Assembly (NCBI GenBank): GCA_030149525.1 | Contig: JASBRJ010000005.1 | Location: forward strand, 1 to 33,251 | DNA from: a bacterium | GTDB lineage: Bacteria; Vulcanimicrobiota; Xenobia; Xenobiales; JADMJV01 | DNA: 33,251 nucleotides | Reading direction: 5' to 3' | Shown: positions 1 to 33,251 of the stretch, one piece after another | Position numbering within the stretch: position 1 is the first letter of the stretch | How the letters are laid out: the number at the start of each line of letters is the position of its first letter | Translations under genes and position numbers: made by a program | The notes under the pieces: generated by a model | Told to the model about the DNA's origin: nothing | Database searches by the model: none | Seen by the model: only the letters and a program-made list of their open reading frames with translations

Positions 1-1
1 A

Positions 2-448
2 CTTGCCAGACTCCTCGGCAAAACCAGCGACGAGCTTGAGCATGATCGTATCCAGACAGCCCTGGAAGCGGCTCAAGAACTGGGATGCACGGTCTGTTAC
101 AAAGGCTCCCCCACGATCACGGCAAGCCCCGACCGTTCCGCCCCCAGGGCCTACGTGAATACCACGGGCAACCCCGTTCTCGCCCAGGGTGGCACCGGAG
201 ATCTCCTGGCCGGCATCATCGGAGCGTATCTCGCAGGCCACAACCACTTGGGTCCCTTTCAGGCAGCAACCTGCGGCGCTTACATCCACGGCCTGGCTGC
301 CGACCTCGCTGCAGAAATGACCCTCAAAATGGCCGACGCCTCCGGTCCTTGCAGCGTGAAAGGGTTAACTTCTCATCGAATAGCCGAATTAGTTCCTATT
401 GCCTACTCCAAAGCTGTAGGGAATCGAACATCTTTTCCAGTATTTTGA
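2..448 (+). CDS. nnr: NAD(P)H-hydrate dehydratase, C-terminal part (partial at window edge)
   Basis: The frame is open from the window edge and ends at TGA 446-448, giving the last 148 residues. The visible part matches the C-terminal YjeF/ribokinase-like domain of ADP/ATP-dependent NAD(P)HX dehydratase, which repairs hydrated NADH and NADPH in the cytoplasm. The diagnostic stretch is TTGNPVLAQGGTGDLLAGII. The NPxxAxGGTGD loop carries the catalytic Asp of the family, and upstream VCYKGSPTITASPD matches the lysine-containing substrate strand. The 5' end lies outside, so I cannot tell whether this is a bifunctional epimerase/dehydratase (Nnr) or a dehydratase alone (NnrD). The next gene begins 4 nt after the stop, so the two are probably co-transcribed. 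Confidence 0.85.
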   Translation, partial: LARLLGKTSDELEHDRIQTALEAAQELGCTVCYKGSPTITASPDRSAPRAYVNTTGNPVLAQGGTGDLLAGIIGAYLAGHNHLGPFQAATCGAYIHGLAADLAAEMTLKMADASGPCSVKGLTSHRIAELVPIAYSKAVGNRTSFPVF

Positions 449-452
449 CCTT

Positions 453-1637
453 ATGGGCACTCGTACATCAATCCGCATAGGAACCATACTCGATGGGACA
501 ATGAGAGAACGCCTCCCAGGGTATGAACGAGTGCTGGAAGAGTACACCTATCAATACCTTCTGTTCGGCTATCGAAAGCCGATTCTGGGCCACTACTACG
601 CCACCGTCCTGTTCCAGGCCGCCAAGACTTTCGGCGGCATCACCTGTGAGGTAGGCCTCTCTCGAAGCGAAGACTTCCCCTACTACCGCTGGTACGATAA
701 GCCCCATCTCGGCGTCTCGGGATTTCGGGCTCGAACCACCCATATCCTGAAAGGCCTGGAAGCAACCACGACCAAGCTCTACACAGGACCGGACGTTCTG
801 GTGGGACACATTATGGACCTGGTCTCGGAGGCCATCACCGCCGGCAACAAACTGATCGAGATGGCCATTCCCAGAGTTGCCAAGCAGTACCATCTATGGC
901 AACCGTTCTATGAAGAGTGGCTGTCGGAGGAAAGCAAAGCCCGGGAAGACGAGCAAGAATACCGCTATCCCCGGCTCATCGGCGAGAAAGTGTCCCGAGA
1001 CATCATTCACGACTGCCTGCGAAGCGGTCGGTTCGACAGCTTTCTCGGACCCAAGAAATTTCGCTACCGCGATCGACGCTTCTTCAACTGCCATGTCTAC
1101 TTGCTGGCCAAAGCTCTGGCCTTTGAAGAGCCGCCGGAGCCGGACGACATGGGTGAAATAACTATCGACCCGGAGCAACATCCGGAAAAAATCCTCTTCG
1201 ACCCCATCGGAGCGATATCGGGAAGAAGCGAACAACCTGAGGCTTTCGAGCTCTCCCAGGGGATCCTTAAACGAGTTCCCGAGTGGGCTTTTCTTCGATC
1301 CTTCGCCGCCCTGGAAGCCTTGTTCGACGCCCCTATCGTAGACCTGGACAAAGTCAAAAGGCATGTGGGCTTACCGGCCAAAGAGGAAGAGAAACCGAAA
1401 CAGGTGGGAATATCGCTCGACGATCTCTACAGTGACACTCTGGTCGCGGGAACCGGCAGCATCGGTGGAGCAGCCCCGGAGCCGGGCCAAGCCCCGCGCT
1501 ATACAGCCCCTCCCAAACCTAAGATGGGCAAAGATAGAATAGACCCGTTTGAACTCTTTCTGGACTACATTGAAGGAAAGAGCTCAGCTCCTGAGCCTGA
1601 CACCTTCGACTTTCTCGGCGCCCAACTCGGCCTTTAG
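453..1637 (+). CDS. Uncharacterised soluble protein, 394 aa
   Basis: I do not recognise a family. The frame is open for 394 codons, codon use is like the neighbours, and it begins 4 nt after the NAD(P)HX dehydratase stop. There is no signal peptide or membrane segment. The first ~240 residues are rich in aromatic and charged residues (for example YHLWQPFYEEWL and KKFRYRDRRFFNCHVYLL) and look like a compact mainly helical domain. Residues ~320-394 are low-complexity, Pro/Gly/Lys-rich and probably disordered, ending in an acidic FELFLDYIEG-type segment. No strong ribosome-binding site precedes ATG 453. A second in-frame ATG lies at 501, so the start is uncertain. Placement after a metabolite-repair gene suggests an operon but no specific role. 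Confidence 0.72.
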   Translation: MGTRTSIRIGTILDGTMRERLPGYERVLEEYTYQYLLFGYRKPILGHYYATVLFQAAKTFGGITCEVGLSRSEDFPYYRWYDKPHLGVSGFRARTTHILKGLEATTTKLYTGPDVLVGHIMDLVSEAITAGNKLIEMAIPRVAKQYHLWQPFYEEWLSEESKAREDEQEYRYPRLIGEKVSRDIIHDCLRSGRFDSFLGPKKFRYRDRRFFNCHVYLLAKALAFEEPPEPDDMGEITIDPEQHPEKILFDPIGAISGRSEQPEAFELSQGILKRVPEWAFLRSFAALEALFDAPIVDLDKVKRHVGLPAKEEEKPKQVGISLDDLYSDTLVAGTGSIGGAAPEPGQAPRYTAPPKPKMGKDRIDPFELFLDYIEGKSSAPEPDTFDFLGAQLGL

Positions 1638-1678
1638 TCGATCCTGCCACTGAGCGAATCAGCGATTCTTGAGTGCTC

Positions 1679-2899
1679 CTAGAGCCAGCCCATCAGAGGC
1701 GTTTCATCATCCATATCGCTCTCAGAGGTGGGGGGAGCCAATTCCAACTGGGAAGGTCGAGACACCTCCAACTGTTCTGCTTCCACTAACTTAAGAGCGT
1801 CGTCGTAGTTCACCAAACCCACCTCGATCATTCGGGACAGATGACGGCCGAGAGTCTGCATTCCGAAGTGGGTCATGAGACGATGAATTTCGCTCAGGTC
1901 GGCGCGCTGGATCGCCTCTCGCACATCGCGATTACATTCCAGAATCTCGTGGGCGGGAACCTGACCTCGACCATCGGCACGGTCGACCAGGTTCTGACAC
2001 ACCACCAGGCGCAGAACCCGAGCCACCAGCATCCGGAGACGATTGTTACCCGGATCGAAGGCTGACAGAAAATTGTCCACCGCGCGAACAGCGCTTGAGC
2101 CGTCGAGCATAGCTACCACCAGGTGACCTCCGGCAGCCGCTTGCAGTAAGACTTCGGCCGTTTCCGGGTCGGGGATGCCACCCACGCAGAGGATGTCGGG
2201 GTCTTGCTGCACGGCGATACGGACGGCACGCGCGAAGGATCGGGTATCGGAACCCACTTCCCGCTGGACAACCACCGACCGCTCAGAGTTGTGCCAAAAC
2301 TGAACAATAGGCTCCACCGAGACAATTCGGCTCACCTGCTGGTGATTGATATATTGAATCAAAGAGGCATAGGTGTTGAACTTGCCGCTTCGGGGTCGCC
2401 CGGTGAGCAGCATCAGCCCGCCCTCCTTCGACCCCAGGAAACTCTCTACCGAACTACCGGAGAGACCCAACTCGACCAATTTAGGTATGTCGGTACGAAT
2501 ACGTCGAATCGAAAGCGCCGGACATCCGCGCTCGAGGTACGCATGGATCCGGAAACCGTTGTCCCCGTCGATGAGGTTGAGATCGAGCTCTTGGCCCGTA
2601 TAGACATGGCGCATCTGCTCATGAGAAAGGCAGGCGCCTACGAGGTATCGGCAGTCAGCAGGCGTGAGGGACTCTTCGGTGAGCGCAAGGAGCTTATCTC
2701 CGGCTCGGATGAGAGGCGGAGATCCGGCGTTGATGTGCAAAAAACTGCCACGGAGTCGTGCAAACTCTTGCAAAAGCTCGTCAAAAGCAAACTGAGGCGG
2801 TAACGCCTCAAGTCCAAACTGATGCTGCATCAGCCTCACCATGGAATCTACAGATTCCCTGAGGGCTGTCAGCTCTCGTATTGTCGTATCTTCAATCAC
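1679..2899 (-). CDS. PilT/GspE-like protein with altered ATPase motifs
   Basis: The 406-residue product aligns by eye along the length of type IV pilus retraction ATPases (PilT/PilU; secretion ATPase superfamily). An N-terminal PAS-like domain has LHINAGSPPLIRAGDKLLAL (about 54-73), like the PilT DLHLTAGSPPMIR motif, and the RecA-like core follows. Key residues differ. Walker A is GRPRSGKF (167-174), with Phe where Ser/Thr normally follows Lys. The Asp box is SVEPIVQFWH (194-203), without the usual ED pair. Walker B is DPDILCVGGIPD (233-244), with Gly241 in place of the catalytic Glu. The His box GHLVVAMLDGSSA (258-270) lacks the HT pair. The family fold looks intact, so I infer a regulatory or scaffold paralogue rather than an active motor. 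The start is GTG with a weak ribosome-binding site; ATG at residue 20 is an alternative. It lies 18 bp downstream of rpoZ. No other pilus gene is visible. Confidence 0.85.
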   Translation of the reverse strand: MIEDTTIRELTALRESVDSMVRLMQHQFGLEALPPQFAFDELLQEFARLRGSFLHINAGSPPLIRAGDKLLALTEESLTPADCRYLVGACLSHEQMRHVYTGQELDLNLIDGDNGFRIHAYLERGCPALSIRRIRTDIPKLVELGLSGSSVESFLGSKEGGLMLLTGRPRSGKFNTYASLIQYINHQQVSRIVSVEPIVQFWHNSERSVVVQREVGSDTRSFARAVRIAVQQDPDILCVGGIPDPETAEVLLQAAAGGHLVVAMLDGSSAVRAVDNFLSAFDPGNNRLRMLVARVLRLVVCQNLVDRADGRGQVPAHEILECNRDVREAIQRADLSEIHRLMTHFGMQTLGRHLSRMIEVGLVNYDDALKLVEAEQLEVSRPSQLELAPPTSESDMDDETPLMGWL

Positions 2900-2917
2900 T
2901 GAAGCTATTGGCGAGAT

Positions 2918-3214
2918 TTAGTCGTCTAAGAGCTGGGGAGTTCCCAAAGCGGCAGCCAGTGCTGCGGCTTGCGCATCCTCGTGAGAAACGCGAGGCGAGG
3001 CTTCGGATTCTCCGTCTCTGATACGAACTTTATTATTGTAAATCTCGTGAAGAGCAACCGTGACCGGTTTCTTGGCGTCTACGTCTACCAGAGCAGGGCT
3101 ACCGTCGTTCAGCTGCCTGGCTCTCTTGAGGGCTAGAGTGACCAGAACAAACTTGTTCTTAAGGCCGATCTCCTGGTCATGCAACATGACGTCCAAATTC
3201 GGTTCGACTAGCAT
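2918..3214 (-). CDS. rpoZ: DNA-directed RNA polymerase subunit omega
   Basis: The 98-residue product has the omega fold signature: KNKFVLVTLALKRARQL (about 19-35), then residues around 38-54 ending in KKPVTVALHEIYNNKV. Omega helps assemble and stabilise beta-prime in core RNA polymerase and, in many bacteria, forms part of a ppGpp site. The frame is open further upstream to 3316. I chose ATG 3212-3214 because GGAG sits 5 nt before it and the family alignment starts there. The C-terminal ~28 residues are an acidic Ala-rich tail. It lies between the 616-residue membrane protein and the PilT-like gene on the same strand. The usual gmk neighbour is absent. Confidence 0.9.
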   Translation of the reverse strand: MLVEPNLDVMLHDQEIGLKNKFVLVTLALKRARQLNDGSPALVDVDAKKPVTVALHEIYNNKVRIRDGESEASPRVSHEDAQAAALAAALGTPQLLDD

Positions 3215-3369
3215 TGTTTCTCCATATCTTCTCTGCTCGTTCCGTTCGAACGAGGGAATACCGTTCCACACGTGCGCCCCACCGGCTATCGCCGAACATA
3301 GGACGGTTCCGAACAAATATGCGACAGACTGCGGTTATCCTGCAGAGTCAGCTATTTTCATGGGGTTTC

Positions 3370-5220
3370 TTAACGAATATCATCCAGAGAAATGAGATCG
3401 GCCTCCGCCCATCGCCCTCCAGCTCTCTCAATACCGACCCAACTGCCCCCACTTGACTCGATGACGAAGCGTTCCCCCCCATCCTCGTAGACATGATAGA
3501 GGATAGCCCCCCGCCCGCCTCTTCCGGAAGCCTCTCCCAGAATCGCCGCCACATCGCCGTCCTCAGGAACCAGGCTCTTTCCGTCGTATTCGAGCGGACG
3601 ACCGCTCATGCGCAACATTCTTCCCTGAGAGTCGAATTGAGCCGAAAACTTCCCTAGTCGAAGCAACTTTCGGCCTTTCCAATAGGGGTTATCTTTCAAA
3701 TATTTATCCGTTTTAGCAGGCTCGGTCACCTCCGCGCCGGGTTGATCCTTGAGAGAGTCCAACGTCTGTCCGAACTTCACTCCGGCAATCGAAACTCTCA
3801 GGTCTTCAGGAGAGGCCGCGCCCCCTCTTCCGGGGAGGGACTTCCCAGTACCAAAGAATCCGGAGAGCCCTAGAAGGAAAACGAAAAACACCAGTGTGGC
3901 CAGGGCTTTCTTTCCCAAACCACTGTCCGGCTTCGGCTCCAAATCCGGCTGCTCGGGCGTCTTCGCCGTCGGCCTCCGTCCCATCAACTCGTCGGGCTCC
4001 ACCCAATCTTGAGGACGTGGGAAGGCGATCGCTTCGGGACGCAGGCCGGGCTCTTCCGTCGCGCACTCCCTTTTCCAGGATTGCAAGGCGTCGGAGGGCG
4101 GTTCTCCCTCGAACACTTGGTAAAGAAAGAGATACCAGTTGCTCAGAGCCATGCGTCTCAACTCACCGGACTCCGCTCCCATCTCTTTCAGAACCGACTC
4201 CATAACACTGTTCACGCCTAATTCAGCTTGATGAACATCGGGATTGAGAGAATGAAAGTAGGCAGATATCTGACGATAACTGAGATAGTCGGTCTTGCCG
4301 ACGTTGCCCGACTCGATGGCCTCGATGCCGATCTGCAAAACAGGGTCCGGAGACTGACCTAGCCAGACTCTTTGGGCGGCCTGGTCGTTGCCGTTGGAAA
4401 TCTCGGCCAGAAGGACGCCAAGGGCTATCTTCGCCGCCCACAGAGACGTCACGCTCTTTCCAGCCATCAGCTCTCCGGCCAGCGAATAGTAGTGGCTTCG
4501 CGCTTCTTCGTTGCGACCTTGAGCCAGCAGTTCGTTGGCTCGCTGACCTGCCTCGAGACCAACTTCTCCCTTCGGTTGCTGAGAAAGGACCTGGAAGCAG
4601 GCGATTCGATTCTTGTCGTAAGTCCACAGCCTTACCATTTGGCCATCGGGAACGTCCCGGGGTGGGCAGAATTGCTGATGAGTGCCCAAACCAGGTGTAG
4701 AGGGATCTATCTGAAGCTCCTGACCTGCCACTTTCCATCGACCGTCGGCCGTTCGAGAAACCCGACCCTGTAGGGGCGGAACCCCCTCAACATCACCAAT
4801 TTTGAGAAGGGCGTGGAGAGTCTCCGGCTCCACCACAAGATCGACTTTTCGCCTGAGATGAAGAAGCCTCAACAGAAGGCGGGCATTCTGTTTGGCAGGT
4901 CGCACGAGAGAGACCTGAAGCCTCACCGGTTTTGGCGGCAGTGACCCCAGGCGAAGGACATCTTGCTCCTCGACACTCTCGGCCCGTTGAATCCCCTGCT
5001 CAACCAGGATCAAAAGGTGGCGTAACTCTTCAGGGCTGTAGATAACCTGTGGCTCAAAACCGCCGTGCTTGGCCCTGAAACGAAGATACACACAGTTGGA
5101 AATTCCAACGTTGCCAAACTCCAGCTCCCCGGTAGGAGATTGGATACTGCCTATAGGCCCTAGAATATCATCCACAGAGTCCACTTCGCAGCCCGCAGCC
5201 TCTCTCCTCGACCCCAACAC
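3370..5220 (-). CDS. Uncharacterised single-pass membrane protein, 616 aa
   Basis: I recognise no family. Residues ~20-430 form a cytoplasmic part without a signal peptide. It includes a helical Leu/Arg-rich stretch (about 112-125) and a TPR-like helical region (about 222-375, with ANELLAQGRNEEARSHYYSLAGE). One hydrophobic segment spans about 438-456 (ALATLVFFVFLLGLSGFF). After it come a Gly-rich linker and an extracytoplasmic domain (about 472-616). That domain has two loosely repeated motifs, GVKFGQTLDSL (480-490) and DVAAILGEAS (556-565), reminiscent of small periplasmic beta/alpha repeats. The start is GTG at 5220 with little Shine-Dalgarno signal. GTG at 5184 (residue 13) is an alternative, with GAGGAGAGAGG about 14 nt upstream. 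It heads the rpoZ/PilT-like strand and is divergent from ftsK. Confidence 0.75.
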   Translation of the reverse strand: MLGSRREAAGCEVDSVDDILGPIGSIQSPTGELEFGNVGISNCVYLRFRAKHGGFEPQVIYSPEELRHLLILVEQGIQRAESVEEQDVLRLGSLPPKPVRLQVSLVRPAKQNARLLLRLLHLRRKVDLVVEPETLHALLKIGDVEGVPPLQGRVSRTADGRWKVAGQELQIDPSTPGLGTHQQFCPPRDVPDGQMVRLWTYDKNRIACFQVLSQQPKGEVGLEAGQRANELLAQGRNEEARSHYYSLAGELMAGKSVTSLWAAKIALGVLLAEISNGNDQAAQRVWLGQSPDPVLQIGIEAIESGNVGKTDYLSYRQISAYFHSLNPDVHQAELGVNSVMESVLKEMGAESGELRRMALSNWYLFLYQVFEGEPPSDALQSWKRECATEEPGLRPEAIAFPRPQDWVEPDELMGRRPTAKTPEQPDLEPKPDSGLGKKALATLVFFVFLLGLSGFFGTGKSLPGRGGAASPEDLRVSIAGVKFGQTLDSLKDQPGAEVTEPAKTDKYLKDNPYWKGRKLLRLGKFSAQFDSQGRMLRMSGRPLEYDGKSLVPEDGDVAAILGEASGRGGRGAILYHVYEDGGERFVIESSGGSWVGIERAGGRWAEADLISLDDIR

Positions 5221-5284
5221 GACCCAAGAGTTATAAAGAAAGGAAACTCAAGGAATGAGAAACCGTTGACAGAAATTCAACGCC

Positions 5285-7792
5285 ATGGCAGAGCCTTCTC
5301 AAGAACTCCTGGACGCCGTCGAGGCGCCTGATACAACGCAATCAACCCGCTCACGAGGCAAAAAGTTTGCTCGCAACCGCGAAAAGGCGCCCGAGGGACC
5401 AACCGAGTATCAACACGGCCGCCCCTTGCTGTGCGACCTCTGGAGCATCCCCAATAAGCGTCGGATTCAGATCGGCTTTGTGGGCCTGGCCTTCATAGTT
5501 CCTTTCGTTTCCCTCACCCTGGTCTATCCGGAATGGACCGGGCATATCGGAATGAGGATGAGCCTGGGTCTTTTCTCACTTTTCGGACAAGCCGCCCTAT
5601 TGATGCCTTTGCTGGTTCTGTACGGCGTTCTCTCCTGTGCCGGTTTCCGAGCCTTGAGAAAAACCGACTCCCGGTTCGTACTTCCTCTCTTTCTGACCCT
5701 GGTTCTGACCGCCGAACGATGGTCGGGGTCAGGGGCCTGGTTGGGCTCTATCCTTGACCGCGCACTGGTCGCCGCCCTTGGGCCGGGAGGCGCTTGGTTG
5801 ATGACGGGCACTTTGCTCTGCCTGGTCACGGCAGCCTTTCTCCCTCGAGCCAAGAACGAAGTGATTCAATTCGTCTCCATCGGTGTGGAGCATGCTCACG
5901 AGATGCGATTAAGGCTAAGAAATTGGTGGCTCGAGTTCACTACATCGGAGCCCGAAGAAAAAGAGCCTGAAGAGCATCACCAAGCCGAGATTCCGGTTGC
6001 TCCAGCCTCAACAAAGCCCAAAGCGGAGTTGCCGCCGACCTTCTTCGATCATCGAAGTCGAGTCGCAACACCTCAACAGGAAGTGGTTGAAACATCGGCT
6101 CTGTCTGAGCCTCCAAAAGAGGAGACTCCTGTGGCAAACGACACCGTAGAAGAGCAGCCCCCGACCTTGGAAATTCCCCAGCCACCGCCGGCTCCGACGG
6201 TCCTAAAAAAGCCGGAAGTCGAAGCCGAACCATGCTCGGAAAACCCTAACATTCTCCGCTTCGCGGACCCGGAAGAGATTGAAGACAGCCTTGAAATCTC
6301 GAAGCCGAATCTCACTAAGGACGAAGAAGCAGAGCTTGCCGTCCCAAGAGCCCGGGTCTTTGAACTGCCTCCCCTGGTGTTGCTCGATGATGTTCCCTAT
6401 TCTGAGCGTCACGCTCCTACGGAAGACAAGTCGCAAGCTCTGCTGGACGCCCTCGATGCCTTCGGCGTGAAGGCGAAACTCTTGCAAATTGTCCGCGGAC
6501 CGACCGTCACCCGTTATGAACTCCAACCCGCACGGGGCGTGAAGGTGTCGAAGTTCACTTCCTTGACCAACGATATCGCTCTGGCTCTGGCTTCCACTGC
6601 TGTTCGCATCGAGGCTCCGATTCCGGGAAAGAGCGCAATCGGCATCGAGATCCCGAACAAACATACCGATCTGGTGGTTCTCAAGGACATCCTCAGAGAT
6701 TCGGTGTTCACCCAATCCAAAGGCTTGACTGTCGCTTTGGGTAAAGACCTCAGCGGGCGCCCGGTGGTGACCGACCTGCAGAAAATGCCTCACCTCCTGG
6801 TAGCCGGTACCACCGGGTCTGGAAAATCGGTGTGTGTTAACGGGCTTATCGTTTCCCTGCTCTATCGCTTCACGCCTGACCAGCTGCAGTTAATGATGGT
6901 CGACCCCAAACAGGTGGAACTCTCGGTCTATGAGGACATTCCCCACCTGGTGGGATTCTCCGATGGGGACAAGGGCGAGATTATCGTTGACCCCAAAAAA
7001 GCGGCCCAAGCCCTCCATCAGGTGGTCGGGCTTATGGAAGAGCGATATCGAGTCTTTGCTGAGAATAAGGTTCGAAATCTGGCCGAGTACAACAAGAAGT
7101 TCGAAGACGAGCAGATGCCCTGGTTTGTGGTGATTATCGACGAGCTGGCCGACCTCATGATGGTGGCCTCGAAGTCTGTGGAAACGTCTATCTGTCGGAT
7201 CGCCCAAAAGGCGCGAGCCGCAGGCATTCACCTGGTCCTCGCCACTCAACGTCCTTCGGCCGATGTTATCACCGGCCTCATCAAGGTCAACATCCCCTCC
7301 CGAGCAGCGTTTGCCGTCTCCTCTCAGGTCGACTCACGAGTCATCCTGGACTCGGGTGGCGCCGAGCATCTGCTGGGAAAAGGTGACATGTTGTTCTTGC
7401 CGGTGGACGCTTCCGACCCCAAACGGCTTCAGGGGTCTTACGTGGGCAATGAAGAGATTGCAAGAGTTGTGGAGTTCTGGAAAGGACAGGGTCTGCCCGA
7501 CAACCGAATCGAATTCGACTACGAGGAAGACATCCTCACTGAAGACGACGACTCCGATGACGACGACTCTGATGACGCTCTCATTCAAGAGGCTTTGCGC
7601 GCCATGCTGGAGCGAAAACAGGCCTCGGCGTCTATGCTTCAGACTCAACTGAAGGTAGGGTACGCGCGCGCGCGACGACTGCTCATCGCCATGGAAAAGA
7701 AGGGTTGGGTTGGTCCACCCGAGGGCAGCAAACCTCGAAAAATCCTCTACTCCGGTCCTCCCCCAGGGAGCGATGGCGCCGGCTCAGACTAA
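5285..7792 (+). CDS. ftsK: DNA translocase FtsK/SpoIIIE
   Basis: FtsK is a membrane-anchored hexameric motor that pumps chromosomal DNA through the closing septum. The 835-residue product has an N-terminal membrane domain with about four hydrophobic segments (roughly 62-80, 93-120, 131-145, 165-186). An acidic Pro-rich linker follows (about 220-350). The alpha/beta motor (about 360-735) has Walker A GTTGSGKS (508-515) and Walker B WFVVIIDE (613-620), and the family strings QLQLMMVDPKQVELSVY and LVLATQRPSADVITGLIK. A winged-helix gamma domain (about 766-825), which reads KOPS-type polar sequences in characterised relatives, closes the protein. An acidic run of Asp, Glu and Ser (about 753-764) joins motor and gamma. 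ATG 5285 has a poor ribosome-binding site. A TTGACA at 5266 is too close to the start to be its -35. Confidence 0.96.
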   Translation: MAEPSQELLDAVEAPDTTQSTRSRGKKFARNREKAPEGPTEYQHGRPLLCDLWSIPNKRRIQIGFVGLAFIVPFVSLTLVYPEWTGHIGMRMSLGLFSLFGQAALLMPLLVLYGVLSCAGFRALRKTDSRFVLPLFLTLVLTAERWSGSGAWLGSILDRALVAALGPGGAWLMTGTLLCLVTAAFLPRAKNEVIQFVSIGVEHAHEMRLRLRNWWLEFTTSEPEEKEPEEHHQAEIPVAPASTKPKAELPPTFFDHRSRVATPQQEVVETSALSEPPKEETPVANDTVEEQPPTLEIPQPPPAPTVLKKPEVEAEPCSENPNILRFADPEEIEDSLEISKPNLTKDEEAELAVPRARVFELPPLVLLDDVPYSERHAPTEDKSQALLDALDAFGVKAKLLQIVRGPTVTRYELQPARGVKVSKFTSLTNDIALALASTAVRIEAPIPGKSAIGIEIPNKHTDLVVLKDILRDSVFTQSKGLTVALGKDLSGRPVVTDLQKMPHLLVAGTTGSGKSVCVNGLIVSLLYRFTPDQLQLMMVDPKQVELSVYEDIPHLVGFSDGDKGEIIVDPKKAAQALHQVVGLMEERYRVFAENKVRNLAEYNKKFEDEQMPWFVVIIDELADLMMVASKSVETSICRIAQKARAAGIHLVLATQRPSADVITGLIKVNIPSRAAFAVSSQVDSRVILDSGGAEHLLGKGDMLFLPVDASDPKRLQGSYVGNEEIARVVEFWKGQGLPDNRIEFDYEEDILTEDDDSDDDDSDDALIQEALRAMLERKQASASMLQTQLKVGYARARRLLIAMEKKGWVGPPEGSKPRKILYSGPPPGSDGAGSD

Positions 7793-7795
7793 TCG

Positions 7796-7823
7796 AAAGG
7801 TCGCTTCGAAGAGCGACCTTTTT
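7796..7823 (+). terminator. Rho-independent terminator after ftsK
   Basis: A 10-bp perfect stem (AAAGGTCGCT at 7796-7805 pairs with AGCGACCTTT at 7812-7821) with a 6-nt loop runs into five T residues at 7819-7823. It begins 4 nt after the ftsK stop. The A-rich left flank means it may also act on the opposite strand, where the small minus-strand ORF ends at 7831. Confidence 0.8.
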
Positions 7824-7830
7824 CGTGTGC

Positions 7831-7956
7831 TTATCGCAGGAAGTCGGAGACGGTCGTGGCTAGAGCGGTGATGTTTGTCAGACAGAGAAACCAGGCAATC
7901 ATTGCCACGGAAAACACGGCTAGGCCGTCCTGATAAATATCCGGTGAGTCATTCAT
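7831..7956 (-). CDS. Possible 41-aa small membrane protein
   Basis: An ATG-initiated frame of 41 codons ends at TAA 7831-7833, 8 bp from the ftsK terminator hairpin. The predicted peptide has a polar N-terminus (MNDSPDIYQD) and one hydrophobic helix (about residues 11-32, including FSVAMIAWFLCLTNIT). No recognisable family. The ribosome-binding site is weak. It follows the 134-residue membrane protein on the same strand, so it could be the last gene of that unit. The ATG overlaps, as ATGA, the stop of an open frame that runs across the upstream spacer. Length and weak initiation signal leave this tentative. Confidence 0.3.
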   Translation of the reverse strand: MNDSPDIYQDGLAVFSVAMIAWFLCLTNITALATTVSDFLR

Positions 7957-8100
7957 AGCTTCATCATGAGGCCGTAGCGGAGAAAGAAGAAGCTAAAAAG
8001 GTCTGCACCCGGGGCATCCTGTCTGCTCCTATCCTCTGAAGCCGTAGGCCCGTCGATGGAAGAACCGTTCCCCACGGCAATTCGATATCTCAGGTTCCTG

Positions 8101-8505
8101 CTAAAGCGAACGAAAGGCCCAGCAGAGGTAGAACACCTGACCGTAGAGCGCAAGCGTAGCAATCCCCACGGCCGACGCACGACTGAACTTGGAGCCGACC
8201 CACCCCCCGAAAGCGCAAAAAATACCGACAATCACACCCATAAGCCCGGCGGGAATCAAGCCTCCAAGCACAATCCAGCCGAAATCCGAAAATGACAAAC
8301 CACGAGCGACGGCGTTCATAACGACGACGAGTATGAAGAGAAAGGAGATCTTAACCGTCGTATTGTTCCAGACCGGATTAAAAAAGCTCTTCTCCAACTT
8401 CTCCCCATCGGAGTCGTAGGCCCCCGCAATCCTGTGACCGTTACTTACCGCCACAAAAGATGCGATCAGGAAGGCCAGAACCCAAACCAAAACAGAAAAC
8501 AGCAT
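8101..8505 (-). CDS. Small polytopic membrane protein, 134 aa
   Basis: No family recognised. The product has about four hydrophobic segments: an N-terminal signal-anchor-like helix (about 2-20), then about 52-68, 75-98 and 108-130, the middle ones rich in Gly and Ala. A polar loop (about 22-50, containing AYDSDGEKLEKSFFNPVWNN) separates the first two. The start is ATG 8505 with only a weak upstream GAAG. It lies 48 bp downstream of the fused oxidoreductase gene on the same strand and may be co-transcribed with it. Codon use looks like the neighbours, which supports coding, but the function is unknown. Confidence 0.65.
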   Translation of the reverse strand: MLFSVLVWVLAFLIASFVAVSNGHRIAGAYDSDGEKLEKSFFNPVWNNTTVKISFLFILVVVMNAVARGLSFSDFGWIVLGGLIPAGLMGVIVGIFCAFGGWVGSKFSRASAVGIATLALYGQVFYLCWAFRSL

Positions 8506-8553
8506 AGTTCAAGATTTCTTCATCTGGGCTTCTGACCCTGTCACCTCTGGCCC

Positions 8554-10143
8554 TCAGAGCGAGTAACGAACACCCGTCAATTCCTCAGATATCTCCCACA
8601 GTTGCTTACGGCTCGATTCCAAGAGCGCCTGCGGTCGCGGGGTCTCAAGCACTGGGAATCCGGACATGCCCCGAAACCCATCGGGTCCGTAGAACTCTCC
8701 CCCCTTCACATCGGGGTCCACAAGCGCTCGCATCTGAGGCTGCGCGCCCATGACCGGAGACTGAGCGAAACGAAAAAAGAGTTGGAAAAAACGCCCGGCA
8801 ATGGGATTTGTCTCCACATATCTGCCCAGATCTGTGCGAGACACTCCCGGATGCGCCGCCACAGACATCACTGAAGAACCTCTTCTCTCCAACCGCGCCT
8901 GCAGCTCCTGGGAGAACAAGAGATTGGCCAACTTGCTACACCGATAGGCGGTGAGCGGCGAGTAGTCGTCACTGCTCTTGAAGAGAAAGTTGTCAAAATC
9001 TATCTGAGCGCTACGATGGGCGATACTACTCACGCTCACAACTCGCGCAGCCGGTGCTTTTTCCAGCAAAGGCATCAGTCGACCGGTGAGGGCAAAATGG
9101 CCCAGATGATTCACCCCCATCTGCATCTCGAAGCCGTCGTCGGTGGTCTGGTAGGGGCACATCATGACACCCGCGTTGTTGACCAAGCCGTCGAGTCGCA
9201 CAAGCTTCTGTTGGAGAGCGTCTGCGCAATGACGAACAGACTCGAGAGAGGCGAGGTCTAACTGCACGACCTCCACCCGGCAGCCGGGGTACTCCCCAAT
9301 CAGGTTGGCCCGAGCCATATTCGCCTTGTCAACATCACGACAGGCAAGGATCGTGTGAGCCCCACCCCGCACACACATCCTAGCGGTCTCGAACCCAAGC
9401 CCCGTGTTGGCACCGGTGACGAGAAAGATCTTATCGGTGTAAGGTTCAGCTCGCCGTGCGACCCAGTGATGCCGGGACTGGGCCAGAGTCCTGATCTCTT
9501 GATTCTCCCAAATGGGCCCTTCCGCTTGAATAGGTGCATTTAAGGCCGCCTCGGCAAGCGCCCATCCCAGTTCATCCGAAGAAAGACCGACGTTAGGATA
9601 GATTCTTGAAAGAGCCGGATAAAGAAACCCGAAAACACGGTAGGCAAAATTCGGCGCGACTCTGTTTTGACTGGGATAAATAAAACCTGGACGAAAAATA
9701 TCCAAACGCGGAAACTGAAGATTCAGAACAACATTTTCGGCCGCCCCCTTGTAGCGCGCGAAAGCCAGCCGACTGCTCTCGGTCAAATCCGCTCCTTGGG
9801 CGCTCAAAAAAACCAGGCCGGCCTGAGGAGACTTCTCAGCAAGAGTTCTACCGAACGACTCCGCGACGCCGACTGTGATCCTGCGGAATTCGTCGTCGGA
9901 ATGCCGACCAGAGTAGGCCCCGACACAGTAGATACAAGCGTCTATCCTCTCGAACACTTGCTCCACGTCCGCCAGGTCGAGAAAGTCCTGATGAATATAC
10001 TGAGTGAGTTTGGGATGCTCTTTCGAAAGCTTGCGACGCCCAAGAGTCACCACTTCAGACGCCCTGTCGGACTGCAGGCAGTAGTGCAGGGCTCTCTCTC
10101 CAACCATGCCGCTCGCGCCGGCTATCAAGACTCGTTTTGTCAT
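8554..10143 (-). CDS. Fused double-Rossmann oxidoreductase (atypical SDR + classical SDR)
   Basis: The 529-residue protein contains two complete NAD(P)-binding domains. Residues ~1-225 resemble atypical NAD(P)H-binding epimerase-like SDRs (HTATIP2-like): GASGMVG (9-15), FLSAQGAD (112-119), FARYKGAAENVV (128-139) and a C-terminal RPGFIYP. Residues ~235-529 resemble the classical retinol-dehydrogenase/WWOX-like SDR group: VTGANTGLG (242-250), NNAG (322-325), SVSS (370-373) and the catalytic YRCSK (400-404, Tyr and Lys both present). A typical SDR is about 250-320 residues, so this is a genuine two-domain fusion without a stop between. Substrate unknown; retinoid-like annotation should not be taken literally. 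ATG 10143 has AAGGGC just upstream. It lies 36 bp after a 46-codon small ORF on the same strand. Confidence 0.9.
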   Translation of the reverse strand: MTKRVLIAGASGMVGERALHYCLQSDRASEVVTLGRRKLSKEHPKLTQYIHQDFLDLADVEQVFERIDACIYCVGAYSGRHSDDEFRRITVGVAESFGRTLAEKSPQAGLVFLSAQGADLTESSRLAFARYKGAAENVVLNLQFPRLDIFRPGFIYPSQNRVAPNFAYRVFGFLYPALSRIYPNVGLSSDELGWALAEAALNAPIQAEGPIWENQEIRTLAQSRHHWVARRAEPYTDKIFLVTGANTGLGFETARMCVRGGAHTILACRDVDKANMARANLIGEYPGCRVEVVQLDLASLESVRHCADALQQKLVRLDGLVNNAGVMMCPYQTTDDGFEMQMGVNHLGHFALTGRLMPLLEKAPAARVVSVSSIAHRSAQIDFDNFLFKSSDDYSPLTAYRCSKLANLLFSQELQARLERRGSSVMSVAAHPGVSRTDLGRYVETNPIAGRFFQLFFRFAQSPVMGAQPQMRALVDPDVKGGEFYGPDGFRGMSGFPVLETPRPQALLESSRKQLWEISEELTGVRYSL

Positions 10144-10179
10144 GCCCTTATCATATAGGGCTGCCGGCTCGGCGCAAGT

Positions 10180-10320
10180 CTATCCGGCCCAGACCCACAG
10201 AGTGGACATAAAGACGAAAAAAGAGAGGCCGAACTGGAGCAACTCGCGTCCGGCAAAAGCCGGACTTTGAGGCCGTCTAAAAACGAGTTCACCGGTGGGC
10301 AGTCGAAAAGGTGCATTCAT
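10180..10320 (-). CDS. Possible 46-aa small membrane protein
   Basis: An ATG-initiated frame of 46 codons starts on the base directly after the TAG of the 67-residue gene (TAGATG). The GGTGAGG at the end of that gene is placed 8 nt before the ATG as a ribosome-binding site. The N-terminal half is polar (MNAPFRLPTGELVFRRPQ). Residues ~27-46 are hydrophobic and aromatic (including FGLSFFVFMSTLWVW), giving a C-terminal membrane anchor. It ends 36 bp before the double-Rossmann gene. A perfect 7-bp hairpin at 10248-10265 lies inside the frame, which weakens the coding case. No family recognised. Confidence 0.45.
   Translation of the reverse strand: MNAPFRLPTGELVFRRPQSPAFAGRELLQFGLSFFVFMSTLWVWAG
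10248..10265. repeat. Perfect GC-rich inverted repeat inside a small ORF
   Basis: GTCCGGC (10248-10254), AAAA, GCCGGAC (10259-10265) form a perfect 7-bp stem with a 4-nt loop. On the plus strand it is followed by only three T residues, so it is a poor terminator. On the minus strand no T run follows. It lies within the 46-codon ORF, upstream of the double-Rossmann gene. It could be an mRNA processing or attenuation element. Confidence 0.5.
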
Positions 10321-10524
10321 CTAATTGTCCTCACCTTCGGCTTTGATCTCTGCCGCCGGGATATTCTCCTCAATCTTTGCGCCGGCGAAAACATCGAATG
10401 CCGACGCCACGAATCGGGCGTGGATAGAGAGCTTGCGACGCTTGAGCCTGGCTCTATAAACGGGCGAGTGGGCTCCTGAACGACGACGATATTCTTCTAC
10501 GGGGTCGAGTCTTTTGGCTAGCAT
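10321..10524 (-). CDS. Small charged protein, 67 aa
   Basis: The 67-codon frame is preceded by an excellent ribosome-binding site: GGAGG, 7 nt before ATG 10524. This is one of the best initiation signals in the window. The product is strongly bipolar. The first ~35 residues are basic (RLDPVEEYRRRSG, YRARLKRRKLSIHARF) and the last ~20 are acidic (KIEENIPAAEIKAEGEDN). It has no membrane segment, Cys cluster or recognisable domain. The basic part could bind nucleic acid, but that is only inference. It follows lexA by 97 bp on the same strand and abuts the 46-codon ORF at TAGATG. Whether it has its own promoter or is read through from lexA is unclear, as no convincing promoter or terminator is seen between them. 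Confidence 0.65.
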   Translation of the reverse strand: MLAKRLDPVEEYRRRSGAHSPVYRARLKRRKLSIHARFVASAFDVFAGAKIEENIPAAEIKAEGEDN

Positions 10525-10621
10525 GATTGTTCCTCCATTTTTGCAATAGCAATGCTTTACTCATATCGAGCAGCGGTCAAATACGATGGTCTAGCGACGA
10601 GGCGCTAAGGAATTCGTCGGG

Positions 10622-11236
10622 TCAGTATTTTCGCATCAGAGCGGTAACACGACCGAGAATCTGTAAGCTGTCCTGAGGAATAATATCCTCAAATTCCGGG
10701 TTATCCGATTGCAGTCGGATCTCCGAACCTTTTTTATAGAACCTTTTTACGGTGGCCTCATCCTCTATCAGAGCTACGATGATCTCCCCGTTGTGGGCAA
10801 CCTGTGTTTGCTCCACCAGAACCAGATCTCCCGGCAGGATGGAATCAGCCATACTGTAGCCTTTAACCTTGAGAAAAAAGTGTTCACCACGAGGCCCAAC
10901 CCAGTCGGACGAGACTGTAATCTGGTCTTCCACGTTCTCATCGGCGAAGATGGGAGTTCCGGCCGCCACCTCTCCAAGCAGAGGTATGGAGACCACATCC
11001 TGACCGAGACTGAGGTCTAAAATATCGCTGGAGACGGAAATGCTCCGCGCTCCGGGCTCTCTCTGGATATAACCCTTCTTTTCCAGCGCGTCGATGTGAC
11101 GCCTCACCCCTTGAGTGGAAGAGATGTCGAACTTGCTGCAGATCTCGCGGAGCGTCGGTGGATACCCCTGGCGTTGAATCTCGCTGACGATGAAGTCCAA
11201 TATCTCTTGCTGTCTATCTGTTAATTTCTTTCTCAA
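10622..11236 (-). CDS. lexA: SOS repressor LexA
   Basis: LexA represses DNA-damage genes and self-cleaves when RecA filaments form. The 204-residue product has an N-terminal winged helix (about 1-65: LTDRQQEILDFIVSEI, PPTLREICSKF, STQGVRRHIDALEKKGYI). The self-cleavage site is Ala92-Gly93 in GEVAAGTPIF, and the peptidase dyad is Ser128 (KGYSMADS) and Lys164 (EATVKRFYKK). Length is typical. The start is TTG 11236. An in-frame TAA lies directly before it, so no earlier start is possible. The Shine-Dalgarno signal is weak. Its promoter and two matching operator-like sites lie immediately upstream, which indicates autoregulation. It is divergent from the TPR/HD-GYP gene. Confidence 0.95.
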   Translation of the reverse strand: MRKKLTDRQQEILDFIVSEIQRQGYPPTLREICSKFDISSTQGVRRHIDALEKKGYIQREPGARSISVSSDILDLSLGQDVVSIPLLGEVAAGTPIFADENVEDQITVSSDWVGPRGEHFFLKVKGYSMADSILPGDLVLVEQTQVAHNGEIIVALIEDEATVKRFYKKGSEIRLQSDNPEFEDIIPQDSLQILGRVTALMRKY

Positions 11237-11240
11237 TTAC

Positions 11241-11260
11241 AGGTGCTCACTTGTTCACTA
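11241..11260 (+). promoter_or_regulatory. Putative LexA operator 1 (over lexA ribosome-binding region)
   Basis: The 20-mer AGGTGCTCACTTGTTCACTA matches 15 of 20 positions with the reverse complement of the second site at 11276-11295. Conserved halves are AGGTGC and CACTA, with C and TGT inside. It ends 4 nt before the lexA TTG and covers the Shine-Dalgarno position, roughly +5 to +24 of the predicted transcript. That it binds LexA is inferred from its position and the repeat. Confidence 0.6.
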
Positions 11261-11271
11261 GGGATAAACAC

Positions 11272-11300
11272 AATGTAGTGCACATACGTGCACCTGTCAA
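11272..11300 (-). promoter_or_regulatory. lexA promoter (-35 TTGACA, -10 TACATT)
   Basis: Read on the minus strand, TTGACA (11300-11295) matches the -35 consensus at all six positions. It is separated by exactly 17 bp from TACATT (11277-11272), which matches the -10 at four of six. Transcription would start near 11265, giving a leader of about 28 nt to the TTG start of lexA. The spacer is almost entirely the operator-like palindrome. Confidence 0.75.
11276..11295 (-). promoter_or_regulatory. Putative LexA operator 2 (between -35 and -10)
   Basis: The minus-strand 20-mer AGGTGCACGTATGTGCACTA contains the palindrome-like core GTGCAC-N4-GTGCAC (11278-11293) and fills the promoter spacer. It repeats site 1 in inverted orientation, with centres 35 bp apart. 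The motif differs from the E. coli (CTGT-N8-ACAG) and Bacillus (CGAAC-N4-GTTCG) LexA boxes. A repressor bound here would exclude RNA polymerase. Confidence 0.65.
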
Positions 11301-11378
11301 CCCCTCATTACGGTTTTCTTAATCATGCAAGTGGAAAAGGCATGAATGTCGAAGTCGGCAAAGTAAGGTGACTCGCGC

Positions 11379-13748
11379 ATGAAAGCCAATCTGGAATATA
11401 AAATAAGGACACTCGAGCGAGCCATCGCCGACGATCCAGCCAACGCAGAGTTATTGGTGGAACTGGCTCGTTGCTATTACGCTCTCGAAGATCCGAAGTC
11501 TCGGCTGAGTCAAACCCTGCACACGCAGAACCAGAAAACTCATCTCCACCAGTCGGTCCGCCTCCTTGAGAAGGCGACTAACATCGATCCCTACTACTCC
11601 CAAGCCTCCTTTGAACTCGGGATCACCTACTCATGTCTGCGAGATTATGAGAACGCCATTCGCGAATGGGAAAAGATGACCGACACCGACGGCGATCTGG
11701 ATCTTGACGGGGCCAATCGCACTCGCTACCAGGCCATTCGAGAAGCGGCCGCCTCCTGGAAAGACTATAAGGAGAAGCGGGAAGAGAACATTTTCAAATA
11801 CTACAATCTGGGCGTTGCCGCCATGATTCTCGGAGGTTTCGACGATGCTCGAAAAGCCTTCGAGAAAGTCGTGAGCATGAACCCGAACTTCGAGAAGTGC
11901 CTCTATTATCTCGCCCGAGTTCTGCATAAGAAGAAAGAAAGCCGTCTGGCCATCGATTGCCTTCAGAAATTTCTTCAGGGCCGTCCCAGAGATCCCCACG
12001 GGCACTACTTTCTTGGAGTTCTCCTCCTGGAAGAGGGGCGAACCTCCCAGGCTATCGAGTGCTTCGAGAAAACGTTCGTCGACCGCCCTCGTCACACCAA
12101 GGCCCACCTGGCCATCGCCTCAGCTTACGTCAATCTGATGCAATTCGAGAAGGCCATGAAACACCTTCAGATCGTTCAGAAGGTCGACCCGACTTCGGCG
12201 AAAGGGCATTTTTTTCTAGGCAAGTGTCTGGAAAAACTCTACCGCATGGACGAGGCCATCGAATCTTACAAAAAAGCCGTCCAATCCGAGCCTGAATACA
12301 AGGAAGCCCATTTCGCGCTTGGCCTTCTCTACCGGGCGGTAGCCTCCCACGAAGACGCTCTTTTCCACTTGGAGAAAACCATTGAGCTCGACCCCTCTGA
12401 ATCAGACGCCTTCTACTATCAAGGAATGGTGTTACTGGCTCTCCATCGTTATCGGGAGGCCATCAAGCCACTCATCAAAGCTTGCAAATTGGCCTCCGGA
12501 AACGCTTTCGCTTTCTACGCTCTCGGCAAAGCCTGCGTGGGGTCGGGCGAATTGGACAAAGCTATCGAATGCTACCGCAGAGGTCTTGAGATCAATCCAA
12601 GGGACATTAAGACCAGGTCAGCCTTAGGACAGGCCTTTTTCCAAAAAAACGAGCTAACACTGGCCAAACGTCAATTTGAGAAGGTCTTGGAAGAGAATCC
12701 CCGCGAGCGGGAAGCGCGTTACTTTTTGGGCATGTGTCAGTTCCGACTGCACGAATACGAATCCGCGATTGAATCCTACAACGCCGCGGCCAACGCCAAT
12801 CCCAACTCGGCCAAGGGCGCCTTTACCAAAGGGGCTATCCTCTCGTCAAAGAACCGATATCAAGAAGCGCTTGAGCACTTTCGAGAAGCCTCTAACTATC
12901 GCCCGGAGAACGAGAACGACCTGGAAGAGTTCGCTACCCTTCAACTGCTCGCCACCGTGGGTATCTCCAACGCCCTGGACGGCATAAGGCTTCAGCAGTT
13001 CGCTCAAAAACAGGAAGAACTTTTCGAGTCTTTCGTCATCGTACTTTCCAGACTTCTGGATGCTCGAGACCCCTATACGAAGTATCACTCCCAGCGAGTC
13101 GCCCATATAGGCTACGTATTGGCCACAGACGGCATCGAGTGGGCCATCACCAACGGCCTACTCCCTGCCTCACGTCGCCTCAAACAGAAGACGCAAAAGG
13201 GCATATGGGTCGGCGGTTTACTACACGACATCGGCAAGATCGGTATTCGAGATGAAGTTCTCAATAAACCGGGCCGACTGACCGACGACGAATACGCTCA
13301 AATCAAGGAGCACCCCACCATAGGCTACGAAGGGCTCAAACGAGTGCCTTTCATCTGGGATGAGGTTCTCCCCATTGTTCGATATCACCACGAAAAGTGG
13401 GACGGACACGGCTACCCCACCGGTCGGGCCGGCGACGATATCCCGTTTGAGGCTCAGATCATCGGCGTGGCGGACTTCTACGACGCCTTAACAACCCGTC
13501 GGCCCTACCGAGATCCTTTCTCACCGGAACAAGCTTTGAATATTATGATTGAAAACCGAGGTACATTCTTCAATCCTGTTTTGGTGGATGCGTTTGAAGG
13601 CATCATGGACCTCATCAAGGCTGTTCCCGAAGCCCCCACCGACGATTCCGGATCTTACATCTTTACCAAAAACGAGGATCCCTTCGACGCACTGAAAACG
13701 AGCTGGGATTACCAATTACCACCCACAGGAGATACCAAGACCGGGTAA
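11379..13748 (+). CDS. TPR-repeat protein with C-terminal HD-GYP domain
   Basis: The 789-residue product begins with about 12 consecutive tetratricopeptide repeats (about 8-510; for example AHFALGLLYRAVASHEDALFHLEK and NAFAFYALGKACVGSGELDKA are typical, shown in part). It ends with an HD-GYP domain (about 550-755), the family of cyclic-di-GMP phosphodiesterases. Metal and catalytic residues are all present: HDIGK (616-620), HHEKWDGHGYP (670-680), then GVADFYDALTTRRPYR. No signal peptide or membrane segment, so it should be cytoplasmic, with the TPR part as partner-binding platform. AAGGTGA lies 8 nt before ATG 11379. It is divergent from lexA across the operator region, so joint control is possible but not shown. 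Which partner it binds is unknown. Confidence 0.92.
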   Translation: MKANLEYKIRTLERAIADDPANAELLVELARCYYALEDPKSRLSQTLHTQNQKTHLHQSVRLLEKATNIDPYYSQASFELGITYSCLRDYENAIREWEKMTDTDGDLDLDGANRTRYQAIREAAASWKDYKEKREENIFKYYNLGVAAMILGGFDDARKAFEKVVSMNPNFEKCLYYLARVLHKKKESRLAIDCLQKFLQGRPRDPHGHYFLGVLLLEEGRTSQAIECFEKTFVDRPRHTKAHLAIASAYVNLMQFEKAMKHLQIVQKVDPTSAKGHFFLGKCLEKLYRMDEAIESYKKAVQSEPEYKEAHFALGLLYRAVASHEDALFHLEKTIELDPSESDAFYYQGMVLLALHRYREAIKPLIKACKLASGNAFAFYALGKACVGSGELDKAIECYRRGLEINPRDIKTRSALGQAFFQKNELTLAKRQFEKVLEENPREREARYFLGMCQFRLHEYESAIESYNAAANANPNSAKGAFTKGAILSSKNRYQEALEHFREASNYRPENENDLEEFATLQLLATVGISNALDGIRLQQFAQKQEELFESFVIVLSRLLDARDPYTKYHSQRVAHIGYVLATDGIEWAITNGLLPASRRLKQKTQKGIWVGGLLHDIGKIGIRDEVLNKPGRLTDDEYAQIKEHPTIGYEGLKRVPFIWDEVLPIVRYHHEKWDGHGYPTGRAGDDIPFEAQIIGVADFYDALTTRRPYRDPFSPEQALNIMIENRGTFFNPVLVDAFEGIMDLIKAVPEAPTDDSGSYIFTKNEDPFDALKTSWDYQLPPTGDTKTG

Positions 13749-13833
13749 GGTGTCGGGACAAGTCAACCGGGTCACGAGCGAATCAAGAAAATATAAAAAT
13801 TTTCAAGAAAAGTCTGAAATGCGCAGGATAGAG

Positions 13834-13855
13834 TTCCTTTTTAAGGAATTTTATT
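13834..13855 (+). terminator. Weak hairpin with T run after the HD-GYP gene
   Basis: TTCCTT (13834-13839) and AAGGAA (13843-13848) form a 6-bp stem with a TTT loop, followed by TTTTATT. It lies 85 nt after the HD-GYP stop and 38 nt before the amidase start. The stem is AT-rich and short, so termination would be partial at best. Confidence 0.35.
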
Positions 13856-13893
13856 CAATCAGTCTTTGAGCGCTTGCTCAGATCGGAGCCCCA

Positions 13894-15576
13894 ATGAGAA
13901 GATTATCTTCTTTCTTAATCTTTCTATTTTTGGCCGCTCAAACTTTGGCAGAAACCCACAGTCTTGAGTTCAGCGGCTATACCTTTGAACCCGAAGTTTA
14001 CAAGCTTCAGGGCGGTACCTTCTATTGCATCGACGACCAGGAAATTTCGTCGTTGCTCAGCCGAGCCAATATTTCGGCCCAGTGGTCCAGTTCCGGACAC
14101 ACTCTTTTTTGTTTTGCGCCCGGCCGTGAGTCCTACTGGACCCTCGGCGATGAGACCATCAAGGTCAACAACGTGGAGCAAAAAGCTCCCGGAAGACTGA
14201 TTGTAAAAGACGGGAAGCGTTATATTGAGCCCCAGGCTCTCTTCTTCGCCCTGGCAACCCGCGGCGCCCAGACCGAAAACGGCTTCGAACTCTTTCCAGT
14301 GATCACTCAGGTGGCTCAGGGAGATACCGGCTATCTTCTTCGCTCCGCTTCCAAAGCTCGCCCCAAGGCTCTTGAAGGCGAGCAAGGTGTTGTCTTCTCT
14401 ATCGAAGGCTTCGCCTGGGACGGCGGCTCCGACGACCTGGTGATGGGAGACACCCGGTTTCGCTTCGAGGGAGGAGCGGACACCGGCCGGCCGCTCCTGG
14501 TGACGGTCATCCCACCCAGCTTTTACACTGCGGAATTGGGTGGGAGCACTCTCCTCAATGAAACGAAGATCGACATTCTTCCAGACTTCCCCGGAGCCGA
14601 TCAAGCCGCCGATGTCACCCTCAACACCATGACCGCTCATCAACATAAGAATCTTCCTATGTTGATGATGGAATTCGACCGCGGTACTAAGGTTCACTAC
14701 CTGAAAGACAAAGAGAGCGGCGCTCTCAAGATTTTCGTACCCAAGGCGAGCTTCAACGCCAAAGCTTTCCGCTCCAAGGATTGGCCGGGTGTCGAAGTGG
14801 CAAGCTACGACACCGCCCTCTACCCGATTCTCGAAATCACCATTCCCGGCGCCGACTCCTCTTACGAATTCGTTCGTATCGAAGACTCTCCCAACACCAT
14901 TGCTCTTCTCAAGGGTAAGGAAGGTGAAGTGGAAGCCATCGCCGCCGTGGGAAGCGTGGAAACTCCAGGTTGGATGGATGTCCGCGGAACCATCGTCATC
15001 GACCCCGGTCACGGCGGTTCCGACCCCGGTTGTGTCAACAGAACTCTCGGCACTCGTGAAGCCGACGTCACTCTGAAGATCTGTAAACATCTGGCCGAGA
15101 TCCTCCGCAGCCAGGGTTGGAACGTCGTCATGACCCGCGAGACCGACCGCGATGTCACCTACGCAGGCTCTCCCGACAAAATGGAGCTAGAAGCTCGTTC
15201 CGGCATAGCCAACAAAATCAACGCCGACCTCTTCATGTCGGTCCACTGCAACGCCAGCGTCAGTTCGGCAAGCTATGGCTCCTCCATCCACTGGTGGAAG
15301 GCTGAAGATTACGCTTTTGCTCAAGCCCTGGAGCCTGTTCTAGGCAACGCCATCGGGCTTGGTCAGAAAGGCCTGATCCGAAACCGTTTCGTTGTTTTGC
15401 GCCACGCAGAAATGCCTTCTGTCCTGGTTGAGACCGCCTTTTTAACCAACCCGTCCGAGGGTGCCAAGCTGAGTGACCCTGAGTTCCAGAAGGTGATAGC
15501 TCAACAACTGGCCGGAGGCTTGGCCAACTACATGAGGGGTGCCTATGCCTCACGGGGTCGACGTCCCGTGGAGTAA
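13894..15576 (+). CDS. Secreted N-acetylmuramoyl-L-alanine amidase (Amidase_3)
   Basis: The 560-residue product starts with a Sec signal peptide (about 1-19; MRRLSSFLIFLFLAAQTLA, then ETHS). Residues ~27-135 look like a copper-amine-oxidase-N-type repeat domain and ~200-350 like AMIN-type beta domains that target cell wall. The C-terminal zinc amidase (about 365-555) cleaves the lactyl-alanine bond of peptidoglycan. Zinc ligands are His373 (IDPGHGG), Glu389 (READ) and His451 (SVHCNA), with the catalytic Glu513 (VETAFLTN), so it appears active. A GGAG lies 5 nt before ATG 13894. A good terminator follows, so it is probably the last gene of its unit. Its role would be septal or wall turnover. 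The N-terminal domain assignment is less sure than the catalytic one. Confidence 0.93.
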   Translation: MRRLSSFLIFLFLAAQTLAETHSLEFSGYTFEPEVYKLQGGTFYCIDDQEISSLLSRANISAQWSSSGHTLFCFAPGRESYWTLGDETIKVNNVEQKAPGRLIVKDGKRYIEPQALFFALATRGAQTENGFELFPVITQVAQGDTGYLLRSASKARPKALEGEQGVVFSIEGFAWDGGSDDLVMGDTRFRFEGGADTGRPLLVTVIPPSFYTAELGGSTLLNETKIDILPDFPGADQAADVTLNTMTAHQHKNLPMLMMEFDRGTKVHYLKDKESGALKIFVPKASFNAKAFRSKDWPGVEVASYDTALYPILEITIPGADSSYEFVRIEDSPNTIALLKGKEGEVEAIAAVGSVETPGWMDVRGTIVIDPGHGGSDPGCVNRTLGTREADVTLKICKHLAEILRSQGWNVVMTRETDRDVTYAGSPDKMELEARSGIANKINADLFMSVHCNASVSSASYGSSIHWWKAEDYAFAQALEPVLGNAIGLGQKGLIRNRFVVLRHAEMPSVLVETAFLTNPSEGAKLSDPEFQKVIAQQLAGGLANYMRGAYASRGRRPVE

Positions 15577-15601
15577 CTCCAAATAAAGAAGAGCTCACAA
15601 G

Positions 15602-15631
15602 CGCCCCCGAAAACGGTGGGCGTTTTTTTTT
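15602..15631 (+). terminator. Rho-independent terminator after the amidase
   Basis: CGCCC (15602-15606) pairs with GGGCG (15618-15622), followed by nine T residues (15623-15631). It begins 26 nt after the amidase stop. Confidence 0.8.
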
Positions 15632-15683
15632 CGTTCTCACAACCTCGAAGGTCGTATGAGTCGGGGCTCAAACAGTCAGTTCC

Positions 15684-16718
15684 ATGCAAGCCCTCCTCAT
15701 CGCCATTCTGGTGGCACTTACGGCAAGCGCCATCATCTGGAAAGGCAGCGAACTCTTAGAGACGGCCAGTGAGCGCCTATCCGCCTATTACAACCTTCCT
15801 CCGGTTGTTCAAGGCGCCATCGTGGTGGCGGTCGGTTCAAGCTTTCCGGAACTCTCCACCACCGTGATCTCGACACTCCTTCACGGCGAGTTTGAACTGG
15901 GAGTAGCAGCCATCGTCGGCTCTGCGATCTTTAATATCTTGATCATTCCCGGTCTGTCCGGATTGGTCAGCAAAGAGCCCCTTCGAGTGGACCGAGACAT
16001 CGTGTATAAAGAGGCTCAATTCTACATCATCAGTGTAGCCGTGCTCCATCTCACCTTCTCTTTCGCCGCCATCTACAACCCTGTGGCCCAGACCGACGGC
16101 TCCATTCGGGGCACCATGGATCGTGCCATCGCCTTGATTCCGTTGGGCTTATATTTCATTTACCTGTTCTTGCAATGGCAAGATACTCAAGACTATGAAA
16201 TGGTGGAGACGGAAGATGAGATTTCACCCCTGAAAGAATGGGGCCGACTCGCCCTGAGTCTCGTCATCATTCTGGTGGGCGTGGAACTCCTTGTCCGGTC
16301 GGCTCTTGAGATGGGGGCCTTTTTCAACACTCCGAGCTTTCTTTGGGGAATCACCGTGGTGGCGGCCGGAACGAGCATTCCAGACGCTTTCGTAAGCGTC
16401 CGGGCGGCTCGCCAGGGCCGCGCGGTAACAAGCCTTGCCAACGTCCTGGGCTCTAACATCTTTGATCTGCTCGTCTGTATCCCCGCCGGTGTTCTCATCG
16501 CCGGCAGTGCGGTCATCAACTACACTGTCGCCACCCCGATGATGGCCGCTTTGACAGCGGCAACTCTAGCTCTTTTCGTGGTCATGAGAATCGGTATGAA
16601 TCTCAACTCGAAAGAATCCGTCTTCTTGCTCATCCTCTATCTGATCTTTGTCGCCTGGATGACAGCGGAGACGTTTGGCTTTCTGGATCTGATCCCAGGC
16701 CTACCTCCCACAGAGTAG
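15684..16718 (+). CDS. CaCA-family sodium/calcium-type exchanger
   Basis: The 344-residue polytopic membrane protein has the two inverted alpha-repeats that define the cation/Ca2+ antiporter superfamily. Alpha-1 runs about 43-84 (AIVVAVGSSFPELSTTVIS ... GSAIFN) and alpha-2 about 222-261 (GITVVAAGTSIPDAFVSV ... GSNIFD). About ten hydrophobic segments are visible, with a charged cytoplasmic loop around 168-188. The key acidic ion ligands are Glu56 in alpha-1 and Asp234 in alpha-2. Bacterial YrbG/NCX_Mj-type proteins usually have Glu in both, while Glu/Asp is seen in K+-dependent NCKX exchangers. It exchanges Na+ (or H+) for Ca2+ at the inner membrane; the exact ions are not deducible. ATG 15684 has a weak ribosome-binding site. 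Confidence 0.92.
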   Translation: MQALLIAILVALTASAIIWKGSELLETASERLSAYYNLPPVVQGAIVVAVGSSFPELSTTVISTLLHGEFELGVAAIVGSAIFNILIIPGLSGLVSKEPLRVDRDIVYKEAQFYIISVAVLHLTFSFAAIYNPVAQTDGSIRGTMDRAIALIPLGLYFIYLFLQWQDTQDYEMVETEDEISPLKEWGRLALSLVIILVGVELLVRSALEMGAFFNTPSFLWGITVVAAGTSIPDAFVSVRAARQGRAVTSLANVLGSNIFDLLVCIPAGVLIAGSAVINYTVATPMMAALTAATLALFVVMRIGMNLNSKESVFLLILYLIFVAWMTAETFGFLDLIPGLPPTE

Positions 16719-16721
16719 GGC

Positions 16722-16744
16722 AAAAAAAAACCCCCTTACGGGGG
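16722..16744 (-). terminator. Rho-independent terminator after ftsZ
   Basis: On the minus strand CCCCC (16744-16740), loop GTAA and GGGGG (16735-16731) form a perfect stem followed by nine T residues (16730-16722). It ends ftsZ transcription, 47 nt after its stop, and lies 3 nt beyond the end of the convergent exchanger gene. It lacks a T run on the plus strand. Confidence 0.8.
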
Positions 16745-16791
16745 AGACTAAGTGACACAGTAGATTCCAGGATTGTGAGACTGTTTTCAGA

Positions 16792-18129
16792 CTATCGGGT
16801 CGCCGATTTGACCGGCTGATTCTTTTCCTTAGAGCGACGCCAGATAGCAGGAAGGTTCATCCAGCCACCTTTCTTGTCGTCTTTGGACTCAAGACCGGGT
16901 TTGCTCGGCTTAGCGGGCTTTTGGGCGTTGGTCATCTCGGCTTTGAGGGTGAGACCTTCGCGAGGAGCGCGCTGGGGTTGTTGTGAAGCCTTGGGCCGCT
17001 CTTTGACGGCACCGGCCTCGGGAGACGCCTTGCTTTGAGGAGTGTTCGCTCTTCGTCGCTCGAAGGCGGTCAACTCAGAGGTCGGCAGAGCGGCTTTCGA
17101 GAGAGGCAAGATCTCTTGCTCCATAGACTTGGCTTTGGGCTTCATGTCCTCGAAAGATTTGTGAATGTCGACGACACTTCCGTTGGTGGCCGCCACTCGG
17201 GTGGCAACCACGGTAGCCCGAGCACGACCGGCCATGAGAGGATCTTGAACGTATCCACAGAGTACCATGGCGTTAGGCGCAGCCGACTCTTGCAGTTTGC
17301 GAGAAGCTTCGGAGAAGTCTTGCAGACTGAGATCGGGACCTGCGGTGATGTTGACCAGACAACCCTGCGCACCATCGGGCGATCCTCCAACCAGCGGATT
17401 GGAGAGAGCCATTTCAACGGCTCTGGTAGCGGTGGGCGCGGTAGCCATACCGAAAATGGCCTTGCCGGACTTCTTGAGGATGGCACTCACGTCGGCGAAG
17501 TCGAGGTTGATCAGTCCAGGGGTGGTGATGATCTCGGTCATTCCGCGAACAGCGTCACACAGGACCTGGTCCACAACCTGGAAACTCTCGTCCAGGCTGA
17601 AGGTGCAAGATTCCATATTCAGGAGCTTTTGGTTAGGGAGAACCAGGAGAGTATCAACTTCTTCTTCCAGCGCGGCTACGCCCTCTTCGGCAACTCGGGT
17701 ACGCCGACGACCTTCAAACTCGAAAGGCTTCGTCACAACGCCGACGACGAGAGCGCCGGCTTTCTTGGCTTCCCGGGCTGCAATGGGAGCCGAGCCGGTA
17801 CCAGTTCCACCACCTAATCCGGCCGTCAGGAAAACCATATCTGCACCCTTGAAGATCTCTGCAAGCCTGGCTGAGCTTTGCTCGGCGGCGAGCTTACCGA
17901 GCTCGTGGTTGGCTCCAGCTCCAAGGCCCCGGGTGGAACCTTCCCCAAGAAAAACACACTTGGGACCTTTCTTGGTGGATAGCAGGGCCTGAGCGTCGGT
18001 ATTGGCGAGGACCAGTTCGACACCTACAGGGGGGCGTTCGGCCAGTCGATTGACAAGGTTGCAGCCTGCACCGCCCAGACCCATGACAAGGATCCTGGCT
18101 GGTGAATCGGCGTGATTTCGGGTGGACAT
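16792..18129 (-). CDS. ftsZ: Cell division protein FtsZ
   Basis: FtsZ is the tubulin-like GTPase that forms the Z ring. The 445-residue product has the tubulin signature GGGTGTGSAP (106-115), the GTP-binding strand ILVMGLGGAGCNLV (13-26) and the T7 synergy loop NLDFAD (208-213, catalytic acids intact). The globular part ends near residue 325. A ~95-residue Lys/Pro/Ala-rich linker leads to a C-terminal peptide GGWMNLPAIWRRSKEKN (421-437), matching the usual DIPxFLRR motif except that Trp replaces the Leu. A 13-residue basic tail follows, unlike most family members. AGGAG lies 8 nt before ATG 18129. It is outside any division/cell-wall cluster: neither ftsA, ftsQ nor mur genes are adjacent, and PAP2 lies upstream on the same strand. 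Confidence 0.97.
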   Translation of the reverse strand: MSTRNHADSPARILVMGLGGAGCNLVNRLAERPPVGVELVLANTDAQALLSTKKGPKCVFLGEGSTRGLGAGANHELGKLAAEQSSARLAEIFKGADMVFLTAGLGGGTGTGSAPIAAREAKKAGALVVGVVTKPFEFEGRRRTRVAEEGVAALEEEVDTLLVLPNQKLLNMESCTFSLDESFQVVDQVLCDAVRGMTEIITTPGLINLDFADVSAILKKSGKAIFGMATAPTATRAVEMALSNPLVGGSPDGAQGCLVNITAGPDLSLQDFSEASRKLQESAAPNAMVLCGYVQDPLMAGRARATVVATRVAATNGSVVDIHKSFEDMKPKAKSMEQEILPLSKAALPTSELTAFERRRANTPQSKASPEAGAVKERPKASQQPQRAPREGLTLKAEMTNAQKPAKPSKPGLESKDDKKGGWMNLPAIWRRSKEKNQPVKSATR

Positions 18130-18198
18130 TTGAATAACTCCTGAACTCTTAATTTTTCTTCGAGTGGAATTTTCTTCAAGCTACTGATCCTCCCTTCC

Positions 18199-18227
18199 AA
18201 AAAATTAAAAAATATTCAATTTTTTTT
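18199..18227 (-). promoter_or_regulatory. AT-rich palindromic region upstream of ftsZ
   Basis: AAAAAATT (18199-18206) and AATTTTTT (18218-18225) form an 8-bp A:T inverted repeat in the 129-bp gap between the PAP2 stop and the ftsZ start. It may be a weak terminator of the PAP2 unit or an UP-like element for ftsZ. I find no convincing -35/-10 pair beside it. Confidence 0.3.
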
Positions 18228-18258
18228 CCACCCCTCCAGTGCCCGGTCGGAAAAGCCT

Positions 18259-19125
18259 TTATCTTTCGCGTTCTAGAAGGTCTTTCTCCGGGGACGGGAC
18301 TCTATCTTGGCGACTCTCCATCAACGAGTAGAGTCGAGGCCCGCTCACTACAAAGACCAGGGCGACAAGAGTTCCCGCCATGGCATCCACAACATAATGA
18401 AAACGACCGTACACGGTGCAAAGTGAGAGACCCAGACAAAACGGAGCGAAGATATCGAAACCTTCTCGCTCGTGTTTCCAGCAGAAGAAGAGCACCACCA
18501 TGGCAAAAGTGACATGCCCCGACGGGAAGGCCGCGGCACCGGCAGCGCCTTCCCCACAAAGATAGTGACACAATCGCCAGCAAAAACCATGAAGAGACTC
18601 AGCCAGCGGTGGAAACAACGGACGGGGGCCCTGAACCGGAAAATTCATCTGGATCAGGTAGTCGCTGAAGGTGGCCGCCTGCAGACACCACAGGTAATTC
18701 AGAGTGATCCGCTCGGTTGTCTTGAGATAAAGCCTGACAGCCACCAGAACAAGCAGTGGATAGTAAGCTAAATAACAAAAGTGGAGAAACTCGGATAAGA
18801 GGAGCCAGGGTAGCTTCTCGCTCATCCACATGGCAGGGGTTGGATCTCCGAAAAGCCATCGCTCTACCGCCAGAACTTCCGGGTCATACAGCCTACCCCC
18901 GGCCAAACCGCTCAGGCTGTCGAGTTCCATGTAGAGAAGGGGAACCACAAGACTTGCGTAGAGGACACGGATGGGGCGAGGTGCGTAGCGGCTGGTGAGA
19001 ACGACCAGAATCAACAACGCCAGGTGGAGCCCCACTAACAGAAAGTTGCTCAGAGAGAAAGCCAGGCCACCTGTGAGGAGTAGATAGGCTAACAGCAGCT
19101 TGTCCACCGGATTGAGATGCCTCAC
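18259..19125 (-). CDS. PAP2-family membrane phosphatase/phosphotransferase
   Basis: The 288-residue integral membrane protein has about six hydrophobic segments. Its PAP2_3-type motifs are a first motif VQGPRP (164-169), PSGH (201-204), and YGRFHYVVD (239-247, with catalytic His243 and Asp247). This group includes inositolphosphotransferases and lipid phosphate phosphatases, acting on lipid-linked phosphates at the outer face of the membrane. An upstream ATG at 19224 exists in frame, but I chose GTG 19125. That GTG overlaps the stop of the preceding gene (GTGA), and the Arg-rich upstream residues would not fit the family. The pairing with the HtrL-like gene suggests a shared lipid-glycan step. 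Substrate unknown. Confidence 0.85.
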   Translation of the reverse strand: MRHLNPVDKLLLAYLLLTGGLAFSLSNFLLVGLHLALLILVVLTSRYAPRPIRVLYASLVVPLLYMELDSLSGLAGGRLYDPEVLAVERWLFGDPTPAMWMSEKLPWLLLSEFLHFCYLAYYPLLVLVAVRLYLKTTERITLNYLWCLQAATFSDYLIQMNFPVQGPRPLFPPLAESLHGFCWRLCHYLCGEGAAGAAAFPSGHVTFAMVVLFFCWKHEREGFDIFAPFCLGLSLCTVYGRFHYVVDAMAGTLVALVFVVSGPRLYSLMESRQDRVPSPEKDLLERER

Positions 19126-20051
19126 CCCTCGGACTCGCCTTCCTCGGACTGGACGCTTCTCAATTTTCGGCTCGCCAGATAGCCTAAGCCCGCCAAGCCC
19201 ACGGCGCAAACAGCAGACTGCCAACGATGCTCGTTAACCCAACCTGCCGGGCTCTTGCTCACTTTCCCGTCTGTAAAGTAGCGAACCATCTCAAAGTGTC
19301 GTCCATAGGTCGGGCCAACCACGGTAAAGAGCTCCGGATCCTGCTCATAGACAGAGGTCATGACTGCCTGGTCATCGTCAATGAGAGCCTCCTCCAGGGT
19401 CCGATTGAGCACCAAACTGTAGGCGTGACCCAATCGTTCCACCGCTGAGGCTTTTCCCCCGAAGCAGGCCGTGCTAAAAACCACCTTGTGTTGGCGGAAG
19501 CGCTGGGCTTCGTCGAGCCCGGGATGGGGATTGACCTGCAACAGGTGAACCCGATCGTCTGCCAGGGGATTCAGCCGAACCGGCCATCTCCCCTCAGCTC
19601 TGCTCCCTTTGAACCGCCCATAGCCATAGCCGGCGTCCATCCACAAAAAGTACTCGCTCTGAAACGGATTGCTCTTGGCGACCTGACGGAGCCACTCGGT
19701 CTTGCGGAAAGTTATCCCGTTGTAAAGCGGAAGATAGCATTCCGGACGATCAGGATTGACGAATTTCGTGTCACCACTGATCAGAGCGGCAATGCGGTCG
19801 TGAAGGTTGGTTTGACGAAGGCCGTCAGCTGTGATCTCCCTGATCTCCAAAGGCTTTGAACCGCGAAGACTCTTCACTCTGCCGGCAAGCTCCGGAGAGG
19901 TAAAAACCACCACCGGACAAGGAAAAGAAAGCAAGAAACCCATCCACTCGAGATACTCTTCTATGGATCGGGCATAGGGCTGGGGAATGAAGTTCCGTTC
20001 AATGTCCAGCAGGGCACTCACCACCGTGACCGGGAAACTTGGTGTTGACAT
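19122..20051 (-). CDS. HtrL/YibB-like protein with C-terminal anchor
   Basis: The 309-residue product resembles the HtrL_YibB family, putative glycosyltransferase-like proteins of unknown substrate. Supporting strings are VTVVSALLDI near the N-terminus, PCPVVVFTSPELA (44-56), SNPFQSEYFLWMDAGYG (127-143) and DDDQAV (225-230), an order and spacing like the family's NPF..yFxWiDaG and acidic downstream block. Residues ~279-296 (SAVCAVGLAGLGYLASRK) form a C-terminal membrane segment not usual in the family, followed by an acidic tail. The stop TGA (19124-19122) overlaps the PAP2 start as GTGA, so the two should be translationally coupled. The ATG has only a weak GAAAGAG upstream. It is divergent from the phosphorylase-like gene, 53 bp away. 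Confidence 0.8.
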   Translation of the reverse strand: MSTPSFPVTVVSALLDIERNFIPQPYARSIEEYLEWMGFLLSFPCPVVVFTSPELAGRVKSLRGSKPLEIREITADGLRQTNLHDRIAALISGDTKFVNPDRPECYLPLYNGITFRKTEWLRQVAKSNPFQSEYFLWMDAGYGYGRFKGSRAEGRWPVRLNPLADDRVHLLQVNPHPGLDEAQRFRQHKVVFSTACFGGKASAVERLGHAYSLVLNRTLEEALIDDDQAVMTSVYEQDPELFTVVGPTYGRHFEMVRYFTDGKVSKSPAGWVNEHRWQSAVCAVGLAGLGYLASRKLRSVQSEEGESEG

Positions 20052-20104
20052 GGTGACTCTTTCGCAGAGACGCGAGACTCCCCTACCCTCGCGGAGGGCT
20101 CCGG

Positions 20105-21829
20105 GTGCTCGGCTTGAACCTCACCGATATGGGTGAAGCTATCGAGCGATTTGAAATCATGGTGCGCCACGGCGCTCTCTGTTCCAGACTCGACATCAAC
20201 AGTCTTCTGGAAGCCTACTGCGATATGGAGCCGTCTCTCCACCGATATTGTAATACTCCCGACGTGGTTGATGTGGACGCCTTGCTCTATGCCACCGACC
20301 GCCTTCCCAGCAGCATTTACCAAGTGAAGGAGATTCTCATTCAGGCCGATGTCCCCGACAAGCTGCCTCAGATGGCGGGCCTGGTCAAGCTTAGCTCCCG
20401 AGCCAGGCGGCGCCAGACCTTTCAGGTTGGAAACGACGTCATCATCGTGGTGGCGCGCGAAGGGCGCACGGAACTCCTGGACCTTATCACGCTTCTTTGC
20501 AGCTATCAGTTAGAAGCCAATAAAATCGCTAGGTTGCTCCAGGGAAGTTCGGTGCTTCCTGAATTGACCAAGTTTCTTTCCATACCCGGCTCCAACTTAG
20601 AAGAGCGAAATCGCCTCTTAGCAAGGCTTGCCTTCGAGCTTGGAACCACAGACGATCATCTGGTGGAACTGGATCAAGAATGGGACGGAGAGCTTCCCGA
20701 CCGCCTTCACTTCCTGGCTAGAAACCCGCCCAACTTTGTGGCAAGGCTTCACCGGGACTACACCGTTGAAGCCTCCCAGACCAGAGCTCGTCATTGGGCC
20801 CGTGCCCTGAAAGAAGGGGTGGACCAATTGCAATACGGAGACGGCCCGGTTCACATCATCTCGTCCAACACTCACTCCACACTCAACCTTCTGACCGGAT
20901 ATGCCCTGGCAGTTGAAGACGAAGTATGGAGCTGGGCTCTAAAACACTCCGAGCACCGAGAGCGCTTGCTTAGAAAAGAGCGAAGAGAGCCCAACGTGAC
21001 CTACTTTTTGCTAAGGGACTGGCTCAAGGCGTTCCCTGAGCGGGTGAAGGAGAAAGAAGCCTGGGAAAGTCGACTGGGTGTTTTTCAAATCGACGACGCC
21101 TACCACACGGGTGTAAGCTCTCAAGTCTTTGAGCTAGCAAGGGTCGATCCCGAGAAAGCCGACCCAAGAGTTCGGGAGCTTCTGCAAAAAGCGAGAGAAG
21201 ACCACCCCGTGCTGGTGAATTTCGACTACGCTTTCGGAGAACAGGCCGGCATTCTCGTGGAAAAGCTCTTTGAAGAGTTTCGCCACAGAGTGGCAAGCTT
21301 TTCCATTATGGGGAAGGCGGGTACCGTGGTGGGTGGACGAGGTGGTGTTATGCTGCCTTCCTATTTGCTCAAGGCAGGCTCCCGCGACGTCTATGACCTT
21401 CCTCTGGGGAACGCGCTGGGCCCCGACGACTTCGAAGACCTTGAGCTTGGGAAGGTCCACTCTGGAGGCCCAATGCTCACCGTAGCCGGCACCATTATGC
21501 AGAACGAGGACATGTTAAAGAGGTATCGCGATGAATGGAAAATTCTCGGTCTTGAGATGGAGGGTATTCCGTACTTGAGGGCCCTCCATCAGTGCCTGAA
21601 GCGCGGCTGGGTGTGCCAGGACTTCGACGTGCTTGTCGGCTACTACGCCTCCGATGCTCCCCTCGAGGTGGGAGAGACTCTAGCGCGTGAACTCGCCTTC
21701 GACGGACTGGCACCCACCTATGGACTCAACATCGCTATCCTGCGACGGATTCTGGCCCAGCAATCAGCTTCATTCAAGACCCGCGAAGAGTGTTTGGAGA
21801 CAACGTCAACTGATGCCCGAAATTCCTAA
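20105..21829 (+). CDS. Two-domain phosphorylase-like protein, 574 aa
   Basis: Residues ~1-330 are mainly helical without recognised motifs. The C-terminal half looks like the nucleoside phosphorylase/hydrolase fold: GKAGTVVGGRGGVMLPS (403-419), GPMLTVAGTI, GLEMEGIPYLRAL (482-494, like the conserved VDMEGA stretch) and VGYYASDAPLE. These strings suggest a purine or nucleoside phosphorylase relative, but length and the large N-terminal domain differ from the usual 240-300 residues. I therefore do not claim an activity. GTG 20105 is preceded by GGAGG at 8 nt, which favours it over the in-frame ATG at 20129. It is the first gene of the plus-strand series that continues, 33 bp later, with moxR. 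No signal peptide. Confidence 0.8.
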   Translation: MLGLNLTDMGEAIERFEIMVRHGALCSRLDINSLLEAYCDMEPSLHRYCNTPDVVDVDALLYATDRLPSSIYQVKEILIQADVPDKLPQMAGLVKLSSRARRRQTFQVGNDVIIVVAREGRTELLDLITLLCSYQLEANKIARLLQGSSVLPELTKFLSIPGSNLEERNRLLARLAFELGTTDDHLVELDQEWDGELPDRLHFLARNPPNFVARLHRDYTVEASQTRARHWARALKEGVDQLQYGDGPVHIISSNTHSTLNLLTGYALAVEDEVWSWALKHSEHRERLLRKERREPNVTYFLLRDWLKAFPERVKEKEAWESRLGVFQIDDAYHTGVSSQVFELARVDPEKADPRVRELLQKAREDHPVLVNFDYAFGEQAGILVEKLFEEFRHRVASFSIMGKAGTVVGGRGGVMLPSYLLKAGSRDVYDLPLGNALGPDDFEDLELGKVHSGGPMLTVAGTIMQNEDMLKRYRDEWKILGLEMEGIPYLRALHQCLKRGWVCQDFDVLVGYYASDAPLEVGETLARELAFDGLAPTYGLNIAILRRILAQQSASFKTREECLETTSTDARNS

Positions 21830-21862
21830 GGGAAAAATTGCCTCGATCTCTAACAGGCCAGA

Positions 21863-22786
21863 ATGGTAAAGCCTGCCCAAATTTTAGACAATCTGGAAAC
21901 CGTGATCAAAGGGAAGCGCTCCCAGCTGGAACTGCTTCTCCTCTCCATTCTGGCAGGGGGACACTCCCTCTTGGAAGATGTTCCCGGAGTAGGAAAAACT
22001 ACTCTAGCGAAAGCTTTGGCGACCACTTTTGCCGGTGACTTTCGAAGGGTGCAATTCACACCCGATCTTCTGCCGACGGACATTCTGGGCTCTTCCATCT
22101 ACAGTCCCAAAAGTGGAGAATTCAACTTTAAACCAGGACCCATTTTCAGCCATGTGGTCCTGGCCGACGAAATCAATCGTGCTTCCCCGAGAACGCAGTC
22201 GGCACTGCTGGAGGCTATGAGTGAAGGCCAGGTTACCACCGAAGGCAATACGGTGAAACTGCCCGACCCGTTCATCGTCATTGCCACCCAGAACCCCGTG
22301 GAATTCCACGGGACTTACCCTCTGCCCGAAGCCCAACTCGACCGTTTTATGGTTCGCTTTACAATGGGCTATCCCGGTTCCGACGCAGAACTTGAAATGT
22401 TAACCGGTCAAAGAGAGAGCCATCCCCTGAGCGCTCTGAAATCCGTGGCTACATTCGAGGACCTTAAAGCTATGCGTACCGAGGTCAGGAAGGTGAATGT
22501 TTCCGAGGATATCAGTCGCTACATTCTCGCTCTCATTCGCTCAACCCGTGAAGAGCCTCGTTTCAAACTCGGGTCCTCGCCCCGTGGCAGCCTGGCTCTT
22601 TACAAAGCCTGCCAGGCCAAGGCGTTCTTTGAGGACAGAGACTTCGTGACCCCGGACGATGTGAAGTTTCTGGCAAACCCGGTGCTCGCTCATCGGATCA
22701 TACTGGAAACCAAGACCCGATACTCAGGGGACACCGCTGAGTCGATTTTAAACGAAATGATGAACCGTCTCGCCGTCCCTGCCTGA
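21863..22786 (+). CDS. MoxR-family AAA+ ATPase
   Basis: The 307-residue product is a MoxR ATPase: Walker A EDVPGVGKTTLAKALA (38-53), Walker B VVLADEINRA (98-107), sensor region FIVIATQNPVEFHGTYPLPEAQLDRF and a C-terminal lid. MoxR ATPases act as chaperones that help fold or insert metal into partners, typically together with a DUF58/VWA protein. That arrangement is seen here: its stop TGA shares a base with the ATG of the DUF58 gene (TGATG). ATG 21863 is the only sensible start, because an in-frame TAA lies 9 nt before it. The ribosome-binding site is weak. Cytoplasmic. Confidence 0.95.
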   Translation: MVKPAQILDNLETVIKGKRSQLELLLLSILAGGHSLLEDVPGVGKTTLAKALATTFAGDFRRVQFTPDLLPTDILGSSIYSPKSGEFNFKPGPIFSHVVLADEINRASPRTQSALLEAMSEGQVTTEGNTVKLPDPFIVIATQNPVEFHGTYPLPEAQLDRFMVRFTMGYPGSDAELEMLTGQRESHPLSALKSVATFEDLKAMRTEVRKVNVSEDISRYILALIRSTREEPRFKLGSSPRGSLALYKACQAKAFFEDRDFVTPDDVKFLANPVLAHRIILETKTRYSGDTAESILNEMMNRLAVPA

Positions 22787-24033
22787 TGTCGACAAGGGGA
22801 GGATATTCGTTCGCCCATCGGGTGGAAAAGAGCCTGGTCTATCGACTGGTCCACCGGCTTTTCCATGTTCATTTGAGCGAGACCGGCAAGCTTCTTTTTT
22901 GGATTCTGCTGCTCTCCACAAGCGTGAGTCTTTTCACATTCCAACTCAAGGCCTATGTTTTATGGAGCGGTCTGCTCTCTGTCTGCGCTTGCTCCATCCT
23001 TTTCTCGAGACTGGCCCGACGGAAGCTTGAATTTGAGGTCGAGATTCCCGAAAGGGTTCGCCACGGGCAAGAGTTTCGCATTGAAATTCGGGCCACCAAC
23101 CGCTCGAAATCTCCAGCCCTGGAACTGCGGGCACGCTACCCCCTACCACCGGAAGTCGAGGTGGTGAAAGAAAGTGGTTGGGTGGAGCAGTTAGCCCCTG
23201 GCGAGACCACAGTCTTTCGACAAACTGTGTGCCCTCGGAGACGGGGAGCCTACTTTCTTAAAAATCTTCTGCAAGAAAACTGCTACCCGTTCGGCCTCTG
23301 GCTGGATTCCAAAAAGCATGTCGTCGAACGGGCCTTTCTCGTCTATCCGAAGTATCAACCCTTGCGAGAGCTGGATATCCCTGTGGGGATGAAATACCAG
23401 CCGGGAGGCCTCGCCCTCACTTCCTACCTGGGCGACTCCACCGAATTCTTGTCCACCCGAGAGTTCCGAATGGGCGATCCCCTGCGGCACATTCACTGGC
23501 GCTCGTGGGCTCGACTGGGCAAACCTATCGTGAAGGAGTACGGAGAAGAGTACTTCTGCCGCCTGGCCCTCATTGTGGACACGGTGCTCCCGGAGGGCGA
23601 GAACGACGAAATCCTGGAGCAGGCGATCTCTCTTGCCGCCTCCATCACCGACTACCTCTCCCGAGAAGAATATGTCATAGACATTTTTGCCGCCGGACCC
23701 AAGCTCTACTACCTGCAGGCAGGGCGCTCGCTCGCCTACCTCCAGAACATCATGGACATTCTTTCCTGTCTTGAGCCCACCCATCACGACGACAAGAGCT
23801 TTCAGGAGATGGAATCGGCCCTCCACGAGGAGCTCGAAGGGATCTCCACAACCATTCTCCTGTTTACCGACTGGGATGAGCGTCGGGCCCGGATGACGGA
23901 AGAGCTTCAACAGCGCGGAACAGCCATCTGCGGATTTCTCATTTCCGACAATGAAGAAACGGCCCACAAGCTACCGGAGAATATCCGCTGGTTGAGACCG
24001 GAATTAGTGGAGGCAGGTATCGATGTTCTTTAG
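22786..24033 (+). CDS. DUF58 domain membrane protein
   Basis: The 415-residue protein has two N-terminal hydrophobic segments (about 36-52 and 56-74), a beta-rich domain (about 82-185), and the DUF58 signature FLSTREFRMGDPLRHIHW followed by RSWARLGK (221-246). DUF58 proteins are the usual partner of MoxR and are thought to present a VWA-like domain; VDTVL at 264-268 occupies the position of the metal-site motif. Its ATG overlaps the moxR stop by one base. Its end overlaps the transglutaminase gene by 11 bp (the start ATG of that gene is inside GATGTTCTT), so translation is coupled on both sides. Confidence 0.93.
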   Translation: MSTRGGYSFAHRVEKSLVYRLVHRLFHVHLSETGKLLFWILLLSTSVSLFTFQLKAYVLWSGLLSVCACSILFSRLARRKLEFEVEIPERVRHGQEFRIEIRATNRSKSPALELRARYPLPPEVEVVKESGWVEQLAPGETTVFRQTVCPRRRGAYFLKNLLQENCYPFGLWLDSKKHVVERAFLVYPKYQPLRELDIPVGMKYQPGGLALTSYLGDSTEFLSTREFRMGDPLRHIHWRSWARLGKPIVKEYGEEYFCRLALIVDTVLPEGENDEILEQAISLAASITDYLSREEYVIDIFAAGPKLYYLQAGRSLAYLQNIMDILSCLEPTHHDDKSFQEMESALHEELEGISTTILLFTDWDERRARMTEELQQRGTAICGFLISDNEETAHKLPENIRWLRPELVEAGIDVL

Positions 24034-26098
24034 GGTCGGAGGCTTCACCACCGCTCTGGTTGTGTGGAGTTTGCTCATTATGCTCTGGATGTCGAGCTTT
24101 CATCCCATTGCCGTTGTGGCTGTCTTGTTCAGTACGGTGTGTCTTTTCTTTCAGGAGAAAGTGGTGCTCAAGGCTCGGGGGCTCGGGGTTCTGGCCGTGG
24201 TGGCCCTTCTCTTTTGTTTTTTGTGTACACGAGTGATCGAGCGTGATGCCACCGGTAGACTGCTCGGCATCGGTACCATAAGCCTGGCGATTTTAGCAAC
24301 GGTTCTGGTGGGGGTGGCTCTGGTGCTGAAAAAACAGGGGCATTATTTGCGCTCTCCTATTCTTGCCGCCTGCGCCGTCCTGGTGCTCTGCAGCATGTCT
24401 CAGGATCTTTTTTCGGTGGCCACCCTGGCCTCAGTGGGGATCTGCCTTCTTGTTCTTTCCTTGCGAGAAGCTCTCGGCCTGAAAGCGAACTTCAGACTGT
24501 TCCTTCCCCTTCTCCTGGTGGCCGCCCTGACCACGACCCTTTCCGTGACGGCCTCCTGGTCGGAGAGCAAGGTGAGCTATCTCATGAGTCTGTTCGCTCT
24601 CGCCCCTCCTACCGGGATCCAGTTTCCACCGGCCACCTCCCTCCGCTCCCTGCAGAGTTGGAACTCCTCCGACGTGGTGGTGCTGCGAGGCTATGGAGAA
24701 AATCCACCGCTCTATCTGGTAGGGCGTTCCTTCAACACTTTCGACACGAACTCGTTTTGGAAGTGGAAAACCGAGAAAGAGGTTTTGCGTCCGGAAGACC
24801 AGGTTCTGATCGACACAGCCACCGGCCGAAAAGCCGTCTCGGTCTTCGAGCGAGACGACTCCCCCGGCTTGAAACCCGGACAACCCTTCACTCTGGAATT
24901 CCCCAAGGCCGGAAACGGTTTCACTTTTTACGCCCCCAGAAACTTTTACAGCCTGGCCACCGAGCTTTCCCGAATGCACAAGTATGCCGACGGAATGCTT
25001 CAGGCGCTGGCTAAAGACTCGTCCGATGGTGTTTACTATCTGTACCCCTACGACGACGGATGGGTCAGACACGGTGCCGCAGAATCCCTTCCCGACGAGA
25101 TTCGGCAAGAGTGCCTGGCTCTCCCGGAAAATCTCACTCCTGTGGTAGCCCAGAGAGCTGAAGAGGTGGCGGGCAAAGTTTCCGATCCCAGGAGCAAAGC
25201 GGATTTTATCACCGCCTACTTGCAGCAGAATTTCGAATACGGCTATGACTTTCCGTTCGAGTCAAACCAAACCGCTCTGGAAGAATTTCTCCTCAAGAAA
25301 CCACCTGCTCACTGTGAGTTCTTCGCCACCTCGGCCGCCTTGATGTTGAGGGCCCAGGGTGTTCCCACTCGATATATCAACGGGTTCGTCTTGCAGGAGC
25401 GTTCCGTCACCGGCAGCTATTACGTGGTCCGTCTCAAACATGCCCACGCCTGGATAGAGGTTTATCTCGAAGGCAAGGGATGGGTGACCTACGACCCCAC
25501 ACCTCCCGGCGTGCTGGACGATCCCGCCAGGCATTCCAGCTGGGCCAAATCACTCTTAGAGTGGATGTCCAACCAGTGGCGGAAGTTCTTTAACTTCTTC
25601 TCTCTGAGCCCCACCGAGATGATGGCACGAGTGAGGGGTTTCTTTGCTCTCTGGACCTGGCGCGACTACCTGAAACTTGCCATCCTCCTGGCTCTTTGGG
25701 GTCTGTGGCAACGGCTGAAGAAACGCAAAAAGAGGGTCGCTAGGAAGACGGTCTCCGAGTCGCCCTACCAGGCGGGTCGAAATGAACAATTGACCCCAAG
25801 CCTGGAGAGACTCATGGAGTTCATAGAGGCTGAGGATTGGCGGCGTCAGGAATGGGAAACCCCTGCTCAGTGGGTCACTCGACTGAAGACCTCCACTCTG
25901 GAAGAGGATATCTGGACATCCGTACAGAGCTTCGTCAGCGATTTCAACCGCCTTCGTTACGGTGAAAAAGTCACCTCAGAGGAGTTGACCGCGCTCCGGG
26001 ATCAGTTGCAAGACCTGGAACAACGCCTCAAAGGGAAGTCTCTGGAAGCTAGAGAACGGCGCCCCTATGAAAGAGATCCCCAAGAAGTACAAGCATAA
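24023..26098 (+). CDS. tgpA: TgpA-type membrane transglutaminase
   Basis: The 691-residue protein has about six membrane segments (roughly 8-190), a periplasmic linker with a beta-rich domain (about 195-420), and a transglutaminase-like domain. The Cys-His-Asp triad is readable: Cys431 (PAHCEFFATSAALMLRAQGV), His475 (HAHAWIEVY) and Asp491 (TYDPTPPG). A further membrane segment (about 549-566) and a cytoplasmic C-terminal helical region (about 590-670, DUF4129-like) complete the usual TgpA architecture. In Pseudomonas aeruginosa this is an essential periplasmic protein; the precise reaction here is unknown. It overlaps the DUF58 gene by 11 bp and valS by 32 bp. The symbol is by family resemblance. 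Confidence 0.91.
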   Translation: MFFRVGGFTTALVVWSLLIMLWMSSFHPIAVVAVLFSTVCLFFQEKVVLKARGLGVLAVVALLFCFLCTRVIERDATGRLLGIGTISLAILATVLVGVALVLKKQGHYLRSPILAACAVLVLCSMSQDLFSVATLASVGICLLVLSLREALGLKANFRLFLPLLLVAALTTTLSVTASWSESKVSYLMSLFALAPPTGIQFPPATSLRSLQSWNSSDVVVLRGYGENPPLYLVGRSFNTFDTNSFWKWKTEKEVLRPEDQVLIDTATGRKAVSVFERDDSPGLKPGQPFTLEFPKAGNGFTFYAPRNFYSLATELSRMHKYADGMLQALAKDSSDGVYYLYPYDDGWVRHGAAESLPDEIRQECLALPENLTPVVAQRAEEVAGKVSDPRSKADFITAYLQQNFEYGYDFPFESNQTALEEFLLKKPPAHCEFFATSAALMLRAQGVPTRYINGFVLQERSVTGSYYVVRLKHAHAWIEVYLEGKGWVTYDPTPPGVLDDPARHSSWAKSLLEWMSNQWRKFFNFFSLSPTEMMARVRGFFALWTWRDYLKLAILLALWGLWQRLKKRKKRVARKTVSESPYQAGRNEQLTPSLERLMEFIEAEDWRRQEWETPAQWVTRLKTSTLEEDIWTSVQSFVSDFNRLRYGEKVTSEELTALRDQLQDLEQRLKGKSLEARERRPYERDPQEVQA

Positions 26099-28700
26099 AG
26101 ACCTGGAAGCCAACTGGAAAGAACAGTGGAAGAAAGACGAAGTCTACAAATGGGACCCCACCGTGGGCCGCGAGAACACCTTTGTGGTGGACAGCCCTCC
26201 TCCCACCGTTTCCGGCTCCCTCCACATCGGTCACGTCTTTAGTTACACCCACCAGGACTTGCTGGCCCGCTATCAGCGAATGAAGGGCAAAAACATCTGT
26301 TACCCCATGGGTTGGGACGACAACGGTCTCCCCACCGAGCGGCGGGTGCAGAATCTCTTTCGAGTGAAGTGCGACCCCAACGTCCCTTACGACCCCAACT
26401 TCAAGCCGGAGCGTCGTAAAAAAGGCGACGTTCAGGAGATTAGCCGCCAAAACTTTATCGAAGCGTGTGCCACCGTCACCGAAGAAGACGAAGCTGCCTT
26501 TGAAGACCTCTGGCGCACTCTCGGTCTCTCTATCGATTGGGACTTGCAATACGCCACCATCGATGAGCATTGTCGAAAGATCAGTCAGACCTCGTTCTTG
26601 GAGATGGTGGAGAAAGGTCTCGCCTACTCCATGGAAGCTCCCACCATGTGGGATGTGGACTTTCAGACCGCGGTTGCCCAAGCCGAAGTTGAAGACAAAA
26701 TGCGCCCGGGCAAATTCCACGATATCCGATTCACCATTGAAGGTGGCGGAGACTTCGTGATAAGCACCACCCGACCGGAGCTTTTGCCCGCCTGTATCGC
26801 CGTGGTCGCTCACCCCGAAGACGAACGGTACAAGCCCCTCTTCGGCAAACACGCGATTACGCCACTCTTTGACGCCAAAGTGCCGATCATGGCCTCCGAG
26901 CACGCCGATCCCGAGAAGGGAACCGGTATTCTTATGGTCTGTACCTTCGGTGACAGCGCCGACGTGGATTTCTGGAAACACTCAGGACTTCCCATCAAAC
27001 AGGTGATCGGACGCAACGGCACCATGCTCGAAGTAAAGTTCGGCGAAGGCAACTTTACCTCAGAGAATCCGGCGAAGGCTCAGAAAAACTACGACGAATT
27101 GGTCGGTTTGCCCACCAAAAAAGCCAAGGCCCGCGTGGCCGAGCTTCTGGCTGCCGAGACTCTCCCCGACGGCTCCTGCCCCCTGGTCTCTGAACCTCGG
27201 GAGATCGAGCACCCCGTTAAGTTTTATGAAAAAGGCGAGCGTCCGCTTGAGTTCGTGCCTACACGCCAGTGGTTCGTTCGTCTCTTGGAGAACAGGGATA
27301 AGCTTCGGGAACAAGGCTCAAAAATCAAGTGGCATCCACCTTTTATGGAAACCCGTTACCAGCACTGGGTGGACGGATTGAATCTCGACTGGTGTATCTC
27401 CCGTCAGCGCTACTTCGGTGTGCCGTTCCCCGTTTGGTACCCTCTTGATGCTCAGGGAGAGTGCAAATTTGATGAACCGATTTTTGCCACCGCCGATCAG
27501 CTTCCCATAGACCCCATGTCGTCGGTTCCTCCGGGATACACCGAAGAACAACGTGGAAAGCCCAACGGCTTCCGCGGCGACCCCGATGTGATGGACACCT
27601 GGGCCACTTCTTCTTTGACCCCTCAGATCATCAGTCACTGGAGTCAGGACAAAGAGCGCCACGAGAAGCTTTTCCCCTTCGACATTAGACCTCAGTCTCA
27701 CGAGATTATTCGAACCTGGGCCTTCTACACGATTGTGAAAGCCTGGATTCACAACAACGACATCCCCTGGAAACATGTTGTGATCAGCGGTTGGATCCTA
27801 GACCCAGATCGCAAGAAGATGAGTAAATCTGTGGGCAACGTGGTGACACCTCACCACCTGCTGGAAGAATACTCCTCCGACGGCGTTCGTTACTGGGCGT
27901 CGCGGGCTCGACTGGGCGCCGACACCGCTTTCGACGAGGGCGTTCTGAAGATCGGGAAAAAGCTCACCACCAAGCTCTTCAACGCCAGCCGATTTGTGCT
28001 CTCTCAGTTGGAGCGGGTAGACGCCGACATCGACAGCCTCACTCCGGATCTCATCACCGAGCAGACGGATTTGGATTTCTTCAACAGTCTGGTGAAGACG
28101 GCTACCGACGCTGGCGCGGCTTTTGAGAAGTTCAACTACGCGGCGGCCCTTGAGATGTCGGAGAAGCATTTCTGGGACTTCTGTAACGACTACCTGGAGT
28201 TAGTGAAAAAGCGTTCTTATGAAGATGAGGACACTTCCGGGCGTCGCTCGGCGCTTGCCACCTTGAACCAATCGTTGAAGATGTTCCTGAGACTGTTTGC
28301 CCCGTTCTTGCCTTTCATCACCGAGGAGATCTGGTCGTGGCGCTACGCCAAGGCGGAAGGTCGCGACGGCTCTGTTCACCGAGCAGCTTGGCCCACCGCT
28401 GAGGAATACTCGGCACTTGGTGCTGTTGGAGTGAACGGTTGCTATGCCGCAGGTGTTGAGGTGCTGACCAAGATCCGTTCGGCTAAAACTGAGGGGAAAG
28501 TGAACTTGAGATGGCCCATCGAGTCCCTCAAGGTGACGGGCTCTGCCGAGTCTCTGTCGGCTCTCAAGGCCGCTATCGAGGATGTCATCGGTGCCGGAAG
28601 CGTGAACCCCGACGGTATTGAGTACTCGGAAGGCAAACCTGAAGGCAACGATCTGTTCAGCGTCGAGGCAACTCTGGGAGTCGAACAGCCGGCCGGATAA
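26067..28700 (+). CDS. valS: Valyl-tRNA synthetase, type 2
   Basis: The 877-residue class I synthetase has the HIGH motif (53-56) in PPPTVSGSLHIGH and KMSKS (584-588) in DRKKMSKSVGNV. It charges tRNA-Val and edits mischarged threonine through the inserted CP1 domain (about 195-360). GWDDNGLPTERRVQN identifies the archaeal-type ValS also present in actinobacteria and Rickettsia (HAMAP type 2), rather than the E. coli type 1. It lacks a clear C-terminal coiled-coil extension. ATG 26067 sits inside the end of the transglutaminase gene, 32 bp before its stop. An alternative start further in would remove conserved KDLEANW residues. The upstream ribosome-binding site is weak, so coupling to the preceding gene may matter. 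Confidence 0.97.
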   Translation: MKEIPKKYKHKDLEANWKEQWKKDEVYKWDPTVGRENTFVVDSPPPTVSGSLHIGHVFSYTHQDLLARYQRMKGKNICYPMGWDDNGLPTERRVQNLFRVKCDPNVPYDPNFKPERRKKGDVQEISRQNFIEACATVTEEDEAAFEDLWRTLGLSIDWDLQYATIDEHCRKISQTSFLEMVEKGLAYSMEAPTMWDVDFQTAVAQAEVEDKMRPGKFHDIRFTIEGGGDFVISTTRPELLPACIAVVAHPEDERYKPLFGKHAITPLFDAKVPIMASEHADPEKGTGILMVCTFGDSADVDFWKHSGLPIKQVIGRNGTMLEVKFGEGNFTSENPAKAQKNYDELVGLPTKKAKARVAELLAAETLPDGSCPLVSEPREIEHPVKFYEKGERPLEFVPTRQWFVRLLENRDKLREQGSKIKWHPPFMETRYQHWVDGLNLDWCISRQRYFGVPFPVWYPLDAQGECKFDEPIFATADQLPIDPMSSVPPGYTEEQRGKPNGFRGDPDVMDTWATSSLTPQIISHWSQDKERHEKLFPFDIRPQSHEIIRTWAFYTIVKAWIHNNDIPWKHVVISGWILDPDRKKMSKSVGNVVTPHHLLEEYSSDGVRYWASRARLGADTAFDEGVLKIGKKLTTKLFNASRFVLSQLERVDADIDSLTPDLITEQTDLDFFNSLVKTATDAGAAFEKFNYAAALEMSEKHFWDFCNDYLELVKKRSYEDEDTSGRRSALATLNQSLKMFLRLFAPFLPFITEEIWSWRYAKAEGRDGSVHRAAWPTAEEYSALGAVGVNGCYAAGVEVLTKIRSAKTEGKVNLRWPIESLKVTGSAESLSALKAAIEDVIGAGSVNPDGIEYSEGKPEGNDLFSVEATLGVEQPAG

Positions 28701-28732
28701 TCTGAGAAACGATTTCCCGAAAGGAACAGAGG

Positions 28733-28990
28733 ATGGCTAAAGCTACCAACTACAGGAGCATTACCATCCTCTGTTCTTCTTGTTTGCAGAAGCTGTATCT
28801 CTACCGTAAGGGCGGCAGCGGGTCCTTAGTTAAATGCATCCCCGACCGCATCCTCAAAGACTACACCAAGGGTGATCTCTGCTGTCCTCAGTGCGGGCAA
28901 AGCTTTGCTCGGGAAGTGTCTATGGGTGGGCGGGTAGTTTATAAGATTGTGGGCGGTAAGGTCATTACTAAGGGGATGCGGCGGAAGTGA
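28733..28990 (+). CDS. Small zinc-ribbon protein, 85 aa
   Basis: The 85-residue product has two cysteine knuckles, CSSC (14-17) and CPQC (51-54), with an extra Cys at 35 and 50. The spacing of the CxxC pairs fits a zinc ribbon. The remainder is basic and Gly-rich, ending in KITKGMRRK-like residues. An AAAGGAACAGAGG lies just before ATG 28733. It follows valS by 32 bp on the same strand, so it is probably co-transcribed. A role in RNA or ribosome biology can be guessed from the context and from zinc ribbons in general, but nothing specific is shown. Its stop is followed by about 30 bp to the end of the opposite-strand zinc-ribbon ORF. Confidence 0.78.
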   Translation: MAKATNYRSITILCSSCLQKLYLYRKGGSGSLVKCIPDRILKDYTKGDLCCPQCGQSFAREVSMGGRVVYKIVGGKVITKGMRRK

Positions 28991-29021
28991 TGGTCGTTTT
29001 GCCGGGCACGCCTGTGAAAGC

Positions 29022-29309
29022 TCAGCCCCGATTCCATACTCGAATTCCGCAACTCATACACATCCTTTTGCCGTCCTGGGAATCGGACGATGAGCGCCAT
29101 CCTGCCCCTGCACATTGACCACACTGCACCGAACCTTCAGGTGGAGCAGGCAGCATCTGCAGGAGGTCCAGACAGTTCTGTCCGGCTCATGCCTTGACGA
29201 AGCTATGCAGTTCGCCCTCGTCGGCGAAATGAACTTGTTCTCCCTCGACCAGGCCCGTCGGGTCGATGATCAGGCTTCCATCGAGAGTCAAGAGTGCCGT
29301 CGACCCCAT
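29022..29309 (-). pseudogene. ORF split by an in-frame TGA, with C-terminal zinc ribbon
   Basis: On the minus strand one reading frame runs from ATG 29309. It gives 40 residues (MGSTALLTLDGSLIIDPTGL, then VEGEQVHFADEGELHSFVKA) to TGA 29189-29187. It continues in the same frame for 54 more residues to TGA 29024-29022. That second part has CGQC and CMSC, a zinc-ribbon pattern, with GAGWRSSSDSQDGKR between. Codon use across the split looks like a real gene. It may be a nonsense-mutated pseudogene, two separate tiny genes, or a recoded (selenocysteine or readthrough) gene. A hairpin lies at 29168-29185, just after the TGA. The frame also follows the upstream 157-residue gene's TAA. Apart from this ORF the 343-bp gap holds nothing I can support. 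Confidence 0.4.
29168..29185 (-). repeat. Hairpin directly downstream of the in-frame TGA
   Basis: Minus-strand CCGGACAGAACTGTCTGG begins 2 bases after the TGA (29189-29187). It can pair as a 7-bp stem (one G:T pair) with a GAAC loop. The loop sits only about 9-12 nt after the TGA, nearer than the ~16-37 nt typical of bacterial SECIS elements, so it does not meet the usual selenocysteine rule. Confidence 0.5.
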
Positions 29310-29333
29310 ACCTGGCCACAAAACGACAGTCGG

Positions 29334-29807
29334 TTAGTCTACATGCCCGGGACTCCACTCTTTAAAAATCCGATCTCGAAACTCACTGGGCATCCGCAAC
29401 CGGGGCAACTTCGCTCGCTCCTCCCGCCTTTTTTTCTGGAGCAAGACCCTTCTCTCAAAGTAACCACAAACCACGAACCGAACAAACAGCGGTATCAACA
29501 CCAGTAACACCACAAGAAACCAGGGTATGTCTTCAAAGGAAACGACGCAGGCGTGGAATCGGTTCAGAGTATAGATCGTGAAGGGCGCACATCCGAGGAC
29601 CACAGCAAAGCTGATTCTAGACAGGAATCGGAAAGCTCTTTCACCATCACGAACTTGCAGAAAGCAAAACGAAAGCCACTGGAGCGCTACCCCGCCGAAA
29701 GTTAACAGATAGAGCCAACGACTCGAACGACCTAGCATTATTGTGAGACAATACAACTGGACAAGAAATAACAGACCGATCCCACCAACTTGTAAACGAT
29801 GTCTCAC
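29334..29807 (-). CDS. Small polytopic membrane protein, 157 aa
   Basis: No family recognised. The product has about four hydrophobic segments (about 8-26, 31-50, 66-82, 94-113), then a basic cytoplasmic tail (about 117-157, with KKRREERAKLPRLR) and an end reading EWSPGHVD. The start is GTG 29807. An in-frame TAG lies 18 nt before it, so the GTG is the first credible start, with a weak ribosome-binding site. It follows the DASS transporter on the same strand by 38 bp and may be co-transcribed with it. A link to anion transport is only positional. Confidence 0.65.
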   Translation of the reverse strand: MRHRLQVGGIGLLFLVQLYCLTIMLGRSSRWLYLLTFGGVALQWLSFCFLQVRDGERAFRFLSRISFAVVLGCAPFTIYTLNRFHACVVSFEDIPWFLVVLLVLIPLFVRFVVCGYFERRVLLQKKRREERAKLPRLRMPSEFRDRIFKEWSPGHVD

Positions 29808-29845
29808 ACCAGAGCTTATTCCCTAGTGCCCAGAGTTCGGTCATT

Positions 29846-31249
29846 TTACCAATACCCCAGCAACCTCCACCAAAGCCCGCCTACACCCAGCCAGATAACC
29901 ACGTTGACCACACTGACCACCCATCCCACTCTCCACCAGCGCCCGGTGGGCAGGAAACCGGCACCGAAGAAGATGGGGGCAGCACCGCAACCGTAATGCG
30001 TGCAACCCGAGAAGAGATTGCTGAAGTACCCCAGGACCAGGGCTGACACCAGCGGCGGAGCCCCCACGGCGATGGCCACTCCGAGAAAAGGCGCATACAT
30101 GGAACTGACATGGGCTGTGTTACTGGCAAAGAGATAGTGGCTGTAAAAGTAGATCAGGGTCAATCCGATAAAGGCCGGGAACCAGTGAAATCCACCCAAC
30201 TGCCGCCCCATGGTCTCACTGAACCAGGGTATGAAACCGAGCTTATTGAGAAAGCTTGCCATCATCACCAGAGCGGCGAACCAGACCAGGGTATTCCAGG
30301 CCTCCTTTTCCTGACAAACGTCCTGCCAGGTGAGAACTCCAGTAACCAGGAGAAGGCTCAAGCCCACAAGGGCGGTTGTGGTGGAGTGAAAGGCCAACTG
30401 CTTTCCGAACATCCAAAGACAGAGCATGAGACAAAACACCACCAACATGATTTTCTCAACCCGAGTCATAGCCCCCATGTCTTTGAGTTTCTGGCGAGCC
30501 ATCTCGGCCGCATCCGGGGTCTTGGTGATAGCCGGTGGACACAGTTTGTAGAGTAAGAGAGGAACGAGAACAAGACTCACGAGTCCCGGCAACGCTGCTC
30601 CCACCGCCCAGGTGGTCCAGCTGATCTCTACTCCCAGGTCTCGGGCCAGTTGGGCAGCTAGCGGATTGGCCGCCATAGCGGTCAGAAACATGGCGCTCGT
30701 GATCAGATTGCCCTGAAAGGCGGTCTTCAGAATGAAAGCTCCTACCGAATCGTCGGAATCCTTATCTTTATAGATGTCTCTGAGAGAAAGGGCGATGGGA
30801 TAGATCACTCCGCCTGCCCGGGCAGTGTTGCTCGGAATAGCTGGAGCTAGCACGAGATCGGTGGCTAACAGACCGTAACTCAATCCCAACGTACTTTTGC
30901 CCACTCGAGACACAAAAAGATAGGCGATTCGAGAACTGAGACCGGTCTTGATAAAACCCCGGGCGATCATAAAGGAGGTGACAATGAGCCAGATGACTTT
31001 GTTGCCGAAGCCGAAGAGGGCCTGTTCGATGGTGAGGGTATGGGTGACCACCGAGGCCACCACGCCGAGAAGGGCCACAGCCCCCATGGGAAGTGGGGCG
31101 GCGATGATTCCAACGATAGTGGAAACAAAGACGACGAGGAGATGCCAGGCTTGCTGGGTCACTCCAACAGGTGGCGTCTGCCACCACAACAGCAACCCCA
31201 ATATCAGGGGGGAAAGAACCCGTATCCAATGTCCCCGACCAGCCCGCAT
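29846..31249 (-). CDS. DASS-family anion:Na+ symporter (CitT/DiT1-like)
   Basis: The 467-residue polytopic membrane protein belongs to the divalent anion:Na+ symporter (SLC13/DASS) family. Both substrate-binding SNT motifs are present: SNT 140-142 (LAPAIPSNTARAGGVIYP) and SNT 376-378 (LFASNTAHVSSMYAPF). Length and about 12 hydrophobic segments match the CitT/2-oxoglutarate-malate translocator branch. Members carry dicarboxylates or citrate, either by Na+ symport or by exchange. The substrate cannot be read from sequence. ATG 31249 has GAGG 2 nt before it, which is short. The next gene on the strand starts 38 bp later, and the secreted 123-residue gene ends 52 bp before. Confidence 0.92.
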   Translation of the reverse strand: MRAGRGHWIRVLSPLILGLLLWWQTPPVGVTQQAWHLLVVFVSTIVGIIAAPLPMGAVALLGVVASVVTHTLTIEQALFGFGNKVIWLIVTSFMIARGFIKTGLSSRIAYLFVSRVGKSTLGLSYGLLATDLVLAPAIPSNTARAGGVIYPIALSLRDIYKDKDSDDSVGAFILKTAFQGNLITSAMFLTAMAANPLAAQLARDLGVEISWTTWAVGAALPGLVSLVLVPLLLYKLCPPAITKTPDAAEMARQKLKDMGAMTRVEKIMLVVFCLMLCLWMFGKQLAFHSTTTALVGLSLLLVTGVLTWQDVCQEKEAWNTLVWFAALVMMASFLNKLGFIPWFSETMGRQLGGFHWFPAFIGLTLIYFYSHYLFASNTAHVSSMYAPFLGVAIAVGAPPLVSALVLGYFSNLFSGCTHYGCGAAPIFFGAGFLPTGRWWRVGWVVSVVNVVIWLGVGGLWWRLLGYW

Positions 31250-31301
31250 GGCCTCGTTTTCGCCGAGGACACGACTTGTCCCAGGTTAGAGCAGAATTGG
31301 T

Positions 31302-31673
31302 CTAAAACGGCTCGTAAACGTTGAGAACCGTCTCCGCTTGAGGAGTGCTGATAAAGGAACGATAGTAGCGCTCCCCACCTTGCCAATGGACCGTCACCCA
31401 GTATTCCGAGGGGACGGAAATATTGAAGAGAGCCGCTTCAACCACTGTGTCGGGACCGGTCTGATAGACCTGGGTGCTCCCTGCGACGTTCTGGCCTTCG
31501 ATCTTGACGCTCTTCACCTTTTTCCACTTGGGTTTATCGGGAAGAGCGTAGTAGTCGTAATACTCATGAGCGATCACTCGGATAGTGGTCACCTGTCGCT
31601 CTTGGGACAGCGTCCAGCTGGTGGAAGCGAGCAGGGCCAGCAACAAAAGAAAAGTTATTCGAAAAGTTGTCAT
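31302..31673 (-). CDS. Secreted protein of unknown function, 123 aa
   Basis: The product has a Sec signal peptide (MTTFRITFLLLLALLASTSW, then TLSQE). The mature part is ~100 residues, rich in Tyr, Lys and Val, with two beta-rich halves (VIAHEYYDYYALPDKPKW; SEYWVTVHWQGGERYYRSF). No family recognised. A start further upstream is possible in frame (31694). I chose ATG 31673 because it overlaps the stop of the DUF2254 gene as ATGA and puts the signal peptide at the N-terminus. It should be translated by coupling from that gene. It has no cysteine, so it is neither a lipoprotein nor disulphide-bonded. Confidence 0.75.
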   Translation of the reverse strand: MTTFRITFLLLLALLASTSWTLSQERQVTTIRVIAHEYYDYYALPDKPKWKKVKSVKIEGQNVAGSTQVYQTGPDTVVEAALFNISVPSEYWVTVHWQGGERYYRSFISTPQAETVLNVYEPF

Positions 31674-33031
31674 TCTCGCTGCATCATAGCACAACCGGTG
31701 TCGATCAATCTCTCCAGTTGCTCTCTGTATTCCGTGAGCAATTGGTACCAGCGCGGCTCGAAACGGCCCTCTCGAGAGGTCAATAGGATAGCCTCGGCTC
31801 GCTCTCGCAGTGCCTGCCTCCAGGATTCATCGTCCAACTGCAGAGCCAGCCTGCACAGCCAATGCATGAGAGCGACAGCGAGTCGCGGAGCATTGACCAC
31901 ATGGATTGTGAGCTGCTCGGTGACTAGTCGAAGATAGTCTTCAGGACCGTTACCGTAGAACCGAACACTTCCCCGCCCCTCTTCGTCGGAGCCGAAAAGG
32001 GCTACGGGAGGCCAACCTCCCCGGCAGAGAGCCTCCATCATGGTGCCCAGATTGTTGAGGCACATGACCGCAGTGGTTGGGTCGTTAACAGCCGGGGAGA
32101 CAGCTTTCAGGGCGATATCCACAATTTCACGAAAACCGTAGGAAATATCAAGGTCCAACCTTCGTGAGTCGCCTACTTCGAAGCAAGCTTGAATCGATTC
32201 AATCAGCTCATCGTCAACCTCATTCTTGAGTGGTTTAATGCAAGCGGTTTCAGGCGTAACCCAGTCTCCCAGCCCGGTCAGTACCTCAATGGGCTCGCCC
32301 ACCCGCGCGGATATTGAGATTAAATCCTCAAGGCGAACAGCCTCCACGTAACCGTTCTGAGCCGCCGTGAATCGACTTTCGCAACCCAACATCGGAATCA
32401 GGTCGGTGGCGGAGTTGGCCGGGCCTAGAAGAACCGGGTCCGCTTCCTCCGACTTCAGCTTTGCAATATTACGAAGGGTGGCTTGCCGGATGTCCGCCAC
32501 CAGGTTGTCCACCTGAAGACTAGTGGCTGTGTGGTGAATGAAGTAGATAAAAACGATGGTAGAGGCCAGGTCGAAAAGAAAGCAGAGGGTCAGTGACAAG
32601 CCGGGCAAGTTCTCCGGATTCTTTTGCTGAGTTGCCAAGAGAGTCAGAGCGAAGGCAAAGTTCCCGGTCAGAACACCAAAAACCAGGCGATTGACTCGAT
32701 TCTCCACATATCGTGTGAGGACCCGAGGACAAAACTGATTGCTGGCGAGCGTGAGAGCCACCACCACAACCGAAAAGGCCACCCCGGTGATGGTGATCAT
32801 CACGCCTGCCGAGGTCGACAAAAACTCTCGAGCACTGTCTTGATCGCTCCACCAGAAGTCGGGGAACCAACCGCTCAGGGAATGAGTTTGCTCAAAGCCG
32901 GAAGCTACCAGAGCCACAGCCACGGACAGCAAAGTGATGGAAGCCGGCAAGAAATAGAGGCTGCTGCTCACTTTTCGAAGGAAAAGAACAGGCAGTCGAT
33001 AGAATTTTTTCTCCTCATGTCGAGTGCCCAA
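31670..33031 (-). CDS. DUF2254 membrane protein
   Basis: The product, about 453 residues, has four membrane segments in its N-terminal half (about 27-45, 75-99, 115-134, 145-165). A large soluble domain follows, containing the DUF2254 signature DISYGFREIVDIALKA then VSPAVNDPTTAV (295-322). The function of DUF2254 is unknown. The frame is open from a TTG at 33049. I chose TTG 33031 because GGAGG sits 6 nt before it, whereas no such signal precedes the earlier TTGs. Its TGA overlaps the start of the secreted 123-residue gene (ATGA), so the two are an operon. Upstream lies the structured leader of the divergent oxidoreductase. Confidence 0.88.
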   Translation of the reverse strand: MGTRHEEKKFYRLPVLFLRKVSSSLYFLPASITLLSVAVALVASGFEQTHSLSGWFPDFWWSDQDSAREFLSTSAGVMITITGVAFSVVVVALTLASNQFCPRVLTRYVENRVNRLVFGVLTGNFAFALTLLATQQKNPENLPGLSLTLCFLFDLASTIVFIYFIHHTATSLQVDNLVADIRQATLRNIAKLKSEEADPVLLGPANSATDLIPMLGCESRFTAAQNGYVEAVRLEDLISISARVGEPIEVLTGLGDWVTPETACIKPLKNEVDDELIESIQACFEVGDSRRLDLDISYGFREIVDIALKAVSPAVNDPTTAVMCLNNLGTMMEALCRGGWPPVALFGSDEEGRGSVRFYGNGPEDYLRLVTEQLTIHVVNAPRLAVALMHWLCRLALQLDDESWRQALRERAEAILLTSREGRFEPRWYQLLTEYREQLERLIDTGCAMMQRE

Positions 33032-33070
33032 GGTTGTCCTCCGCAACAAGAATACGCCATGCCGGGTATG

Positions 33071-33186
33071 GGAGGAGAGTCACTAAGGGATGAACGCCTG
33101 GTATCCTAAGGCATATCCCGCAGCAAGCCTGCCGACGGGTGGGTAAATCGAGTCTTTCCGGGGGGAAACTCAGGCCAAAACGAAAG
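33071..33186 (+). promoter_or_regulatory. Structured leader, glycine-riboswitch-like
   Basis: The 5' leader of the last gene contains, in this order, GGAGGAGAGT (33071-33080), GCCGACGGGTGGGTAAATC (33131-33149) and GGAAACTCAGGCCAAAACG (33164-33182). The last two resemble the conserved GCCGAAGG...AA and CTCTCAGGCAAAAGGAC blocks of glycine aptamers, and GAGT/ACTC could close the outer stem. A stem also forms from GGGAT and ATCCC (about 33087-33119). The internal P2 pairing is not convincing, the CTCTC is reduced to CTC, and an oxidoreductase is an unusual target. I give this as a candidate only. Confidence 0.35.
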
Positions 33187-33194
33187 CTTAAGAA

Positions 33195-33251
33195 GTGAAA
33201 CCCTTAAATCCTCATCGCGTTGTTGTCGTTGGTGCCGGCTTCGGCGGACTG
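33195..33251 (+). CDS. FAD/NAD(P)-binding oxidoreductase, N-terminus (partial)
   Basis: GTG 33195 opens a frame that runs to the window edge and encodes 19 residues. They end in VVVVGAGFGGL, the first strand and dinucleotide-binding glycine loop of a Rossmann flavoprotein. The sequence is typical of type II NADH dehydrogenase (Ndh) and also occurs in phytoene-desaturase-like enzymes. An in-frame TAA lies 6 nt before the GTG, so this is the only sensible start. The ribosome-binding site is weak (AAGAA). It is preceded by the structured leader. I cannot tell which enzyme it is from 19 residues. Confidence 0.7.
   Translation, partial: MKPLNPHRVVVVGAGFGGL

Follow-up and report, generated by a model that had tools for sequence, protein, structure and literature searches.

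Does an in-frame TGA with a hairpin directly behind it, in a short frame that ends in a putative zinc ribbon, mark a selenocysteine codon, some other kind of readthrough, or simply a broken gene? The question is raised by a small open reading frame on the minus strand of the window, by which we mean the whole 33,251-nucleotide stretch of DNA analysed here. It comes from a draft bacterial genome of 8.27 Mb in 398 contigs (G000 below). The initial annotation described the frame as 40 codons, a TGA, 54 codons and a stop, with the motifs CGQC and CMSC located solely 3' of the first TGA. The translation bears out both statements: the frame runs from 29309 to 29022, its first TGA is at 29189-29187 and its terminal TGA at 29024-29022. 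Our preferred reading, which we consider probable, is gene decay: a member of a small family broken by a nonsense mutation. The features of the locus are as follows.

29190..29309, minus strand: first half, 40 codons from the ATG at 29309 to the TGA; by translation and profile alignment, the putative beta part and helix start of the family domain
29187..29189, minus strand: in-frame TGA, read as a nonsense codon; by its alignment column, at a variable helix position of the domain
29022..29186, minus strand: second half, 54 codons plus the terminal TGA; LP-x-x-P motif and predicted zinc ribbon (CGQC/CMSC), without the family's Gly-Trp end
29168..29185, minus strand: hairpin with a 7-bp stem; its loop, GAAC, is separated from the TGA by 8 nt
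29334..29807, minus strand: upstream hydrophobic ORF, 157 amino acids, with its TAA in the same frame as the broken ORF

Coding signal of the interrupted frame

Within the frame, 3' of the first TGA, an ATG at 29156 is a possible second start, and on the plus strand an 85 amino acid ORF has its end facing the broken frame. TGA terminates 5 of the 19 neighbouring long ORFs and is thus an ordinary stop codon here. A six-frame scan of the window gives one instance of the paired-cysteine pattern itself (C..C x(8-25) C..C, uninterrupted by a stop), and 60 simulated windows give 0.37 on average, so that the motif alone could be due to chance.

Both halves had been credited with a codon bias like that of their neighbours. 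By the all-codon score this fails for the second half, and synonymous codons distinguish neither half. The first half scores 0.18, equal to the gene median (0.18) and therefore gene-like, while its antisense frame, at 0.21, scores somewhat above the frame itself. The second half scores -0.08, lower than 95% of real gene pieces (5th percentile 0.076) and close to the wrong-frame median (-0.09). With synonymous codons only, the scores are 0.009 for the first half and -0.018 for the second, both unremarkable, and the first half's antisense frame (0.103) lies above the sense frame. The absent codon bias at first suggested that the second half was a chance ORF, a reading that was overturned by homology.

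An uncatalogued family with a predicted zinc ribbon

The read-through frame was searched in 57 relatives and in its own genome, which gave weak rows only. We aligned 13 loci from this first search and judged a single one to be real by eye. It belongs to G002, a genome of the same family of bacteria as the window genome, and shares the pattern LPA-PEG-V-C--C-G-G with the read-through frame. When the G002 protein was searched back, its sole match in the window genome at E 0.05 was the broken frame, in an alignment that spans the TGA (E 0.001). Over 66 residues, the G002 protein shares 67% identity with a second relative, from G001 of the same bacterial family. Among 149 genomes of the phylum (the window genome included), matches were found in G001 and G002, plus one weak row in G064. 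A further relative came from a search in the genomes of ValS loci, which covered 28 of 42 such loci; it lies in G162, whose named record (L061) is a Myxococcales MAG. In the phylum of G162, 11 of 377 genomes have matches.

We built a profile from 11 relatives (9 of the 11 matches in the G162 phylum, together with G002 and G001), with the window sequence excluded. Two loci were dropped before alignment columns were counted, L133 with two TGA codons in its match and L138, a weak match inside a 954 amino acid frame; L111 and L112 were also left out of the set of relatives. The members (loci L006, L090, L128-L132 and L134-L137) come from two phyla. They consist of a short beta/helix domain and, behind it, a zinc ribbon, with the motifs LPxRP, CxxCxGxG and CxCxGLGW, and the cysteines suggest that this tail binds zinc.

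Against this profile, the read-through frame of the window aligns as a single domain that crosses the TGA, from VVLWPG to CGIRVWN (model positions 38-132 of 139). It scores 26.4 bits (E 2e-9 in a search of the window's six frames); among 186 frames that were reversed or shuffled, the highest score is 5.1 bits. This score is carried almost wholly by the second half, which alone reaches 26.2 bits, a value equalled by 0 of 500 shuffles; the first half alone, extended by the 8 codons before the ATG, reaches 2.9 bits, equalled by 1 of 500. The local alignment of the second half with the G002 relative scores 77, which none of 2000 shuffles (mean 26.6) equals. Compared singly with the two nearest relatives, the first half is non-significant, 892 and 207 of 2000 shuffles being as good. 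Some MAFFT alignments place the first half poorly, and for it the profile alignment was used instead. Judged from the sequences, the second half surely belongs to the LPxRP zinc-ribbon family, and the first half probably does.

The window copy resembles the family in its single domain alignment across the TGA, in both of its cysteine pairs and in LP-x-x-P. It differs in three respects. Ten of the 11 relatives are open over domain and ribbon, the exception being G001, which ends just before the ribbon; the window copy is interrupted by the TGA. All 10 relatives with a ribbon end it with Gly-Trp, whereas the window has CGIRVW; its putative metal-binding ribbon keeps both cysteine pairs and lacks the Gly-Trp end. 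Finally, it lacks the N-terminal part of the family (37 model positions, before a conserved lpLy segment), to which no minus-strand frame upstream gave a match.

The 157 amino acid ORF lies immediately upstream. Its codon bias is weak, and it and the broken gene make up a region of poor coding signal, flanked by a sodium:sulfate symporter gene and a gene that we take, by eye, to be valS-like. No match to it was found at E 0.01 in 18 other genomes. The idea that this ORF and its TAA were part of the same ancestral gene was rejected, since the N-terminal profile is blind to the ORF: its last 45 residues rank 166 among the 301 rows listed, of which at least 299 are shuffles. Its similarity to the two nearest relatives is likewise no better than that of shuffles. 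We see no sign, at the level of sequence, that this ORF supplies the N-terminal segment that the window copy lacks.

The family is uncatalogued: nine members, all of them among the 11 relatives of the profile, were scanned, and no Pfam or NCBIfam model scored above threshold. The nine members gave no match at E 0.1 against NCBIfam and PADLOC. Two known domains come near. The DnaJ central domain (PF00684) shares the CxxCxGxG spacing of the first knuckle, but it matches weakly (E 0.085) in only one of the nine members scanned, and the family is not a member of it. The GATA zinc finger (PF00320) weakly matches the second half of the window frame (E 0.036, 14.1 bits), but its curated cut-off, 26.8 bits, is far above this score and the relatives have no such match. 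The best match among solved structures has an E-value of 0.073. Plasmids and phages gave no match, the 12 records listed by one search all having E-values of 2 or more, and a pattern search of genome contigs for the read-through frame returned 235 pattern matches, none of them a relative. A single-sequence fold had a mean pLDDT of 43.6 and was left unused.

The hairpin and the selenocysteine machinery

The 7-bp-stem hairpin reported behind the TGA is indeed there, at 29185-29168 of the minus strand with the loop GAAC. Its folding energy is -9.7 kcal/mol, which is equalled by 1 of 200 shuffles of the 25 nt. Among the window's 1080 TGA triplets, counted on the two strands, 6 have an equally strong or stronger fold within 22 nt, the TGA of the broken ORF included, so that short hairpins of this strength right behind a TGA are uncommon. 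Over 40 nt, 8% of the window's TGA triplets have a fold as strong, so at that length it is ordinary. With up to 4 mismatches allowed, the inverted repeat was found in the window solely at this place. An Rfam search of 28700-29900 gave no match up to E 1. The hairpin is most likely a chance feature.

As described in PMC13188914, the bSECIS model places the loop 16-37 nt from the UGA "for most" elements, and some elements depart from the model; the other constraints are a loop of 3-9 nt, a stem of 4-16 bp, a G in the first two loop positions and a minimum free energy of -7.5 kcal/mol or lower. The window hairpin agrees with every one of these constraints except spacing, its loop being 8 nt from the UGA. 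Alternative simple hairpins behind the window TGA that lie within the allowed spacing reach -3.0 at best.

The initial annotation had doubted a classical selenocysteine codon because of this spacing, and had proposed a search of the genome for selA, selB and tRNA-Sec. All three are present in G000. The selA and selB genes (489 and 329 bits, both over the cut-off) lie side by side on contig C390. Two tRNA-Sec loci score 73 and 53 bits, over the family cut-off, and both are typed as tRNA-SeC with anticodon tca; they are at G000:C119:9251-9340 and G000:C223:1600-1687, where one such gene per genome is usual; the second may stem from duplication, divergence or mixed binning. A selD gene with an in-frame TGA completes the set:

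G000:C390:15997-17025, minus strand: selD with an in-frame TGA, motif CAG-U-ASK, beside selA and selB (loci L086 and L113)

We therefore rejected the idea that the machinery is absent, and no argument against selenocysteine can be drawn from that side.

The selD gene also gives a local measure of spacing. Its TGA is found in G000, G002, G003, G004 and G005, and G001 has Cys (relative loci L116, L117, L119, L120 and L121); the selD genes of G017 and G018, with one TGA each, did not conform to the pattern used for the hairpin comparison, which covers the others. The most stable hairpin behind the selD TGA has a 7-nt loop that starts with G, 13 nt after the UGA. Read by eye, its stem varies on both sides between species (AGAUCC/GGAUCU, AGGUCC/GGACCU, AAGUCC/GGACUU). 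The same stem is present in G001, whose selD has Cys, and it may thus follow from the protein sequence; selD also has a weaker hairpin (-6.1 kcal/mol) inside the allowed range. It is possible, tentatively, that the selD SECIS elements of this bacterial family have a spacing under the published 16-37 nt. The doubt about classical selenocysteine was right. The spacing argument behind it is weaker than it seemed, since the loop of selD's own most stable hairpin also falls short of the published range and the machinery is present; the window's 8 nt are shorter still.

What decides the matter is the relatives. Comparison at the TGA, also proposed at the outset, gives a sense codon in all 11 relatives used (Arg in 4, Gln in 4, Glu, Trp and Leu in 1 each) and Cys in none, with hmmalign and MAFFT in agreement. 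According to PMC13188914, nearly all selenoproteins have Cys homologues, and one selenoprotein discovery study (PMC1088965) made it a requirement that over half of the homologues carry Cys. The lack of Cys in the 11 relatives, set beside this usual pattern, is our main argument against selenocysteine. Like the bacterial bSECIS selenoproteins, of which selD on C390 is the example here, the locus combines an in-frame UGA with a hairpin whose loop opens with G, in a genome that has the machinery; unlike them, it has no Cys among its relatives and a loop closer to the UGA than that of selD or of the published elements. In this case an in-frame UGA, a hairpin and full selenocysteine machinery, taken together, are no pointer to a selenoprotein once homologues have been found.

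Probable decay of the gene and the alternatives

A sense codon in every relative is what the initial annotation had named as the sign of a simple mutation, and the nonsense mutation that it listed as one option is borne out as the best reading. The frame would be a decaying gene for a short beta/helix domain plus a zinc ribbon. The nonsense codon would have arisen at a variable helix position ahead of the ribbon, so that only a short, ribbonless product is possible. Given the absent N-terminal part and Gly-Trp end, the gene was probably under little constraint already. That the mutation is "recent", as had been proposed, is doubtful, since the gene shows these other signs of decay, among which the absent codon bias of the second half may be counted. 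Against decay, the four ribbon cysteines are all kept, the first half has a gene-like all-codon score, the profile score comes almost wholly from the second half, and the copy is known from one genome. With a copy in a single genome and scarce matches in the phylum, decay is unmeasurable by substitution ratios. On the decay reading, no function would be left in the gene; a ribbonless product need not be useless, since the G001 relative itself ends before the ribbon. One broken gene is of little weight in itself.

It is unlikely that the TGA reflects a miscalled base or a fault of assembly in a gene that is intact save for a shortened N-terminus. One wrong base would suffice in this one draft genome of 398 contigs, and the complete set of ribbon cysteines would be as expected; but a single wrong base would not account for the absent N-terminal part, the loss of Gly-Trp or the flat codon bias seen in the second half, and we infer a real mutation rather than an error. 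The 54 open codons past the TGA would also suit programmed or leaky readthrough by a route other than selenocysteine, or a pair of small proteins translated separately, with the ATG at 29156 as the start of the second; the small contribution of the first half to the profile score and the ribbonless G001 protein point the same way. We hold this to be quite improbable. The domain alignment crosses the TGA and takes in residues before that ATG, and domain and ribbon form one frame in the other 10 of the 11 relatives. Of the two forms in which it had been proposed, programmed readthrough is without support, and two small genes are disfavoured by the one domain alignment across the TGA, albeit with little score from the first half alone.

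That the UGA encodes selenocysteine, the hairpin serving as a compact SECIS, is highly improbable. The case for it consists of selA, selB, two tRNA-Sec genes and a TGA-bearing selD in the genome, the closeness of selD's most stable hairpin to its UGA (just 13 nt), and a window loop that begins with G in a fold below -7.5 kcal/mol, two of the constraints given in PMC13188914. Against it stand the 11 relatives without Cys, where nearly all selenoproteins have Cys homologues (PMC13188914), a spacing outside 16-37 nt and below that of selD, and the finding of no second copy with a TGA at that point in the 149 genomes of the phylum. A variant that we regard as barely credible is that the compact hairpin allows partial selenocysteine readthrough where relatives have Arg or Gln. 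If true, this would be a selenoprotein arisen without a Cys ancestor, in a lineage whose selD element seems unusually close to its UGA.
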